Part shown: piece by piece, positions 1 through 64,000 of the stretch
How the letters are laid out: every line of letters starts with the position of its first letter
How positions within the stretch are numbered: position 1 is the first letter of the stretch
Assembly (NCBI GenBank): GCA_020073185.1
Contig: JAIQFT010000010.1
Location: 1-64,000 of the forward strand
DNA length: 64,000 bases
Direction of reading: 5' to 3'
Source of the DNA: Terriglobia bacterium
GTDB lineage: Bacteria > Acidobacteriota > Terriglobia > Terriglobales > Acidobacteriaceae
Position numbers and translations under genes: made by a program
The notes under the pieces: model-generated
The model's database searches: none
Told to the model about the DNA's origin: nothing
What the model saw: the letters and a program-made list of their open reading frames with translations, nothing else

Positions 1-76
1 GTGCGCAATCCAGATGTCCTCTTGCTTCTCCCGCTGCTTGCGCGTCCCCATCGACATGCGCGACATTCTACGAACT

Positions 77-484
77 ATGCCTGTGGATACTTCAGTACTT
101 TCCGCTCACGAATCCAGACTTGCACCACGGGCTGTTAGGAATTTCTACATCACTAAAGACTGGATTGTGTCTGTTGCAGCGCGGCGAATCTATCTCACTG
201 CTGCAGGACTGTCACTTGCATTTCTTCTCTTATTGATAGCTCTTCAGTTTGTTGGTGAGGTTCCTGTGCCTTGGGTCCCGATTGTCAGAGCGCTTGTGTT
301 CGCAGGTGTTGTTGGGACGGCAACCACGATGGTTGCAATGGAATACTTCCTGTTCGGCTTCGACAAATCATCCGCATTTAAGAAGGCATTTTGGTTTTGC
401 ATAATGCTCTTTCCGGTGCTCGGAGCAGCTCTGTACTGTTTCATCGTGTATTCCCGATCGGACGCCTTTACTTCAGCAGGGTAG
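77..484 (+). CDS. Small membrane protein, unknown function
   Basis: The product is about 135 residues with three hydrophobic stretches, roughly residues 38-60, 70-95 and 103-127. The N-terminus is soluble and basic. I do not recognise a family. Base composition is visibly less GC-rich than the neighbouring RNase R gene, which hints at an acquired or poorly conserved gene. In-frame ATGs at 14, 56 and 77 are all possible starts and none has a clear ribosome-binding site. The gene converges on rnr, 34 bp away. It looks translated because of the coherent membrane topology, but nothing else supports it. Confidence 0.5.
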   Translation: MPVDTSVLSAHESRLAPRAVRNFYITKDWIVSVAARRIYLTAAGLSLAFLLLLIALQFVGEVPVPWVPIVRALVFAGVVGTATTMVAMEYFLFGFDKSSAFKKAFWFCIMLFPVLGAALYCFIVYSRSDAFTSAG

Positions 485-518
485 AAACCGGCGTAGGGAC
501 CCAAGGCATAGGTTGCTC

Positions 519-3119
519 TTATCTTTTGTGCCTTCGCTGCGCCCGCGATGGCTTCTCCTCGATGACCGCAAACTGGAGCTTGCGTTGCACGCTATCAATG
601 CGGTCCAGGATCACGCGTACGCGTTCGCCCAGCGAATACTTCTTCTTGGTTCGCTGGCCGATGATCTGCTTGGTAGTGTCGTGGTAGGTGTACTGGTCGT
701 CGGTGAGGCTGGAAAGCGGCACCAGTCCCTCGATGAACATGTCCATCAGCTCGACAAAGAAGCCGAACTTGGTCACGCTGATAATGAGCGCCTCAAATTC
801 CTCGCCCACGCGGCCCTGCATGAACTTGATCTTCTTCCAGTCCATCAGCTCGCGTTCGGCATCGTCGGCGCGCCGCTCCGCCCCGGATGACTCCTGCGCA
901 ATGTCGTGCAAGACCTCGGGCGGGACGGGGCCATCGTGTTCAGCGGCTGAAGCCGCATCTTTGTCATGTCGCTTTTCGGCACGACTGAAGTCGTGCCCTG
1001 ATACACGGGCCGCGTGTCCCGCCCGCTTCGGCGACCCCTTCGCCCACGGCGACTCTTGTTTTTCCTGGAGCCTAGAGCCCGAAGCCTGAAGCCTCATCTC
1101 CGCCCACGCTCCGTGTTTTTCGCTCAGCACTCCGACACCCAACGGCACTGGGCCATCGTGCTTCTCTGCCGATTCCACCAGTACCTCTTTCAAAATCCGG
1201 TGCACGATCAGGTCCGGATAACGCCGAATCGGCGAGGTGAAGTGGGTGTAGGTCGGCGCCGCCAGCGCGAAATGGCCGACGTTCTCCTCCGAGTACTTCG
1301 CCTGCTTCAGAGAGCGCAGCATCAGGTACGACAGGATTCGCTCCTCCGGCTTGCCCGCGATCTTCTCGGCCAGCTTCTGGTACATGTGCGGCGTAATGTG
1401 CACGTCCTCGGGAATTTCCAGCTCGTGTTGCCGCTGCCCCGAGCGCGTGCGCGGCCCCGGCCCGCGGCCCGGCCGTCGCTGATCGGTGTACGAAAAGCGT
1501 TTCACCGGCAGCGCGCCCACACCGAGCGAGTACCCGAACGCGGCCGCGATGCTCTCGAACTCGTAAACCCGCTTGGGATCGGGCTTCTCGTGGATGCGAT
1601 AGAGCGACGGCACATCCTTGTTCTCCAGGTACGAGGCCACGCTCTCGTTGGCGGCCAGCATGAACTCCTCGATCAGCCGATGCGCGACATTGCGCTCCGA
1701 GCGCGTGATCGCCTTCATCAGCCCGAATTCGTCGAACTCGATCACCGGCTCCGGCAGGTCGAAATCGATGGAGCCGCGCCGCACCCGTTTCCGGTTCAGT
1801 ATCATCGCCAGCTCGCGCATCAATTCGAACACGTCCACCAACGCGTGGTAGCGCTCGCGGAGCTTGGCGTCGCCCTCCAAAACGGCGTTGACATCGGTGT
1901 ACGTCATACGCTCGGTCGAGCGGATCACGCCCGGGGTGATTTCGTAGCCCACGATGTCGCCCTTGGGATCGATCTTCATCACGCACGACATTACCAGCCG
2001 ATCCAGGTGCGGCCGCAGCGAGCAGATGTCGGTAGAAAGCTCAATCGGAAGCATCGGGACGGCGCGGTCCGGGAAGTACACCGAGGTGCCGCGCAGCCGC
2101 GCCTCCGCATCCAGCGCCGCTCCCGGGCGCACGTAATGCGCAACGTCGGCGATGTGCACCTGCAGCTCGAAGTTTCCGTTGTGCAGCCGGCGGACAAACA
2201 CCGCGTCGTCGAAATCGCGCGCCGTCTCGCCGTCGATGGTGACGATGGGCAGGTTGCGGTAGTCGCGGCGTCCGCGCAGCTCCCGTGCCGGGATGATGTT
2301 CTCGAAAGACTGCGCCTCCTCCAGCACGTCGGTTGGAAAACGGTGCGGCAGGTGGTACTTGCGAATGACGATCTCCACGTCCACGCCGAAATCGTCTTCG
2401 TAGCCGAGAATCTCCACCACGCGCCCGCGCGGGTTCTGGGTCGGCGTCGGCCACTCCGTGATCTCGACGTCGACAACGACGTTTTCCAGATCCCCGGCAA
2501 CCTCTGTGCGCTTCGCCTCCGACCCGAGCACGCGGTGCCGTTCTTTCTGCTTGGTTGGTTGCTCCGTGTCCTCTGTGGTGGGTTTCCTGGGGATTTCCGC
2601 GCCGCGCGGGATCACGATATCCAGCGTGACCTTCTCGTCCATGGGCGTGACGTAGTTGTAGCGCGGGCCGTAATGAAACGTGCCCACCACCGTGGCGTGC
2701 GCCCGCCCGATGACGCGCAGGACCTGCCCCTCGGCCCGCCCGTCGGCCCGTTCTCGCCGCAGCTCCACCAGCACACGGTCGCCATGCATGGCATTGCCGG
2801 TGTTCTGAGAGCCGATGTAGATATCGCCATTCAGCCGCTGCCGCAGCTCTTCGCTGTCGGGAATCACAAACCCGTAGCCGTCGCGGTGCATGGTCAGGCG
2901 GCCCGCGACCAGGTTCTGGTCGGAAGATCTGGGGGGGATGGCGTAGCGGTCGCCATCCTGCGCCACCAACTCGCCGCGCCGCACAAGCTGGTTGAGACGC
3001 TCGGCCAGTTCCCGCCGCTCGTCGCCGCGCGCGCCCAGTTCGCGCACCAATTGCTTGAACCCGGCCGACTGCTTGGGCTGCTGCCCGATTTTTCTTAGAA
3101 TGGCGCTGTCGGAAATCAT
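519..3119 (-). CDS. rnr: Ribonuclease R (3'-5' exoribonuclease) with repeat-derived insertions
   Basis: RNase R degrades structured RNA processively from the 3' end. The 866-residue product shows an N-terminal winged-helix/cold-shock region, the RNB catalytic domain with the metal-binding motif DGETARDFDDAVF near residues 300-315, the FTSPIRRYPD motif, and a C-terminal S1 domain starting near DWKKIKFM. The ATG at 3119 is preferred to an upstream GTG that lies inside an intergenic repeat. Two in-frame insertions are odd. Around residue 180-187 an 18-bp copy of the ACCACAGAGG intergenic element is translated. Between RNB and S1, about residues 676-726, a heptamer array and a two-part palindrome are translated. 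The key RNB motifs are intact, so the enzyme is probably active. Confidence 0.95.
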   Translation of the reverse strand: MISDSAILRKIGQQPKQSAGFKQLVRELGARGDERRELAERLNQLVRRGELVAQDGDRYAIPPRSSDQNLVAGRLTMHRDGYGFVIPDSEELRQRLNGDIYIGSQNTGNAMHGDRVLVELRRERADGRAEGQVLRVIGRAHATVVGTFHYGPRYNYVTPMDEKVTLDIVIPRGAEIPRKPTTEDTEQPTKQKERHRVLGSEAKRTEVAGDLENVVVDVEITEWPTPTQNPRGRVVEILGYEDDFGVDVEIVIRKYHLPHRFPTDVLEEAQSFENIIPARELRGRRDYRNLPIVTIDGETARDFDDAVFVRRLHNGNFELQVHIADVAHYVRPGAALDAEARLRGTSVYFPDRAVPMLPIELSTDICSLRPHLDRLVMSCVMKIDPKGDIVGYEITPGVIRSTERMTYTDVNAVLEGDAKLRERYHALVDVFELMRELAMILNRKRVRRGSIDFDLPEPVIEFDEFGLMKAITRSERNVAHRLIEEFMLAANESVASYLENKDVPSLYRIHEKPDPKRVYEFESIAAAFGYSLGVGALPVKRFSYTDQRRPGRGPGPRTRSGQRQHELEIPEDVHITPHMYQKLAEKIAGKPEERILSYLMLRSLKQAKYSEENVGHFALAAPTYTHFTSPIRRYPDLIVHRILKEVLVESAEKHDGPVPLGVGVLSEKHGAWAEMRLQASGSRLQEKQESPWAKGSPKRAGHAARVSGHDFSRAEKRHDKDAASAAEHDGPVPPEVLHDIAQESSGAERRADDAERELMDWKKIKFMQGRVGEEFEALIISVTKFGFFVELMDMFIEGLVPLSSLTDDQYTYHDTTKQIIGQRTKKKYSLGERVRVILDRIDSVQRKLQFAVIEEKPSRAQRRHKR
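917..1096 (-). repeat. Intergenic-type repeats inside rnr: 7-bp array plus two-part palindrome
   Basis: Positions 1064-1094 are four 7-base units such as CCTGGAG and CCTAGAG. Over 27 bases they match the array between yidD and yidC (24615-24641) with one difference. Positions 943-956 and 978-997 are two palindromes with CTGAAG centres, 21 bases apart. That is the same architecture as the intergenic pairs at 55.1 and 58.25 kb. All of it is read in frame as RNase R residues. Confidence 0.85.
2562..2580 (-). repeat. ACCACAGAGG-type element inside rnr
   Basis: The minus strand reads ACCACAGAGGACACGGAG, identical over 18 bases to the intergenic copy at 31710-31727. It encodes TTEDTE in a stretch that RNase R homologues normally lack. 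Confidence 0.75.
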
Positions 3120-3127
3120 CGGGAACC

Positions 3128-3262
3128 TAACCACAGAGGACGCAGAGGTATCAGAAGATGCTTAATAATCGGTTTTGAAGGGCGCTTCCAGTCACGGTAG
3201 CCGCCAGGCGCCAAGAGCTGGAAAGCCAAATGCCTCAGTGTCCCTCCGTGTTCTCCGCGGTT
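3128..3262. repeat. Inverted pair of ACCACAGAGG-type elements between rnr and the kinase gene
   Basis: A copy at 3128-3148 (TAACCACAGAGGACGCAGAGG with one base trimmed) faces an inverted copy at 3242-3262 across about 90 bases. The left copy overlaps the discarded GTG start of rnr. The right copy overlaps the stop codon of the kinase gene. No gene lies between them. Confidence 0.7.
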
Positions 3263-5684
3263 AGTGTTTTGTTTCAGAGTTGAACCTGTCCTGACACTGC
3301 TTGGCTTCGGCCTTGAGCACTGCGAAAGCCGGCGTGGCGCGCAGCTTGGCCAGCGCGGGATCGGTCCGCAGCGCGGTGTTGGAGCAGTAGTTTTGCTGGA
3401 TGGCGCTGCGGATCAGCACCGCCGCCGTGTCCACTTCGCCGCACCACGCCAGCAGCGAGCCGTGATAGTAGCGGAACTCGGGATCGCGCTGCGCCATCAA
3501 CCCCGGTTCCGCCGCCCGCGTCAGGCGATGCATTTCCGCCGGCGAGACCGGCTTCAGGCACGCCTGCAGCAGAGTGGCATACCATGCCGGACGCGACGAA
3601 ATCTTGGTCGCCGCCACCCGCGCTTCGTCGGGCTTGTTTTCGCGGATCAAGAGCGCCGGAAAGACGCTCGCCGCCCAGTCCGACCCGCTGTCCAGGTGGA
3701 CATACTCCAGCGCGCGAGTCGTGTTCCCCAGCTCGAAGAAGACAAACGAGCAGGAGCGGAAATCGTAGTTGTCGGGATCAAGTGCCAGCGCGGCGTCACA
3801 CTCTTTCGCCGCGTCGTGCAGAAGTCCCGCGTAGCGCAGTACATAGGCCAGCGTGAAGTGCGCCTGCGCGTTTTCCGGGCGCCGCTTCACCAGTTCCATC
3901 GCCTCTCGGTACGCCTTTGCGATCCGGCCGCCCTCGGCGCGCAGCCGGATCAGGTGGGCCGCCGAGGAAATCAGGTTCTCATCCAGCGCCAGCGCCTTTT
4001 CGTAGGCCGCCGCCGACTTGTCAAGCGCCTCCTGACCTCCGCCCGAGTACTGCGCTTCGTAGTAATAGCGCAGTCCGAGCGCGTCCCATGCCGGCGCGAA
4101 CTTCGGATCCAGCTCCACCGAGCGCTCCAGCATGGTTACGGCGGTGCTGTTGGGCGCCACATCGTGCGGCAGCGCAGAACCGCGGAGGTACAGATCGTAG
4201 GCGGTAGGATCGTGCGGCTGGGTGGCGGTGGCGAAGGTTGCCCCCGTAGAACCCAGTGCCGGCAGCAATCCCTGCCGCACCTGCGCCGCCAGATCTTCCT
4301 GCAGGGTCAGCAGGTTCGACGCCGGCACCGTCACCGTGCCCTGCCACACCAGGCGGTTGAAACGGGTGTCCACGTCGTCCAGGGTGATGATGAGGCGCTC
4401 GCCCTGGCTCATGTAATGGCCGGTGAGCACATTGGCGGCGTGCAACTCGCGCCCTGCCTGCTGGGGATCGTAGTTGCCTTGCAGGTATTTCGCGGTGGAC
4501 GGCACGGGGCGGATCTCCAGCGCGCGCGTGTACGCGAGGATCTTCACCAGTTGGTCTGGCACGGCGAAGCGCAGGTAGTCCGTGTCCGGATCGCCGCTGA
4601 CGTTATTGAACGGGAGCACGACGATCGTGTTGTTCGCCACCGCCGGCGCCGGCACAGCGCGTCCGTGCTTTGCCCACCAAACGGTGATCACGAGCAGGAT
4701 CATTACCAGCAGGCCGGCGATTGCAACCAACGCGTAAATCTGCCGGAGGCTCAGCTTGCGGAAGGTTCGGGTGGAAGCCAGGGGCGCCTGCGCCGGCACC
4801 TCGGCCCCGACCGCTCGCAATTCCAACTCGCGCTTCAGCGCCCGCAAGTCCTGCGCCAGTTCACGCGCGCTCTGGTAGCGCTGTGCGCGGTCTTTCTCCA
4901 GCAGCTTGCCGACAATGGCCTCAAAGCCCGGCGGCAGCGATGGGTTCATGGTCAGCGGCGATACCGGCTTTTCGTGCTGGATCGCGGCCAGCGCCTGCAC
5001 CGAGGTGCGCGCCAGGAACGGCTTGCGTCCGGTCGCCGCCTCGTAGAGCACGATTCCCAGGGAAAACAAATCACTGCGCGCGTCGAGTTGCTCGCACCGC
5101 GCCTGCTCCGGCGACATGTACACCGTCGTCCCCGGGATGACGTTCATCTCCGTAATTGCCTCGCTCGGGCGTGAACGAGGCCGCGCGTCGCCGACGGTCA
5201 CCAGTTGCGGCTCCGGCGCCAATTTGGCCAGCCCGAAATCCAGGATTTTCGCCTGCCCGCGGTGGGTCAGGAAGATGTTCCCCGGCTTTACGTCGCGGTG
5301 CACGACGCCCTTCGCGTGCGCCGCGTCCAGCGCGTCCGCGATCTGGATCCCGATGTCCAGCACCTCCAGGGCATCCAGCGGGCCGCGCTCCAGCCGATCT
5401 TTGAGGCTCTGCCCTTCCAGCAACTCCATCACGATGAAGGGCAGGCCGTTGTGCGATGCGATGTCGTAGACGGTGCAGATATTGGGGTGGTTCAGCGAAG
5501 AGGTGGTGCGGGCTTCCAGTTGGAAACGCTCCAGGGAAGCGGCGTTGCCGGCGACGTCTTCCGGAATGAATTTCAGGGCGGCCCGCCGCCCCAGGCGGAT
5601 GTCCTCGCCCTCATACACCATACCCATGCCGCCGCCGCCCAACTTTCTCACAATGCGGTAGTGGGATATGGTTTGCCCAATCAC
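3261..5684 (-). CDS. Transmembrane Ser/Thr protein kinase with TolB-like and TPR output region
   Basis: This is a PknB-type kinase of 807 residues. Kinase residues 8-275 contain the glycine loop [13 protein letters not shown], the lysine in ALKF, catalytic HRDVKPGN and DFG (DFGLAKL). One membrane segment lies near residues 314-336. The extracytoplasmic part has a TolB/FlgO-like domain (about 353-475, starting [14 protein letters not shown]) followed by tetratricopeptide-like helices to the end. This arrangement is typical of acidobacterial kinases in which the outer region is thought to bind partners. The start is GTG. The gene stands alone, and the substrate is unknown. Confidence 0.93.
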
Positions 5685-5904
5685 GGGGGATCACCAAGCG
5701 TAACCCGGCATCTTAGGTCTGCCCCGCCTCAAAATCAACGCACGGGGCCAGGATGGAGCGCGGCCGCCGGCAAGAGTCAAGCCACGGCTCGAGGTCCGCA
5801 ATTTTCTGATCGGCCGCATTGCCCCTTGAACCCCCCGCCGGCAACCGTCATAATTCCACATCTTCCTACTGGGGTGAAGACAGCCGAAGCGTAAGGAGTA
5901 GCCC

Positions 5905-6342
5905 ATGGGATTACTGCACCTGTGCGATGAACATCCGGCAGCGGTTCGTCCGCAAGCCACGGCCGCGGAAGCCATCCAACTCATGCTCGATCACCGCGTC
6001 GGTGGCGTGACCGTGGTGGACGACGAGGGCGCGGTCGTCGGCATCTTTACCGAGCGCGATGTCCTGCGCAAGCTCGCCCTCAGCGGCCGCGATCCGGCGA
6101 AAACCTCGGTCGCCGAACTCATGACCCTCCCCGTCATCCTGGCCACCCCGGCCACCACTCCCGGCGAGGCCTTCTCCATCATGATGGAACGCCACTTCCG
6201 CCACCTCCCGGTGGTGGACGAACGCGGCCGACTCATCGCCATGCTTTCCATCCGCAATCTGTTGCAATGGCGCGTGGACGAACTCACCGAACGGCTCGAC
6301 ACCATGGAACAGTACATGACCAATGACGCTCCCGGCGGCTGA
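5905..6342 (+). CDS. Two-CBS-domain protein
   Basis: The 145-residue product consists of two CBS motifs: residues about 8-60 with GGVTVVDDEGAVVGIFTERD, and about 70-125 with HLPVVDERGRLIAMLS. A short acidic helical tail follows. Stand-alone CBS pairs bind adenosyl nucleotides and sense energy state, usually by controlling a partner protein. No partner gene is adjacent. A TAAGGAG ribosome-binding site lies 8 bases upstream of the ATG. The ligand and target cannot be deduced. Confidence 0.9.
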   Translation: MGLLHLCDEHPAAVRPQATAAEAIQLMLDHRVGGVTVVDDEGAVVGIFTERDVLRKLALSGRDPAKTSVAELMTLPVILATPATTPGEAFSIMMERHFRHLPVVDERGRLIAMLSIRNLLQWRVDELTERLDTMEQYMTNDAPGG

Positions 6343-6798
6343 AACACGCAACTGGGCCCGCAACCACTCCAAGACAAACTCCGACAGCTTGGGGTCGCGC
6401 TTCGCCCGCGCATCCGCGTGAAACGCCTTCCGCAGGTCGGCGCTTTCATGCCTGATTCGACTGTCGTAGCGGGAAAACGTAACTATCCGCGGACGCACCT
6501 TTCTGGGATGACAAACCACAGCCAAGCCGCCTGCCGTGCTCAGCACGAATCCGAGTCACCGGCAGGGCCGGCCCCCGATATAAGAAATGCCAACCGGCGG
6601 CGAAGATTTACACCGTGGCGGCGACATGTTGGGTGCCCACCGGTGGATAAAATGTGCTACAACGGTGGACAGGTTGAGCAACTGGCTGTCGCTGCAGCAC
6701 AAAGCAACTTCTCCTGGGATCGGTCCTGGGAAACGAACTTTGGCCAGCGAAGTGCCGCCGTATCCACCATTCCTCTTGAGGAAAGGATCTAAACTGCA
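6343..6798. other. Gene-free stretch between CBS gene and bactofilin
   Basis: These 456 bases carry no open frame with protein-like character that is independent of the CBS gene. The last part, 6640-6798, probably contains the bactofilin promoter and leader. A GAGGAAAGGAT ribosome-binding site precedes 6799. Confidence 0.5.
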
Positions 6799-7341
6799 AT
6801 GTGGAAGCCTACGAACCAGCCCACGACCGGCGGGCCGACTCCGACTCCGGAACCGCAGCGTCCCACCACGCCCACCTATACTGCCCCGGCGGAACCGACT
6901 CCGGCGGCGGCCCCTAGGAACGCCTCCATGACTTCGCAGGACCAGGCGACGATTGGCAAGTCGCTGGTGATCAAAGGCGAAGTGACTGGCTCCGAATCGC
7001 TTTACATTGACGGCCGCGTCGAAGGCTCCATCAACCTCTCCGGTAACCGTGTCACCATCGGCCGCAACGGCGTGGTCAACGCCAACATCAACGCCCGCGA
7101 GATCGTCGTGACCGGCAAAGTGCGCGGCAACCTGGTCGCCAGCGACCGCGTCGATATCCGCAACGAAGGCTCGCTCACCGGCGACGTTGTCGCCCAGCGC
7201 ATCTCCATCGAGGACGGCGCCTTCTTCAAGGGCGGCATTGACATTCGCAAGCCCGGCCAGAAGGCGAATGGCGAGGCCAAAGACGCTTCCATGCCGGCCG
7301 ATAGCAGCACCGGCACATCGGCCTCTGCCGCTCGTGCCTAG
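6799..7341 (+). CDS. Bactofilin
   Basis: Bactofilins are small polymer-forming cytoskeletal proteins used for cell shape and polar organisation. The 180-residue product has a proline/threonine-rich disordered N-terminus (about 1-45). The bactofilin beta-helical core (about 50-150) starts with IGKSLVIKGEVTGSESLYID and has the regular GRVEGSI and GKVRGNLVASDRVDI turns. A short disordered tail follows. The core signature is clear. The gene is probably monocistronic and is followed by a palindromic repeat at 7356-7379. Confidence 0.93.
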   Translation: MWKPTNQPTTGGPTPTPEPQRPTTPTYTAPAEPTPAAAPRNASMTSQDQATIGKSLVIKGEVTGSESLYIDGRVEGSINLSGNRVTIGRNGVVNANINAREIVVTGKVRGNLVASDRVDIRNEGSLTGDVVAQRISIEDGAFFKGGIDIRKPGQKANGEAKDASMPADSSTGTSASAARA

Positions 7342-7355
7342 TTCTTGGTTGTGTG

Positions 7356-7379
7356 TGGCACGGGTCTGGACCCGTGCCA
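7356..7379. repeat. Palindromic repeat, TGTGGCRCGGG family
   Basis: This is a near-perfect hairpin (TGGCACGGGT, 4-base loop, ACCCGTGCCA) immediately downstream of the bactofilin gene. It shares the TGTGGC-CGGG core with copies at 13922-13948 (inside comEC) and 27211-27238. It has no T-run, so it is not a typical terminator. Confidence 0.7.
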
Positions 7380-7467
7380 TTCAGTCATCGCAGGGTTGAT
7401 TGACTCAGATCGTCGGCCGTGAGTAATGGGCCTTCGTTCAGCGGCCATCGACTATCGACGGGTCCCC

Positions 7468-7668
7468 ATGTTTGAGAAGATTCTCCAACTGCTCTCCATC
7501 CACTGCCGCCACAAGAACACGTCGCAGCCCTTTACCGCCGCCGCGTCCAGCGCCTCCTCCGCCGCCGAATGGGAAACGGTTGGCGCTGGACCCAGTCATT
7601 ACATCGTTTGTCTGGATTGCGGCAAGAAGATTCCTTACGACTGGGCCAACATGCGCCGTATCGGCTGA
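7468..7668 (+). CDS. Small cysteine-containing protein, unknown function
   Basis: The 66-residue product starts MFEKILQLLSIHCRHKNTSQPF and ends HYIVCLDCGKKIPYDWANMRRIG. The CRH and CLDCGKK cysteine/histidine pairs could form a small metal site, but that is inference. An upstream ATG at 7426 would add 14 unlikely residues. The sequence has the look of a conserved acidobacterial small protein, and I know no function. It converges on murJ with only 4 bases between stop codons. Confidence 0.65.
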   Translation: MFEKILQLLSIHCRHKNTSQPFTAAASSASSAAEWETVGAGPSHYIVCLDCGKKIPYDWANMRRIG

Positions 7669-7672
7669 CCAG

Positions 7673-9310
7673 TCACGGCTCCACGCCCGTGCTGAGATCG
7701 GCCGCCGCCGGCTCGACCGCGGCCACCGCTGGCTGCGGCTTCTTCCTTCTCAAGTCCCGCGGCAGCCCGGAACGCAGCACCCAAAGCGCAGCCGCCACTG
7801 CCGCGGCCCACGTCAGTGTCCCCAGTGCCAGCGATTCCACGTCCGCGCTACGGCTGCCCGCCACTCGCACTAGTTCCGCGACCCGCACGCCCGCAAAACC
7901 CGCCACGGCCGCCGTTGCCGCCGCCTTCCCCAACTCCCGCCAGTTCAATCCCGGCAGAGGCACCAGCCCGCGCCGGTGCAGCAACACCGCCAGCACGATG
8001 GTGTTGGCGGCGATGCCGATGTCGGAGGCAATCGCCAGCCCGACCACGTCGAGCGCGTGGAAAAGCGCGTAGTACACCGGCAGCGACGCCGCGGTGATCA
8101 CCGTCGCCGCCACCATCGGCGTAAGGGTGTTGCCGGCGGCATAGAACGCACGCGCGTACAGCGCCTGCGCCGACCAGAACGCCAACGACAGCGCGAACCA
8201 GAAGAACAGCGCCGCCGTCTCGCGCGCATCGGTAAAGCTGAACCGCCCGCGCCGGTACACCAGATCGATGACCGGCAGCGCCGTCGCCATCATCCACGCC
8301 GTCGCCAGCAACGACGCCGCTGCCAGCCGGTACACCGCCCCGTTCACGTTGTCGGCAAAATCCCCCAGCCGCTTCTCGCCCCACAGCCGTGCGAAGAACG
8401 GCAGCGACGCCTGCCCCGTGGCCTGCCCCAGCACCGCAATCGGCACGGCGAACAATCGCTTCGCATAATTCAGCCGAGTAATGTCGCCGATCCCGCCGGA
8501 CGCGAAATAGCGCAGGATCCAGTCGTCCGCCGTCGCCAGCGAAACACCCAACATCAGGGGGATGGACAGCCACACCCATTCGCGAAATGCGGCATCGCGC
8601 ACGTCGAACGACGGCCGGTAGCGAATCCCGGTCCGCGCCGCCCCGATGGCATTGATGAGGAACGGCCCCACGATGGCGCCCGCCACGGCGCCCACCGCCA
8701 GCGACGCGATCCCGAACTGCCGCGCGCCCAGCACGCCCCCGCCGATGATGCCCGCGTTGTACAGGATCGGCGCCAGAGCCGGGATCAGGAACATGCGCCG
8801 CGACAGCAGCACCGCCGACACCACTCCGCCGACATAGAAAAATAACTGCGCCGGCAGCAGGATGCGCGTCAGGTGCACGCATAACTGCAGTTGCGCCGCG
8901 GAAAAATCGGGGAAGATCAGCCGCTCGATCTGCGGGGTGAGCACCTCGGTGAGCGCGATCCCGATCACCAGCACCGTGCTCATCACGGTGATAATCACCG
9001 AGAACGTGTGCTCCGCTTCGCGCTCGCGCTTTTCCGCCAGGTAGCGCGTGAAAATCGCGATGAAGGTAATGGACGCCGTGCCGCCCGCGACCAGGTAGTT
9101 CAGCCAGTCCGGAAGGGTGAACGCCGCAACGTAGGCGTCCGTCTGCGCGCCCGCGCCAAAGGCATACGCGATGTAGGCCTCGCGCACGTAGCCGATCACG
9201 CGCGACAGCATCACGGCCGCCATCAGCAGCAGGGTGGCGCTGAAGACGCTGTGCTGGTGCGAGGGCCGGAGCAGCCGCAGGGCACGCTTCAGGCGTGGTT
9301 CGGTGGGCAT
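7673..9310 (-). CDS. murJ: Lipid II flippase MurJ (MviN family)
   Basis: MurJ moves lipid-linked peptidoglycan precursor across the inner membrane. The 545-residue product is hydrophobic throughout, with about 14 predicted membrane spans. It carries family features such as VIGYVREAYIAYAFGAGAQTD near the N-terminus and the RAFYAAGNTLTPM segment. I start at the ATG at 9310 (MPTEPRLKRAL). The longer frame to 9409 runs through a 7-base tandem array at 9333-9367, which is not coding in character. The gene diverges from the persulfide dioxygenase gene. Confidence 0.93.
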   Translation of the reverse strand: MPTEPRLKRALRLLRPSHQHSVFSATLLLMAAVMLSRVIGYVREAYIAYAFGAGAQTDAYVAAFTLPDWLNYLVAGGTASITFIAIFTRYLAEKREREAEHTFSVIITVMSTVLVIGIALTEVLTPQIERLIFPDFSAAQLQLCVHLTRILLPAQLFFYVGGVVSAVLLSRRMFLIPALAPILYNAGIIGGGVLGARQFGIASLAVGAVAGAIVGPFLINAIGAARTGIRYRPSFDVRDAAFREWVWLSIPLMLGVSLATADDWILRYFASGGIGDITRLNYAKRLFAVPIAVLGQATGQASLPFFARLWGEKRLGDFADNVNGAVYRLAAASLLATAWMMATALPVIDLVYRRGRFSFTDARETAALFFWFALSLAFWSAQALYARAFYAAGNTLTPMVAATVITAASLPVYYALFHALDVVGLAIASDIGIAANTIVLAVLLHRRGLVPLPGLNWRELGKAAATAAVAGFAGVRVAELVRVAGSRSADVESLALGTLTWAAAVAAALWVLRSGLPRDLRRKKPQPAVAAVEPAAADLSTGVEP

Positions 9311-9332
9311 CGCTAGCGCGATTGTACCTTGC

Positions 9333-9367
9333 GAGTTCCCGGTTCCGGGTTGCGTGTTGTGAGTCCG
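9333..9367. repeat. Heptamer tandem array upstream of murJ
   Basis: Five diverged 7-base units sit 23 bases upstream of the murJ start (GAGTTCC, CGGTTCC and similar). Units resemble those at 23421-23441 and 52326-52356. Confidence 0.7.
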
Positions 9368-9502
9368 AGGCGGCGATTCGACGTGACCAGCATGAATTGA
9401 TTGCCTCACCGGAGGTTGGACCGCTCACGCGATTCCGCAATTCGTCATTTGTTCAATTCGACCATGGCCGATGTTAAGCTGTTGCCAGAGGATGGCCAGG
9501 TC

Positions 9503-10879
9503 ATGTACTTCGAGCAGTTCTACCTCGGTTGTCTCGCCCACGCTTCTTACGCGCTGGGCTCGCATGGCGTTGCCGCCGTCGTCGATCCCCAGCGCGACAT
9601 TGAGATCTACCTCAAAGCCGCCAACGAGCACGGCCTCAAGATCGCGCACATCTTCGAAACTCATCTCCACGCCGACTTCGTCTCCGGCCACAAAGAACTG
9701 GCGCAACGCACCGGAGCGAAGATTTACATCGGCGAGCGCGCCGGCGCCAGGTTTCCGCACGTCGGGCTGCGCGACGGCTTCTCGCTGCAGTATGGCGATG
9801 TGGAAATCCGCGCCCTGGAAACTCCGGGCCACACGCCGGAAAGCACCTGCCTGGTGGTCTACGATCGCGAGAAAAGCGCCGTCACACCCTGGGCGGTGCT
9901 CACCGGCGACACGCTGTTCATCGGCGACGTCGGCCGACCCGACCTGGCCGAGGGCCATACACCCCAACAACTCGCCGGCTCGCTCTACGACAGCCTGCAC
10001 CAGAAGCTGCTCAACCTGCCCGACGAAGTGCTCGTCTATCCGGCACACGGCGCGGGCTCGCTGTGCGGCCGCAACATGCGCGCCGAGCGATTTTCCACCA
10101 TCGGCACCGAGCGCCTCACCAACTCCGCGCTGCTCATCAACTCGCGTGACGACTTCATCCGCGAGCTGACTTCGAAGCTCCCGCCGCGGCCGCAGTACTT
10201 CGCCGAGGATGCGGCCATCAACCGCGAGGGCGCCGACGCCTTGCAGGACCTTCCATCGATCTCCGCGCTCGAGCCGGACGCGGTGCGCGAGGCGCAGGCG
10301 CACGGATTCGTCGTGCTCGACACGCGTCCCGGCGATGAGTTCGCCCGCGGCCACATTCCCGGATCGGTGAACATCGGCCTCGGCGGTCAGTTCGCTTCCT
10401 GGGCGGGAACCGTGCTGGGCCTGGGGGCCAGGATCATTCTCGTCGCCGAGTCAGGAGAGAAGGCGGCGGAAGCGCGCATGCGCCTGGCGCGCGTCGGCAT
10501 CGAGCACGTCATCGGCTATGTGAACAGCGGCGTGCGAGGCTGGGAAGAAGCGGGCAATTCGCTGGCAAGAATTCCGCAGATTCCGGCGGCGCATTTGCGC
10601 GAGCGCCTGGAACAGCTCACCGTGCTCGACGTGCGCCGCGAAAGCGAGTGGCAGGCCGGCCACATCGAGGGCGCGCACTGGCACGCGCTCGACGATTTCC
10701 CGCAAGCTCTGCCCGGCCTCGACCGCGACGCGCCTATCGCCGTGCACTGCAAGAGCGGCTACCGCAGCATCATCGCCGCCAGCTTGCTGCGCCGCGCCGG
10801 GTTTCACAACATCACCGACGTCCTCGGCGGCTTCGACGCCTGGCTAGCGGAATCTTCCTCGGCAGTCGCGCTCAAATGA
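9503..10879 (+). CDS. Persulfide dioxygenase-rhodanese fusion (CstB/ETHE1-like)
   Basis: The 458-residue product has three domains. Residues 1-250 are a metallo-beta-lactamase fold of the ETHE1 type, with HLHADFVSGH, ETPGHTPEST and GDTLFIGDVGRPD. Two rhodanese domains follow, about 265-355 and 365-455. The second rhodanese has the active cysteine in VHCKSGYRS. The first lacks it (ILVAESGEKA) and is presumably structural. Such fusions oxidise low-molecular persulfides and transfer sulfane sulfur. The start at 9503 is preferred because MYFEQFYLGCLAHASY matches the family N-terminus and a GAGGA site precedes it. An ATG at 9464 is possible. Confidence 0.88.
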   Translation: MYFEQFYLGCLAHASYALGSHGVAAVVDPQRDIEIYLKAANEHGLKIAHIFETHLHADFVSGHKELAQRTGAKIYIGERAGARFPHVGLRDGFSLQYGDVEIRALETPGHTPESTCLVVYDREKSAVTPWAVLTGDTLFIGDVGRPDLAEGHTPQQLAGSLYDSLHQKLLNLPDEVLVYPAHGAGSLCGRNMRAERFSTIGTERLTNSALLINSRDDFIRELTSKLPPRPQYFAEDAAINREGADALQDLPSISALEPDAVREAQAHGFVVLDTRPGDEFARGHIPGSVNIGLGGQFASWAGTVLGLGARIILVAESGEKAAEARMRLARVGIEHVIGYVNSGVRGWEEAGNSLARIPQIPAAHLRERLEQLTVLDVRRESEWQAGHIEGAHWHALDDFPQALPGLDRDAPIAVHCKSGYRSIIAASLLRRAGFHNITDVLGGFDAWLAESSSAVALK

Positions 10880-10914
10880 ATTGGACTGGCGCCGCGACCG
10901 ACGGCCTGCCCGCG

Positions 10915-11181
10915 CTACTGCAGCCGAAACCGTTCTCTCATCAGGCGTTGCAGCCGGGGTTTGTAGATCAAATCGTAGGCGAGTTCCTTATCCGGGAACA
11001 TGGCGAGGGCAGCGCGCTTGGCGTCGGCCACCATCTCGGACGCTTCCTCCACTGTCAGGTTGATATCCTGGCTGATGACGGACATCACCATGTTCATCAT
11101 CACCTGCAACCGCCGGATCTTGCGCAGTTCTTCCACTTCGGCCTGGTTCCGCTCCGGTGTCTGCGTTTCCCGTGATTCCAT
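10915..11181 (-). CDS. Conserved small helical protein, unknown function
   Basis: The 88-residue product is charged and probably all-helical (RKIRRLQVMMNMVMSVISQD, then NLTVEEASEMVADAKRAAL). It ends in a basic LMRERFRLQ tail. The start at 11181 has an AAGGGG site a few bases upstream. A longer frame begins at 11241. It resembles small conserved proteins of Acidobacteria, but I cannot assign a function. It converges on the persulfide dioxygenase gene. Confidence 0.7.
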   Translation of the reverse strand: MESRETQTPERNQAEVEELRKIRRLQVMMNMVMSVISQDINLTVEEASEMVADAKRAALAMFPDKELAYDLIYKPRLQRLMRERFRLQ

Positions 11182-11473
11182 CGACCCCTTATTGGATGAA
11201 GATCGCCCCAAGTTTGTTGCGCTCTGTGGATTGTCGAACATCCGCTCCGGTTGCGGTAGTTCGCGGCCTACCCTGGATCAGGTTGCGGATACCCTATTCC
11301 CGGAGCGGCACATCACCCTTTGTCGCCGCTGCGACTTCCGCACCGTAAACCGGAAATGGTGCTACGATTTTTCGGCGGTCTGTTGCGCATAATACCCCCA
11401 GTCGCGGCAGGCGCAAGCAGAATTCCGGCACGCGAACCGGCGGTTGCGGCGCATTCCAGTACAGGGAGGATCT

Positions 11474-11767
11474 ATGGCCACTAAGCCTATGCCGAACGCA
11501 GAGCTCGTGGAAGTGTTCGGATCCAAGGAAGAGTCGGAAGTCATGGTGGTAAGCGGCCTGCTCGAGACCGCCGGCATCGACTGCATGGTCACCGCTCTCG
11601 ACGCCCCGCAGGACGTGCTGCCCGGCGTCGGCGGAGTGGTGGTCAAGGTTGCGGCCGACCAGGCCGACGAAGCCCGCCGTATCATCGAGGAGTATCGCGC
11701 CAGCGCTGAAAACGACGCATCCGACAACGAACTTACTGCGGAGGGCGAGACGGAAGAGCCGGCGTGA
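11474..11767 (+). CDS. DUF2007-like putative signal-transducing small protein
   Basis: The 97-residue product (MATKPMPNAELVEVFGSKEE) has the compact fold expected of DUF2007 proteins: a fragment comparing well to VSGLLETAGIDCMV, then GVVVKVAADQADEARRIIEEY, then a disordered acidic tail. The function of the family is not established. An AGGGAGGA site lies just upstream of the ATG at 11474. The 3' end overlaps the convergent comEC gene by 35 bases. Confidence 0.75.
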   Translation: MATKPMPNAELVEVFGSKEESEVMVVSGLLETAGIDCMVTALDAPQDVLPGVGGVVVKVAADQADEARRIIEEYRASAENDASDNELTAEGETEEPA

Positions 11768-14366
11768 CCCGCTCCCCGTCCAGATAGAAACCCACAGAAC
11801 CCAGTGTGTCCGTGCGATACGTGAGCACGCGCCGCTCCGCCAGACGCTGCAGCACCTCCGGCCGCGGATGGTGGAACGAATTGCGGTAACCCACCGAAAT
11901 CACCGCGAATTGCGGCCGCACTTTGTCCAGAAACTCCGGCGAACTCGAGGTCATACTGCCGTTGTGACCCACCTTGAGTAAATCGGCCTGTGGCTGCTCG
12001 CTTTCCGCCAGCACACGTTCGATCTTTCTTTCCGCATCGGCCGGCAGCAGCGCCGCCGAATTTCGGTAGCGGATTCTCATCACCAGCGAATCGTTGTTGC
12101 GCGGGCGCGCCGCGACCTGCCAATCGCGGGGCGGCGAGAGCACCTCGAACCGCGCTCCGCCAAGGCTGAATGAATCGCCCGCTGCCCGCCGCACCACGGC
12201 CACGTTGTTCGTCAAGGCATGCCGCAGCAGCGCCGTGTATGCCGCCGTCGGCGCATTCGGCCCCACCCACAACTCGCGCGGCCGGAAGTTGCCGATCACC
12301 GCCTGCATTCCGCCGATATGATCCGAGTGCGCGTGCGTCAGCATGACCGCGTCCAGCCGCGTGATGCCGCGCGACCACAGGTAGGGCGCGATCACGTCCT
12401 CGCCGAAATCGAATTCCGAGTGCGACGGTCCCAGTCCCCCGGCGGCGTCGATCAGCAGCGTCTTTCCCTCGGGCGTGACGACCAGCGTCGAATCTGCCTG
12501 GCCCACGTCAATCGCCGTGATCTCCACCACGCCCGGCCTGAGCTGCGGCTGGCGCGGAACCAAGGTCAGCAGCAGCGCCGAAATCACCAGCGCCGCCAGT
12601 CCCATACACGCGAGCGCGCGCCGTTTGCGCAACGACCAGACGCAAAAGACCAACCCTGCAACGGCGAGTACCGCAACCATCAGCGACGGCGGCGGCACGC
12701 GCCAATCCGCAGCGCGCAAACCTCCGAGCAACCGGATCGCGCCCGTGATTCCGTCCAGAGACCACGCCGTCACTATCACCGCGGGTTTGGCAAGAACAGG
12801 AGACACATACGAAAGCGCCAGCGCCGAAGCCGCCGCCGGCATCAGCACGCCTGTAAGCGGCACCGCTACCGCATTTGCCGGCAGACCCACGACAGTCGCA
12901 CGGTGGAAATAGAAGGTCATCGGCAATGTAAGCGCGAACTGCGCCACTATGGCGATGAGCAAAATCTCGTAGGTTGCAATCGCCGCCATCGGAATACCCA
13001 CCACGGTCGCGTTCGCAATCCATCGCCCCATCAACCTGCTAAGCCGTTCCCGCAGCAGGCGCAGGTCGAGCCGGAACTGCGCAATACGTGGCGCCATGAC
13101 CACGTCGCGGCCGGTCTCGTCCAGCCCGCGCAGCGCTCCACGATACGGTTCCGACGTGCGGCGCAGCAGCGGCACCCCAATGCCCGCGATGGCCAGCACC
13201 GCGCCGAAGGTCAGTTGAAAACTGGCGTCGAACAGCGAGCGCGGGTCGATCGCCAGCAACACCAGCGCGGCGGTCCCAACGGCGTTCAGCGCGTCGCGGT
13301 CGCGATACAGCAGCCGCGCGCCCAGGTAAATCGCTAGCATGAACGTTGCGCGCAGGATCGGCGCGCCCAGGTCCGCGACGTACGCATAGCCCACCGACAT
13401 CGCCACCGTCATCGCCGACGACACCACGTCGCTCACCCGCAGCCGTCGCAGCACCCAGAAAATCACAAACGCCAGAATGCTAACGTTCATTCCCGACACC
13501 ACCAGGATGTGGTACACGCCGGTGCGCTGGAACGCCATGCGCGTGTCGCGGTGGATGGATGCCGTGTCGCCGATCAGCATGGCGTCAGTCAGCGCGGCGC
13601 GCGGTGCGTCCCACAGCGTGTGCACGTGCGACAGAATGCTGCGCCGCGCCCGGCTCGCCCACATTCCCCATCGCGTGCCGCTGAAACCGGAAAGCAGCTC
13701 CACGCGATCGCCTCGGACCGCCGCCAGCGCCGTGATGCCGCGGCCCGCGAGATATCCGCGATAATCCCACGCCCCCGAATTGCCGAAATTCCGCGGCTCC
13801 CGCAGCTTCGCCGCAAACCGCAACCGCTCTCCGTACACAAATTGGTGATGTGCCGCGCTCTCCGCCTCGCCTTCTTCCTCCGCGTCGTCTCGCGAGTAGA
13901 GTGTCAGGCGGATGCCGGCGTGTGTGGCGCGGGCGCCCTCGCCCGCGTTGGCGTTGTCCACACGCGCGACCTCCTCCGTCTCGATCTCCACGATCTGCCG
14001 GCGATCGCCTCCCAGCACGCGGGCCACCCCATCTTTCACCACGTGTGCCGTGATCGCCACTTCCGTTCCGTCGAGGAATGGCGCGACCCGCTGCGCGCGC
14101 AACGAGGCGTAGAACTCAGCGTTGCGCGCCGCCGCCGCCAGGCACCCCAGCGCCGCAATCGCACACAACGCCGCCGCCACGGCGACCCGTGCACGCCTGC
14201 GCAAGAACGCCAACGCCGCTGCCGCAAACACGACTCCCGCCACGGCCCACCACGCCGGCGGCCGCCACACCCGCGAAGCCAGCAGGATTCCACCCGCGAA
14301 CGCCAGCGCCGCCAGCAGCGCGGGCAGCCGCTCGTGTGGTTTCGTCACTGTGAGCTGGGAAGACAT
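11733..14366 (-). CDS. comEC: ComEC/Rec2 DNA uptake channel
   Basis: ComEC forms the inner-membrane channel for single-stranded DNA in natural transformation. The 877-residue protein has an N-terminal membrane/OB region (DUF4131-like), a central competence domain with many spans (about 260-580, including HILVVSGMNVSILAFVIF), and a C-terminal metallo-beta-lactamase domain with LTHAHSDHIGG near residue 690. Residues about 140-149 (NANAGEGARATHAG) are encoded by a TGTGGCGCGGG palindrome also found between jag and mnmE, so this segment looks like a repeat inserted in frame. Confidence 0.92.
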   Translation of the reverse strand: MSSQLTVTKPHERLPALLAALAFAGGILLASRVWRPPAWWAVAGVVFAAAALAFLRRRARVAVAAALCAIAALGCLAAAARNAEFYASLRAQRVAPFLDGTEVAITAHVVKDGVARVLGGDRRQIVEIETEEVARVDNANAGEGARATHAGIRLTLYSRDDAEEEGEAESAAHHQFVYGERLRFAAKLREPRNFGNSGAWDYRGYLAGRGITALAAVRGDRVELLSGFSGTRWGMWASRARRSILSHVHTLWDAPRAALTDAMLIGDTASIHRDTRMAFQRTGVYHILVVSGMNVSILAFVIFWVLRRLRVSDVVSSAMTVAMSVGYAYVADLGAPILRATFMLAIYLGARLLYRDRDALNAVGTAALVLLAIDPRSLFDASFQLTFGAVLAIAGIGVPLLRRTSEPYRGALRGLDETGRDVVMAPRIAQFRLDLRLLRERLSRLMGRWIANATVVGIPMAAIATYEILLIAIVAQFALTLPMTFYFHRATVVGLPANAVAVPLTGVLMPAAASALALSYVSPVLAKPAVIVTAWSLDGITGAIRLLGGLRAADWRVPPPSLMVAVLAVAGLVFCVWSLRKRRALACMGLAALVISALLLTLVPRQPQLRPGVVEITAIDVGQADSTLVVTPEGKTLLIDAAGGLGPSHSEFDFGEDVIAPYLWSRGITRLDAVMLTHAHSDHIGGMQAVIGNFRPRELWVGPNAPTAAYTALLRHALTNNVAVVRRAAGDSFSLGGARFEVLSPPRDWQVAARPRNNDSLVMRIRYRNSAALLPADAERKIERVLAESEQPQADLLKVGHNGSMTSSSPEFLDKVRPQFAVISVGYRNSFHHPRPEVLQRLAERRVLTYRTDTLGSVGFYLDGERVTPALPSRPPQ
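13922..13948. repeat. TGTGGCRCGGG palindrome inside comEC
   Basis: The plus strand reads GTGTGGCGCGGGCGCCCTCG and continues with CCCGCG. It is nearly the same as the intergenic copy at 27211-27238. It lies in the variable N-terminal region of ComEC and keeps the reading frame. Confidence 0.7.
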
Positions 14367-14415
14367 CTGGCGGCTAACTTTGAATTATGCGGGAGAAATG
14401 AGCGGAACCAGCGGA

Positions 14416-15756
14416 TTAAAGCTCCAGCCAAACGACGGTTTCGATATGGAACGTCTGCGGGAACACGTCGAGCAGGTGCATGGCGCGTATCCGATACCCG
14501 GCCTGAGTTAGCACGCGCAAATCGCGCGCCAGGGTCGCCGGATCGCATGAGACGTAGGTGAACTGTGGCGCCTTCAATCTCGCAGCCGCACGCGCCGCCT
14601 TTTCGCCCAGCCCGCCGCGCGGCGGATCCACGACCACGTAGTCGAAGCGGGTCTCCGCCGGAACTTGGGCGAGAAACTTGTCTACCTCGACGCGATATCC
14701 GGTCACGTTGGAAGGAGAATTGGCCTGCAGGTCGTGAAATGAAAATGCCGCCGACTCCACCGCCGCCACCTGGCGAAAGGTCTGCGACAGCGCCAGCGAA
14801 AACAGGCCCACCCCGGCATACAGGTCGAGCGCGAATCCGCCGGCGCGATCCGCCATCGCCACCTCGACCATCTCATCCACCAAAAAACGATTGGTCTGGA
14901 AAAACGATCCGGCGCTGACGCGGTAATTGGCGTTAGCGGTGCGATACACTAGGAAATCGCTGCCGAAATCGGCCCCAAACTTGTCCGGAACATCGATCCG
15001 CGCCACGCTTGCATTCGTCGCCCGCTGAAACGGAACCACACCGACAATCGCGGGAATCTCTTCGCGTACGGCGCGCGCAAACTCCGCCAGCGCGGGCCAA
15101 TTGCAGGACTGCGAGGCCAGCGTAACCTCCAGCAGCAGTTCGCTGTCTTCGCCGTTGGCGAAAAACTCGACCTCCACCACTCCGGCCGGAACCTTTCCCG
15201 CTTCGCCCAGCTTCCACATCGCCGCCAGCGCGCGATTGATCAGGGCGCCGCCGATCGGGCACTCGCGCACCGGAAGCAGCGCGCCCGAGGTGAACCGGTT
15301 GTAGCCGATGGCGAACTCCGGCTGCGCCCGCACCCGCATCCGCGCGCGGTTCCGGTAATTCCACGGCTGTGAAGGATGGACGAGTATTTCGCCGTCGAAC
15401 TCGATCTTCGCAGTCCGGCGCAGCGTCTCGCGCAGGATGTCTGTCTTGATGCTGAGCTGTTCTTCGTACGAGGCCTGCTGATACTGACATCCGCCACACT
15501 GGCCGAAGTACGGGCACGCGGGCTCCACCCGCCCCGCCGCCGCTTGCACCACCCGGTGCAGCCGCGCGCGTACAAAGCCCGGCTTGTGCTCCGTCACCGA
15601 CACTTCCACCTGCTCGCCCGGCAGCACAAACGGCACGAACACCGCCTTGCCTTTGCCGCGCGCATCGGCGGGCAGGTGCGCCAGCCCATCCCCGCCGTAG
15701 ATCAGTTTTTCAATGGTTAATTCCAAACGGCGATTATAGAAGGCCGGGCAGCTCAC
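14416..15756 (-). CDS. rlmD: 23S rRNA (uracil-C5)-methyltransferase, RlmD/RumA family
   Basis: The enzyme makes 5-methyluridine in RNA using AdoMet. The 446-residue product has an N-terminal TRAM domain (about 9-68), an iron-sulfur motif CPYFGQCGGCQYQ near residue 82, and a Rossmann methyltransferase domain with LDLYAGVGLFSLAL. The catalytic region contains VVDPPRGG and the nucleophilic cysteine in YVSCDPATLARD. Length and motif order fit RumA/RlmD or the closely related RlmCD group, so the exact target uridine is not certain. It lies 49 bases downstream of comEC on the same strand. Confidence 0.92.
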   Translation of the reverse strand: MSCPAFYNRRLELTIEKLIYGGDGLAHLPADARGKGKAVFVPFVLPGEQVEVSVTEHKPGFVRARLHRVVQAAAGRVEPACPYFGQCGGCQYQQASYEEQLSIKTDILRETLRRTAKIEFDGEILVHPSQPWNYRNRARMRVRAQPEFAIGYNRFTSGALLPVRECPIGGALINRALAAMWKLGEAGKVPAGVVEVEFFANGEDSELLLEVTLASQSCNWPALAEFARAVREEIPAIVGVVPFQRATNASVARIDVPDKFGADFGSDFLVYRTANANYRVSAGSFFQTNRFLVDEMVEVAMADRAGGFALDLYAGVGLFSLALSQTFRQVAAVESAAFSFHDLQANSPSNVTGYRVEVDKFLAQVPAETRFDYVVVDPPRGGLGEKAARAAARLKAPQFTYVSCDPATLARDLRVLTQAGYRIRAMHLLDVFPQTFHIETVVWLEL

Positions 15757-15995
15757 ATTGGGTGATTTGCTGATTTGTCAATTGCGCGACGACCCAATCA
15801 GAGCAGTTTCAGAAATGGCGTAACCGAGAGAGGAGACACAGAGATCCCTCGACTCGGGTTTCCCGCGCACGACCACCCCAGCACGCCAAAAGCGGGCGTG
15901 CCGGGGACCCCGGTTACAAAAACGCGCGGGAGCCCTCCCTCGACTCGGGATGACATCGCCTACAGACTAAAGATGAAACGGCCTAGTCAATCAAA

Positions 15996-16688
15996 TCACA
16001 TGTAGAACAGTGAGAGTCGCGGCAGCCCATACCGCTCCAGCAGCCTCTTGTTGACGTATTGTTTTTGCAACTGGTCGATTTGCGCCGCGCTCATGTTCCG
16101 GCGATACGGCGCCAGCTCGCGGTCGGCCTCCGCCCGCACCGCGACCAGTTGCTCATCCGAGGTCGCCGCCAGCAGCGATGCAAACAGCTTATCCTCCACC
16201 ACGGTGAGCCGCCGCTCCAAGGGTTCCAGCGCGGCCTTCACCAGCATTCCCGCCGCGAGTTCCCGCAACGACTTCGCGCTCTCGTTCGCCAGCGCCTGCG
16301 AAGAAACCGGCAGGCCGGCCGTCGCCAATTCAATGGCAGCCGCATTGCGCTCCAGGTACGCGGCGATTTCATCAGGCGCGAATCCCGCATCCGGTTTTTC
16401 GGGGCGCGCCGTCCCGACTTCCGCTTCCTTCATCTCCTCGGCGGCCGCCAGCACCTCCTGCGCGCAGTACGCCAGGCTGTTCACCTTGCGTGTCTTCGAC
16501 GGACGCCGTTCCCAGCGCTCGAATGCCGCATCGATGCCGCGCAACACGGCCTCCAGCGGAATGCCCGCGTCCTTCCACGTTTCGATCAGCGCCCAATCCA
16601 ATGTCGAAAGCAGCAGGATCGTCCCCCGCCTCCGCTGGAAGCGCTCCTCGATTTCGGTGAAGTAATTGAAATAGTTTTTCACGAGCAA
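15996..16688 (-). CDS. Conserved hypothetical protein
   Basis: The 230-residue soluble product (MLVKNYFNYFTEIEERFQRRRG) is predicted mainly helical. A charged first part contains LDWALIETWKDAGIPLEAVLRGIDAAFERWERR. A second half reads like a long helical bundle ending in QYVNKRLLERYGLPRLSLFYM. I do not recognise a characterised family. Codon use looks native. It follows coaX across a heptamer array pair and could be read with it, but its role is unknown. Confidence 0.75.
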   Translation of the reverse strand: MLVKNYFNYFTEIEERFQRRRGTILLLSTLDWALIETWKDAGIPLEAVLRGIDAAFERWERRPSKTRKVNSLAYCAQEVLAAAEEMKEAEVGTARPEKPDAGFAPDEIAAYLERNAAAIELATAGLPVSSQALANESAKSLRELAAGMLVKAALEPLERRLTVVEDKLFASLLAATSDEQLVAVRAEADRELAPYRRNMSAAQIDQLQKQYVNKRLLERYGLPRLSLFYM

Positions 16689-16690
16689 AG

Positions 16691-16761
16691 GCCATTGGCT
16701 CTTGGCTGTTGGCCATTGGCAGGATGCGCGTCGGCCAAAGGCTAATGGCCAATGGCGAACG
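16691..16761. repeat. Inverted heptamer arrays between hypothetical gene and coaX
   Basis: Units GCCATTG and GCTCTTG at 16691-16720 face inverted units GCTAATG and GCCAATG at 16734-16761. The two arms can fold into a hairpin right after the coaX stop codon (16765). Confidence 0.75.
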
Positions 16762-16764
16762 GCG

Positions 16765-17592
16765 TCATTTTGCAGTTTTTCGTTTGGCGGACGCTATCGC
16801 CTGGTTGCGTTCCCAGATGATGCGCAGGCCGTCGAGCGTCAGCAGATCGTCCACCTCGGTGATAAAGCGCGAATGCGCCCCGATCATGCTGCCCAGCCCG
16901 CCGGTGGCGACCACCTTCGTCTTCTCGCCGAGCTCCGTAATCAGCCGTTCCAGGATGCCGTCCACCAGGCCGAGATACCCGTAGAACAGCCCCGACTGCA
17001 GGCTTCCCACGGTATTCGTCCCGATGATCCGCGCCGGCTTGCGAATGTCCACCCGCGGCAGCCGCGCCGTGTGCTCGAACAGTGCGTCGGCGGAAATCCC
17101 AATCCCGGGCGCGATCACACCGCCCAGGTACTCGCCCTTTTCGGAGATGGCGTCGAACGTGGTCGCTGTTCCGAAATCCACCACGATGCATGGCCCGCCG
17201 AATTTCTGAAACGCCGCCACCCCGTTGACTACCCGGTCGGCGCCGACCTCCGCCGGGTTGTCGTACTGCACCGGCATGCCGGTCTTCACACCCGGCTCGA
17301 TGAACAGTGGCTTGCTGTGAAAATATCTCTCGCAGACTTCGCGCAGGGTCGTGTCCATCGGCGGCACCACCGACGAGATCACGATCCCCTTCACCTGCTC
17401 CACCTCCAGCTTCGCCATGGCGAACAGGTTGCGGAACAGCACGCCGTACTCGTCCACGGTCTGCGTCTTGATGGTTGCGACGCGCCAGTGCGACACCAGG
17501 CGCGGCGGTTCGCTGTCGCGCTCGAAGCCCGCCGCGGCCTCGAACACCCCCAGCACCGTGTTGGTGTTGCCGACATCCAAAACTAAAAGCAA
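16765..17592 (-). CDS. coaX: Type III pantothenate kinase
   Basis: CoaX phosphorylates pantothenate, the first step of coenzyme A synthesis. The 275-residue product shows the three ASKHA-fold motifs: LDVGNTNTVLG at the start, GADRVVNGVAA and VDFGTATTFDAI. An ATG at 17652 would add 20 residues that run through a repeat (GGCTGCA-type heptamers at 17593-17613 and a TCCGTGTTCATCCG element). A TTG at 17592 directly before LLVLDVGN is therefore more likely. The gene lies 76 bases after birA on the same strand, a common pairing. Confidence 0.9.
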   Translation of the reverse strand: MLLVLDVGNTNTVLGVFEAAAGFERDSEPPRLVSHWRVATIKTQTVDEYGVLFRNLFAMAKLEVEQVKGIVISSVVPPMDTTLREVCERYFHSKPLFIEPGVKTGMPVQYDNPAEVGADRVVNGVAAFQKFGGPCIVVDFGTATTFDAISEKGEYLGGVIAPGIGISADALFEHTARLPRVDIRKPARIIGTNTVGSLQSGLFYGYLGLVDGILERLITELGEKTKVVATGGLGSMIGAHSRFITEVDDLLTLDGLRIIWERNQAIASAKRKTAK

Positions 17593-17613
17593 GGCTGCAG
17601 GCTCCAGGCGCCG
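17593..17613. repeat. Heptamer array at coaX start
   Basis: Three units (GGCTGCA, GGCTCCA, then a variant) abut the proposed TTG start of coaX. The units belong to the same set as those at 53001-53021 and, inverted, 24606-24640. Confidence 0.65.
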
Positions 17614-17668
17614 CACTACACAGGCTGCCGCTTCACTCCGATCCGTGTTCATCCGAGGCGATTTGTGG

Positions 17669-18808
17669 TTAGTCTTTTTCTCTCACTCCACCCGACATCA
17701 CGGTCCGCAGGCCGAGATCGGTCCTCACCCGCAGAAATCCGCGCTCGTCCAGTCCTTCGGTGACGCCCTCGTACCCGCCGTCTTCCTCAACGCGGACGCG
17801 ACGCCCCCTCGCCGAAGACGAATGTTGCTCAAACCGACGCTTCACTTCCTCGCGCGCAGCGGGATCGTCCAGCCGGCTGTATTCGCGGTCGAGCGATTTT
17901 AGCAAAGCCGCTGCCAGCTCCACCCGCGACCAGCAGCGCCGGCTGGGGTCTTCCATGCGCAGCGACGTCGCCAGCGCCGCGAGGCTGGGCGGAAATGACT
18001 CCTGGTTGACGTTCATTCCCACGCCCACCACCGCGTGCCGCACCCGCGTCGCCTCGGCGTGCATCTCGATCAAGATGCCGCAGAATTTTTTCCCGCCCAG
18101 CAGCAGATCGTTCGGCCAGCGCAGGTCGGCAGCCATGCCGGTGACTTCGGAAACCGCCTCGCGCACCGCCAATCCCGTAGCCAGCGACAGTGTCAGCACA
18201 TCGGCCGGCGCCACCCTCGGGCGCAGAATCACCGAGCAGTAAATCCCCGCCGAGCGGGCCGAGTGCCATCCGTGACCGCCGCGCCCGCGCCCCGCCGTCT
18301 GCTCCTCGGCGACATACACGCTGCCCTCGGGCGCCGGGTTCTCCGCGGCGCGCGTTTTTCGCGTGGTGAAGTGGTTGGGCGCGCCATCGGCGGCGGCCTG
18401 CATGGCTGCCGCGTTGGTCGAGCCGATCCGAAAATAATGGTGAATGTGCTCGCCGAAAATCGTGCCTTTCAGCGCCGGCCGCAAAAATTCCGGTAGCAGC
18501 AGGTCGGGCACGCTTTCGATCTGATATCCGGTCGCCGGGCGTCCGGCAATGCGCACCCCGAGCCGCCGCAAGCGCTGCACCAGTCGCCACACTTCGGACC
18601 GGCTGGCCGCGATCTCTTGCGCCAACTTGGTCCCGCTTACCACCACCATGGCGTGGTCTGACAGCAGCCGTACGATCCGTCCCAGACGCGCGTCGGTCAG
18701 GCCCGGCTGTGCGCGCGGCTTCCCCGCAGCCCGCATCTGGCGCGCCTGCCGAGTTGTGCTCTTACGTGGTATGTGCAGATTATGCGCGACCAGCGAATCG
18801 TATGGCAA
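17669..18808 (-). CDS. birA: Biotin-[acetyl-CoA-carboxylase] ligase / biotin repressor
   Basis: BirA attaches biotin to carboxyl carrier protein and, in this bifunctional form, binds DNA. The 379-residue product has a winged-helix region (about 38-95) and a catalytic domain with STNAAA, AEEQTAGRGRGGHGWHS, RWPNDLLLGGKKFCGILIE and VGVGMNVNQ, then a C-terminal SH3-like part. The biotin loop reads GRGRGG where GRGRRG is usual. A 20-residue insertion (PNHFTTRKTRAAENPAPEG) precedes the biotin loop. The start may be internal (ATG at 18736). Confidence 0.9.
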   Translation of the reverse strand: MPYDSLVAHNLHIPRKSTTRQARQMRAAGKPRAQPGLTDARLGRIVRLLSDHAMVVVSGTKLAQEIAASRSEVWRLVQRLRRLGVRIAGRPATGYQIESVPDLLLPEFLRPALKGTIFGEHIHHYFRIGSTNAAAMQAAADGAPNHFTTRKTRAAENPAPEGSVYVAEEQTAGRGRGGHGWHSARSAGIYCSVILRPRVAPADVLTLSLATGLAVREAVSEVTGMAADLRWPNDLLLGGKKFCGILIEMHAEATRVRHAVVGVGMNVNQESFPPSLAALATSLRMEDPSRRCWSRVELAAALLKSLDREYSRLDDPAAREEVKRRFEQHSSSARGRRVRVEEDGGYEGVTEGLDERGFLRVRTDLGLRTVMSGGVREKD

Positions 18809-18836
18809 AGAATTCCGTGGCCACGTGCAGCGCCGG

Positions 18837-19262
18837 CTACTTGCCGGCTCCCGCGCCGCTTTCCGCGACCACCGACGTGCAGAAGGCGCACCGGCGGGCC
18901 GCGATCGGGATCTCGCTCAGGCACTCGGGGCATTTCTTGGTGGTCGGATCGGCGGGCGCCGGCGCCTTGCGGTAGCGCTGGATGAGCGTGTTGATGGGCA
19001 GTACGACGAAAAAGTACACCGCCGCGGAGATCAGCAGGAAGGCAAGCGCGGCGTTGATAAAATCACCGTAGAGAAATCGGCTGCCGTTTACGTCGAAGTA
19101 GAACGCGGAGAAATCCGGCTTGCCGACGATGGCGGCAATCAGCGGCGTCACCAGGTCTTTGACGAATGCGGTCACCACGGCGCCGAAAGCTGCGCCCACC
19201 ACCACCGCCACGGCCAAGTCGACTACATTGCCGCGGAGCAGGAATTGCTTGAAGCCCTTCAT
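18837..19262 (-). CDS. mscL: Large-conductance mechanosensitive channel with C-terminal zinc ribbon
   Basis: MscL opens under membrane tension to release solutes on osmotic downshock. The 141-residue product begins with the family N-terminus (KGFKQFLLRGNVVDLAVAVV), has two membrane spans (about 15-45 and 68-92) and the GDFINA loop. After the second span, residues 111-131 carry two CxxC pairs (CPECLSEIPIAARRCAFC), a zinc-ribbon-like tail seen in some MscL proteins. Whether it binds metal is untested here. Confidence 0.95.
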   Translation of the reverse strand: MKGFKQFLLRGNVVDLAVAVVVGAAFGAVVTAFVKDLVTPLIAAIVGKPDFSAFYFDVNGSRFLYGDFINAALAFLLISAAVYFFVVLPINTLIQRYRKAPAPADPTTKKCPECLSEIPIAARRCAFCTSVVAESGAGAGK

Positions 19263-19274
19263 CGCCCGCCTCCC

Positions 19275-19823
19275 TCAGCTTCCAGCGACGAAGCTGATTG
19301 CCTTCCCCATCTCATCCACCATGGTGTCCAGATGCTTGCGCGATTCGGAGCTGAACGAGAACACCACCGTGTATTGCTTCGCCGGCAGCACGACAATGGT
19401 GTAGTACACCTCTCCGCTGAGCACTCTGGAGCTGTAATCGGCGCGATAGGACTTGCGCCCGGCGACGGTGATTTCCTTGGCGGGCGCAATTTTCTTTGCC
19501 CCCATTTGCTCTAGGCTTACGCCGGCCAGCGCCACCTGCTCCGGCCCCCTCACCGCTCCCGATCGTTCGGCGGTGATGGTGATGGCGCGCCGCGATTTCT
19601 CGCCCGGGGCGCGCGCGTCCAGCAGCATGCACTCGCGCTCACACTGCCCATCCATGGCTACGAACGAGACCGTCCAGTCCGCCGGCAGCTTGTAGTTCAT
19701 TCCGAAGTAGAGGTTGGTGTAGAGGCCCTCGGAAACGGCGCCCGCTTTCGGCGAGAGGCCCTGCGCGGCGGCGCCAAGCCATGCCGGCAGCAAGACAATG
19801 ACAACCAGCAATAACCTAGGCAT
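19275..19823 (-). CDS. Secreted hypothetical protein
   Basis: The 182-residue product starts at ATG 19823 with a clear signal peptide (MPRLLLVVIVLLPAWLGAAA). The mature part looks like a small beta-rich domain (YFGMNYKLPADWTVSF, then RKSYRADYSS) with a CERECM cysteine pair. It ends in VVFSFSSESRKHLDTMVDEM, reminiscent of PsbP/DUF1795-like proteins, but the family is not certain. It precedes mscL by 12 bases on the same strand, so the two may be co-transcribed. Confidence 0.75.
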   Translation of the reverse strand: MPRLLLVVIVLLPAWLGAAAQGLSPKAGAVSEGLYTNLYFGMNYKLPADWTVSFVAMDGQCERECMLLDARAPGEKSRRAITITAERSGAVRGPEQVALAGVSLEQMGAKKIAPAKEITVAGRKSYRADYSSRVLSGEVYYTIVVLPAKQYTVVFSFSSESRKHLDTMVDEMGKAISFVAGS

Positions 19824-19915
19824 GATTGCGGCTCCTGCGTCCGCCCGGATAGAAAGGGCGGATCGCCATCGCGAATCCAAGATCATAATGCCTCATGCCA
19901 GCCGCGGCGGCGGGG

Positions 19916-19950
19916 AAAAAGTTAAATGGGGCGATTGGCTCGCCCCATTT
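19916..19950 (-). terminator. Probable intrinsic terminator of dnaN
   Basis: On the minus strand an 11-bp perfect stem (AAATGGGGCGA with its complement, 5-base loop) is followed by AACTTTTT. It lies 25 bases after the dnaN stop codon. Confidence 0.65.
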
Positions 19951-19974
19951 TGGGTTCTCGGCATGTGGCGCAGT

Positions 19975-21096
19975 TCAGATCCTCATCGGCATCACGATAT
20001 AGCGGTATTTGAAGTCGCTGTCCGGTGGTTCATCGGGCCGCAACTGGCCGGCCGACTGCGGGTCCTTGAATTCCAGCCGTACCTCGCCCGAACCCGCTGC
20101 CTTGAAGAAATCCAGTAGGTACTGGCTGTTGAAGCCGACGGTGAGCGCCTCGCCCTGGTACGAGGTCTCGATCGAGTCTTCCGACTCGCCGGCATCGCTG
20201 GAGGATGAGGAAACCTTGATCTCGCCCTTGTCCAGGCGCAGCCGGATGGCACCGCTGCGCTCGTCGGCAAACTGCGCCACGCGCTGGATGGCCGCCGAGA
20301 TCGCCTCCGTCGGCGCGCTGACGATCTTGTTGTTGTCGCGTGGCAGCACCGCTTCGTAGTTGGGAAATTGGCCGGTAAGCTGACGCGAGGTCAGCAGCCG
20401 GTCGCCGAGGCGGAAGAACAGCGTGGACTCGTCCTTGGCAAACTCCACGAACTCGCCGTCGTAATCGTTGAGCAGCGAATTCAGCTCGCCCATCGCCTTC
20501 TTCGGCACCAGAATGCGCAACTCGCCCGAAAGCCCCTGGAAGCGCGCGGTATTGTTCTCGATGTGGGCCAAGCGGTGTCCATCTGTCGCCACCATGGTCA
20601 TGGATTCCGGCTTCAGCACCAGCAGCGCGCCATTCAGTGTGTAGCGGGATTCCTCATTGGAGATGGCGAAGATGGTTTTCGCGATCATGCGGTGCAATAC
20701 CGGCGACGGCAGCTTGTACGTGGTGGCGGCCGGAAACGCTGGCAGCCCCGGGAAATTCGACCGCGCCATGCCAACCATCTTCGTGTTCGACCGGCCGAGG
20801 CGCAAGTTGATCCAGTGGTTCTCCAGCAGTTTGACGGTAATTTCCCCGTCAGGCAGCAGCTTGACGTAGTCGAACAGGCGCCGCGCCGGGATGGTGCACG
20901 CGCCCTCCTTCTTGACCTTGGCCGGACAGCCGGTGCGCAAGCTCAGGTCCAGGTCCGTCGCGGTGATCGACAGCCGGTCGCCCACGGCTTCAAACAGGAA
21001 GTTCGACAGGATGGGAATTGTGGTCTTGCGCTCCACCACGCCCTGTGTCGCCGTAAGTTCTCTTAGCAAATCCGTCTTGTTGACCGTGATTTCCAT
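19975..21096 (-). CDS. dnaN: DNA polymerase III subunit beta (sliding clamp)
   Basis: The clamp tethers the replicative polymerase to DNA. The 373-residue product has the expected length and three-domain layout. It begins MEITVNKTDLLRELTATQG and ends YRYIVMPMRI, a typical clamp C-terminus. The start at 21096 has an AGGGG site and is preferred to an upstream frame start at 21153. dnaN lies downstream of dnaA on the same strand, but a strong terminator after dnaA and a 545-bp AT-richer gap mean it probably uses its own promoter. Confidence 0.96.
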   Translation of the reverse strand: MEITVNKTDLLRELTATQGVVERKTTIPILSNFLFEAVGDRLSITATDLDLSLRTGCPAKVKKEGACTIPARRLFDYVKLLPDGEITVKLLENHWINLRLGRSNTKMVGMARSNFPGLPAFPAATTYKLPSPVLHRMIAKTIFAISNEESRYTLNGALLVLKPESMTMVATDGHRLAHIENNTARFQGLSGELRILVPKKAMGELNSLLNDYDGEFVEFAKDESTLFFRLGDRLLTSRQLTGQFPNYEAVLPRDNNKIVSAPTEAISAAIQRVAQFADERSGAIRLRLDKGEIKVSSSSSDAGESEDSIETSYQGEALTVGFNSQYLLDFFKAAGSGEVRLEFKDPQSAGQLRPDEPPDSDFKYRYIVMPMRI

Positions 21097-21240
21097 TGCG
21101 CCCCCCTTAACTTCGGGGACTTCCGAAACGCGTGTCGCGGTTGTTTCCGTCACGGCTGTGCCCCTCCCGCTGGCGATCTGCCCGAAACCGCACGGCTGGG
21201 AGCGCTCTCGGGTGCTGTGTGCATGAATCCTATGGACTTA

Positions 21241-21249
21241 CTTATATCA
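21241..21249 (-). promoter_or_regulatory. Possible extended -10 element for dnaN
   Basis: The minus strand reads TGATATAAG, an extended -10-like sequence in the AT-rich tract about 145 bases upstream of dnaN. No good -35 is visible, so this is tentative. Confidence 0.25.
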
Positions 21250-21427
21250 AAAGAAAATTCAATAAAACAGCAGTAGAAGCCGTTCAGCTCGGAAATGTGG
21301 AAGACCCGTCCAACTCACTTTGGCCCTGCCACTTGGCCGATTTCGGGAGCCTGTTCATAAGGGCATTCGATTGTGCTTGACACACCATATCTTGGCCCTC
21401 CGTTGAAATCACTCCCCGTCTTGCACG

Positions 21428-21447
21428 CTATCCACACTTCATCCACA
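21428..21447 (+). promoter_or_regulatory. Two DnaA-box-like sites
   Basis: CTATCCACA and TCATCCACA lie in tandem with 11-base spacing between starts, each one base away from the consensus TTATCCACA. They are on the same strand and next to the AT-rich tract. Confidence 0.5.
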
Positions 21448-21592
21448 GACCCGGCTGCGGAACGCATCATCCTGGTGAGGAAAACCGGTCCCGAGCAGCC
21501 ATGGGTCGCACTCACCTAAAACCGGCTTTTCCCCAAGCACATCGCGCGTGGCACCGAGTCATTGTGCAATGTCGCTATTCCTCGTGTACGCC

Positions 21593-21619
21593 AAAAAAAA
21601 GCACGGCTCCCCGCCGTGC
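21593..21619 (-). terminator. Intrinsic terminator of dnaA
   Basis: On the minus strand a 7-bp perfect stem GCACGGC/GCCGTGC with a 5-base loop is followed by eight T residues, 23 bases after the dnaA stop codon. It should separate dnaA from dnaN transcription. Confidence 0.85.
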
Positions 21620-21641
21620 ATCGATCGCACCTGTCCACCCG

Positions 21642-23063
21642 TCATCCGCCCAGCATCTCCGTCAGCTTATTCAACATCCGGCTCAGATCTTTGTCGCTCT
21701 TGCGGACGGTCTCGATCTTGTCGATCGAGTGCAGCACGGTGGTGTGGTGCTTGCCGCCAAACTGCCGCCCGATTTCCGGCAGCGACGAGTCCGTCATGTG
21801 CTTGGAGAGATACATGGCGATCTGCCGCGGGTACACGATCGCGCGCGAATTGTTCTTTGCCTTGATCTCCGCCAACCGCAGCCCAAACTGCTCCGCCACC
21901 GCCTTCTGAATGGAATCGATCGTGATCTTGCGCTGCTGCGAATCGATAAAATTCTTCAGCACCTGCTGAGCGTAAGGCAGAGTGATCTCCTGCCCGATCA
22001 GCGATGAGTGCGCGATCAGCCGGATCAGCGCACCTTCCAGCTCGCGCACGTTCGAGCGGATATTCGACGCGATGAATAGCGCCACGTCGGTCGGCAACTG
22101 CACCCGCTCCGATTCCGCCTTTTTCTGTAGGATGGCGACCTTGGTTTCCAGGTCCGGGGGCTGGATGTCGGCGATCAGGCCCCACTCGAAGCGTGAGCGC
22201 AGCCGGTCTTCGATCTCCGCCAGCTCCTTCGGCGGGCGGTCGCTGGCGATCACGATCTGCCGCATGGACTCGTGCAGCGCGTTGAAAGTGTGGAAGAACT
22301 CCTCTTGCGTCCGCTCCTTCTGCGCCAGGAACTGGATGTCGTCGATCAGCAGCACGTCCACGTTGCGGAACTTGTCGCGGAAGCTGGTCATCTTGTCGTA
22401 GCGCAGCGAGTTGATCATCTCGTTGGTGAAGCGCTCGCTCGACAAGTAGCAGATGGACATCTGTGGCAGCCGCTTCTTCACCTCGTGCCCGATGGCCTGC
22501 ATCAGATGCGTCTTGCCCATACCGACGCCGCCGTAAAGGAACAGCGGGTTGTAGGCCTTCGACGGCGATTCCGCGACCGCCAGGGCCGCGGCGTGCGCGA
22601 ACTGGTTACCGGCGCCGCAGACGAAGCCCTCGAAGGTATAGCGCGAGTTCAGTTGCGCGGCGCTGTCCCAGTCAAAGCGCTGCTGCTGCAGCTTCGCCGC
22701 CGCGGCGGCCGGAGCTGCGGCAGCAGAGGATGTCGCGGAGAAGCCGCCATTGTGTCGCACCGGCGTGTTGGCAGCCGGCGACGCCGCCGGCGCCGGCGGT
22801 TGCGGCGTCCCGGTGACGAACTCAACATCTTGGAACTCCAGGCCGAGAGCGTCGATCGCCTCCAGGATCAGGTCGGCGTAACGCTCCGCCATCTGCCCGA
22901 ACTCAGGGTTAGGCACCAGCACGAACAAGGTGTGGTCGTCGGAGTGGCTGAAACGGGTTGGCTTCAGCCACGTGTCGTAGGAATGGCGATTGATCTTTTT
23001 CTCAAGCGCCTCCAGGATTCGCATCCAGGGATTCACAGTAGAGGTGACAGACGACACGGACAT
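21642..23063 (-). CDS. dnaA: Chromosomal replication initiator protein DnaA
   Basis: DnaA opens the origin and loads the helicase. The 473-residue product has the helical N-terminal domain (WMRILEALEKKINRHSYDTW), an alanine-rich linker (about 100-130) and an AAA+ domain with Walker A GGVGMGKTHL and Walker B LLIDDIQFL. The C-terminal DNA-binding domain carries the signature GGKHHTTVLHSIDKIE. The ATG at 23063 (MSVSSVTSTVNP) is used; a start at 23102 is possible. The gene is followed by its own terminator and then dnaN. Confidence 0.97.
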   Translation of the reverse strand: MSVSSVTSTVNPWMRILEALEKKINRHSYDTWLKPTRFSHSDDHTLFVLVPNPEFGQMAERYADLILEAIDALGLEFQDVEFVTGTPQPPAPAASPAANTPVRHNGGFSATSSAAAAPAAAAAKLQQQRFDWDSAAQLNSRYTFEGFVCGAGNQFAHAAALAVAESPSKAYNPLFLYGGVGMGKTHLMQAIGHEVKKRLPQMSICYLSSERFTNEMINSLRYDKMTSFRDKFRNVDVLLIDDIQFLAQKERTQEEFFHTFNALHESMRQIVIASDRPPKELAEIEDRLRSRFEWGLIADIQPPDLETKVAILQKKAESERVQLPTDVALFIASNIRSNVRELEGALIRLIAHSSLIGQEITLPYAQQVLKNFIDSQQRKITIDSIQKAVAEQFGLRLAEIKAKNNSRAIVYPRQIAMYLSKHMTDSSLPEIGRQFGGKHHTTVLHSIDKIETVRKSDKDLSRMLNKLTEMLGG

Positions 23064-23585
23064 GGGCCATTCCAATCTCGCGCCGGACGCGGGGGCAAGC
23101 AATCCGGCGTAATCCTTGGGTCGAGCCTTTTCACAGGCGGCGGAACTTCCTTCACGCTCCCGCTACGCTGACTGCACGCCGCCGCGACGCCCTTGCCGCA
23201 GGGCAGGCCGGTGCAGCCGGTCAATTCGGGAGTGATGAACCTGGTGCGGAGCTATCGCAAGACCCTTTTTCTCTCTCGCAAGCTGCGTCGCATACTAGCA
23301 CGAAACTTTTCTTCCCTGGAGGAATTGTTCTGAACGCTTCGAAGTGGGCACCGAGAACTTCGCGCATTCCGCACGACATGTCAAGTACACAGTCGGTAAC
23401 GACGCAAGCGTGGTGCAATCGAGTTGCGAGTTGCGAGTGACCACAAGTGCGCGGATTTGGTTTCCGCCGATTTCACTCGCAACTCATAACCCGCAACTCA
23501 CACTCCTAGCCACCGGCCACCGTCGTCGGATATACTTGCGGTTTGCCCAGGGAGATTTTTCTCGACCGAGGAGCAGCCAGAGTTC
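23064..23585. other. dnaA-rpmH divergent intergenic region
   Basis: These 522 bases separate the minus-strand dnaA from the plus-strand rpmH operon and must hold both promoters. I see no clear DnaA boxes. It holds an inverted pair of 7-base arrays at 23421-23441 and 23475-23502. No convincing gene lies in it. Confidence 0.5.
23421..23502. repeat. Inverted heptamer arrays upstream of rpmH
   Basis: Units of GAGTTGC at 23421-23441 face the inverted units ACTCGCA and ACTCATA at 23475-23502, with a 33-base spacer. They could form a long hairpin in the rpmH leader. Confidence 0.75.
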
Positions 23586-23741
23586 ATGCCGAAGCGTACG
23601 TTCCAGCCCAACCGGCGTCGCCGCTCGAAGACGCACGGATTTCGTAGCCGGATGAAAACCAAGAGCGGACAAGCGGTGCTCGCGCGACGCCGGGCCAAGG
23701 GCCGTAAGCGTGTTTCGGTGAAGCCCGGATTCCGCGAGTAG
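23586..23741 (+). CDS. rpmH: 50S ribosomal protein L34
   Basis: The 51-residue, very basic product begins [20 protein letters not shown] and ends [13 protein letters not shown], matching L34 over its whole length. It is a structural protein of the large ribosomal subunit. It opens the usual rpmH-rnpA-yidD-yidC-jag-mnmE gene string beside the replication origin. rnpA begins 31 bases after its stop. Confidence 0.97.
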
Positions 23742-23772
23742 GGGTAGCGCCGGGCTCCTGCTGGTCCTGACC

Positions 23773-24291
23773 GTGGTGAAAGCTCTGCCCAATTCCTCCG
23801 TATCGCGCGTTGAGACGCCGTGGCTCGAACCGCGGAGCTCGTGCGCTCCGGCGGATGAGCAACGTTCGGGACGAGATGGGGCACGGGTCTCGGATCCAGG
23901 TTCGGACGATCCGCGTGCGAAGATCGCGCGGCGCTTTTTCAGGACCTCGAAGCTACTGCGCCACGCGGACTTTCAACGCGTGTACAAGCAGGGACGCCGC
24001 CACTTTGCCGCCCACATGACGGTGTTCTACCTGCGTCGCCAGGACAATGAAGCGAGCGGGCCGCGCGTGGGTTTGACCGTGGGGCGCGTACTCGGCGGCG
24101 CGGTCCAGCGCAACCGCATCAAGCGCCGTCTGCGCCAAGCGGTGCGCGACAACCTCGCGTCGCTGGCGCTCCCGGTGGACGTGGTGATTAACCCGAAAAA
24201 GTCGGTGCTATCGTCGCAATTCATGGTTCTGAGGGACGAGGTCGCGGACGCCTTCCGCGTACTGGCGGAAAAGGAATCGCGCCGCGCCTGA
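23773..24291 (+). CDS. rnpA: Ribonuclease P protein component
   Basis: RnpA assists the RNase P RNA in 5' maturation of tRNA. The RnpA core spans about residues 58-170: LLRHADFQRVYKQGRRH, then GLTVGRVLGGAVQRNRIKRR, the conserved basic helix. The start is GTG at 23773. The frame gives about 55 residues of non-conserved, probably disordered N-terminus that RnpA proteins rarely have. No later ATG, GTG or TTG in frame offers a typical start, so the extension may be real or an unusual start may be used. Confidence 0.9.
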   Translation: MVKALPNSSVSRVETPWLEPRSSCAPADEQRSGRDGARVSDPGSDDPRAKIARRFFRTSKLLRHADFQRVYKQGRRHFAAHMTVFYLRRQDNEASGPRVGLTVGRVLGGAVQRNRIKRRLRQAVRDNLASLALPVDVVINPKKSVLSSQFMVLRDEVADAFRVLAEKESRRA

Positions 24292-24310
24292 GATGATTTT
24301 GGAAAGGCGC

Positions 24311-24353
24311 TCGGTACTAGGTACTCGGCACTTAGGTACTCGGCACTACCGAC
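24311..24353. repeat. Heptamer array abutting the yidD start
   Basis: Units TCGGTAC, TAGGTAC and TCGGCAC run up to the base before the yidD ATG, with one 8-base slip. They occupy the position of the ribosome-binding site. Confidence 0.7.
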
Positions 24354-24626
24354 ATGAAGCCTGCACTGCTGTTGATAATTCGGCTCTACCAGCGGCTTGT
24401 CTCGCCGCTGCTGCCGCCGGCCTGCCGCTATGTGCCAACCTGCTCGGAATACGCCGCCGAAGCGCTCGAAATTCACGGCCCGTGGCAAGGCGCGGTGCGC
24501 GCGGCTTGGCGCCTGCTGCGCTGCCATCCTTTTTCTCGCGGCGGCTACGACCCGGTGCCACACACGCATGCCGAACCCGCCGTTAAACGACACGAAGTAG
24601 CTTCCGGCCTGACGCCTGGAGCCTAG
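24354..24626 (+). CDS. yidD: Membrane protein insertion efficiency factor YidD
   Basis: YidD is a small amphipathic protein that helps YidC insert inner-membrane proteins. The 90-residue product contains the family core: [20 protein letters not shown], then [14 protein letters not shown] and a conserved [12 protein letters not shown]. The last residues (about SGLTPGA) are encoded by the heptamer array that separates yidD from yidC, so the C-terminus appears extended by a repeat. The position between rnpA and yidC is standard. Confidence 0.93.
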
Positions 24627-24640
24627 AGCCTGAAGCCTGA
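24606..24640. repeat. Heptamer array between yidD and yidC
   Basis: Five 7-base units of the form AGCCTGA/AGCCTAG include the yidD stop and end one base before the yidC ATG. They share 26 of 27 bases with 1064-1090 inside rnr. Confidence 0.85.
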
Positions 24641-24641
24641 A

Positions 24642-26522
24642 ATGAACGGAAGCACGCAAAACCCGCAGCAAGAACCCGGCATGGAACGCCGGCTGCTGCT
24701 CGTCTTCATCCTCACCTTCGCCGTCCTGCTCATTTCGCAGCCGCTGCTGATGAAGTACTTCAAGCCGCCGGCCCAGGAACGGAAGGAGCAGAAGGCTCAA
24801 CCGGCCGCCACCCAGCCGGTCGCTCCGGCGCAAGCTCCGGCTGTGCCCGCTGCGCCCGTCAAGGCGCAACCCGGCGCCAAGGCCGCAGCCGCCAAGCAGG
24901 CCACCGCTGAGCGGGAGACGGTGATCGAAAACGATCTCTACAAGATCGTCTTCACCAACCGCGGCGCGCAGGTCAAGTCTTGGATCCTGAAAAAGTACGA
25001 CGACGATCAGGGACATCCGCTCGAGCTTGTCCACCAGGTTGCCGCGCAGCAGTCCGGCTATCCGCTCTCGCTCTGGACCTATGACGAAGCGCTGCGCAAG
25101 AAGCTAAGCTCGGCGCTCTATGTGGGCAGCGTGTTTCAGTTGGAAATACTGCAAGGAACTAATAGGGGTCAGGAGCTGACGCGTGGCAGTCCGATCAAAG
25201 CTCCCGCGACGATCGCTTTCGAGTACTCCGACGCCGACACCACCGTGCGCAAGCGCTTCCGCTTCGACCACTCCTACGTGGTCAAGGTCGAAACCTCGGT
25301 CACGCAGAATGGCCAGCCGGTGCGCGCCTATCCCGCGTGGCCGGCCGGCTTCGGCGATCAGACCACGCCCGCCTCGTACGCCAGCGCCACCGTTGATCTT
25401 TACAACGGCGAGACCAGTTGGCACGGCGGCGAGAAGGTCGTCCGCGAGCCCATCAAGAAGATCAGCAGCGGCGCCACCATCAACGGCCCCTTCGCCTGGG
25501 CCGGCGCTGCCGATCAGTATTTCGGCGCCGTGTTCATGCCCGACGATCCCAAGACCGCAGTGCTGGTCACGCTGCGCAACGCCATCGAAGTTCCCAAGGA
25601 CCCTGCCAAGCCCGAGGGCGAGAAGATCAAGCAAGAGGTGGTGGGCGCGGCGGTCGGCAATGTCAGCGGCCTCACCTCCGAGCGTCTTTTCGCCGGGCCG
25701 AAAAACCTGGACGTGCTGCAGTCGGTCAAGGCCCCCGCGCTTCCGGGGCAGGCGGCCTCCAACCTGGAAGGCATGGTGGACTTCGGCACCTATCTTGGCT
25801 TCATCGCCAAACCGCTATTCCTCTGGCTGCGCTGGACCTTCAAACACTTGGTCGGCAACTGGGGATGGTCGATCATCGTCCTGACCGTCATCATCAACAT
25901 CGTGGTCTTCCCGCTGCGGCTCACCAGCATGAAGTCGGCGCTGAAGATGCAGAAGCTCCAGCCGCAGATCAATGCCATCAAGAACCGCTACAGCCAAAAG
26001 ACGAAAAATCTTAAGCCGGGTGACCGCGCCGCCAAGATGGAGTTCTCGCAGCAACAGAACCAGGAAATCGCCGCCCTGTTCAAACGCGAGGGCGCCAGCC
26101 CCATGGGCGGCTGTATCCCGATGCTCATCCAGTTTCCGTTCCTGGTGGCGTTCTACTCCATGCTGGGCAGCGCTATCGAACTGCGGCACGCGCACTGGTT
26201 TTGGCTGCATGACCTTTCCTCGCCCGATCCGGTCCACATCCTGCCGATCCTGATCATCATCACCACGCTGGCCGTGCAGAAGATGACCCCGCAGGCGGGC
26301 ATGGATCCGGCGCAGCAGAAGGTCATGACCCTCATGATGCCGGTGATGCTCGGCATCATCTCGTGGAACCTGTCGTCGGGATTGTGCCTCTACTGGGTGA
26401 TGGGCAACCTGGTCTCGATCATCCAGCAGTTCTGGATGAACAACACCAAGTTCGGACAGGAAATGCGCGCCGAAGCCGAAAAGCGTGCTCGCAAGAAGGG
26501 CCTGGCGCCAACGAAGACGTAG
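24642..26522 (+). CDS. yidC: Membrane protein insertase YidC
   Basis: YidC inserts and folds inner-membrane proteins alone or with SecYEG. The 626-residue product has an N-terminal membrane anchor (about 16-35), a proline/alanine-rich linker, the large periplasmic beta-sandwich domain (about 85-370), and the C-terminal 60KD-IMP domain with five spans (about 385-605, including SPMGGCIPMLIQFPFLVAFY). This is the Gram-negative type layout. The ATG directly follows a heptamer array, so no normal Shine-Dalgarno sequence is visible. Confidence 0.96.
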   Translation: MNGSTQNPQQEPGMERRLLLVFILTFAVLLISQPLLMKYFKPPAQERKEQKAQPAATQPVAPAQAPAVPAAPVKAQPGAKAAAAKQATAERETVIENDLYKIVFTNRGAQVKSWILKKYDDDQGHPLELVHQVAAQQSGYPLSLWTYDEALRKKLSSALYVGSVFQLEILQGTNRGQELTRGSPIKAPATIAFEYSDADTTVRKRFRFDHSYVVKVETSVTQNGQPVRAYPAWPAGFGDQTTPASYASATVDLYNGETSWHGGEKVVREPIKKISSGATINGPFAWAGAADQYFGAVFMPDDPKTAVLVTLRNAIEVPKDPAKPEGEKIKQEVVGAAVGNVSGLTSERLFAGPKNLDVLQSVKAPALPGQAASNLEGMVDFGTYLGFIAKPLFLWLRWTFKHLVGNWGWSIIVLTVIINIVVFPLRLTSMKSALKMQKLQPQINAIKNRYSQKTKNLKPGDRAAKMEFSQQQNQEIAALFKREGASPMGGCIPMLIQFPFLVAFYSMLGSAIELRHAHWFWLHDLSSPDPVHILPILIIITTLAVQKMTPQAGMDPAQQKVMTLMMPVMLGIISWNLSSGLCLYWVMGNLVSIIQQFWMNNTKFGQEMRAEAEKRARKKGLAPTKT

Positions 26523-26524
26523 CC

Positions 26525-26570
26525 GGTAGTCCGTAGCCCGGCAAACCACACTCCGGACTACCGACTACCA
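26525..26570. repeat. Inverted heptamer arrays between yidC and jag
   Basis: GTAGTCC and GTAGCCC units face GGACTAC/CGACTAC-type units, giving a hairpin just after the yidC stop codon. The units resemble those at 49214-49277. Confidence 0.7.
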
Positions 26571-26608
26571 CTTACCGCGCAACCCGACTTTCTGGTACAA
26601 CATTCTCC

Positions 26609-27151
26609 ATGCCGCTCGCGGACAAAGTCGCCTCGGCCAAGAAAGTTGAGGCCTTCCTCCGCGCCACCATCCTCAAGGGCGGCTTCAAGCTCAAGTACCG
26701 CATCACGGTCGACCCGCCGCTGCCCGAGGAACGCGACTGGGAGCGTCCTGACATCCTGGTCGAACTCTCCGGCCCCGACAGCGAGCTGCTGCTGGATCGC
26801 GGCGGCGAACTGCTGCGCTCGCTCGAGCACCTCGCCATCGAGATACTGCGCCTCGGCCGCGAGGAGCACGACCACGTCAGCTTCGATTGCCGGGGCTTCC
26901 GCGCCATGCGCATCCAGGAACTGCGCCTCGCCGCCGACGTTGCCGCCGATCGTGTGCGCAAGTCCGGTGCGCCGTACGAATTCGGTCCCATGACCTCGCG
27001 CGAGCGCCGCATCATTCACCTGGCGCTGCGCGATCACGCCGACCTGCGCACCGAGAGCGCGGGGGAAGCCGGCGGCCGCCACGTCGTCCTCTATCCCAAG
27101 GACTACAAGGCCCGTCCCGCCAGTGCTCCCCGCTTCAGCCGCCGCCGGTAA
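26609..27151 (+). CDS. jag: Jag/KhpB-like KH-R3H RNA-binding protein
   Basis: The 180-residue product combines a type II KH-like region (about 50-105, [20 protein letters not shown]) with an R3H domain (about 110-170). The R3H part carries the signature [19 protein letters not shown]. Such proteins bind RNA and influence cell division and envelope synthesis. The N-terminal Jag_N domain of Firmicutes is missing, as is usual outside that group. Its place after yidC and before mnmE is conserved. Confidence 0.88.
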
Positions 27152-27290
27152 GTTTCAGTTCGAGTTTCACGATCAGCGTCTGGCCGCACTCGACTAGCCC
27201 CAACCCCCGATGTGGCGCGGGGGCCCTCGTCCCCGCGACCAGCAACTCCCTTGCAAACTTGAGACTGAAACTTGAAACTGAAACTGTGAA
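27151..27290. repeat. Inverted heptamer arrays with a palindrome nested between them (jag-mnmE)
   Basis: AGTTTCA units at 27151-27170 face AACTTGA/AACTGAA units at 27256-27290. Between them at 27211-27238 sits a TGTGGCGCGGG palindrome. The right array contains the mnmE start codon. Confidence 0.75.
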
Positions 27291-28692
27291 TTTAGACGAC
27301 ACGATCGTCGCCATTTCTACTCCACCCGGACGCGGCGGCCTTGGCGTGGTTCGCCTAGCCGGACCCGACGCGCGCGCCATCGCCGCGCCCATGCTGCGCC
27401 TGAAGTCCGAGCTGGAGCCCAATCGCGCCCTCTTCGGCGAGTTGGTCGAGCCGCAATACGGGGGGGCAGCCGTCCCCGGCTGTCCTGAGCCCGGGACCAA
27501 GATAGACGAGGTCGTGGTCACGTTCTTCCAGAAGCCGCACTCCTACACCGCCGACGACATCGTCGAAATCTCGGCCCACGGCTCTCCTGTCGTATTACGA
27601 CATATGGTCGAGCTCGCGCTCACCCGCGGCGCGCGCCTCGCCGAACCCGGCGAATTCACCATGCGCGCCTTTCTCAATGGCCGGCTGGACCTCACGCAGG
27701 CGGAAGCCGTTCGCGACCTGATTGACTCGCAAACTCTCTACCAGGCCCGCGTTGCCGCGCAGCAGCTCGGGGGCGCGCTCTCGCACCGCCTGGCGCCTAT
27801 CAAGCAAGAATTGGTTGAGCTGATCGCCACCCTGGAAGCGGGCGTGGATTTCGCCGAGGACGACGTCTCCGTTCTTCCCGGCCCGCAGATCCTGGTGCGC
27901 ATTGACGCCGTCGCCACGCCGCTGCGCGAGCTTTGCCGCTCCTTCGCTTACGGCAAACTGGTGCGCGAAGGCCTGACCCTTGCCATCGTCGGCCGCCCCA
28001 ACGTCGGCAAGTCGTCGCTGTTCAACCGGTTGGTGGAACGCGAGCGCGCCATCGTCACTGCCGCGCCCGGTACCACGCGCGATCTGGTCACCGAAACCGT
28101 CGCCATCGGCGGGATTCCCGTGCACCTGGTGGACACCGCCGGCATTCGCCAGGCACTCGACGAGGCTGAATCCATCGGCATCCGTAAATCGCTGGAGGCC
28201 CTCGCCGACGCGGATGTTGTTTTGGTTGTTTTCGATTTGCTCACCTTGGGCGACAGCGATTTCGAACTGGAGGAACGCACTAAGGGCCGGCCGCGAGTCC
28301 TGGTGCTGAACAAGGCTGATCTGCACGACGAGGCGCACGGTGTAATGACGAAGACACTGCCACCAGGAGAGGTTGTTTCTGAAGAGGTGATCGAGACCTC
28401 CGCTTTGACCGGACAAGGAATCGCCGAGCTGCGGGAGAAAATAATGGAGATCGCCGGCCGCGCCCCCCAGCAGGAGACCGCGTTCCTCACCAACCTCCGC
28501 CAGCAGAAGCTGGTCGAGGACTCGCTCACCGCTCTTGCCGCCGCCACCCACGCGGTCGAGAGCAACACCCCGCACGAAATGCTCCTGCTCGACCTCTACG
28601 GCGCCCTCCGCCAGCTCGACGAAATCACCGGCGCCACCACCACCGACGACATCCTCAACCTGATCTTCTCCACGTTTTGCATCGGAAAATGA
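27286..28692 (+). CDS. mnmE: tRNA modification GTPase MnmE
   Basis: MnmE with MnmG modifies U34 of certain tRNAs. The 468-residue product has the N-terminal folate-binding domain ([20 protein letters not shown], then [16 protein letters not shown]), a helical domain, the G domain with [16 protein letters not shown] and NKAD, and the terminal FCIGK motif. The GTG at 27286 before NLDDTIVAI is the right start by homology; the long upstream frame is not coding. About 12 extra residues near 60-71 ([12 protein letters not shown]) are encoded by a palindromic GC-rich element. Confidence 0.95.
27467..27482. repeat. GC-rich palindrome inside mnmE
   Basis: CAGCCGTCCCCGGCTG, a 6-bp stem with a 4-base loop, lies in a short segment that MnmE homologues usually lack. 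It keeps the reading frame. Confidence 0.5.
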
Positions 28693-28722
28693 AGATGCAT
28701 CCAGTCCCATCCTCGCGGGTTC

Positions 28723-29817
28723 TCATGCTGGTCGCTGGCGGGCGATTTCATCGTCTTCTGCCGGGGCGGGATCAGAGTCCAGCCCTGAAAACCAACCTTG
28801 GTCACGCAACCGAAGCCAGCCCTTCCGTATGTGTTCCTCGCGGAAGATCTCGTGTTTCCGACGATTCCAACCCGTAAAACCGCGAACCACGGCTGCAAAA
28901 TCCCCAGCCGCCTTCGGGTCTTCATTCACGATCCAGTGAATGGTAGCCAACAACTCCAGACCATACGGCGTCTCAAAACCCTCGATCAAATGGCTAACCC
29001 TGTCGATTCGCTCAAGGGCCTCTTGATCGTTTTGCAGGAACTCAAACGCAGCCTTCCGAGCGCCCGGCAATAAAGCAATCTCAGCATGACTGCTGCGGTC
29101 CCCATAACCTCTGACGTAGTGTCCTTCAATGTTTTGGAGTACATGATGAAGATTCTCGGCATAGGGTCCCAGAAAGTACTTCGTGAATCTTAGCCGCAGG
29201 CGTTCACCTGCTGCTTGTAGGAAATACGCTAGCTTCTGCACCTCGAGCATTGTGTGTCTATACCCGACCGAACCGTACCGGTCGAGTAGGGCCAGCAACA
29301 GTGCTCTCCCGCGCGTCATTTTGGGTTTGACCGTGGCAACCAGCATTTGTTCCGCTGCAGGTGCACCGTGGGGAGCAAAGAGCAAGATGTCAACAGCTGC
29401 AAGCCCCGACAGCTGCCTTTGGATGAGGTGGGAGACCTCCTTCCAGTCCAGACCTCCGCTGCCGCACCCCAAGGGCGGTATAGCTATCGACCGAATTTGC
29501 AGCGTCTGGATCACCTCAGCCAGTGCGCTAAGCCCCCCTCGAATGTCGCTCAGGCGCGAAACGCCTCGCCAGTGACGCTTTGTGGGAAAATTGATGATGT
29601 ACTTCGGACCAACGAACTTTCCGGTTTCTACCACGAACATCTTTCCTGGCTCTACAACTCCTCGCTCGCATGCCTTCTGATACTGGCGGTAGTTGTCAGG
29701 AAACGCCTGCCTGAACTGTAGTGCGATGCCCTTGCCCATCACGCCAACGCAGTTTACAGTGTTCACCAGAGCTTCGACGTTCGCTTCAAGCAAATTACCA
29801 GTCGTTATACGCAGCAT
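28723..29817 (-). CDS. darG: DarG, macrodomain antitoxin (DNA ADP-ribosyl glycohydrolase)
   Basis: DarG removes ADP-ribose from DNA and also binds the toxin DarT. The 364-residue product has an N-terminal macrodomain (about 1-150) with NTVNCVGVMGKGIALQF, the adenosine/ribose pocket, and PPLGCGSGGLDW. A C-terminal domain (about 165-345) contains LEVQKLAYFLQAAGERLRLR, the DUF4065-like toxin-binding part known from DarG. The ATG at 29817 shares a base with the darT stop codon (TGATG), so translation is coupled. Codon and base composition are visibly less GC-rich than flanking genes. Confidence 0.9.
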   Translation of the reverse strand: MLRITTGNLLEANVEALVNTVNCVGVMGKGIALQFRQAFPDNYRQYQKACERGVVEPGKMFVVETGKFVGPKYIINFPTKRHWRGVSRLSDIRGGLSALAEVIQTLQIRSIAIPPLGCGSGGLDWKEVSHLIQRQLSGLAAVDILLFAPHGAPAAEQMLVATVKPKMTRGRALLLALLDRYGSVGYRHTMLEVQKLAYFLQAAGERLRLRFTKYFLGPYAENLHHVLQNIEGHYVRGYGDRSSHAEIALLPGARKAAFEFLQNDQEALERIDRVSHLIEGFETPYGLELLATIHWIVNEDPKAAGDFAAVVRGFTGWNRRKHEIFREEHIRKGWLRLRDQGWFSGLDSDPAPAEDDEIARQRPA

Positions 29818-30479
29818 CAGTAATACCACCCTCGACAAACAGTGATGTCAGGCCTGTGGTCAATTGCCTTGCCGTCGAGCAAGGCTTCAATCCTTGCTTT
29901 GATCGCGTTGGTCATAACAACGACATCAGACACGAGCGTCCAGGGGAAACTTCCATGCACAAGGAACTCAGCATTCCGGCGTCGTTTGCGGTCGGGGTCC
30001 TTTGGCGTGTCATTCCAGTATTGCAGGCGCATTACCTCCCAATCGACTTCGTCCAACTTGTCCAGATCGTCGAAGAAATCTGTTAACGCCATTGTGCCGT
30101 GGCCGTTCGTGAAGACAAATTTGCTGTCCCTTCGGGCCACCAATTGAGCATTGGAAACGAGGTAGATGACGTCGGACTGCCCTCCCGCATAGCCCTCGAC
30201 CCGGCCGTGATGAATCGCGCAGAGCATGGGCGAGAGAGGGGCAAAGTAGAATGGGACGTAATCATGGAGCGTTCCCCTAGGCCCGCACGGCACCTGCGTC
30301 CTGCCGCGGCGATCCTGAATGTTCTGATGCGCAATATTCACGTAATCGGTTCCTTCTCGCAGAAGATCACCGCAGCAGCGCAATGCCCCCTCGTCGAGAA
30401 TTGCGCTGAGATTATCGACATGAGTGATGTGGTACACCATCGTCGGTAATGGCGCAGCCATTTTGTTTTTCGCATCCAT
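29817..30479 (-). CDS. darT: DarT, DNA ADP-ribosyltransferase toxin
   Basis: DarT modifies thymidine in DNA with ADP-ribose from NAD and blocks replication. DarTG systems act as toxin-antitoxins and in anti-phage defence. The 220-residue product shows the DUF4433 features: VYHITHVDNLSAILDEG at the N-terminus, NIQDRRGRTQV, VPFYFAPLSPMLCAIHHG, and RNAEFLVHGSFPW, whose Glu is the expected catalytic residue. All are intact. The ATG at 30479 is preferred to an upstream TTG at 30488. The gene lies between a zinc-ribbon gene and darG, all on the minus strand. Confidence 0.92.
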   Translation of the reverse strand: MDAKNKMAAPLPTMVYHITHVDNLSAILDEGALRCCGDLLREGTDYVNIAHQNIQDRRGRTQVPCGPRGTLHDYVPFYFAPLSPMLCAIHHGRVEGYAGGQSDVIYLVSNAQLVARRDSKFVFTNGHGTMALTDFFDDLDKLDEVDWEVMRLQYWNDTPKDPDRKRRRNAEFLVHGSFPWTLVSDVVVMTNAIKARIEALLDGKAIDHRPDITVCRGWYY

Positions 30480-30545
30480 ACGGAACAATTCATATTATCT
30501 CGCCTAAACTGCGTTATCCTCGTGCACTCCTGCACATGCCCTCTC

Positions 30546-30743
30546 TTATCGGACCTGTGCGGGCCGCTTCCTCACTCCGGCCCCAGATTCCCGAATTGCG
30601 ATCGATCGCTTCAATTTTCGTGGCCTGTCCCAGTAGGGGTTCTTGCATTTCGGGCACACTTTCGGCTGCTCATTATTTGACCGCGGGAGCCATTCGTGCT
30701 CGCAGCGCTCGCAACGGTATCCCGGCAACATGACCCTGGCCAT
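30546..30743 (-). CDS. Small zinc-ribbon protein upstream of darT
   Basis: The 65-residue product has two CxxC pairs, CERC and CPKC, in the order YRCERCEHEWLPR and VCPKCKNPYWDRPRK, followed by a basic tail. This resembles small zinc-ribbon proteins that I associate with toxin-antitoxin and mobile loci. It is 66 bases upstream of darT on the same strand and shares the low-GC island, so it could be a regulator or third component of the DarTG locus. That role is inference. The ribosome-binding site is weak. Confidence 0.75.
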   Translation of the reverse strand: MARVMLPGYRCERCEHEWLPRSNNEQPKVCPKCKNPYWDRPRKLKRSIAIRESGAGVRKRPAQVR

Positions 30744-30985
30744 ACCGCATAGTCTCAGACTTCGGATATGTTAGGTCAAGTATCATATGAAAAGTATGTT
30801 ACCATAAAGAGCACACTTAAAATATATTACTTATAGGTAAAAATAAGCGGTACGAAGAGGGTGGCTTTCTAGGATTCTGGGTGGGTCTTTCCGAACCAAC
30901 ACCCGCCAGGCATGACCGCGTAGCGGCGGAGGGGAGACTGCTGCAATTCCGACCCTGCGACACGCCTTTATTTACTTCCTAACTT
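30744..30985. other. AT-rich region upstream of the DarTG island
   Basis: The stretch 30765-30850 is strikingly AT-rich for this genome and probably holds the minus-strand promoter of the zinc-ribbon-darT-darG operon. A TATGAT -10-like sequence reads on the minus strand at 30782-30787. No gene is seen. Confidence 0.45.
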
Positions 30986-31633
30986 CTACGGCACAATAAT
31001 CCTGCTCCCCTCCGCCGCGCCCACTACCGGCTTGTCGGGGAAATTGGCGAACAGGAAATCCAGGAATGCCTTCGATTTCGGCCTTCCCGACGTCTTTCCC
31101 AACGCCAGCCGCAGCGAGAACACCAGCGCTTTCAGCACCTCGCTGTCCTTCAGCGTCGAGTAGCCGCGGTTCTGCTCTTCGGTCTTGCGAAACTCCTGCA
31201 ACATCTTGGAAATTTCGGAAGCGACGGCGTGCTGCAACGGGTTTTGCATCGGCTGCTCGTAGATCAGCCCGGAGCCTACCTGCGTCTCGTAGGTCTTGGC
31301 CATGGCGGTGAGCGCCCGGATGACGTCGCGGTCGTACACGCCGCGGTCGCGCCGCGCCGCCTGCGCGATGGCGAAGCTGATTCCGGCAAGCAACGATTCG
31401 CGCTCATACACGAACGTCTCCGGCACCTCCACCTGCGGCATCAGCGCCTCGCGGTCCAGCTCCTCCAGGTGTGCCGCGTTCTCGTGCTTGCGCGCCTGCT
31501 GCAGGTAGGGGCAGTCGCTGGGGCAATCCAGCGTCACCTCGCGCTCGGTGCCGCAGCAGATGGGGCAGATGCGGTCGTGTACCGCCGGGCAGAAGCGCTT
31601 CTCCTTGCGTTCATGACAGATGGCGCAGCTCAA
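30986..31633 (-). CDS. Conserved cysteine-rich protein, unknown function
   Basis: The 215-residue product opens with a metal-binding-looking cluster LSCAICHERKEKRFCPAV, then RICPICCGTEREVTLDC with PSDCPYL: eight cysteines in about 45 residues. A helical domain follows (ETFVYERESLLAGISFAIAQ and on). The open frame extends to 31903, but the extra part runs through ACCACAGAGG repeats. I place the start at a TTG at 31633, with a GTG at 31696 also possible. The family occurs in Acidobacteria and relatives without a known role. Confidence 0.75.
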   Translation of the reverse strand: MSCAICHERKEKRFCPAVHDRICPICCGTEREVTLDCPSDCPYLQQARKHENAAHLEELDREALMPQVEVPETFVYERESLLAGISFAIAQAARRDRGVYDRDVIRALTAMAKTYETQVGSGLIYEQPMQNPLQHAVASEISKMLQEFRKTEEQNRGYSTLKDSEVLKALVFSLRLALGKTSGRPKSKAFLDFLFANFPDKPVVGAAEGSRIIVP

Positions 31634-32010
31634 CTCAGTGTCCGTCTCTCCGGTGATTTCGCCAATCCGCGGGCAAACTCGTATTATCGCATCCACTCGT
31701 CGGGACTTAACCACAGAGGACACGGAGGGGCGGAACCAGGACCATTGCCGATTGCGCCTGGTCCAGCACGATTCGACAATTAGGCGAAGGCGCATTCGCC
31801 TTTGTCTTCCTCTGTGCCCTCTGTGGCTGACCCAAAGACCTACTAAAACGCTCGGGTTTGAACCCGCGACGCTCAAAGCGCCCGTTTTTGGCTGGTTTTC
31901 CACAGGTTAGTACCGAAAACCCGCGTAAAATCAGGCTGGAACGCTTCTCAATCCCGCGGACGCTGTTGTACCATGTTGGCTATTCGGACTCAAGTTCTTA
32001 AGGAGGATGC
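31634..32010. other. Intergenic region with inverted ACCACAGAGG elements and hup promoter
   Basis: An element at 31708-31728 faces an inverted copy at 31811-31832 across about 80 bases. The rest (31833-32010) is the leader of the HU gene, ending in a strong TAAGGAGG ribosome-binding site. A T-arm-like motif near 31856 does not complete a tRNA. Confidence 0.55.
31708..31832. repeat. Inverted pair of ACCACAGAGG-type elements
   Basis: The left copy is TAACCACAGAGGACACGGAG plus G. The right copy ends CTCTGTGGCTG on the plus strand. The organisation is the same as at 3128-3262. The left copy is identical over 18 bases to the one inside rnr. Confidence 0.7.
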
Positions 32011-32304
32011 ATGGCTTCTGGCATGACCAAGACTCAACTCGTCCGTCACTTGGCCGAGAAGGTGGACACCAATAACAAGACCGCGGTCGCCTTCCTGGAA
32101 ACCCTGGCAGACACCGCCGTGAGAGAAACCAAGAAGAACGGCCTATTCATCATCCCGGGCCTCGGCCGCCTGGTGAAATCCAATCGCAAGGCGCGCATGG
32201 GCCGCAACCCCCAGACCGGCGAACCCATCAAGATCGCTGCCAAGACGGTGGTCAAGTTCCGCGTCGCCAAGGCCGCCAAAGACGCGATCGCCCCCAAGAA
32301 ATAG
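32011..32304 (+). CDS. hup: HU-family nucleoid-associated DNA-binding protein
   Basis: HU bends and compacts DNA. The 97-residue product (MTKTQLVRHLAEKVDTNNKT) has the HU/IHF fold with the beta-arm signature GRNPQTGEPIKIAAKTVVKF. The strong TAAGGAGGATGC leader suggests high expression. A clear intrinsic terminator follows at 32329-32355, so it is monocistronic. ATGs at residue 1 or 5 are both plausible starts. It is a little divergent from enterobacterial HU but keeps the DNA-contact arm. Confidence 0.92.
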   Translation: MASGMTKTQLVRHLAEKVDTNNKTAVAFLETLADTAVRETKKNGLFIIPGLGRLVKSNRKARMGRNPQTGEPIKIAAKTVVKFRVAKAAKDAIAPKK

Positions 32305-32328
32305 TTCCGTCTTTCTGCTCGGGAAACG

Positions 32329-32355
32329 AAGGCCGGCCCCGCGCCGGCCTTTTCC
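32329..32355 (+). terminator. Intrinsic terminator of hup
   Basis: AAGGCCGGC and GCCGGCCTT form a 9-bp stem with a 5-base loop, followed by a TTTTCCCC tail, 24 bases after the hup stop. Confidence 0.8.
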
Positions 32356-32507
32356 CCTTATTCGCAAACGGAAGCAACTGGGTCCGGCCGCGCACAGCTC
32401 GCAACGCCATTCCCGTCCTGAAACTGGCGCTCAACTCTGCCGAACACAACCGCGCCGCCCTTGTGCCATCGGCCTACAATGCCTTCGTACTCAGCCGAGG
32501 TGACGCC

Positions 32508-32918
32508 ATGAAGGCCAAGGCTGCTCTCGCTCTTCTGATTCTGCTCATCATTCTCTTGTTTCCTGCCCGCGTGACTTCGCAGTGGCCGCCCATGCCGCAG
32601 GAACTCGCCGGCGGACGCCCGGGCAGCTTCCGCTTCTCCACCACCGTCCAACTGCAGGCTGACCGCGACGATCTCGCGGACATGCACGCCAGCATCGAGC
32701 GCGTGCAGTCCCTCGTGCCCGCGATTTCCGACCCGATCACCCGCCAGGCGCTGCAGACGGAGATCCAGAAATGGCAACTGCACGTTGCCCGTTACGAACA
32801 GCGCCTCGCCAGCAGTGCCAGCCCCACCGCCGCCTCCGCCGAAGCTCGGCTCAACGCCATCAAGGGTCGGCGACAGTGCAGCGTCTGCCATGGCGCCATG
32901 TCGGAGCCAGGCCAATGA
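32508..32918 (+). CDS. Secreted protein with a C-terminal CxxCH motif
   Basis: The 136-residue product has a signal peptide (AALALLILLIILLFPARVTS) and a helical middle (DLADMHASIERVQSLVPAIS). It ends RRQCSVCHGAMSEPGQ. CSVCH matches the c-type heme attachment motif, so it could be a tiny mono-heme protein or simply a metal site. I do not recognise a family. The ATG at 32508 has a GAGGTGA site. It precedes another small secreted gene by about 100 bases. Confidence 0.65.
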   Translation: MKAKAALALLILLIILLFPARVTSQWPPMPQELAGGRPGSFRFSTTVQLQADRDDLADMHASIERVQSLVPAISDPITRQALQTEIQKWQLHVARYEQRLASSASPTAASAEARLNAIKGRRQCSVCHGAMSEPGQ

Positions 32919-33023
32919 TCCGTCGCGTCGCGCTCGAACCGCGGGCTCAGAATTTGCAAATCGATCGTCAACCATCGAAAATGGATTGCGGTCTATCGCC
33001 TCGAAACCGCTAAGGAGCCACGG

Positions 33024-33455
33024 ATGTTCGCCAGAAGTCTTGTCTTTGCCGTTGTCCTTTCTGCCGTTACCCTCCACGCCCAATCCACGCCGCCCCAGGC
33101 GCCCTTTCCAGGCGGGATGCCGCAGCCCGGCGCCGGCGCCCCTACCGCGCAGCCCATGCCGGCTCCCCAGCAGGAGCGGCTACGCGAGCTGCAGCAGAAC
33201 TTGATCCAGATGGGTACCCTGCTGGCCAAAATGAGGGCCGACGTCGCCAAGATTAAGGACGCTGACAGTAAACGGATCGCGGAGGAGAACGTTGCATTGT
33301 GGGAGAGGCTGCTGATGCACGTCCAGCGCGCCATGGAGCCGGCCATGCGCAACATGCCACCGGGCCCGGGAAGCGGTGCTCGCGGCATGCGGCGTCCGAT
33401 GGCGCAGCCCACAACCACGCCGCCGGCTGCCACTACACCACCGAAGCAGCCGTGA
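33024..33455 (+). CDS. Small secreted proline-rich protein
   Basis: The 143-residue product has a signal peptide (MFARSLVFAVVLSAVTLHAQ) and a Pro/Gln-rich segment. A helical core (QQERLRELQQNLIQMGTLLA, then KRIAEENVALWERLLMHVQ) and a Pro/Thr-rich tail follow. The helical core resembles that of the preceding gene's product, suggesting related periplasmic partners. An AAGGAGCC site precedes the ATG. Function unknown. Confidence 0.65.
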   Translation: MFARSLVFAVVLSAVTLHAQSTPPQAPFPGGMPQPGAGAPTAQPMPAPQQERLRELQQNLIQMGTLLAKMRADVAKIKDADSKRIAEENVALWERLLMHVQRAMEPAMRNMPPGPGSGARGMRRPMAQPTTTPPAATTPPKQP

Positions 33456-33510
33456 CCAGTTCCAGTTCGGCTCCGGAATGGCCGCGCATCATTCTGGCAG
33501 CGTCAACGCT

Positions 33511-34164
33511 ATGGACATACTTCTGAACGACATTGAAACCAGAGTGCTGGGGGCGTTGGTGGAAAAAGAGATTACCACCCCAGACTACTATCCTCTGTCA
33601 CTCAACGCGCTGATCAATGCCTGCAACCAGAAATCCAGCCGCGATCCGGTGATGGATCTGGAGGAGAACGACGTAAGGTCAGCGTTGGACTCGTTGGGCA
33701 CCAAGAGATTAGCTGGACCGGTTAGCACGGCGGATTCCCGCGTGACCAAATACGAGCACCGGCTCCAGGAAGTGTTCAACTTCGATCGCCGGGCGATAGC
33801 GATTCTCTGCGTGTTGTTCCTGCGCGGGCCGCAGACGCCCGGGGAACTGCGTGGCCGTACGGAGCGCATGTACCGTTTTGAGGAACTCGCCGATGTGCAG
33901 TCCACCCTGCAACGCCTCATGCAGCGCGAGCCCCCACTGGTCAAAATGCTTCGCCGGCAGCCGGGTACAAAGGAAGCGCGCTATGGCCACCTGTTCTCGG
34001 GCGATTTCGAAGGCGCCGAACCAGCGCCCGCCGGCGATGCGGCATCGCCAAGCTCAGCCGACGGGGAGCGCATGGCGCGTTTGGAAGCGGAGGTCGCGGG
34101 GCTTCACCAGAAGGTCGTGGATCTGGAGCAGCAGCTCGCGGATTTTCGCAAACAGTTTGAGTAG
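33511..34164 (+). CDS. YceH family protein (DUF480)
   Basis: The 217-residue product starts MDILLNDIETRVLGALVEKE and contains the family signature TTPDYYPLSLNALINACNQK. Two winged-helix repeats make up residues 1-175, with RGPQTPGELRGRTERM in the second. A C-terminal coiled coil (about 183-217) follows a disordered Ala/Ser linker. YceH proteins are conserved but poorly understood. The open frame extends upstream to 33376 and overlaps the preceding gene; 33511 fits the family start. Confidence 0.9.
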   Translation: MDILLNDIETRVLGALVEKEITTPDYYPLSLNALINACNQKSSRDPVMDLEENDVRSALDSLGTKRLAGPVSTADSRVTKYEHRLQEVFNFDRRAIAILCVLFLRGPQTPGELRGRTERMYRFEELADVQSTLQRLMQREPPLVKMLRRQPGTKEARYGHLFSGDFEGAEPAPAGDAASPSSADGERMARLEAEVAGLHQKVVDLEQQLADFRKQFE

Positions 34165-34526
34165 CACCCATGCCGCGCTCGCGGATTTTCAACCGCCGCG
34201 CGGTACGCTGTAAGTCCCGCCGCATGGGGTGACGGGCGGCACGCTCCGACTCGCGGCGATGCGTTCTGCACCAGAGGCATCGGTTTCCGCAAGAGTAAGG
34301 ATTTCTCCATCGCTACGGACTGAGCGGCGCAATTGGCGTCTTTTGGCGCTTGACGGTGCGAAAGCTGGAACCCCATGATGCCGCCATTGGGATTAAGAGT
34401 GGGGATGGAGTGGGGGGGACGTTTGATGTAAGAGCCGTTTCCTGAAGGCTGCGGTAATGTCGGGAAACGGCGCCCATCCGGAAGCTGTCAAAACACAATT
34501 TCCTACTACGGGGGATAACTGTCTCC
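34165..34526. other. Intergenic region with a hairpin leader
   Basis: There is no coding potential in these 362 bases. A 9-bp inverted repeat (GCCGTTTCC at 34434-34442 and GGAAACGGC at 34463-34471) lies about 55 bases before the next gene and may act in its leader or as a protein-binding site. Confidence 0.45.
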
Positions 34527-35258
34527 ATGTCCAGCCAAGGTACCAATGGGGCTGCCGTTCGTGTGTTGGTAGCCGACACTACAACGATGGGCAGTCAGCT
34601 AATCCTGGAGGCATTGCGCCGGGATGATCGCCTTGAAGTCGTGGGAGTGCTCACGGCTGCTGACGACTCCGCGGCGCTGCCCTCCGACCTCAACCCCCAT
34701 GTCGCGGTTGTCGGTGTGAGCGCCGACGGCAGTGCGCGGCGTGGCTTTGCTCTGCTGCGGCAGGGACTGGCTCGCTACCCCGGGGTGAAACCGGTTTTTC
34801 TTCTCGACTGTTCAACCCCCGAATTAGTGGTCGAGGCTTTTCGGGCGGGTGCTCGTGGTGTGGTCTGCCGTGACGACAGCCCCGATGTCCTGCGCAACTG
34901 TGTGTACGCCGTGCACGCGGGCCAGATTTGGGCCGATAGCGCCCAGTTGGGCTTCGTGCTCGATGCCTTCTCGCGCCGATGGGTGCCCCAAACTATCGTG
35001 GACAGCAAAGGCCGCCCCTTGCTTTCCAAGCGCGAGTTAGACGTGGTCCGGTGCGTCTCCGAGGGCATGACGAACCGGGAGATCGCGGCCCGCTTGTCGC
35101 TCAGCGAGCACACTGTCAAGAACTACATTTTTCGCATTTTTGACAAGCTGGGAGTGTCCAGCCGCGCCGAGCTGATCCTGTATGCCATGCGTCCCGAGGG
35201 CGGCACACAAGAGTCGACGTTTGCCCTATCGGCGGCATCGTCCGTCGCTGTGGCTTGA
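34527..35258 (+). CDS. LuxR/NarL-type regulator with degenerate receiver domain
   Basis: The 243-residue product has a receiver-like domain (about 10-125) and a C-terminal LuxR helix-turn-helix (about 165-225, SKRELDVVRCVSEGMTNREI, then SLSEHTVKNYIFRIFDKLGV). The position that should carry the phospho-accepting Asp reads AVVGVSADG, so there is no Asp. The acidic cluster at the start is also poor (VADTTT). It is therefore probably not phosphorylated and may respond to another signal. A GGGGGA site lies upstream. No sensor kinase is adjacent. Confidence 0.88.
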   Translation: MSSQGTNGAAVRVLVADTTTMGSQLILEALRRDDRLEVVGVLTAADDSAALPSDLNPHVAVVGVSADGSARRGFALLRQGLARYPGVKPVFLLDCSTPELVVEAFRAGARGVVCRDDSPDVLRNCVYAVHAGQIWADSAQLGFVLDAFSRRWVPQTIVDSKGRPLLSKRELDVVRCVSEGMTNREIAARLSLSEHTVKNYIFRIFDKLGVSSRAELILYAMRPEGGTQESTFALSAASSVAVA

Positions 35259-35343
35259 GCCACCCGAGCCTGTTCTGAAGCGAAGTCGAAGCGGAGGAAT
35301 TTCCTTCAACAGGCCACCTGCCCACGGATCACTTGGCCCTTCT

Positions 35344-36213
35344 TTACCGTTGTGAAGCCGCCGACGCGACCTCGCCAACCGGGTGCGCGATCACCTTGCC
35401 CTTGTCATTTTCGTCCAGGAATACCAGGGACGTATGCGGTTCGTGCGTGAACGCCACCAGCCAGTCGTCCCGCAGCGCCTCGGCGTAAAACCTCTTCCGA
35501 TTCTCAATCACCTCCAGCGGGAACAGGTCATAGCCCATTCCCCAGACCACGTCGAGGTGTGAAAGCATGGGAATCAGGTCGGAGATGTAGCACGCCGTCT
35601 TGCCGCCGCTGCGCACCAGCACCGCTTGCATATGGCGCGTGTGCCCGGGGTAAATCCTGACCGAAATCCCGGGCACGATCTCGCTATCGCCGCGCAGCGG
35701 GGTCATCTGCCCGCCGGCGATCAGCGGGTCATAGTTTTCCGTGATGTAGCTCACACGGTCGCGCTCGAGCTGCTGGCGACCGTGCTCCACCTCGCCCGCC
35801 TGCACGTAATAGCGCGCGTTGGGAAAGGTTGGTTTCACCTGGCCGTTCTCGATATAGGTGTTCCAGCCACAATGGTCGAAGTGCAGGTGGGTGTTGATGA
35901 CCACGTCAATCTCGGCCGGATCCACGCCCCCGGCACGCAGGTTGTCGGGAAGCTGCGGCGTGTACTGGTAGATGTTGCGGCGTTTTTCCGACAGCTTCGG
36001 CCCGATGCCGGTGTCCACCAGCACGGTGTGCTTGTCGTCGCGGATCAGCAGCGAATTGCAGGCGAGCACAATCCGGTTGAACTCGTCGGCGCGAGCCTTC
36101 TTCTCCCACATCACCTTCGGCACCACGCCGAACATAGCGCCGCCGTCGGCCAAGTACGTCCCGTCGGTGAAGACCGAGAGTTCGAAATTCTTTAGCGTGT
36201 AGCGCGTGTTCAT
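35344..36213 (-). CDS. MBL-fold metallo-hydrolase
   Basis: The 289-residue product has the metal-binding motif NTHLHFDHCGW, a later His in PGHTRHMQ, an Asp in YISDLIPM, and a terminal His in FTHEPHT. This pattern fits lactonase/aryl-hydrolase-like members of the superfamily (AttM/AiiA-like shape). The substrate cannot be told. The ATG overlaps the stop codon of the upstream dipeptidyl peptidase gene by four bases, so the two are translationally coupled. Confidence 0.85.
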   Translation of the reverse strand: MNTRYTLKNFELSVFTDGTYLADGGAMFGVVPKVMWEKKARADEFNRIVLACNSLLIRDDKHTVLVDTGIGPKLSEKRRNIYQYTPQLPDNLRAGGVDPAEIDVVINTHLHFDHCGWNTYIENGQVKPTFPNARYYVQAGEVEHGRQQLERDRVSYITENYDPLIAGGQMTPLRGDSEIVPGISVRIYPGHTRHMQAVLVRSGGKTACYISDLIPMLSHLDVVWGMGYDLFPLEVIENRKRFYAEALRDDWLVAFTHEPHTSLVFLDENDKGKVIAHPVGEVASAASQR

Positions 36214-38456
36214 GGTTGAGGTCCCATCAGGTACTGCTCGAACTGTTGTTGGATGCGGTGAAAGAGGTGAGTGCGGTCGGCCTTACCGCTGATGCCATGC
36301 GTCTTGCCCGGATAGAGTTGGAGGTCGAACTGCTTGCCCGCGTTGATCAGGGAGCGCATCATCTGCATGGTGTTCTGCAAGTGGACATTGTCATCGCTGG
36401 TGCCGTGCACCTCCAGCAGCTTGCCATGGAGAGCTTGCGCGGCGTTGACCGGCGAACTGTCGGCGTAGCCTGTTGCATTGTCCTTGGGCAGCCCCATGTA
36501 GCGCTCGGTGTAGATGGAATCGTAGTCGCGCCAGTCCGTCACCGGCGCCACCGACACGCCCGCCTTTACTCGGTCGCTGTGCGTCATGGCATAAAGCGTC
36601 ATGTAGCCGCCGTAACTCCAGCCCCACCAACCGACGCGGTTGGCGTCGAGTGCCGGAAACTGCTTCAGTACCTGGTCAAGGGCGGCCAGTTGGTCCTGCA
36701 ACTCGACCTGGCCTAAATGATGCAGGATGGGCGTGGCGAAGGCGCGCCCGCGATTGGCCATGCCGCGATTATCCACCTGGAGGATGGCAAAACCGTGTCG
36801 TGCCAGGATGTTGTGAAACAGGAAAGTGACGCCGCCCCAGGAGTCGCGGACTACCTGCCCGCCGGGTCCGCCGTAAGGATTCAGGATCACCGGAATCTTC
36901 GCTGCCCCGGCTTGCTCGGCGCCCGGAGGAAGCAACAAGTAAGCGTAGAGCGTGGTCTGGCCGTCGGCGGCCTTCAGTTCCAGCGCGCGCGGCGCGATCA
37001 GGTTGTAGTCTGAAACCGCTCGCGCTTCCCAAAACGTGCTGCACGTCCCCGCAACCTTGCACAGCGCCAGCCGCGGCGGCGACAACAGCGCCGAATAGCT
37101 ATCAATGAAGAATTGCCCGTTGCCGGCAAAGTTGGCGTTGTGCACGCCGGGCGTCTGCGTGATCTTCTGCATCTCGCCGCCGCCCAGCTTCACCGCGTAG
37201 ACCTGCTCCTGCCGCGGGTCCCCGGCGTTGGCGGTGAGGTACACCGTGCCGGCAGCCTCATCCACCCCTTGGACGCCGCTGACCTCAAACTCGCCCTTGG
37301 TGAGCTGTTGTTCCAGCTTGGCGTCCGCCGCCAGCGGGTTGTATTTGTCGAAACTGTAGAGATAAAGGTGCATGTGACCGTCTCGCCAGCTCGGCCACAG
37401 AAAGCGGTCGCCCGACTTCAGCCACGTGATGTGGAAGCGCTCGTCGTCCAGGTACGCGTTGGGCTCGCTCTCGCTGAGCACCAGGCGCGAGCGCCCGCCG
37501 AAGGCGTCGGCGAAATAGAGGTCCATCCTGGTGTGCAGCCGGTTGATGACCGTCACGTACACCGCGCCGTTGCGCAGCCACCCAAACCGCGGCTTGTACA
37601 CGTCCTTGTCATTTGGGTCGCCGACGCTAATCCAGCGCACCTTGCCGCCATCCGCCGCAACCACGCCGACGCGCACCTCCGGATTAGGATCGCCGGCTTT
37701 GGGGTACTTCAGTTCGTTGACCTTGGGGTGCGTCGGCATCCAGTCAACCAGCGGATAGGTCGGCAACTGCTTCTCATTCATCTGCAGAAAAACGAAGTGC
37801 TTGCTGTCGGGAGACCAGAAATAATTGCTCCGTACGCCGAGCTCTTCCTCGTACACCCAATCCACTTCGCCGTTCAGCAGGTTTTCGTTGCCGTCGCGCG
37901 TGACCTGTTTTTCCTCGCCTTCGCTTACCGGACGCACCCACAAGTCGTGCTTGCGGACATAGGCAATGTGTTTGCCGTCGGGCGAAAATTTGGGGTCGGT
38001 GCTGGCATCGGGGGCGGCGGTGAGCTGCACCGCGGTGCCGGTGTCGAGCGAGTAGTACCAAAGCTGGCCGCGGCTGTCGAACAGCAGGTGCTTGGAATCG
38101 GGCGCCCATTGGTAGGCGGCGACCGAGTAGCGCTGCGCCCGCTCGCGCTGCTCGGCCGTCATGCGGCTGTCGGGTGGAAACAGCGATTGCAGCTTGCTTT
38201 CCGCCACCAGCACCGCCTTGTGGCCGCTGGCCACGTCAATGTACCAGAGCTGCCCGTGCTCGCCGGAATCGTCGCGCTGCACGAACGATATCTTCGTGTT
38301 GTCCGGACTCCACTTGATCGTTTCCGGCCCGCGGCCGGTGATGCCGCCTTCGGCAAAGATGGACTCAATCGTCAGTTTCCCCGGCCCGGCGGACGCAGCC
38401 AACTGTTGTGCGGAAACTGGCACGCAGAGCAGAAGTATCGCGAGCAAACGAAGCAT
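36210..38456 (-). CDS. Secreted dipeptidyl-peptidase IV-like serine peptidase (S9B)
   Basis: The 748-residue product has a signal peptide (about 1-17), an eight-bladed-propeller-like N-terminal region (about 30-480) and an alpha/beta hydrolase domain. The catalytic triad is visible: Ser in GWWGWSYGGYMTLYA, Asp in GTSDDNVH, His in GKTHGI. The propeller contains a DPP-IV-like EELG segment (VDWVYEEELGVRSNYFWSPD). Such enzymes remove Xaa-Pro dipeptides from peptides outside the cytoplasm. It is followed by, and overlaps, the MBL hydrolase gene. Confidence 0.92.
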   Translation of the reverse strand: MLRLLAILLLCVPVSAQQLAASAGPGKLTIESIFAEGGITGRGPETIKWSPDNTKISFVQRDDSGEHGQLWYIDVASGHKAVLVAESKLQSLFPPDSRMTAEQRERAQRYSVAAYQWAPDSKHLLFDSRGQLWYYSLDTGTAVQLTAAPDASTDPKFSPDGKHIAYVRKHDLWVRPVSEGEEKQVTRDGNENLLNGEVDWVYEEELGVRSNYFWSPDSKHFVFLQMNEKQLPTYPLVDWMPTHPKVNELKYPKAGDPNPEVRVGVVAADGGKVRWISVGDPNDKDVYKPRFGWLRNGAVYVTVINRLHTRMDLYFADAFGGRSRLVLSESEPNAYLDDERFHITWLKSGDRFLWPSWRDGHMHLYLYSFDKYNPLAADAKLEQQLTKGEFEVSGVQGVDEAAGTVYLTANAGDPRQEQVYAVKLGGGEMQKITQTPGVHNANFAGNGQFFIDSYSALLSPPRLALCKVAGTCSTFWEARAVSDYNLIAPRALELKAADGQTTLYAYLLLPPGAEQAGAAKIPVILNPYGGPGGQVVRDSWGGVTFLFHNILARHGFAILQVDNRGMANRGRAFATPILHHLGQVELQDQLAALDQVLKQFPALDANRVGWWGWSYGGYMTLYAMTHSDRVKAGVSVAPVTDWRDYDSIYTERYMGLPKDNATGYADSSPVNAAQALHGKLLEVHGTSDDNVHLQNTMQMMRSLINAGKQFDLQLYPGKTHGISGKADRTHLFHRIQQQFEQYLMGPQP

Positions 38457-38683
38457 TAGGGCTCCTCTTGGCTTGGTGATGACAAAGCGAAAAATTCTAC
38501 AACACGTGCCTTGCCACGCGCGCCTCGTTGCGAAAAGTGGCAGGTGTTCCTGATTTGGAATGGCATCGCCCTATTCAATGAACAGAACGGCAAATTAGGA
38601 CACTTCCAGAAGGTACAATGCTCCGCGGGGTCCCAGGTTGTTGCTGGCGGCGCACCCGCAGGCCGCCCGCCGAGGATAACCGT

Positions 38684-40423
38684 ATGCCAGTTCCGCGAGT
38701 CTGTGTCCTCATGGTTTTCGCGATGATGGTGGCGGCGCAGCAGCGCGGCCCCCAGCGGGACCAGGCGCCGACCTTTGCCGCGCAAACCAACCTCGTGGTT
38801 GTGCCGGTGGTGGTGCTCGACCACGGCCATCCCGTTTCCCATCTCAGGCGCGACGACTTCCAAATCCAGGAGAACGGAAGAGGGCAGAAGGTCGCTGCCT
38901 TCGAAGAAGTGGTTGCGCAAGCAGCGCCGGTACAGCGTGTGGCGCCACCGCCGAACACCTTCAGCAATCAGGTGATGGAGCACACGCCCCGCAAGATGGA
39001 GATCATCGCCTTGGACCTGCTGAACACGCCATTCGACGACCGGGTTAAGGCGCGCCGCGGCATCCTCGATTTTCTCTCCAAGGCGGTGGACAAGAACGCG
39101 CTGGTCGCGGTGCTCACCATGGGCCGCGGGGGCGCCCGGATTGTTCACGATTTTACCAGCGACACCGCCGTCCTGACAGCGGCCATCGGCCAACTGCAGG
39201 GCGAGCTGTCGGTCGCGGACACGCGGACTTCGCACGTGGACGACGAAGGGGTGTTGTTGGCCAAGCTCTTCGAGAGGGATTCCTCGCGCAGCAATCTGTC
39301 CACCGATCCTTCCCATGCGACCTTGGCGGACGACACCGACTTGACCAGCTTCGCCGTGGATGCGCAAACCGCGCAGGCCAAGGTCGATATCGGCAGGCAG
39401 AACGATGCCGCCCTGGCGACGTTGCTGAATTTCCAGCAAGTGGCACACTACTTTTCCGCCGTGCAGGGGCGTAAGGCGCTGATCTGGGCTTCGACCGGAT
39501 TTCCCGCCAGCTTCGCCAACGTCACTGGGGCCGCCAGCCGCGGTCCCACGCCGGACGATTGGCAGCGCACCATGCGCCTGTTGCAGGACGCCAACATTAC
39601 CATCTATCCGATTGACGTGACCGGACTGGCAACCAACGTTACCGCAAATTACAAGGACTATGTGCCGCCGGTCGCCGAGGGGCCACCGACTACCGGCACG
39701 GTGCCGGAGAAGAGCCGGACCCTGGAGGCGGTTGCGGCCGGCGTTTACAGCGATCCAGTGGTGGCCAAGCACGCCGCCATGCTGAAGATCGCGGAAATGA
39801 CCGGTGGCGAAGCCTTTTACAACCGCAATGATGTGAGTGGGCTGCTCGCCCGTGCTGACCAGGACGAGACACAGTTTTACCTCGTCAGCTACTACAGCAA
39901 CGACTCTAGCACCCTGGGTTGGCGCAAGATCGCGGTCAAGGTACGGCGCAAAGGCGTCCAGATCCGACACCGTTCCGGGTACTACTTCGATCTGACGCTG
40001 CGCGACCCCGAGGAAGCCCAACTCCTCGACGAGCGCATGGCACTGGATTCCCCGCTTGCTTTCACGGGCCTGCCCCTCACCGCGACTTGGGTAAGAACTG
40101 AGCGCGAGAAGGGCACGAGGAAGGTGTTTTTCTCCCTCTTCGTGCCACCCGGGAAAACGCAGGTCGACACCAGCAAGGGCGACCGCATCAGCATGGATTT
40201 CCTTGCCGTCGTCCGCACCATGGACGGAAAAGAGGTGGCGAGCATCGGCCAGGGCCTCAGCCAGGGCGTCGATCCGGAGGCGGTGACCAGGATCGACTCG
40301 GGAGGCGTAACCTACCTCAATTACATTCGCTTGCTTCCTGGTGAGTACACGGCAAAGTTCGTCGTCCGCGACAACTTTACGGCACGGATAGGCAGCCTCA
40401 CCGCCCCTCTCAAGGTGGACTGA
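38684..40423 (+). CDS. VWFA-related acidobacterial secreted protein
   Basis: The 579-residue product has a signal peptide (MPVPRVCVLMVFAMMVAAQQ) and then the hallmark start of the VWFA-related acidobacterial family (TNLVVVPVVVLDHGHPVSHL, then RDDFQIQENG). A von Willebrand A-like fold covers about 105-370 (IIALDLLNTPFDDR). The metal site is degenerate, as is usual in this family. A beta-rich C-terminal domain follows. The function is unknown. The family is strongly enriched in Acidobacteria, which supports the taxonomic assignment. A GAGGA site precedes the ATG at 38684. Confidence 0.9.
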   Translation: MPVPRVCVLMVFAMMVAAQQRGPQRDQAPTFAAQTNLVVVPVVVLDHGHPVSHLRRDDFQIQENGRGQKVAAFEEVVAQAAPVQRVAPPPNTFSNQVMEHTPRKMEIIALDLLNTPFDDRVKARRGILDFLSKAVDKNALVAVLTMGRGGARIVHDFTSDTAVLTAAIGQLQGELSVADTRTSHVDDEGVLLAKLFERDSSRSNLSTDPSHATLADDTDLTSFAVDAQTAQAKVDIGRQNDAALATLLNFQQVAHYFSAVQGRKALIWASTGFPASFANVTGAASRGPTPDDWQRTMRLLQDANITIYPIDVTGLATNVTANYKDYVPPVAEGPPTTGTVPEKSRTLEAVAAGVYSDPVVAKHAAMLKIAEMTGGEAFYNRNDVSGLLARADQDETQFYLVSYYSNDSSTLGWRKIAVKVRRKGVQIRHRSGYYFDLTLRDPEEAQLLDERMALDSPLAFTGLPLTATWVRTEREKGTRKVFFSLFVPPGKTQVDTSKGDRISMDFLAVVRTMDGKEVASIGQGLSQGVDPEAVTRIDSGGVTYLNYIRLLPGEYTAKFVVRDNFTARIGSLTAPLKVD

Positions 40424-40562
40424 GCGACTGACTGGCGCGGTATTTCGAACAGGGCGAGGAAGATGCCCTGCAGTACGCGTTTCCTCCCCATTCCTCGTGT
40501 TCGCAACCAAACTTGCACCGCGCGGCGTGCTACAATTTTCAACAGATCGGAACCAGTCGGGG

Positions 40563-41330
40563 ATGAACCCAGACTTGCACAATCTGAAAGAGCTGCAGGC
40601 GGCTGACCGCGAGAGTGCCCGCCTTTCGCAGGAGATCGCCTCCCTCCCGCGCCGGGTTGCGGTCATCGAGGCCAAGCTCGCCGACTCCAGGGGGCGCAAG
40701 GAAAAGGCGGTCGCCGCCATCAAGGCCGGAGAAGTCGCCCGGCGCAAGTTCGAGACCCAGATCCAGGACCTGCAGCAGAAAATCTCCAAGTACCGCGACC
40801 AGATGCTCGCCGTCAAGACCAACCAGGAGTACAAAGCCTTCACCTCCGAGGTCGAATTTGCCCAGCAGCATGTCCGCGAGGCGGAAGACAAGATACTGGA
40901 AGGCATGGTGGCGGCCGAATCGCTGGAGAAGGATCTGAAGAAAGCGGAAGCCGAGTTGAAGGCCGAAACCGCGGAAATCGAGAAAGAAAAGACGGAAGCG
41001 CGGTTACGCACCGACATCGCCGAAAAGGAAATGGCGGAGTGGAAGTCGAAGCGCGACCACGTGCGCGCCGCCATCTCTCCCGACGCCCTGCGCCACTACG
41101 ATCGCGTTCTCAAGCTGCGCGGCAGCGCCCTCGCCGAAGCGGCGGACCACAAGTGCTCGGCCTGCCAGGTCATGCTGCGGCCGCAGGTCTACAACGACGT
41201 TCGTACCAACGAGCAGTTCATCATCTGCGACTCCTGTCATCGTATCCTCTGGTACGACCCCGCGCGCGACGTCCAGCACGCCAAGGAAGAAGCGGCGGTC
41301 CCGGCGGAAGCAGGCCCCACGAACGCTTAA
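40563..41330 (+). CDS. Coiled-coil protein with C4-type zinc ribbon
   Basis: The 255-residue product is a long antiparallel coiled coil (about 5-180). It is followed by a zinc ribbon with CSACQ and CDSCHR pairs (about 198-230) and a short tail. This is the CT398/HP0958-like architecture, a group linked to RNA or flagellar functions in other bacteria. Here the role is not known. The ATG at 40563 matches the family start MNPDLHNLKELQAADRE. Confidence 0.88.
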   Translation: MNPDLHNLKELQAADRESARLSQEIASLPRRVAVIEAKLADSRGRKEKAVAAIKAGEVARRKFETQIQDLQQKISKYRDQMLAVKTNQEYKAFTSEVEFAQQHVREAEDKILEGMVAAESLEKDLKKAEAELKAETAEIEKEKTEARLRTDIAEKEMAEWKSKRDHVRAAISPDALRHYDRVLKLRGSALAEAADHKCSACQVMLRPQVYNDVRTNEQFIICDSCHRILWYDPARDVQHAKEEAAVPAEAGPTNA

Positions 41331-41351
41331 GTTCACCAGCAGGGGTGTCCC

Positions 41352-42404
41352 ATGGTCCGCATTACCGTTCTCGTATTCCTTCTCACCTTGTTCGCTGCGG
41401 CACAACGTCGCGGCCCCGGAGGCGCCGGCACGTCCCCTTCCGGCCTTCCCAACACCCAGCAACAGATATCCTCGCTCCAGGTGCACGTCGTGAGGGAGAA
41501 CGAGCGGTCGGTCGATGATGTCATGCGCGTGCAGTTGCTCAGGACCGACGGCGCCACGCCGGTCGCGGAAACTTTCTCGCGCGACGGCATAGCGGAGTTT
41601 CGCAGCATCGCGCCCGGCAGTTACATTCTGCGCGTCAGCGGAAGCAATATTGAGGAGGCCACGACCATGAGCTTCAATGTGCCTCCGTTCGCCGCCGCCG
41701 TGCAGTTCGTGCACGTGCAGATGAGGTCGCTGGCGGGAACCAACAGCAAGCAGAGTAGGGGCAGCCGACAGGGTCCGGTCTCCGCCCAGGACCTCAACGT
41801 GCCGAACAAGGCACGGGAAGAGCTAAGAAAAGCCGGCCAGGCCATGCAGGAGGAAGATTGGAAGAAGGCAACCGGGCATCTCAACAAAGCGGTCTCGATT
41901 TATCCGCAGTACGCCGCCGCCTACAACAACCTCGGCTTCATTGCCATGAAACTCAAGGACTGGCCGAAGGCGCAGACGATGTTTCAAAAGGCCGCTGACC
42001 TCAATGACTCCACCGGCTACGCTTATGTCAACCTCGGCCGCGTATACCTGATCGAGCGGAATTTCGAAGAGGCGGCCAGGCTGATGAACAAAACGCTCGC
42101 CCTCGACCCCAACAATGTCGAGGCCCTTACCATCCTCTCCGATTGCGATGTAGCCACCGGCAAATATGACGAGGCCATTGCCAACGTCCGCCGCGTGCAT
42201 TCCGCTCCGCACGAGCACTACGCGGTGGTGCACTTGATTGCCGCCGTCGCCTTGGAGAAGCAGAACCATCCCCAACGTGCAAGCGCGGAGTACGAGTTGT
42301 TCCTGCAAGAGGATCCCGAGAGTCCCCGTGCCGCCGCTGCGCGCAGAGCGCTCGATCGTCTGGCGGCCAACAACCGGTTTGGAGTCGCCGCGCCGCATCC
42401 TTGA
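41352..42404 (+). CDS. Secreted TPR-repeat protein
   Basis: The 350-residue product has a signal peptide (VRITVLVFLLTLFAAAQ) and a small carboxypeptidase-regulatory-like beta domain (about 35-110, with APGSYILRVSG). At least four tetratricopeptide repeats run from about 150 to 330 (WKKATGHLNKAVSIYPQYAA, then YNNLGFIAMKLKDWPKAQ). It is likely a periplasmic or outer-membrane-associated scaffold. It lies 21 bases after the zinc-ribbon gene and 7 bases before rlmI, suggesting one operon. Confidence 0.85.
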   Translation: MVRITVLVFLLTLFAAAQRRGPGGAGTSPSGLPNTQQQISSLQVHVVRENERSVDDVMRVQLLRTDGATPVAETFSRDGIAEFRSIAPGSYILRVSGSNIEEATTMSFNVPPFAAAVQFVHVQMRSLAGTNSKQSRGSRQGPVSAQDLNVPNKAREELRKAGQAMQEEDWKKATGHLNKAVSIYPQYAAAYNNLGFIAMKLKDWPKAQTMFQKAADLNDSTGYAYVNLGRVYLIERNFEEAARLMNKTLALDPNNVEALTILSDCDVATGKYDEAIANVRRVHSAPHEHYAVVHLIAAVALEKQNHPQRASAEYELFLQEDPESPRAAAARRALDRLAANNRFGVAAPHP

Positions 42405-42411
42405 GAGAGCC

Positions 42412-43599
42412 TTGTCCACACCTGTTCTGAGCGTGAACTGGCGAGCCGCGGCGCGCATCCGCCACGGCCACGTCTGGGTATACCGTTCCGACCTGGTCGG
42501 CCACGACCAGGTTGCTCCCGGTTCGCTGGTCCGCGTGCAGGATGAAGCCGGAAAATACCTTGGCACCGCGCTCTACAGCAGTTCCTCGCAGATCGCGGTG
42601 CGCATGCTGTCGGGCGAGCGCCTCGAACCCGCCGGCTTGGTCGAATTGCTCCGCCAACGTCTGCTCGCCGCGATTGCCTATCGCGAGCGCATTGTCCGGG
42701 ACAGCGATGCATGCCGTCTCGTCTTCAGCGAAAGCGACGGCCTGCCCGGACTGATCGTGGATCGCTACAACGACATCCTCAGCTTTCAGGTGCTCACCCA
42801 GGCCATGGACCGCGACGACATTCGCGCTGCCGTCTTGCAGACCCTGCTCGAAGCGTTGCGCCCGGCCGCGGTGGTCGAGCGCGTCGACCCCCGCATTCGC
42901 CGATTGGAACACTTGCTGCCGCGCGAGGAAGGTTTGTGTCACGGGGAAAGAACCAACACCATTATCGCCATGAACGGCGTGCGCTTCCAATTGCACGCGC
43001 TGGCGGGACAAAAGACGGGCGCCTTCCTCGATCAGCGCGAGAACTACGCCGCTGCCGCTCAGTTCGCGCGCGGCGAGGCCCTCGACATGTTCTGCTACCA
43101 GGGCGGGTTCTCCCTTCACCTGGCGCGCGTCTGCTCGCACGTCACCGCCGTGGACAGTTCGCGTCCGGCGCTGGAAATCGCCGAGCAGAACGAAAAACTG
43201 AACGCCGGCGAGCACGGCGGCCGTGAGATCGAATGGATCGAGGCCAACGGCTTCGACCTGCTCAAGGACTACGCCACCGCCGGCCGCCAGTACGACACCA
43301 TCGTGCTGGATCCGCCGGCCTTCGCGAGATCACGCAAGGCGCTTCCCACCGCCCTGCGCGGTTACAAGGAGCTGAACCTGCGGGCGCTGAAGATGCTGCG
43401 TCCCGGCGGCGCGCTCGTCACCTGCTCCTGCTCATTCCACGTCGGCGAAGAAGATTTTCTGGAGATGCTGCGCTCCGCGGCGTTCGACGCTCGCCAGTCG
43501 CCGAAAATTATCGCAAGACGCGGCCAGGCCAAGGACCATCCCGTGCTGCTCGCCATCCCCGAAACCGCTTACCTGAAATGCGTGATCCTCACGGTTTGA
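42412..43599 (+). CDS. rlmI: Class I rRNA large-subunit (cytosine-C5) methyltransferase, RlmI-like
   Basis: The enzyme forms 5-methylcytosine in 23S rRNA. The 395-residue product has an N-terminal PUA-like domain (about 5-80, RIRHGHVWVYRSD), an EEHEV-like linker, and a Rossmann methyltransferase domain. That domain contains GQKTGAFLDQREN, DMFCYQGGFSLHLA, VLDPPAFARS and the cysteine segment VTCSCSFHV. Total length equals that of RlmI. A TTG start at 42412, eight bases after the preceding stop, best fits; a GTG at 42433 is possible. Confidence 0.88.
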   Translation: MSTPVLSVNWRAAARIRHGHVWVYRSDLVGHDQVAPGSLVRVQDEAGKYLGTALYSSSSQIAVRMLSGERLEPAGLVELLRQRLLAAIAYRERIVRDSDACRLVFSESDGLPGLIVDRYNDILSFQVLTQAMDRDDIRAAVLQTLLEALRPAAVVERVDPRIRRLEHLLPREEGLCHGERTNTIIAMNGVRFQLHALAGQKTGAFLDQRENYAAAAQFARGEALDMFCYQGGFSLHLARVCSHVTAVDSSRPALEIAEQNEKLNAGEHGGREIEWIEANGFDLLKDYATAGRQYDTIVLDPPAFARSRKALPTALRGYKELNLRALKMLRPGGALVTCSCSFHVGEEDFLEMLRSAAFDARQSPKIIARRGQAKDHPVLLAIPETAYLKCVILTV

Positions 43600-43626
43600 G
43601 CCGCCGCCGCTGGTAGCCGGGAAATA

Positions 43627-44385
43627 TCATTCACCGTGGCGATGCTCCATCTGCCGCTCCACCGACCAGATGGCCTCCGGCGTCTTCCCGCTGGGATAGA
43701 CGTGCACCATCCAGCCGAAAATCTGCGGACGGAATCTGCCGCCCACCGCGGTGCATTCCTGCTCGGTGGTGATGGAGCCGAGCAAGCCAAACTTGGCGTT
43801 GGGTCCGAAGTACTCGCGCTCGCGGCCCTTGGGCGCGGCGCAGAAATTGACGTGCTCGTGCCAGCGCGCGATGCTCAGCGGGACGCGCGCGTCCAGATCG
43901 TCCGCGTTCACTCGCGCGGGCGCGGTGTACATCACGCCGAGCAGCTTGTAGCCGCCGTCGGCGGTTTTCTCGTACAGCAGCGAGGTCGGATGCTCCGGGT
44001 TCAGACCGAAGGCCGCTTCCATGGCGTACCAGCCGTTGGTGAAGTGATACATCTTCTGCTTCCGGTTGGGCAGGAAGATGCGGAAGCCGTCGGCCAGCGC
44101 GTCGTGATAGTCGGCGTAGCGGCGCATGACGTCTTTGGCCGCCTGCACGATCTGATCGGCGCGCTGCTGATCGCCCGGGCGCAGCGGCCGCATCTCGGTC
44201 ATCTTCATGTGCGGGCCCATGTCCATGTGGCGGCTCGACATGGCGTGCATGGCGTGGTCCATGCCTTCTTCGGATTGCGATTGCGCCGGCTTCTGTTCGG
44301 CGGCGCCGGCGGACATGGGTTCATGTTGCGCGGCGGCGAACGACACCAGCAGAAACACTACGGCGAGCGGAAAAAGCCGTTTCAT
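43627..44385 (-). CDS. Secreted conserved hypothetical protein
   Basis: The 252-residue product has a signal peptide (MKRLFPLAVVFLLVSFAAAQ) and a His/Met-rich segment (about 40-65, GMDHAMHAMSSRHMDMGPHM) that could bind copper or another metal. A compact domain follows with YHDALADGFRIFLPN, a WHEHVNFC motif and a PQIFGWMVHVYP ending. The family recurs in soil bacteria, often near metal-handling genes, but its function is not known to me. Confidence 0.78.
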   Translation of the reverse strand: MKRLFPLAVVFLLVSFAAAQHEPMSAGAAEQKPAQSQSEEGMDHAMHAMSSRHMDMGPHMKMTEMRPLRPGDQQRADQIVQAAKDVMRRYADYHDALADGFRIFLPNRKQKMYHFTNGWYAMEAAFGLNPEHPTSLLYEKTADGGYKLLGVMYTAPARVNADDLDARVPLSIARWHEHVNFCAAPKGREREYFGPNAKFGLLGSITTEQECTAVGGRFRPQIFGWMVHVYPSGKTPEAIWSVERQMEHRHGE

Positions 44386-44444
44386 CGGTTTACCCCACAG
44401 CTAAGAACCCCAATTCTAGCCGGGAGATGCGGAGCGGAGGAACT

Positions 44445-45254
44445 TCAAATCCTTGTCGCCAGCGTCAGTTGCTCCAGGTTGACCTCCGTCACGCCGGGGA
44501 TGGCCTCCACGAAGGCGCGGATCTTCTTGGCCTGTCCAGGGGTGTCAACGTCTCCCTTGAGAGACACCGAGCCAGCGCGCGCCACGACCTCGAATTGCAG
44601 GTCACAAGCGGCCGGATTCATCGCCAGGTTGGCCTTGACGCAACTGGCCAGCGCAAGGTTCTCGATCGCGGCCTGGGTTTCGGCCGTGGGCTGAAAGCAG
44701 TTCGACTCCGCCAGCACGCAGATGGCCTCGCAGGCTTCTTCCAAGCCTATCTGCTCCAGGTTGAGCACCAGGTCGTAGAGCGACGGGTCGGCCCAATCCA
44801 CGCCGTAGAGGAAGCGCGTCCACTTGCGCCGGTCGTCGTCGATGGCTTCGATGTAGGCGATGGCTTGCTTACGGTTGAACTTCCCCCGCTCCTGCACCTT
44901 GGCGATGCGAAACTCCATGGGCGCAATAATCCGCGTGCGCAGGATGTGCAGTCCCTTGCCGAGCAGCAGATGTCCGGCGAGACCGTGGTAGATGGCGTCG
45001 CCATGCCGGACGTCCTCGGCCAGTGCCGCCTGGATGAAGGCCAGGTAAATGTACTTGGTGTGCTGCGACTGGCCGAGAAAGCTGGGCGGCTTATCAATCG
45101 CCATTCGCAGGTCGTCCTGCGACACGCCCCATTCCGCCGCCTTGCGGATTACATGGTCGCGATCAATGTAGCGGTAGCCAAGCCTGCGGGCGAGAGCTTC
45201 GGCCAGCATCTTGCCGCCACTAAACGATCCTCTTGAGATAGTGATGATTGCCAC
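44445..45254 (-). CDS. Cytidylate-kinase-like protein with C-terminal BON domain
   Basis: The 269-residue product starts MAIITISRGSFSGGKMLAEA, a P-loop of cytidylate kinase-like family 2. It keeps YIDRDHVIRKAA and a kinase-like helical lid region with FGVD-type and RRKW segments (about 100-160). Residues about 200-265 form a BON-like domain (GSVSLKGDVDTPGQAKKIR, then VEAIPGVTEVNLEQL). BON domains usually bind membranes or are periplasmic, so the fusion is unusual for a nucleotide-kinase-like fold. The substrate is unknown. Confidence 0.8.
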   Translation of the reverse strand: MAIITISRGSFSGGKMLAEALARRLGYRYIDRDHVIRKAAEWGVSQDDLRMAIDKPPSFLGQSQHTKYIYLAFIQAALAEDVRHGDAIYHGLAGHLLLGKGLHILRTRIIAPMEFRIAKVQERGKFNRKQAIAYIEAIDDDRRKWTRFLYGVDWADPSLYDLVLNLEQIGLEEACEAICVLAESNCFQPTAETQAAIENLALASCVKANLAMNPAACDLQFEVVARAGSVSLKGDVDTPGQAKKIRAFVEAIPGVTEVNLEQLTLATRI

Positions 45255-45447
45255 GGGCGCCTCCTTCAGTCCGCACGCCGCGGCTGCACGGCGGCGATCA
45301 CAAGACTGATGACTATCACTCCTGGCCTGCCAAAGCGGTGATGAACCTCACCGTTGCGCGTGCGTGCCAGATTCACTGCCCTGGAAGCGGTTGGCAGCAG
45401 GTGCGTGGTGGGTGAGGGCGCGCAAAGGCTACTTCGCTCCGACCCAG

Positions 45448-45462
45448 TGACAAATTTTGTCA
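45448..45462. promoter_or_regulatory. Perfect palindrome, possible operator
   Basis: TGACAAATTTTGTCA is a 7-1-7 perfect palindrome between two divergent genes, about 195 bases upstream of the cytidylate-kinase-like gene. No regulator is assigned. Confidence 0.4.
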
Positions 45463-45684
45463 ATCGAGTACCCCCCTCCCCCCTGCTATGTGGAATCAAC
45501 AACATACGTACGGCATACCGTGGAACCGGCACGGTAACCGTGGCGTGCCGGACTGTGGGGGCGAAGCCTTGCGGATAGTGGGAAATCTCGCCTCCGGATG
45601 CGTCCTTGTCTTTCTGGCCGATGCAAATCTCTTTAAGCTGAAATCCGCCATTCCAGCGTTCCTTGAAGGGTGCGCCAGCGCCTG

Positions 45685-45712
45685 TTGACACTGGCTCCAT
45701 CTCATTTATAGT
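45685..45712 (+). promoter_or_regulatory. Sigma-70-type promoter of the PASTA/PKD operon
   Basis: TTGACA (45685-45690), a 16-base spacer and TATAGT (45707-45712) form one of the best promoter matches in the window. It lies 80 bases before the ATG at 45792. Confidence 0.65.
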
Positions 45713-45791
45713 GTCGTTCCATCGGCTGCCACCACTGGACTTTTCCCAGATCGACCATCTAAGTGGCGAGTCTCGACGAGGAGTCGAACTA

Positions 45792-47117
45792 ATGTGTGGT
45801 TCACTCCATTGGCGCAGGTCCAGACTTGTTGTTGCCTTGCTTTGTCTTGCAGTTTCGCTTTGCTGGAGCCAGCGAAAAGACCAAAAAATTGCGCCGAAGA
45901 CCTCTGCGAAGATGGCACAGCAGTTTGTTGGCCGCAAAGTCCCCCCTCTTTCGGGAAAAACGTGCAACGAAGCCTCCGCAATCTTGGAACAGATGAGATT
46001 GCGCTGCGAATGCGTAGTCGAGAATAGCAGCGGGACCTTGATCACTCATTCGGATCCGCCGGAAGGCAACCCGGTCAACATTGGCGCACTGGTCCGAGTT
46101 TATTTTGACGCGCAGCGAGTACGGGTGCCACGGGTGATCGGGGAGACCCCCGCCGTTGCAAGCGAACGATTGCGCGGCGCAGACCTGGGAATGGCATTTC
46201 AGTCTGCGGCGCCTGGTAGTGGGCAGCCAGGAACGGTTGCTAATCAAACGCCTGAGCCCGAGAGCTGGGTCGATCGCGGTACTCAGGTTGAAGTCTTTGT
46301 CGTTCCTGACCGACTGACAGTCACAGCAGATCCTCCAACACCAGCGGTATTTGACACTGTCGTGGCTGAAGCATTCCTTGAACCGCCTCGACCCGGTGCG
46401 CTCTATTCGTTTTCGTGGGGCGATGGGTCGGAACCAAGTGAGCCAAGTCCCGAGCGGACGGCCAGCTATCGCTACAGCACAGCAGGCCCTCACTCCATAA
46501 CTGTTACCGCAACCGATTCCAGTGGGGAGATGAAGGTCACCAGTGAGCGGGACATTAATGTCCGGGACTACGACGTGCGATTAAGCGTGGATCCAGTCAA
46601 CCCGGAACCGGGACAATCGGTCACCGTACGGGCTGCTCTAGACCCAGCTTCCCAAGGCCTGACGTACCAGTTTTCCTTTGATGGCGTGCAGGACGGTAGC
46701 CAAAGTAGTCCAGAAACAACTCACATGTTCAGCAGCCGCGAACCTCACACGGTTGCGGTAGCAGTCAGAGTCGGAGACCAGACCGTTGCGACCGCAAGCT
46801 TTTCCGTTGTCATGGCGCCCGCGAGCGCATCATCGGACTCCCCTGCTCGTCCATCCGATTCCCGCGATCATCGATACGGGCCTGTATTCGCAGGAGGGGC
46901 CGCTGTGGCACTGGCTGCAGCCGCTCGCTCTATCGTGAGAAAGAAACGCATAAGGCGCTTGCGAGACGAAATGATAATTCACCTTGAAACCGACGTTGGG
47001 CGTCAGCAGGCCGTACCTGCATCACCCGTTGATACCGAGGATGTGATCCTGGTCCGAGCCGTTGCATCCAGAGGGACGCAGTCCCTTTTGACTACTGCCG
47101 GGGGCGGCCGCTCATGA
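45792..47117 (+). CDS. Membrane protein with PASTA and PKD-like domains
   Basis: The 441-residue product has an N-terminal signal or anchor (RLVVALLCLAVSLCWS). Two PASTA-like domains follow (about 45-106 and 107-173, VRVPRVIGETPAVASERLRG), then two PKD/Ig-like domains (about 175-260 with FSWGDGSEP, and 261-345). A second hydrophobic segment lies near 362-382, followed by a basic then acidic cytoplasmic tail. PASTA domains bind cell-wall fragments in kinases and penicillin-binding proteins; no enzyme domain is present here. GC content is visibly lower than neighbours. It overlaps the next gene by four bases. Confidence 0.75.
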   Translation: MCGSLHWRRSRLVVALLCLAVSLCWSQRKDQKIAPKTSAKMAQQFVGRKVPPLSGKTCNEASAILEQMRLRCECVVENSSGTLITHSDPPEGNPVNIGALVRVYFDAQRVRVPRVIGETPAVASERLRGADLGMAFQSAAPGSGQPGTVANQTPEPESWVDRGTQVEVFVVPDRLTVTADPPTPAVFDTVVAEAFLEPPRPGALYSFSWGDGSEPSEPSPERTASYRYSTAGPHSITVTATDSSGEMKVTSERDINVRDYDVRLSVDPVNPEPGQSVTVRAALDPASQGLTYQFSFDGVQDGSQSSPETTHMFSSREPHTVAVAVRVGDQTVATASFSVVMAPASASSDSPARPSDSRDHRYGPVFAGGAAVALAAAARSIVRKKRIRRLRDEMIIHLETDVGRQQAVPASPVDTEDVILVRAVASRGTQSLLTTAGGGRS

Positions 47118-47707
47118 GCCAGTCAGCAGGCAGCGAAACCGGTCGCGCAATCAGCTTGGCGGACCTGTTTGAACTTGCGCCTTCGAGCTTCGGTGCCGCC
47201 GCAGCGGCTGCAATCGTGACAAGCGGCGCGTTGGCGCCATTGCAGGCGGCTGTGCTCGCGGAGCTGAGCTACTTCCCATGGCAATCCTTTATCGGTTCCC
47301 TGGGAACGAGGTCGCTGGAACTCTTTCAGACCCACCTGTCGGACATCCTGCAAAGTGTTTGGCAGAAATACCGGGAAATCTCGGAATATCGAGACACGGC
47401 AAAACACCCGCCCGAGGAAGTTGCATCCGTTCCCATGCACGAACACACTTTCACCTCCAAGCACCAACCCTGCTTGGAGATTGTGTTTCGCGGGACAAAG
47501 CATCGGGTGACTTTCGATATTCAGCTGAACTTGGAAGTGACAGAGTTGATTTTGAGTATACAGAGCGGGAAGATCAAATCAGTTCAATCCGGTTCGTTAC
47601 GCGGCAGTGGGTCCATCTCTCTCGGCCCAGTAGAACTGACGCGAAAGGAATTCCAGCCCATTCTGCTCCCAGGAACATTGGCGCTCGGAGACGGCATTCA
47701 GATTTAG
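47114..47707 (+). CDS. Unknown protein coupled to the PASTA/PKD gene
   Basis: The 197-residue product begins MSQSAGSETGRAISLADLFE. It has a hydrophobic alanine-rich stretch (about 25-60), a helical segment (about 62-95) and a beta-rich C-terminal half (HQPCLEIVFRGTKHRVTFDI and GSGSISLGPVELTRKEFQPI). I recognise no family. ATG overlaps the preceding stop (ATGA), so the two proteins are probably made together and may interact. Low GC like its partner. It converges on hemY with 37 bases between stops. Confidence 0.7.
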   Translation: MSQSAGSETGRAISLADLFELAPSSFGAAAAAAIVTSGALAPLQAAVLAELSYFPWQSFIGSLGTRSLELFQTHLSDILQSVWQKYREISEYRDTAKHPPEEVASVPMHEHTFTSKHQPCLEIVFRGTKHRVTFDIQLNLEVTELILSIQSGKIKSVQSGSLRGSGSISLGPVELTRKEFQPILLPGTLALGDGIQI

Positions 47708-47744
47708 GCTTCGAGTGGCTTGCGGTTCGTGCCGGTTCCGTTTC

Positions 47745-49208
47745 TCAGGAGTTCGTCAGAAGATGTTTCGCTGCCGCCTGGCCACTCGCGATGCAGTCGG
47801 GAACGCCGATGCCGCGATAGGCGTTGCCCGCCAATTGCAGGCCCGGGATGGTAGCGCGCAATTCCTCGATACGCCGCACGCGGGCCAGGTGGCCGCGAAC
47901 GTACTGGGCCATGGCGCCACGCCAGCGATAGACGCGGGCAAAGCGCGGAATGGCGGTCATGCCGACGATCTCGCGCAGGTCCTTGCGGACGGCGGCCAGG
48001 ATTTCGCCGTCGGGAAGGTTGAGCACCGACTCGTTGCCCCAGCCGCCGATGAAGCAGCGCACCAGTCCGCGGTCGGGCGGGGCGCGATGCGGAAATTTCA
48101 CATGCACGAAAGTGCAGGCGAGGATGCGTCGGCGCTCGCTGCGGGGCACGAGAAATCCGAAACCCGGAGGCACGGAGGCGAGATCGCGCTTGTCGTAGCC
48201 GCAGACAACCACGATCGAGGAGCTGTAGGGGATGCGCTGCAACTCCTCGCTGAGCGGCTCGCTGATTTTTTGCAGCAGGCGCCCGGCGGCGTTGGCAGGC
48301 AGCGCCATGATGACGGCGTCGAATTCCTCGGGCGAGCCCTGCTCGGGCGCGACCATCCACTTGCCGCGGGAGCGCCCGACGGCGACGACTCGATTCCCGA
48401 TACGCGCGGCGCCCGGCGCCAGCTGCGGCACGATGGCGTCCACCAGTTGCTGCATGCCGCCCTTCAGCGAGGTAAACAGCGGACGCGGTGCAGCGCGCGC
48501 GCTGCCCTGGCCGGTACTGGCCACCTTTTCGCGTTGCTTGCGGGCCTGCAACATGCCGCGGCTGAGCGAGCCGTAGCGCTGCTCCATCTCGACAAAGCGT
48601 GGAAGCACAGCGGCGGCGCTGAGGTCGGCGGCCGATCCGCCGTAAACCCCGGCCAGCAGTGGGTCGGCCAGGCGCTCGACCATCTCGGGGCCGAAGTGTC
48701 GCTCGACCATCTCGGCGACGGTTTCGTCAGGAACTTCCCCACCCTGTCCCGCCAACCCCGGGTGGGACAAGGGTGGGCCACCCGAATGCGGTTCTTGAAA
48801 ATACTCGCGTGCGAAGCGCAGCTTGGCGCGCCAGGAAAACAGCGGCGTGGAGAGGATGGGCGCGATCCTGGTCGGCACCATGAACATCAGGCCGTCGGGA
48901 ATGGGCACCAGCCGGCCTTTGACCAGGATGTAAGTGATGCGGTCGGGATCATTGGAGCCAATGAGCTGATCGCCGAGGCCAAGCGCGCGCACGAAATCGC
49001 TGCCCCAGGATTTTTCGGTGAGAAAGGAATCGGGCCCGGCTTCGACCAGGCAGTCGTCAATGCGCTCGGTGACGAGCACGCCACCGAGGCGCGGCGCTTC
49101 CTCGAAAATGGCGTAGTCGAGTTCGGCGCCGCCAGCGCGGGCGCGCTCCAGGGTGATGGCGGCGCTGAGGCCGCTGGTCCCGCCGCCGATGATGGCAATG
49201 CGCTTCAT
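47745..49208 (-). CDS. hemY: Protoporphyrinogen oxidase (oxygen-dependent type)
   Basis: The enzyme oxidises protoporphyrinogen IX, or coproporphyrinogen III in some lineages, during heme synthesis. The 487-residue flavoprotein starts with the FAD-binding IAIIGGGTSGLSAAITLERA. It contains GGVLVTERIDDCLVEAGPDS, the family region GVYGGSAADLSA, and a C-terminal LAGNAYRGIGVPDCIASG, all typical of HemY/HemG-type oxidases. The three heme genes here run hemE-hemH-hemY, and hemY follows hemH across a heptamer hairpin. Confidence 0.92.
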   Translation of the reverse strand: MKRIAIIGGGTSGLSAAITLERARAGGAELDYAIFEEAPRLGGVLVTERIDDCLVEAGPDSFLTEKSWGSDFVRALGLGDQLIGSNDPDRITYILVKGRLVPIPDGLMFMVPTRIAPILSTPLFSWRAKLRFAREYFQEPHSGGPPLSHPGLAGQGGEVPDETVAEMVERHFGPEMVERLADPLLAGVYGGSAADLSAAAVLPRFVEMEQRYGSLSRGMLQARKQREKVASTGQGSARAAPRPLFTSLKGGMQQLVDAIVPQLAPGAARIGNRVVAVGRSRGKWMVAPEQGSPEEFDAVIMALPANAAGRLLQKISEPLSEELQRIPYSSSIVVVCGYDKRDLASVPPGFGFLVPRSERRRILACTFVHVKFPHRAPPDRGLVRCFIGGWGNESVLNLPDGEILAAVRKDLREIVGMTAIPRFARVYRWRGAMAQYVRGHLARVRRIEELRATIPGLQLAGNAYRGIGVPDCIASGQAAAKHLLTNS

Positions 49209-49213
49209 GGCTC

Positions 49214-49277
49214 GTAGTCGGTAGTTCGTAGTCGGTAGCCCGGCCCGGAACTACCGATTACCGGCTACGGGCTACGA
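49214..49277. repeat. Inverted heptamer arrays between hemH and hemY
   Basis: Four units (GTAGTCG, GTAGTTC and similar) at 49214-49241 face four inverted units (ACTACCG, ATTACCG and similar) at 49250-49277. The loop is only 8 bases, so a 28-bp imperfect hairpin can form, starting 6 bases upstream of the hemY ATG. Confidence 0.85.
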
Positions 49278-49284
49278 CGCGCAG

Positions 49285-50247
49285 TTACTGATCTGATTTT
49301 ATCTGCACCAGCGGTTTCGTCGGTTCTCCCGGTTGCTCCAGGCGCGAGCGGGCGACGTCGGCGATGGCGGCGCAGAACGTGGGCGAATCGTTCAGCGACT
49401 CGGCGCGCCATAACCTCATGCCGCGCTGTTCGGCGAACTGCTTGAATGCGATGTCAATGTCGTAGAGCACCTCGACGTGGTCGCAGACGAACCCGATAGG
49501 CTGGATGAAAACGCCACGATGGCCTTTCTGTTGGAGCAAAAGAATCGTGTCCTCGACCGTCGGCCCCAGCCACACGCCGCCCGACATACCCTGGCTCTGG
49601 AAGGCAAAGGTCCAGTCATCATTGGCGAGCGAAGGCACATCCATGGCGACCATTTCGGCCGTCTCTTTCGCCTGCCGCTCGTAGGGATCGCCCTCCTCGA
49701 TGGTGCGCGTGGGCACGCTGTGGGCGGTGAAGACGATGGGCAGACGCGCGCCGATTTCTTCGCAGGCGCGCTTCCAGCCTGGCTGCAACTTCTCGGCAAA
49801 GGCGCGGATGAGCAAAGGGTGATCGTGCCAGTTCTCGACGAAGTCGACGGAGAATGGCGTGGATTCGCCCAGCGCGCGCTGGTAGAGTCCGACGCTGGTG
49901 CGCGAGTTCTGTGGCGCGAGGCAGATGATGACGGCGTGCGCAATGCCGTCGGCGGACATTTGCTGGACCGTGTCGGCGATGAACGGCTTCCAGTTGCGCA
50001 TGCCGACGTACACCCGCGTTCGAGGGCGAACGCGCTCCAACTCGCGTTGCACGGCTTCGGCCTGCTTCATGGTGATTTCCGTCAGCGGCGAGTGGCCGAT
50101 GAGGGAGTAGCGGTGTTTGACTTCTTCGACGACGTTGGGCGGAAGCGGGCGACCGGCGATGTTGCGCAGGAATTCGGGAACCTCGTCGGGCGAGTCGGGG
50201 CTGCCGTGGGCGAGGAGGAGAACGGCGGATTTTCTCGGTTCCGTCAT
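49285..50247 (-). CDS. hemH: Ferrochelatase
   Basis: HemH inserts iron into the porphyrin in late heme synthesis. The 320-residue product starts with VLLLAHGSPDSPDEVPEFLR and has YVGMRNWKPFIADTVQQM and the catalytic histidine in FTAHSVPTRT. GFVCDHVEVLYDIDIAF supplies the conserved acidic residues. Length is typical. It is in the middle of the hemE-hemH-hemY cluster. Two GGCTRAAGCC palindromes lie between it and hemE. Confidence 0.94.
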   Translation of the reverse strand: MTEPRKSAVLLLAHGSPDSPDEVPEFLRNIAGRPLPPNVVEEVKHRYSLIGHSPLTEITMKQAEAVQRELERVRPRTRVYVGMRNWKPFIADTVQQMSADGIAHAVIICLAPQNSRTSVGLYQRALGESTPFSVDFVENWHDHPLLIRAFAEKLQPGWKRACEEIGARLPIVFTAHSVPTRTIEEGDPYERQAKETAEMVAMDVPSLANDDWTFAFQSQGMSGGVWLGPTVEDTILLLQQKGHRGVFIQPIGFVCDHVEVLYDIDIAFKQFAEQRGMRLWRAESLNDSPTFCAAIADVARSRLEQPGEPTKPLVQIKSDQ

Positions 50248-50287
50248 GCGAAAGCAGGTTCCTCGGGGCTTCGGCGCTTCGCGCCTC

Positions 50288-50373
50288 GGTCACGGCTGAA
50301 GCCGTGACCGACCGAGCCCTCGGAATGACAAATCATAAATAAGGTGCGCTCTTCGCCGGGCTAAAGCCCGGCG
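50288..50373. repeat. Pair of GGCTRAAGCC palindromes between hemE and hemH
   Basis: GGTCACGGCTGAAGCCGTGA with two more bases (50288-50309) and CGCCGGGCTAAAGCCCGGCG (50354-50373) are perfect palindromes with the shared core. They probably form two hairpins in the hemE-hemH transcript. Confidence 0.75.
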
Positions 50374-50382
50374 TTTCCACCA

Positions 50383-51459
50383 TCATTGCGCTTCCCCGAA
50401 CCATTCGACCTTAGCGGCGGTGGCGTACCTGGCGGAGTAGTGGTGCACGAAGTCGCAGAGGTCCTTGACGTGGTCCACGGGCGTATCGGGCAGGATGCCG
50501 TGGCCGAGATTGAAGATGTGGCCCGGCCGTCCGCCGGCGCGCTGGAGCACGTCTTCCGCCTGGGCGTGGATTTCCCTCTTGTTGGCGAAGAGCACGACGG
50601 GATCCAGATTGCCCTGCACGGCGCTGCGCGGGCCGAGGCTCTTCCAGGCGGCATCGAGCGGGATGCGCCAGTCGACGCCGATAACGTCGGCGCCGGTTTC
50701 CTTCATCGCCGGGAGCAGGGTGGCGGTCTCGGTGCCGAAGTAAATGACCGGCACGCCGGCGTGCTTGACGCGCTGCACCAGTTCGGTGGTGCGCGGCAGC
50801 ACGAAGCGGCGATAGTCGGCGGGGCTGAGGCAGCCGACCCAGGAATCGAAGATCTGCACCACGTCGGCGCCGGCGCGGGCCTGCTCGATGACGTAGTCGC
50901 CGAGCACGGAGATGAGCTTGGACATCATCTCGTTCCAGGCTTCGGTGGAACGGTACATCAGCCTTTTGGTTTCGACGTAGTTGCGCGAGCCGCCGCCCTC
51001 GATCATGTAGCTGGCGAGGGTGAAAGGCGCGCCGCAAAAGCCGATGACGGGCAGCTTGGCGCCGAAATGCTGGGCGACCAGGCGGACGGAGTCGGCGACA
51101 TAGTTAAGGTCGGCGGAGAAGTCAACGCGGAGCGCGTGCACGTCGGCGGCGGTGCGCACCGGCTTCTCAATGACCGGGCCTTCGCCCGCCTGGAAGTGGA
51201 AAGGAATGCCCATGACTTCCAGGGGGAGCAGCAGGTCGGCGAAGACGATGGCCGCGTCCACGCCGAGGATTTCCGCGGCCTCGATGGCGACCTGGGCGGC
51301 AAGGTTGGGGGTCTTGCAAATTTCGACGATGGAGTGGCGGCGGCGGACCTCGCGGTACTCGGCCATGTAACGTCCGGCCTGGCGCATAAACCAGACAGGC
51401 GTGAGCGGCGTCGGCTGGCCCTTGCAGGCGCGGACGAAGTGGGAGTCGGGGGCAGACAT
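50383..51459 (-). CDS. hemE: Uroporphyrinogen decarboxylase
   Basis: HemE converts uroporphyrinogen III to coproporphyrinogen III. The 358-residue product has PVWFMRQAGRYMAEYREVR, the substrate-binding RQAGRY motif. It also has IVFADLLLPLEVMGIPF, GFCGAPFTLASYMIEGG and the C-terminal GHGILPDTPVDHVKDLCDFV. The ATG at 51459 (MSAPDSHFVRAC) is used; upstream sequence runs into a 7-base array at 51482-51509. It is the first gene of the heme cluster. Confidence 0.95.
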   Translation of the reverse strand: MSAPDSHFVRACKGQPTPLTPVWFMRQAGRYMAEYREVRRRHSIVEICKTPNLAAQVAIEAAEILGVDAAIVFADLLLPLEVMGIPFHFQAGEGPVIEKPVRTAADVHALRVDFSADLNYVADSVRLVAQHFGAKLPVIGFCGAPFTLASYMIEGGGSRNYVETKRLMYRSTEAWNEMMSKLISVLGDYVIEQARAGADVVQIFDSWVGCLSPADYRRFVLPRTTELVQRVKHAGVPVIYFGTETATLLPAMKETGADVIGVDWRIPLDAAWKSLGPRSAVQGNLDPVVLFANKREIHAQAEDVLQRAGGRPGHIFNLGHGILPDTPVDHVKDLCDFVHHYSARYATAAKVEWFGEAQ

Positions 51460-51481
51460 GAGCCAATCAATGTAACTCAGT

Positions 51482-51509
51482 CGATGGCCGATGGTCGATG
51501 GTCGATGGC
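51482..51509. repeat. Heptamer array upstream of hemE
   Basis: Four units of CGATGGC/CGATGGT type begin 23 bases upstream of the hemE ATG. Confidence 0.7.
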
Positions 51510-51603
51510 AAGAGCGGTTGCGGTAATTGGTAATGCGGTCGTCGTGAAAGCGAGAGAGGTGCCACATAAGCTACTGAACCGAAAGTCCGACAGACCTTGT
51601 CGT

Positions 51604-51632
51604 TTGACAGCCCGGAGTTCGGGGACTAGTGT
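51604..51632 (+). promoter_or_regulatory. Possible promoter of the YxxGF-repeat protein gene
   Basis: TTGACA, a 17-base spacer and TAGTGT lie about 145 bases upstream of the ATG at 51776. The -10 is weak. Confidence 0.35.
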
Positions 51633-51775
51633 CTCAGTTTGGTAAACGCCGGGCCGGGGCGCTTAGGGAGCATCGCAACAAAGGTGGCGCAGGTGTGTTA
51701 CCAATGTCAGCCACTTGGTCGAAAGGGATTTTCCCTGCAGGGCCGGCAATCGCATCCCACAGGACGGAGGTGGAT

Positions 51776-52327
51776 ATGAGATCCAGAATGATGACGGTGG
51801 TCTTAGCAGTGGCGGTATTTTTCCTGATGAGCGGGGCCAGCTTGGCGCAAGGTTCGCCGTGGGGACAGAGCGACGGGTGGCACTACCTGGGCCATTCGGA
51901 CGTCCCCTACGACAGAGGAGTGCAGGACGGGCGCTATGACCGGGAACATGGGCGCGGCTGGCATCCTCATAACAACGGACAGGCGTACTTGAACGGATAT
52001 CGCGCCGGCTATGGCCGGGATGGCGGCGGTGCGCCGGGCCCATACCGCACCCCCAATGGGACGTACGGCAGAGGTCCAAACGGCCCTGGCAACAACAACG
52101 CGCAGACCATCGCCTACAATAACGGCTTCCGGGAAGGGGTCGGATACGGGCAGTCGGACCGCAACAACGGCCACAGCTTCCGGCCGACGTACAGCGCCAC
52201 CTACCGGAACGGGCACAACGGATACAACTCTTCGTACGGCAGCGAAATGGCGTACAAGCGGGCATACCAGGACGGCTTCCGCGCCGGCTATGATCGCGGG
52301 TATAACGGCGGAGGGTATCGCCGTTAG
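51776..52327 (+). CDS. Secreted low-complexity Gly/Asn/Tyr-rich protein
   Basis: The 183-residue product has a signal peptide (TVVLAVAVFFLMSGASLAQG) and a mature part built from repeated units of the form YxxGFRxGYxxG. Examples are YLNGYRAGYGRDGG, YNNGFREGVGYGQSD and YQDGFRAGYDRGYNGG. Such repeats may form an extended surface or stress-related protein; the role is unknown. A strong GGAGG site precedes the ATG at 51776 and a clear terminator follows at 52366-52394. It is monocistronic. Confidence 0.78.
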   Translation: MRSRMMTVVLAVAVFFLMSGASLAQGSPWGQSDGWHYLGHSDVPYDRGVQDGRYDREHGRGWHPHNNGQAYLNGYRAGYGRDGGGAPGPYRTPNGTYGRGPNGPGNNNAQTIAYNNGFREGVGYGQSDRNNGHSFRPTYSATYRNGHNGYNSSYGSEMAYKRAYQDGFRAGYDRGYNGGGYRR

Positions 52328-52356
52328 TTCCCAGTTGCGGGTTGTGAGTTGCGAGT
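52326..52356. repeat. Heptamer array at the stop codon of the secreted protein gene
   Basis: AGTTCCC, AGTTGCG, GGTTGTG and AGTTGCG units start inside the TAG stop codon and end before the terminator. Confidence 0.7.
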
Positions 52357-52365
52357 AAAGACAGG

Positions 52366-52394
52366 AATCGCGGGCATCGAGCCCGCGATTTTTT
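52366..52394 (+). terminator. Intrinsic terminator
   Basis: AATCGCGGGC and GCCCGCGATT form a 10-bp perfect stem with a 5-base loop, followed by TTTT. Confidence 0.85.
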
Positions 52395-52443
52395 GATTTG
52401 CCGGGGGCCTACAAGACCATGCCATACCCGCGAGGGCCACACG

Positions 52444-52986
52444 CTACGTCATTTTCTTGGCGAATTTCTGTTCAAACTTCTTGAGCTTGGGGGCGACGAC
52501 GTACTGGCAGTAGGGCGCCGAGGAGTTGGCGGCGTAGTACTGCTGGTGGTATAGCTCGGCGAGGTAAAAAGTCCCGGCGGGCTCGACGGCGGTGACGATC
52601 GGGCTGGAGAAGGCGTGCGCGGCGTTGAGTTCGCCAATCACTTCTTCGCTCTGGCGGCGCTGGTGCTCGTTGGCATAGAAGATTACGGAGCGATACTGCG
52701 TGCCGACGTCGTTGCCCTGGCGGTTGAGCGTGGTGGGGTCGTGGATGGTGAAGAAGACGTCGAGCAGCTCGCGGTAGCTAACCTGGTCGGGGTCAAAGGT
52801 CACGCGCACTACTTCCACGTGTCCGGTAGCGCCGGAGCAAACCTGCTGGTAGGTGGGATTTTCGCGGCGTCCGCCCATGTAGCCGGACTCGACTGAGGTT
52901 ACGCCGGTGACGCGGGCGAAGACCGCTTCCAGGCACCAGAAGCATCCACCGCCAAAGACGGCTGTTTGCGGTTCGGGCATGGCCAT
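52444..52986 (-). CDS. msrA: Peptide-methionine (S)-S-oxide reductase
   Basis: MsrA repairs oxidised methionine. The 180-residue product has the catalytic cysteine motif [13 protein letters not shown], the family segments [19 protein letters not shown] and [10 protein letters not shown], and a resolving cysteine in YCQYV near the C-terminus. ATGs at 52986 and 52980 both fit. The longer frame upstream runs into a heptamer array at 53001-53021. Confidence 0.95.
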
Positions 52987-53000
52987 TAGATGCGGGAGAA

Positions 53001-53021
53001 GGCTGCAGGCTACAGGCTTCA
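53001..53021. repeat. Heptamer array upstream of msrA
   Basis: Three units, GGCTGCA, GGCTACA and GGCTTCA, lie 14 bases upstream of the msrA start. Confidence 0.7.
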
Positions 53022-53111
53022 GGGAAAGCAAAACCATTGCCGATTGTCGATGAAACCGGCGCGACGGTCGAGGGCCGCCGCCGCAGTCGTCAGTGGTCAC
53101 TGCAAAGCGAA

Positions 53112-53133
53112 GCCCCGGCGAGGGCGCCGGGGC
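53112..53133 (-). terminator. Possible terminator hairpin
   Basis: A GC-rich stem (about 9 bp, GCCCCGGCG with its complement) lies 37 bases after the stop of the Spy-like gene. The following tract has only scattered T residues, so termination is uncertain. Confidence 0.35.
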
Positions 53134-53169
53134 CTGCAGCATTAAGTTGGTATCGCGGCAGAGCGTCAG

Positions 53170-53658
53170 TTATTGCTGCGGGGGTGGTGTCTGTTGTTGG
53201 CCTTGGTCCTTGGGACCCATGCCTTGGCCGTGGCCCATGCCCTTGCCGTGGCCCATGCCCTCGTGGTTCTGCATCTGATCGAGTTTCGTCTGCTGCTCAG
53301 GGGTGAGAATGCCGCGGACCTGCGTCATGGCTTTCTCGTGCAGGTCGCGCATCTTGGCCATGCGATCCTGCGGCGACAGCGAAGTGTCCTGGCGAATCTT
53401 CAGCGCCTGGGCGCCGACGTCGTCCAGGATCGGCTTGACCTTGGCTTTCTGCTCGTCGGTGAGGCTCAACATGCGGGAAAGGTGGTCGAGGTGGGCCTGC
53501 CCGCTGGGTTCGCCCATGCGCCCCATGTGGCCGTGGTGCTCGCCCATACCCTGGCCCTGTCCCTGGGGGGGAGGGGCTTCGGTCTGCGCCATCATGGTGA
53601 GCGGCAGCAGAACCGCGAGCAGAATGGCGATGGCAAATGCGGTGCGTGCTTTGATCAT
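53170..53658 (-). CDS. Spy/CpxP-like periplasmic protein (LTxxQ)
   Basis: The 162-residue product has a signal peptide (about 1-24) and a His/Gly/Met-rich segment (GMGEHHGHMGRMGEPSGQ). A helical core carries the repeated LTxxQ-like motif: LSLTDEQKAKVKPIL and ILTPEQQTKLDQM. The C-terminal part is again His/Gly/Met-rich. Spy-type proteins act as periplasmic chaperones, often in metal or envelope stress. A GGAGTACAG site precedes the ATG. Confidence 0.82.
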   Translation of the reverse strand: MIKARTAFAIAILLAVLLPLTMMAQTEAPPPQGQGQGMGEHHGHMGRMGEPSGQAHLDHLSRMLSLTDEQKAKVKPILDDVGAQALKIRQDTSLSPQDRMAKMRDLHEKAMTQVRGILTPEQQTKLDQMQNHEGMGHGKGMGHGQGMGPKDQGQQQTPPPQQ

Positions 53659-53804
53659 CTGTACTCCTTTTGAACTTGCCCGTGCGGAAGAGTTAAAGCC
53701 GCTGCGAAGGCGTGGATTATTGGATGTGTGGGTTCCACACTTGTCTTCAAATAAACACTGAGAAGCGGGGAAAGTTGTGGAGCGGGGCCAAGGACGCGAT
53801 GGGG

Positions 53805-55070
<1,266 letters not shown>

Positions 55071-55092
55071 AGGGTAACGACCACTTCCCTCA

Positions 55093-55145
55093 GCGGCTAA
55101 AGCCGCGAAAATCTTGGCCCAGAACGGCGCGGCTGAAGCCGCGCC
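55093..55145. repeat. Two-part GGCTRAAGCC palindrome element
   Basis: GCGGCTAAAGCCGC (55093-55106) and GGCGCGGCTGAAGCCGCGCC (55126-55145) lie 19 bases apart between the two permease genes. The arrangement matches 58253-58306 and, inside rnr, 943-997. Confidence 0.75.
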
Positions 55146-55194
55146 CCTTCAAAGCGGAAACTTCAATCCTAAAACCGCTACAACTCGTCAACTA

Positions 55195-56448
55195 CTATAG
55201 CTCCGCCCGCAGCGCGACCACGGGGTCGAGCTTGGCGGCCTTGATGGCGGGCCAGAGGCCGAAAAATAATCCTACGACGGTGGACACGGCCAGCGCGAAG
55301 AACACAACGCCGAGCGGCGTGCGCATCGGCATGGCGGTCAGGCCGCGAACGATTGTGGTGACTACCACGGCGAGCAGGACGCCGAACAAGCCACCCATGG
55401 CGGCCATCACCGAGGACTCGACCACAAACTGCATCATGATGTCGCGCTTGCGCGCGCCGACGGACTTGCGCAGGCCGATCTCGTGGGTACGCTCGGTTAC
55501 GGTCGCCAGCATGATGTTCATGATGACGACGCCACCGATGACCAGGAAGATGGAAACGATGCCAATGGAAGCGTTGGCCAGGCCGCCGAAAATCTGGTTC
55601 CAAAGGCCGGTGACGGATTCGCTGGAGATGATGCCGAAGGCGTCCTTCTCGTTGAAATCCTGGTGGCGGCGCGCGCGCATGAAGGCGCGGGCCTGACCCT
55701 TGGCCTCCTCCATCACGCCCGGGGAACTGGACTTGACCGCCACCCACAATCCCTGCGAGTCGGGTCCTTCCTGGCCCCAGACCTTCAAGACGGTGGTCAG
55801 GGGAACGTAAACAAAATTGTCCTGGCTCTGGCCGAAGGCGGTGCCGTTTTTCTCGGCGACACCGACTACCTCAAAGGGCACGCCGCCGACAACGATCGTT
55901 TTGCCCAGCGCGTCCACGGTGCGGAAGAAGCGCTCTTCGAGATCGTTGCCGATGACGGCGACGTTGGCGCGGTGCTGGTACTCGGTTTCCGAGAAAAAGC
56001 GGCCACGGGCGACCTTGTCGGTGGTGACGTCAATGATGTTGGCGGTGGCGCCGCGGACGGTGACGTCGTCGATGTTCTGGTTGCCGGAGCGCACGTCCTT
56101 GTTGCGCCAGTCTTGGGCGCCGACGTCTTCGGCCAGAACCATGTGATCGCGGAGGTAGCCGAAGTCGTCGAGGTCGAGCTTGCGGTTATGACGGCGCGCT
56201 TCCAGGAAATCCTTGGCGTTAGTGATGATGGGGTAGCGGGCAACGTAAAAGACGTTGACGCCGAAGTTGGCGAGGCGCTCAGCGACGTAGGTATTGAGAC
56301 CGTTGACCGCCGATATCACCCCGATGAGGGCGGTGACGGCGATGATCACGCCCAGCAAGGTGAGAAACGAGCGCAGCTTGTGCGACCACAGGCTTTCCAG
56401 CGCAATGACGACCGGCTCGCGGAAGCTGGAGGTTCGGCTGAATTTCAT
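55195..56448 (-). CDS. MacB-type ABC transporter permease, paralogue
   Basis: The 417-residue product has the same layout as the next gene: N-terminal span (about 25-48), periplasmic MacB_PCD domain and C-terminal FtsX domain (about 280-405). The family motif reads VTERTHEIGLRKSVGARKRD. I start at ATG 56448 (MKFSRTSSFREPVVIALES), since the longer frame to 56520 adds residues that do not look membrane-protein-like. Function is probably export or lipoprotein/antimicrobial-peptide handling, not determined. Confidence 0.87.
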   Translation of the reverse strand: MKFSRTSSFREPVVIALESLWSHKLRSFLTLLGVIIAVTALIGVISAVNGLNTYVAERLANFGVNVFYVARYPIITNAKDFLEARRHNRKLDLDDFGYLRDHMVLAEDVGAQDWRNKDVRSGNQNIDDVTVRGATANIIDVTTDKVARGRFFSETEYQHRANVAVIGNDLEERFFRTVDALGKTIVVGGVPFEVVGVAEKNGTAFGQSQDNFVYVPLTTVLKVWGQEGPDSQGLWVAVKSSSPGVMEEAKGQARAFMRARRHQDFNEKDAFGIISSESVTGLWNQIFGGLANASIGIVSIFLVIGGVVIMNIMLATVTERTHEIGLRKSVGARKRDIMMQFVVESSVMAAMGGLFGVLLAVVVTTIVRGLTAMPMRTPLGVVFFALAVSTVVGLFFGLWPAIKAAKLDPVVALRAEL

Positions 56449-56635
56449 GAGCGTTAGACGGACCTCACCCCGAAAGGACTCCTCAAAAACATTAAGCGCC
56501 AGGGTGTAGCTACGAGTCAACTGGAAGGGAAGTTCCGAGAAAAGCGGCCGCCTTCAGGGACGGATTTGCAAGGGCCTGCCAGCTCCGGGCGCCGATCCAG
56601 GCGTGGATTCCGCCGCGTGGCGACCGCGCGTGTTT

Positions 56636-57082
56636 CTAGGCTTTGCGAGCGCGGCTGCGCGCACGATGAGCGCGGCTCGGTGCAGAGGCTTTCGCGCGCG
56701 CGCGTTTCCGGGGAGCCGCTCGCAGCTCCCCGGGCGTCAACTGTTTTGCCGACTTCCAAAGCCGCTCCAGGTTGTAGAAATTTCTCGCCTTCTGCGAGAA
56801 GACGTGGACCACGAAGTCCACGTAGTCCAGCAGGACCCACTCAGCTTGCTTGTAGCCCTCGACGTGGGCGGGCCGCAGCCCGGCGTGCGAAAGTCTCTGC
56901 TCGACCTCATCGGAGATGGCTTGAATCTGCCTGGGGTTGCTGCCGGAGCAGATGACGAAATAGTCGGTGAAGCCGCCGGCGGCCTTGTCGAGTTGGAGGA
57001 CGGTGAGGTCTTCCGCCTTTTTTTCCTCGGCGGCGGCGATGGCGTCAGCGACCTGGCGCTGCAATGCGTTTTTCTTAGGCAT
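56636..57082 (-). CDS. rsfS: Ribosomal silencing factor RsfS
   Basis: RsfS binds L14 and blocks subunit joining when nutrients are scarce. The 148-residue product has the family core (about 5-110): ADAIAAAEEKKAEDLTVLQL, then DYFVICSGSNPRQIQAISDE, and WVLLDYVDFVVHVF. A basic Arg/Ala/Ser-rich tail (about 125-148) is not part of the family. It follows nadD on the minus strand, a standard order. An AGAGG site precedes the ATG at 57082. Confidence 0.94.
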   Translation of the reverse strand: MPKKNALQRQVADAIAAAEEKKAEDLTVLQLDKAAGGFTDYFVICSGSNPRQIQAISDEVEQRLSHAGLRPAHVEGYKQAEWVLLDYVDFVVHVFSQKARNFYNLERLWKSAKQLTPGELRAAPRKRARAKASAPSRAHRARSRARKA

Positions 57083-57169
57083 GGAACCTCTGCCAGACCA
57101 GGGTGATGAATTGACCACGGAAACACGGAGGTACGGCGGATGCAGGAGCCCTGCGGGATGGGGGCACGG

Positions 57170-57910
57170 CTATTGGCGGTCGCGTATGGAGGCCACCTTT
57201 CTCCGCGCCGGAGCGGCACGCCGGGCGCGCGGCGCGGATGACTTGTACAGATGCATCTTGGCGATGTAGGCAGCGACCGCCTCATCCAGGAAACGCGAGA
57301 CGCCGCGGCGGCGGGAAACCGAACCGCGAATCTCGGTGGCGGAAGCTTTATCCTTAAGGCCGGCGAGGAGGTGCAGCGTGACGCCGCCGAGCGCGAGGTC
57401 ACCGCTCGCAGGCTGATGTTGGAACGGCTTGGCAACGGCGTTCCTGGGGCGCAGGGATGCGGGCAGCGCGCCGGCGATGTCGGCGAGCGAAAATCCCGGG
57501 CGGCTGGCCACAATAAACTCAACTTCGCGCAACAGCGCCTCCGGCTCTCGCCACTTGGCGATGGTCAGGAAGGAATCAATGCCGAGGAGGAAAAACAGAC
57601 GGTCGCTTTTGGGCAGCGAGGCGCGGAAGCGTCGCACAGTATCAATGGTGAAACTGGGCGTGCGGCGGCCGTCTTCGCCCGGGGCTTCCAGCAGCGAGGG
57701 GATGAATGTCTTCTCGGCACGCGTGGCGAGCGCCAACATGGCGTAGCGATGGTAAAAGGGCGTCACCGGCTGGCCCTGCTTGAGCGGCTGGAGGTCGGCA
57801 GGAACAAAATAAACGCGGCCGAGTTGGTGGGCTGTCTGCGCCGCGCGCGCCACCGCGAGATGGCCGCGATGTACCGGATCGAAGGTTCCGCCGAAAAGGG
57901 CAACGTTCAT
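57170..57910 (-). CDS. nadD: Nicotinate-nucleotide adenylyltransferase
   Basis: NadD joins nicotinate mononucleotide with ATP in NAD synthesis. The 246-residue product begins MNVALFGGTFDPVHRGHLAV with the GxFDPxHxGH motif. It contains FLLGIDSFLTIAKWREPEAL and the late ATEIRGSVSRRRGV segment. The C-terminal tail is basic. The ATG at 57910 is set by homology; upstream is a heptamer array. nadD sits between obgE and rsfS, a common arrangement. Confidence 0.94.
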   Translation of the reverse strand: MNVALFGGTFDPVHRGHLAVARAAQTAHQLGRVYFVPADLQPLKQGQPVTPFYHRYAMLALATRAEKTFIPSLLEAPGEDGRRTPSFTIDTVRRFRASLPKSDRLFFLLGIDSFLTIAKWREPEALLREVEFIVASRPGFSLADIAGALPASLRPRNAVAKPFQHQPASGDLALGGVTLHLLAGLKDKASATEIRGSVSRRRGVSRFLDEAVAAYIAKMHLYKSSAPRARRAAPARRKVASIRDRQ

Positions 57911-57915
57911 GAAAC

Positions 57916-57950
57916 AGTAGTTCGTAGCTAGTCGTTGGTAACTGGTAGTT
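57916..57950. repeat. Heptamer array upstream of nadD
   Basis: Five diverged units (AGTAGTT, CGTAGCT and similar) lie 5 bases from the nadD ATG. Inverted partner units occur at 58195-58215 and 58341-58361. Confidence 0.65.
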
Positions 57951-58084
57951 GGCTCGCCTCGGTCGAAGTGTCGTCTGTCGCGTCGGAAGTTGCAAGTGGG
58001 AAGAGGACATGCCACGTTGCTAACCCATGTACCTGTTGCCCCCACCAACCGCACAGCCGCTAAGCGAACCGCGCCAACTCCTAG

Positions 58085-58194
58085 GAGCGTGTTTCAAATA
58101 GTAACGACTTTGATGCCGGGGCACCTTGGAGGCCTGATTCCAAGGCACTTGCTGAGATCGCCGGAAGGCAGAGAACGATTCTTGAAACACGCTC
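58085..58194. mobile_element. MITE-like element, 110 bp with 13-bp terminal inverted repeats
   Basis: GAGCGTGTTTCAA at 58085-58097 and its perfect complement TTGAAACACGCTC at 58182-58194 bound a 110-bp segment with a further internal inverted repeat (CCTTGGA/TCCAAGG). It encodes nothing. A TA lies outside each end. It could be a MITE or a REP-like structured element. Confidence 0.6.
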
Positions 58195-58252
58195 TAACTA
58201 CTGACTGCTAACTACTAGGGAAGCTCTGAACAAGCGCATCGCCGGTCCCTCA

Positions 58253-58306
58253 GCGGCTAAAGCCGTACCCTTTGTACAGCATTTACGGACGACCTGAAGG
58301 CCGTCC
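58253..58306. repeat. Two-part GGCTRAAGCC palindrome element
   Basis: CAGCGGCTAAAGCCG at the left and GGACGACCTGAAGGCCGTCC (58287-58306) at the right are 21 bases apart. Flanks CCCTCAG and CCCCTTCAAA are shared with the copy at 55.1 kb. Confidence 0.7.
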
Positions 58307-58359
58307 CCTTCAAAATCCGGGGTTGATCAGACCATCCCTCAGCTACTAACTACTAACAA

Positions 58360-59427
58360 CTACCTCGCGATCGTCTCGGCGTTGGGCGGCGGCTCTGCAG
58401 CGGCAGCAAGTTCGGCCTTGCGCACCTCCATGACACTGTTGGCGATGGCGTGGGTCAGCTTGGCGATACCCTCGCCGGTCACCGCGGAGATGGGATAGAG
58501 CGGCAAGGTGTGCTTCTTGCAGTAGCGGCGCAGCTTCGCCAGCTTATCCTTGTTCACGACATCCATCTTCGACGCTGCCACCAGCACCGGCTTTTGCTCC
58601 AGTCCGGCGCCGAAGCTGGAGAGTTCCTTGGTGATGACTTCGTAATCCTTCACCGGGTCGGGGCGGCCGTTGGAGTCGGAGACGTCCACCAGGTGCACCA
58701 GCAGGCGCGTGCGCTCGATGTGCCGCAGGAATTGCGTGCCCAGGCCGGCGCCGGTGTGCGCGCCCTCGATCAGGCCGGGGATGTCGGCAACCACGAAGCT
58801 GATTTCGTTCGGCTCCGCGCCTACCACGACGACGCCCAGGTTCGGTTCCAGGGTGGTGAACGGATAGTCGGCAATCTTCGGACGCGCCGCCGAGAGGCGC
58901 GAGATCAGGGTGGACTTGCCGGCGTTCGGGTATCCGACCAACCCGACATCGGCGAGCAGCTTGAGTTCCAGGCGCAGGGTGCGCTCCTCGCCCGGAAATC
59001 CGGCTTCGCACTCGCGCGGCGCCTGGTGGGTGGAGGTGGCAAAGCGCGCGTTGCCGCGCCCGCCGCGCCCGCCACGCGCGATCACGATGCGGTCGTCGGC
59101 ATGAGAGAAGTCGTGCAGGCGCTCGCCGCTGGCCTCGTCGTACACGATGGTTCCGACCGGCACTTTGAGCACAACATCGGCGCCTTCGCGGCCGGTCTTG
59201 TTGGAGCCCTCGCCGTGGCGCCCGCGCTCGGCCTTGTATTCGGGATTGAAGCGGAAGTGGACGAGCGTGTTGTGGCGCTCGCTGGATTCCATGATGACGT
59301 CGCCGCCGTGGCCACCGTCGCCGCCGGAGGGTCCGCCGCGGGGCACGAACTTCTCGCGGCGGAAGGCCATGCAGCCGTTGCCGCCGTTGCCGGCTTTGAC
59401 CTGAATTTTGGCTTCGTCGATGAACAT
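58360..59427 (-). CDS. obgE: GTPase Obg/CgtA
   Basis: Obg is an essential ribosome-associated GTPase. The 355-residue product has the glycine-rich Obg fold (about 1-158, [20 protein letters not shown]). The G domain follows, with [29 protein letters not shown] and ASKMD, to about residue 335. There is a short disordered tail. It belongs to the rplU-rpmA-obgE-nadD-rsfS string. A terminator-like hairpin separates it from rpmA. Confidence 0.96.
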
Positions 59428-59433
59428 AGTTAT

Positions 59434-59574
59434 CGGCTGTCAGCTAGCAGTTTTCAGTCGATCATCGCTCGCCCGAAAGCAAAAGGCACGGCGCTGCCGT
59501 GCCTGTAATTGTGAGCGATGCCAATGCCGGCGCCACACCGCGCAGAGCTGATGGCTGACGGCTGATAGCTGATT
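59434..59574. repeat. Inverted heptamer arrays flanking the rpmA-obgE terminator
   Basis: CGGCTGT and CAGCTAG units at 59434-59460 face GCTGATG/GCTGACG/GCTGATA units at 59547-59574. The right array reaches into the rpmA stop codon. The terminator lies between them. Confidence 0.75.
59481..59503 (-). terminator. Terminator-like hairpin between rpmA and obgE
   Basis: On the minus strand GGCACGGC, a 3-base loop and GCCGTGCC are followed by TTTT. It lies 70 bases after rpmA and may reduce transcription into obgE. Confidence 0.65.
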
Positions 59575-59833
59575 ACGCTTCCGCCGGCTCCACGAGCACG
59601 AACTTGCCCGAGCCGCCCTTGTCCACGAACTTCACTTTGCCAGTGATCTTGGCGAAGAGGGTGTCGTCCTTGCCGCGGCCGACGTTGAGGCCGGGCTTGA
59701 TGCGCGTGCCGCGCTGGCGGACGATGATCGAGCCGCCGGGCACGGTCTGCCCGCCGAACACTTTGACTCCCAGCCGCTGCGAATTCGAGTCGCGGCCGTT
59801 GCGTGAACTGCCTAATCCTTTTTTGTGAGCCAT
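59573..59833 (-). CDS. rpmA: 50S ribosomal protein L27
   Basis: The 86-residue product begins [20 protein letters not shown] and continues with [20 protein letters not shown], the family signature. No N-terminal cleavage extension of the Firmicutes type is present. It follows rplU and precedes obgE on the minus strand, the classical order. Confidence 0.97.
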
Positions 59834-59841
59834 AACAAGAT

Positions 59842-59944
59842 CCAGTTTCCAGTTTCAGGTTTCAGTTTCTAGATCGCGGCGCCGAGTTTCGGTTTCAGCT
59901 CCAGCGGCAGACCGCCAACTAGAAACCAGAAACGAGAAACTCGA
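59842..59944. repeat. Inverted heptamer arrays between rplU and rpmA
   Basis: CCAGTTT and CAGGTTT units at 59842-59869 face inverted AACTAGA, AACCAGA and AACGAGA units at 59917-59944, with a 47-base spacer. The left array lies 9 bases upstream of rpmA and the right array ends at the rplU stop. Confidence 0.8.
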
Positions 59945-59946
59945 AG

Positions 59947-60426
59947 CTACTTCTTTTGCGGAGAAGAGCCGCCCTTGGACTCCGGAGCCGTCTTCTTCGA
60001 GCTGCCACCATGACGCGCGGTCTTGGTTTCTGCTCCAGTGCCAGCGCCCGACGCGTGCTCCTCCGCGTCCGCATTCTTCGTGGAAGCTACCGCCGTCGGC
60101 TTGGGAGCCTTAAAGCTCTGCCCATCAAAAGCAATCTCGGTGATGCGCACCGCCGTGTACTGCTGGCGATGTCCATTGAGCTTCTTGTATTGCTTTTTGC
60201 GCTTGTAGTGGAAGACCAGCACCTTGTCGCCCTTGACCTGGGCCACCACCTGGCCGACCACGCGGGCTTCGCCCTGCGGCTTGCCCAACTCGCCCTGGTT
60301 GGCGGAGACGGCGAGCACGTCGCCGAATTCCACCTGCTGCTGATCGCCGTTGAGTTTCTCCACCCGGATGACGTCTCCAGGAGCGACCCGGTACTGCTTT
60401 CCCCCGGCGCGGATGACCGCGTACAT
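59947..60426 (-). CDS. rplU: 50S ribosomal protein L21 with C-terminal extension
   Basis: The first 103 or so residues match L21 (MYAVIRAGGKQYRVAPGDVI, then KVLVFHYKRKKQYKKLNGHR). About 55 extra residues follow, rich in Lys, Ser, Thr, Ala and Gly and probably disordered. The ATG at 60426 has a GGAGG site and is right by homology; the open frame continues upstream to 61416 without meaning. First gene of the L21-L27-Obg operon. Confidence 0.95.
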   Translation of the reverse strand: MYAVIRAGGKQYRVAPGDVIRVEKLNGDQQQVEFGDVLAVSANQGELGKPQGEARVVGQVVAQVKGDKVLVFHYKRKKQYKKLNGHRQQYTAVRITEIAFDGQSFKAPKPTAVASTKNADAEEHASGAGTGAETKTARHGGSSKKTAPESKGGSSPQKK

Positions 60427-60819
60427 AAAGCCTCCATCAAGACAGCCCGGCGCCCCAGCGCCCGCGGCCCATGAACCTTGCGTGCTCTGCTTCCATCCGC
60501 CAGGACGGCGGCGGCAACCCCTGACGGGGCCCGGCAGTACAGGCAAACCAATAGATTTTAGCGCGTCGGAGAAGAAGCCGTCAACGAAACCCCAGAGATG
60601 GGAGAGCCCACCCACATCGTATCCGCTCGCGCGTTTGAGGTGTTCGAGTGAGAAACGCAGTAGCGAGCTGGCCGGCAAAAAATGAGATCGTTTCCAGCGC
60701 GTTGTGCGATGCGGTGGGAGCGGCGGCGGCCAGCAGCAGAGTGATGGTTTTCTTAAGAACCAGAAAACGATTGCGTGCCGGGGGGAATAGGCCAAGAATC
60801 GCGGCAGGGCACAAACTCG
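60427..60819. other. Divergent region between rplU and the LOG gene
   Basis: The 393 bases carry the leaders of both genes. The part nearest rplU is GC-rich with several short inverted repeats. No gene is supported in it. Confidence 0.45.
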
Positions 60820-61413
60820 ATGGCCAGGAACATTTGTGTTTTCAGCTCGTCCAGCGACGCCGTGGATGCGTCGTTTTTCGCGCTCGCGGAGGAACTCGGC
60901 GCCGAGATCGCCCGCCGCGGACACGGCCTGGTGTACGGCGGAACCAATGTCGGGCTGATGGGGGCGGTGGCGCGCGCGGTGCAGCGCGGCGGCGGTAAGG
61001 TTGTCGGGGTGATTCCCAAGTTCATTGCCGACCGCGGCCTGGCGTACGAAGCTGCCGACGAACTGATCGTCACCATGGACGTGCGCCAGCGCAAAGCCAC
61101 CATGGAGGCGCGCGCGGACGCGTTTCTGGCACTGCCCGGCGGTTTCGGCACCCTGGAAGAGGTGCTGGAGGTCATCACGCTCAAACAGCTCCGGCAGCAC
61201 ACCAAGCCGGTGGTATTCATCAACCCGGACGGATATTACGATCCCCTGACGTCGCTGTTCGAGCACATGTACGAGAAACGCTTCGCCAAGCCGGCGTACC
61301 GTGCCATGTACGAATTTGCGCCCGACGTGCGCAGCGCGCTCGATTACATGGACCAGTACCAGCCGCCGTCGCTGCCGGCGAAGTGGACGGACCGCGAGAA
61401 ATTGACGAAATGA
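60820..61413 (+). CDS. LOG family protein (TIGR00730 type)
   Basis: LOG proteins hydrolyse cytokinin-type or purine nucleotide 5'-monophosphates to the base and ribose phosphate. The 197-residue product begins MARNICVFSSSSDAVDASFF, contains GLVYGGTNVGLMGAVA, the motif MDVRQRKATM and the signature PGGFGTLEEVLEVITLKQL. All active-site motifs are present. The physiological substrate in bacteria is uncertain. The ATG at 60820 is chosen by homology. Confidence 0.92.
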   Translation: MARNICVFSSSSDAVDASFFALAEELGAEIARRGHGLVYGGTNVGLMGAVARAVQRGGGKVVGVIPKFIADRGLAYEAADELIVTMDVRQRKATMEARADAFLALPGGFGTLEEVLEVITLKQLRQHTKPVVFINPDGYYDPLTSLFEHMYEKRFAKPAYRAMYEFAPDVRSALDYMDQYQPPSLPAKWTDREKLTK

Positions 61414-61632
61414 CAAATTGTCGAATTCAAGGCGGTATTATGTACGCTTCCGTTTTGCCGACTCTCAAACGCGGCAACTCGTGAAGCGGCGTGCGATGGG
61501 TGCTCCACGGCGCACTTGTGATTCGTTGCCCTTGGGATTGAGGTGCGGTAGGCTCCGGCGCAACGGCCATTAGTTCGCGCTCACCCAAACCACACGCCTC
61601 CCCGGCCTGATTGCGCGGTCCACGGTATTCGC

Positions 61633-63615
61633 ATGTCCATGGAGAAGATCGGCCGTTACCAGATCGCAGCGGAGCTCGGCAAGGGCGCCATGGGCGTGGT
61701 GTACAAGGCGACGGACCCCAACATCGGCCGCACCGTTGCCATCAAGACCCTGCGCTTCGACGTGCTCAGCATGGATGGCGAGGAGATGCTGCAGCGTTTC
61801 AAGAACGAAGCGCGCGCCGCCGGCGTGATGAACCATCCCAACATCATCACTATCTACGACGCCGGCGAGCAGGAAGGCATGTTCTACATTGCCATGGAGT
61901 ACATCGAGGGGCACACGCTCCAGCAACTGCTCAAGCAGCAAAAGGTGCAACCGCTGGAGAAGATCATTGAAATCGTGCGGCAAGTATGCGCCGGCCTCGA
62001 TTACGCCCACAGCCGCGGCATTATTCATCGCGACGTCAAGCCGGCCAACATCATGTTGCAGACCGACGGCCCGGTGAAGATCATGGACTTCGGCGTCGCC
62101 AAGGGCGGCGGCTCAGGTATGACCTCCACCGGGCAGGTGGTGGGCACGCCCAATTACATGTCTCCGGAACAGGTGAAGGGCAAGCCGCTGGACGGGCGCT
62201 CCGATCTGTTCAGCCTGGGGGTGGTGCTCTACGAAATGATCACGGGCGAGCGGCCGTTCGCCGACCAAAACGTCACCACGATTATCTACAAAATCGTGAA
62301 CGAGGCCCCGTCGGCGCCGTGCGACCTCAAGGCCCACCTGCATCCCGGGTTGAACGCCGTGGTGATGAAGGCGCTGGCCAAGGCGCCCGAGCAGCGCTAC
62401 GCCAGCGGCGCCGAGTTCGCCCGCGATCTGCAGAATTACCAGTCGCTGGACACCGCCACTGCAGTCGCGCCGACGCCTATCTTCAGGCCGGTCACTCCCA
62501 CCAGCGAGGTCGTACAGGGCTCGCCAGCCGCGGAACCCGCTGCGGTTGCGGCGACAGCCACCAAGCCAGCCCCGCCGATGCCCCGCGCGCTCGATACCAC
62601 GGTGGTAGCCCCCCCACGCGCGTCCGTTCCCGTGCCGCCGCCGAAGAAATCCAGGCCGGTGATTGCCATCGTGGCCGCCGTCGTGGTGGTTGCCCTGGCG
62701 CTGGGAGCATATCTGCGGTCGCCGCGCACGCCGTCGGGAGCGAACCCCAAGAACGCCAGCCCCGACGCAAGCACGCGGCAGGAAAAAGCACCGCCCGGAG
62801 CCCGTCCTCGCGCGCATGCGAATGGAGTCGCGGGCGCGCCGGCGCAGGCACCCGGCCAAGCGGCGACTGCGGCCGGTTTAGGCGACCTGCAAATTTCCTC
62901 GACGCCGTTTGGGGCCTCGGTGACGATCGATGGCAGAAACAACCGCGACTGGCAGACGCCGTTTGCGGCCAGGAGATTGACTCCCGGGCGGCACACGATA
63001 GGTTTCTCCCTCAAGGGCTATCAGCCGGAGACGCGCCAGATGGAGGTGGTTGCCGGACAGAAATTGCTGCTCGCCGTCAAATTGCAGGTAGCGTACGGCT
63101 ATGTCGCGCTGAACAGCGACCCGACGGGCGCGGCCATTTACATAGACGGCCGCGACAGCGGGCAGCAAACCCCGGCTCGCCTCACCCTCAACGAGGGCCA
63201 GCATCGCATCGCGCTGCGCAAGGAAGGCTACAAGCCGCAGATCACCTATGCCGAAGTAACTTCCGGCAGGACATTCAACTTCGCACCCGCACTGGCGCCG
63301 GTGAGCGGCGCTACGCCGGCGACGCCCACCAACGTCGCTTCGTCCCAAGGGACCTCTCCTTTCCACCGGCTGCGGCGTCTCTTCGGCAAGCCTGGGGCAG
63401 ACGACGGTGTGCTGGAGGTCCGCACGCGTCCCAAGGGCGCGGGAATCTGGCTGGGCGAAGCGCAAGCCCCATCTCGAACTCCAGCCAAACTGGCGGTCGC
63501 GCCGGGAAGCTACAAACTCACGCTGCGTCTTCCCGGCTACAAACCGATTACGCGCTCGGTAACGATCGAAAAAGGCAAGATGATGGGCGTGGAAGAAATT
63601 CTCGAGCCGCAGTAG
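61633..63615 (+). CDS. Transmembrane Ser/Thr protein kinase with PEGA repeats
   Basis: The 660-residue product has a PknB-type kinase domain (about 8-265) with ELGKGAMGVVYKA, IKTL, HRDVKPANIML and DFGVAKGGG. A proline/alanine-rich linker and one membrane span (about 342-361) follow. Three PEGA domains complete it: about 416-483 (TPFGASVTIDG), 488-550 (DPTGAAIYIDG) and 592-660 (RPKGAGIWLGE). PEGA domains are surface beta-sandwiches likely to bind a ligand or the cell wall. ATGs at 61633 and 61639 both fit. No partner gene is adjacent. Confidence 0.94.
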   Translation: MSMEKIGRYQIAAELGKGAMGVVYKATDPNIGRTVAIKTLRFDVLSMDGEEMLQRFKNEARAAGVMNHPNIITIYDAGEQEGMFYIAMEYIEGHTLQQLLKQQKVQPLEKIIEIVRQVCAGLDYAHSRGIIHRDVKPANIMLQTDGPVKIMDFGVAKGGGSGMTSTGQVVGTPNYMSPEQVKGKPLDGRSDLFSLGVVLYEMITGERPFADQNVTTIIYKIVNEAPSAPCDLKAHLHPGLNAVVMKALAKAPEQRYASGAEFARDLQNYQSLDTATAVAPTPIFRPVTPTSEVVQGSPAAEPAAVAATATKPAPPMPRALDTTVVAPPRASVPVPPPKKSRPVIAIVAAVVVVALALGAYLRSPRTPSGANPKNASPDASTRQEKAPPGARPRAHANGVAGAPAQAPGQAATAAGLGDLQISSTPFGASVTIDGRNNRDWQTPFAARRLTPGRHTIGFSLKGYQPETRQMEVVAGQKLLLAVKLQVAYGYVALNSDPTGAAIYIDGRDSGQQTPARLTLNEGQHRIALRKEGYKPQITYAEVTSGRTFNFAPALAPVSGATPATPTNVASSQGTSPFHRLRRLFGKPGADDGVLEVRTRPKGAGIWLGEAQAPSRTPAKLAVAPGSYKLTLRLPGYKPITRSVTIEKGKMMGVEEILEPQ

Positions 63616-63740
63616 GCAGAGCCGCAGTAGGCTGCTTGACCTCTATCCCGCCTCAGCGTACGCTATCGCGCTCCCCCATTTCCTTACATAGGGCTTACCG
63701 AATGTCTCCGGCTCGCGAAATACCCACATGGAGGTGAGGT

Positions 63741-64000
63741 ATGAGTACCGTAAACAGAAGACTAGTTTTGAACGCGATTGCGTTTTGTTCGGCGCTGCTC
63801 ATTGCGCCTGCAGTCCTGAACGCGCAAACCTCGATTACCAGCAAAGCGCCAATCACCGGCAGTGCAGCCAGAGTTAGCTCGTTCGCGTCGCCATTCGTCA
63901 AGGTTGGCCCGCAGGCAATCTCAGCCGCTGCCGTGGGTGCGAACTATGGCCTCTTCACCTGCCAGGTAGTCGGCCTCAACCCGGGTACTACCTGCTACGA
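63741..64000 (+). CDS. Secreted protein, 3' end beyond the window
   Basis: Only the first 86 residues are present. The sequence starts MSTVNRRLVLNAIAFCSALL and has a signal peptide cleaved near LNAQ. It continues to GLFTCQVVGLNPGTTCY at the window end. A strong GGAGGTGAGGT site lies just upstream. The final Cys-rich segment reminds me of the propeptide end of S53/S8 secreted peptidases in Acidobacteria, but too little is visible for a call. Confidence 0.65.
   Translation, partial: MSTVNRRLVLNAIAFCSALLIAPAVLNAQTSITSKAPITGSAARVSSFASPFVKVGPQAISAAAVGANYGLFTCQVVGLNPGTTCY

Follow-up and report, generated by a model that had tools for sequence, protein, structure and literature searches.

Two loops of RNase R as probable recurrent landing places for small dispersed repeats in a family of Acidobacteria

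Background

Palindromic repeats that are read in frame within genes have so far been discussed mainly for Rickettsia and for some REP-rich genomes. The Rickettsia palindromic elements (RPEs; Ogata et al. 2000, as presented in PMC10969869) comprise several families that lie in frame within conserved genes, each with a recurring peptide. The GTAG/CGTC REPs are described as mostly intergenic and sometimes located in ORFs, many of them in DNA synthesis and repair genes, and two Xanthomonas species carry different REPs at about the same site of recB (PMC3733652). Both in-frame palindromic repeats and the use of one recB site by different REPs are known from these accounts. The same source reports TIRYTs from Koribacter and other Acidobacteria, and RNase R is thought to degrade structured RNA containing REPs (PMC2777011).

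We analysed the rnr gene, which codes for RNase R, in a window of 64,000 nucleotides from an Acidobacteria genome (positions 1 to 64,000 of contig JAIQFT010000010.1, assembly GCA_020073185.1). Two hypervariable loops of its product contain a bipartite palindrome (repeat A), a single arm of an inverted-pair element (repeat B) and a heptamer array (repeat C). We consider it probable, at about 0.82, that in this family of Acidobacteria the two loops are recurrent, tolerated landing places for small repeats that multiply in the host genomes. The situation resembles that of the RPEs in that palindromic repeats of several families lie in frame within conserved genes, and differs from it, as far as PMC10969869 describes the RPEs, in the host (soil Acidobacteria), in the element length (about 65 bp versus about 150 bp, compared by description), and in that several unrelated families use two loops of one enzyme across genomes. 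Like the intragenic GTAG/CGTC REPs as portrayed in PMC3733652, repeat A is small, palindromic and mostly intergenic, but its end is mostly GTATCAG. As in TIRYTs or TIRtrons, a Y1-type transposase gene is flanked by inverted copies of a genome-dispersed repeat, whereas in-frame copies in housekeeping genes, as found here, are undescribed for TIRYTs in the account of PMC3733652. Repeat C has a period of seven and is mainly intergenic like the TAACTGA repeats of Beggiatoaceae, from which, as depicted in PMC4679880, it differs by its unit, RGKCKYY, and by one array inside a coding gene.

As far as the literature matches listed show, what is new is a single enzyme that takes up several repeat families, time and again, in two of its loops. 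Those matches included no publication that deals with repeats in the loops of RNase R or with in-frame REPs of Acidobacteria, which is weak evidence of absence, and the words ribonuclease, RNase and rnr never occur in the main text of PMC3733652. Six scored families fill the two loops, and several of them match repeats that are abundant in the host. If our reading is true, RNase R would keep a natural record of small mobile repeats, its loops would be a test bed for the turning of non-coding DNA into protein, and lineage-specific indels in such loops would be poor phylogenetic markers.

Results and discussion

The rnr gene and its two loops

The coordinates of the features are collected in Table 1. 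Counted from the GTG at 3132-3134, the rnr open frame has 871 codons; the ATG at 3117-3119 is probably the start and is preferred here. The product contains the Pfam domains OB_RNB, CSD2, RNB and S1, which is the OB/CSD-RNB-S1 architecture expected of RNase R, and scores 746 bits with the NCBIfam RNase R model (cut-off 598). As an earlier note on this DNA had stated, the three repeats keep the frame, with all 871 codons open and the RNB domain intact by its Pfam match. The intact frame suggests that the loop repeats may be tolerated as peptide.

Table 1. Positions of the rnr gene, its loops and the repeats in the window
Feature	Position	Strand	Remarks
RNase R (rnr) CDS	519..3119	minus	open frame, Pfam, NCBIfam, alignment to solved chains
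Loop 1, hypervariable insert inside CSD2	2535..2600	minus	residues 179-200 of the 871-residue frame
Loop 2, hypervariable insert close to the RNB end	918..1178	minus	residues 653-739 of the 871-residue frame
Repeat A, bipartite palindromic element	941..1005	minus	layout TGTATCAG-GGCACGACTTCAGTCGTGCC-N-CGGCTTCAGCCG-CTG
Repeat B, ACCACAGAGGACACGGAG, single arm in loop 1	2562..2579	minus	read TTEDTE
Repeat C, heptamer array, AGGCTTC-type units	1064..1094	minus	read in frame, 10 residues
Heptamer array outside rnr	24615..24641	plus	26 of 27 bases equal to the rnr array
Repeat B copy, both arms	31710..31826		arms 31711-31727 (plus) and 31810-31826 (minus)
Second repeat B copy, just 5' of the likely rnr start codon	3131..3147	plus	

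Both loops vary strongly in length and sequence from gene to gene among the RNase R relatives. In the alignment to 5xgu, a chain named Ribonuclease R that we take to come from E. coli, loops 1 and 2 correspond to only 4 and 14 residues versus 36 and 80 unaligned residues here, and loop 2, which is bounded by HRILKEVL and EVLHDIAQES in the window gene, is only 15 residues long in one family member (L037). The inserted residues are accordingly not conserved in distant RNase R proteins, which goes against one of the two refuting conditions set by the earlier note, the other being an absence of the repeats from the rest of the genome. The predicted structure, computed with 20 relatives, has a mean pLDDT of 57 and a pTM of 0.42, with low confidence in both loops and likewise in much of the C-terminal half; since this prediction is poor it was set aside as evidence, and that the loops lie at the surface is something we only infer.

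Three repeat families in the loops

In repeat A, TGTATCAG is followed by a hairpin with an 8-bp stem and a TTCA loop, then by a spacer, another hairpin and CTG, and in rnr it reads in frame as approximately VSGHDFSRAEKRHDKDAASAA. The hairpins lie at 978-997 and 941-956. The earlier note had described a two-part palindrome with the spacing of intergenic copies, and this holds: the core in rnr measures 57 bases and those of 40 bipartite copies across the loci examined measure 53-60 bases, with the parts in like order, the element being now bounded at 941-1005 by inclusion of the 5' TGTATCAG. The first hairpin occurs at 29 places in this genome at up to 2 mismatches, while the reversed-pattern control gave 0, and copies were found in 13 of the 17 genomes searched. 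Under strict criteria we counted 72 sites in four genomes (16 in this genome, G000; 11 in G006; 9 in G030; 36 in G035), which are mostly intergenic, with only 6 of the 72 in named genes. GTATCAG stands at the foot of the hairpin in 33 of the 40 bipartite copies, and the other seven have GTGAAAG, GTAGCAG, GTGAAAA or different letters; the GTAG tag of RAYT-associated REPs did not characterize repeat A in these 40 copies. Repeat A shares with those REPs its many dispersed, mostly extragenic palindromic copies, and is an element of the REP/TIR type.

Repeat B in rnr is the 18-base arm of the CCACAGAGG element. The earlier claim that it is identical to 31710-31727 was borne out, with a correction of its rnr coordinates to 2562-2579 from 2562-2580. 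Its pattern, CCACAGAGGACACGGAGCAA, is found at 29 places in this genome at up to 3 mismatches (reversed-pattern control, 0), and copies are present in 19 of the 20 genomes searched. Some copies in this genome form inverted pairs about 40-170 bases apart (C2, C5, C10, C25 and C95) and others are single, so that some copies have inverted terminal repeats flanking a short interior, as MITEs do. The rnr copy is most likely an old single arm of this inverted-pair, MITE-like element. A partner arm for the second copy, at 3131-3147, is possible near 3241-3265, judged by eye only.

For repeat C, the earlier note had reported one difference in 27 bases, and this holds for the stretch starting at 1064 when compared with 24615-24641. 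Its placement of this match in the spacer between two genes that we take to be yidD and yidC stands in part: the array reaches the start of the yidC-like ORF at 24642, but it also overlaps the end of the yidD-like ORF (24354..24626), whose stop codon lies inside the array. The whole 31-base rnr array is found at 3 places in this genome, itself included, at up to 3 mismatches. Overlapping matches to the general heptamer pattern number 57 versus 2 in the control in this genome, 113 versus 4 in G001 and 353 versus 4 in G002; they fall below the control in G003 (0 versus 5) and G029 (0 versus 19) and are barely above it in G031 (16 versus 11). All three repeats thus occur elsewhere in the window's genome, well above their reversed-pattern controls, as expected from the earlier note.

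History of the repeats within the genus

We compared the rnr genes of four genus members, this genome and G001-G003. Repeat B is present in this genome and in G001, a 93% identical relative; repeat C is present in both and also in G002, where AGTCGCC units keep to the same register; repeat A is present in this genome only. Since repeats B and C are common to relatives (both to G001, C to G002), they are old, and a recent arrival of all three repeats, which we had considered, was rejected for these two. Of the three repeats, therefore, only repeat A could stem from a recent event within the genus, and judged by this comparison it looks recent. The earlier proposal that intergenic repeats had entered the RNase R loops is supported in this form, but with only repeat A recent.

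On both sides of repeat A, the sequence aligns to G001-G003 and stays in frame. However, no clean empty site was found in these three genomes: the loop has a net gain of 24 bases versus G001 and of 33 versus G002 and G003, and the element has 65 bases. The region was gained, as the earlier note supposed for the palindrome, but the nearest relative shows a net 24 bases and not a clean 65. Therefore, a replacement, an insertion plus a deletion, or a copying-in is needed. We also considered whether HDGPVP had been duplicated internally on either side of the loop 2 insert and dropped this idea, as G002 has similar end motifs without the palindrome.

The mismatch between length change and element length suits an alternative in which no transposition takes place, and template switching, slippage or gene conversion puts a repeat in place of loop sequence. 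The array points the same way, for its register and its 31-base length are the same in this genome, G001 and G002 even as AGGCTTC units give way to AGTCGCC units, and both units are frequent among the G002 matches listed. On the other hand, the rnr palindrome is complete, having its two hairpins as well as its TGTATCAG end like the dispersed copies, and the lengths of in-gene copies favour multiples of three (see below), which fits the insertion of whole units. We hold copying without transposition to be less likely than not by a clear distance, yet of some weight: repeat C has a serious rival explanation in template switching or gene conversion, and for repeat A this explanation is possible.

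Survey of RNase R genes

We assembled 30 rnr loci from 60 matched genomes (61 searched) and 49 of 62 further loci, from which 13 of Bacilli and Tenericutes (L138-L145, L147-L151) were excluded. After 6 duplicates were dropped, these 79 loci gave 73 distinct genes, 6 of them with one loop seen only. At moderate thresholds, 30 of the 73 genes have a copy of one or more of the six repeat families scored in loop 1 or 2 (18.8 kb altogether), and the remaining rnr coding sequence has none of the six in any of the 73. The window-derived families A, B and C alone account for loop copies in 17 of the 73. By family, the loops of 5 genes carry A, 14 B, 3 C, 1 D and 4 H, while E was found 4 times in loop 1 and 9 times in loop 2; the loop counts of D, E and H (and of F and G) are biased, since these families were named only once the loops had been looked at. 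Families F and G, with 2 genes each at looser thresholds, are outside the 30, and a degraded palindrome in L090 fails the thresholds and is uncounted.

Looser thresholds gave few matches in the rest of the gene: two to repeat B (L016 and L017), both upstream of the likely start codon, and one to family G (L093). The heptamer threshold was tightened because up to 2 mismatches gave 9 such matches; L038 passes the looser heptamer threshold only and is included under the C label in the tree described below. Codon-shuffled loops gave 0-0.2 matches per replicate at the looser thresholds. In addition, perfect hairpins with a stem of at least 8 are in excess over 20 synonymous-codon resamplings, both in loop 2 (16 observed; mean 3.25, maximum 8) and in loop 1 (3 observed; mean 0.55, maximum 2).

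The loops are hypervariable, and most of the named relatives are metagenome assemblies, in which repeats can be misassembled; both points would favour chance or codon bias in low-complexity linkers, or an assembly artefact, as the source of the repeats. Such an origin is scarcely credible, since shuffled and resampled loops fail to reproduce the repeats, the dispersed copies are many with reversed-pattern controls of 0, the flanks of the window insert align to its relatives, an exact 20-base palindrome is found in the rnr genes of L016, L023, L123 and L126, and like inserts are seen in several independent assemblies.

Host repertoire and independence of arrivals

Family E has 13-87 copies at up to 2 mismatches in the nine genomes chosen because their loops carry E, and 0 copies in the other two genomes searched, G000 and G035. 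Family H has 9-61 copies in five genomes, four with scoring loops plus G009 with an H-like loop, and 0 copies in this genome (control, 1); 2 of the 11 H sites in G030 are inside rnr. The loop of L105 contains family D, and its genome has 18 copies; D does not discriminate between hosts, however, since 3-26 copies occur in the five other genomes searched.

To count the fewest changes needed by each family, we used a quick tree of RNase R built with the loops removed; it has 72 rows, 1 of the 73 genes being left out, and contains 24 weak forks among its 69 inner ones. The counts, which include losses as well as gains, are 4 for A, 10 for B, 6 for E, 4 for H and 3 for C. Repeat A lies C-terminal to an SPW(A/S)K motif in this genome and G006, and N-terminal to it in L123, L126 and L030, and because of this difference in position we argue for separate arrivals of repeat A. 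The independent events are fewer than the genes, since some insertions are shared: in L030, L123 and L126 repeat A is followed by an E-like hairpin, so that the three may represent one event, and E stands beside PWSKRR in several rnr genes.

These shared insertions would also be expected from old inheritance, with one ancestral insertion per loop that decayed differently and no repeated arrivals. The presence of repeats B and C in both this genome and G001 fits such a history, as does a membrane protein gene (L050) with both repeat B arms in frame. We had expected the L050 insert to be recent and rejected this, as both arms are kept at the site in G002 and are more decayed in G003, so that it is old; L050 itself matched Pfam weakly, with PMT_2 at 20.8 bits, which is under the cut-off. 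Repeated arrivals are instead suggested by the opposite sides of SPW(A/S)K taken by repeat A in different genes, by the accompaniment of loop E by genomic E, by the 3-10 minimal changes per family, losses included, and by the best match of B being reversed in 2 of 14 genes (with 3 mismatches each). We regard old inheritance as unlikely, and favour recurrent landing in the two loops.

A putative transposase and a proposed course of events

A Y1_Tnp match of 35.3 bits (cut-off 23) was found in this genome at C40:21306-21533, within a 195-codon open frame; it spans profile positions 23-103 of 121. The gene lies between inverted copies of repeat A at 21106-21125 and 21683-21702, an arrangement characteristic of TIRYTs and TIRtrons. 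Most likely, repeat A is moved in trans by such a Y1 (HUH, RAYT/TIRYT-like) transposase. In the course of events that we propose, the multiplying small repeats of each genome would land in the RNase R loops; a copy would be lost where it disrupted frame or fold, and would be read through as a hydrophilic linker peptide where it kept the frame; the inserted copies would later decay or be replaced. The loops of this genome would then hold an old B arm, an old heptamer array and a recent copy of repeat A. Movement by the transposase, translation and neutrality of the inserts, and the surface position of the loops are all steps that we infer.

Repeats in other genes

The named genes with repeat A are rnr and a type ISP restriction enzyme gene in this genome, rnr and gyrA in G006 (gyrA being a partial ORF within the stretch examined), and mnmE and mnmG in G030, where 3 of 17 stretches (L216-L218) gave no pattern and were dropped. 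All six of these copies are read as HDFSRA, a frame that makes up 19 of the 77 open frames among other repeat A copies. Of the complete in-gene copies, 5 of 6 have a length that is a multiple of three, versus 12 of 44 elsewhere (one-sided Fisher test, p = 0.014); this comparison was made without mnmE, which has no second hairpin, and L123, where the pattern was unmatched, and L126, with an altered right end, was entered as 56. The core domains around the in-frame palindromes are intact in rnr, gyrA, mnmE, mnmG and the type ISP gene, as in genes with RPEs. These repeats are thus habitual in-frame residents of genes other than rnr as well. Among the genes examined here, RNase R appears to be set apart by loops that host several families in many genomes.

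Colonisation varies strongly by genome, since none of the 36 palindrome sites of G035 is clearly inside a gene. In this genome, 43 ORFs cross repeat sites by at least 25 residues on both sides, 14 of which were first checked in Pfam. Among 18 further ORFs at palindrome sites in this genome and G035, 17 matched no Pfam family; in L184, RibD_C begins about 70 residues after the palindrome, which we took to lie upstream of the gene start. The remaining ORFs at repeat sites were judged by position and composition.

The presence of the elements in gyrA, mnmE, mnmG and the type ISP gene bears on the idea that the hairpins are functional in the rnr messenger, by slowing ribosomes or as a signal for decay by RNase R, and are retained for that reason. 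The supposed degradation of REP-containing structured RNA by RNase R (PMC2777011) would suit this idea, and the inserts of the window rnr and of L023 fold better as RNA than their shuffles (z = -3.05 and -3.95, respectively). However, besides their residence in these other genes, the elements are swapped between relatives, and a stem of at least 8 is present in loop 2 of only 13 of the 73 rnr genes. We thus find retention for a messenger role very improbable; the hairpins may have a regulatory role, but the data can be explained without one. A related reading, in which RNase R is a preferred target and rnr captures hairpins that its product degrades, giving it a feedback role in the turnover of repeat RNA, is highly doubtful; if it were true, the hairpins would act through the rnr messenger or through the loop peptide. 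In the type ISP gene of this genome, a CCACAGAGG element adjoins the palindrome.

Additional repeats in RNase R loops and other genes

In loop 2 of RNase R from one relative (L107), a bipartite element of family H has a right half (GGGGTTTCAGCCCCTGAGG) nearly identical to that of palindrome A and a left hairpin unlike that of family A, a combination suggestive of modular ends. Loop 1 of the enzyme in the congener G002 (L018) contains, in frame, a GTCATCCTGAGCG...GAAGGACCT stretch where the window's loop has the CCACAGAGG element, and this stretch is similar to repeat D, yet under the D threshold.

A weakly PMT_2-like membrane protein of the window's genome contains the two arms of the CCACAGAGG element, both in frame, which are still present in G002 and, more decayed, in another congener, G003. 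Palindrome A lies in frame within the C-terminal beta-propeller part of gyrA in one family relative, and in both mnmE and mnmG of another, G030; the MnmE and MnmG products act jointly.

At window 24615-24641, a yidD-like ORF takes its final residues and stop codon from the heptamer array, which reaches as far as the start of the yidC-like ORF. A second Y1_Tnp gene in the window's genome is flanked by two identical palindromes, CCCGCCACTGAAGTGGCGGG, whose stem differs from that of palindrome A, whereas the CTGAAG centre is the same.

Locations of the repeats and repeat-bearing genes
Feature	Genome or contig	Locus	Position
Membrane protein gene	G000:C7	L050	830-2464
gyrA	G006	L225	799-2391
mnmE	G030	L211	
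mnmG	G030	L203	
Heptamer array		window	24615-24641
Palindromes flanking Y1_Tnp gene	G000:C8	L079	1124 and 1911
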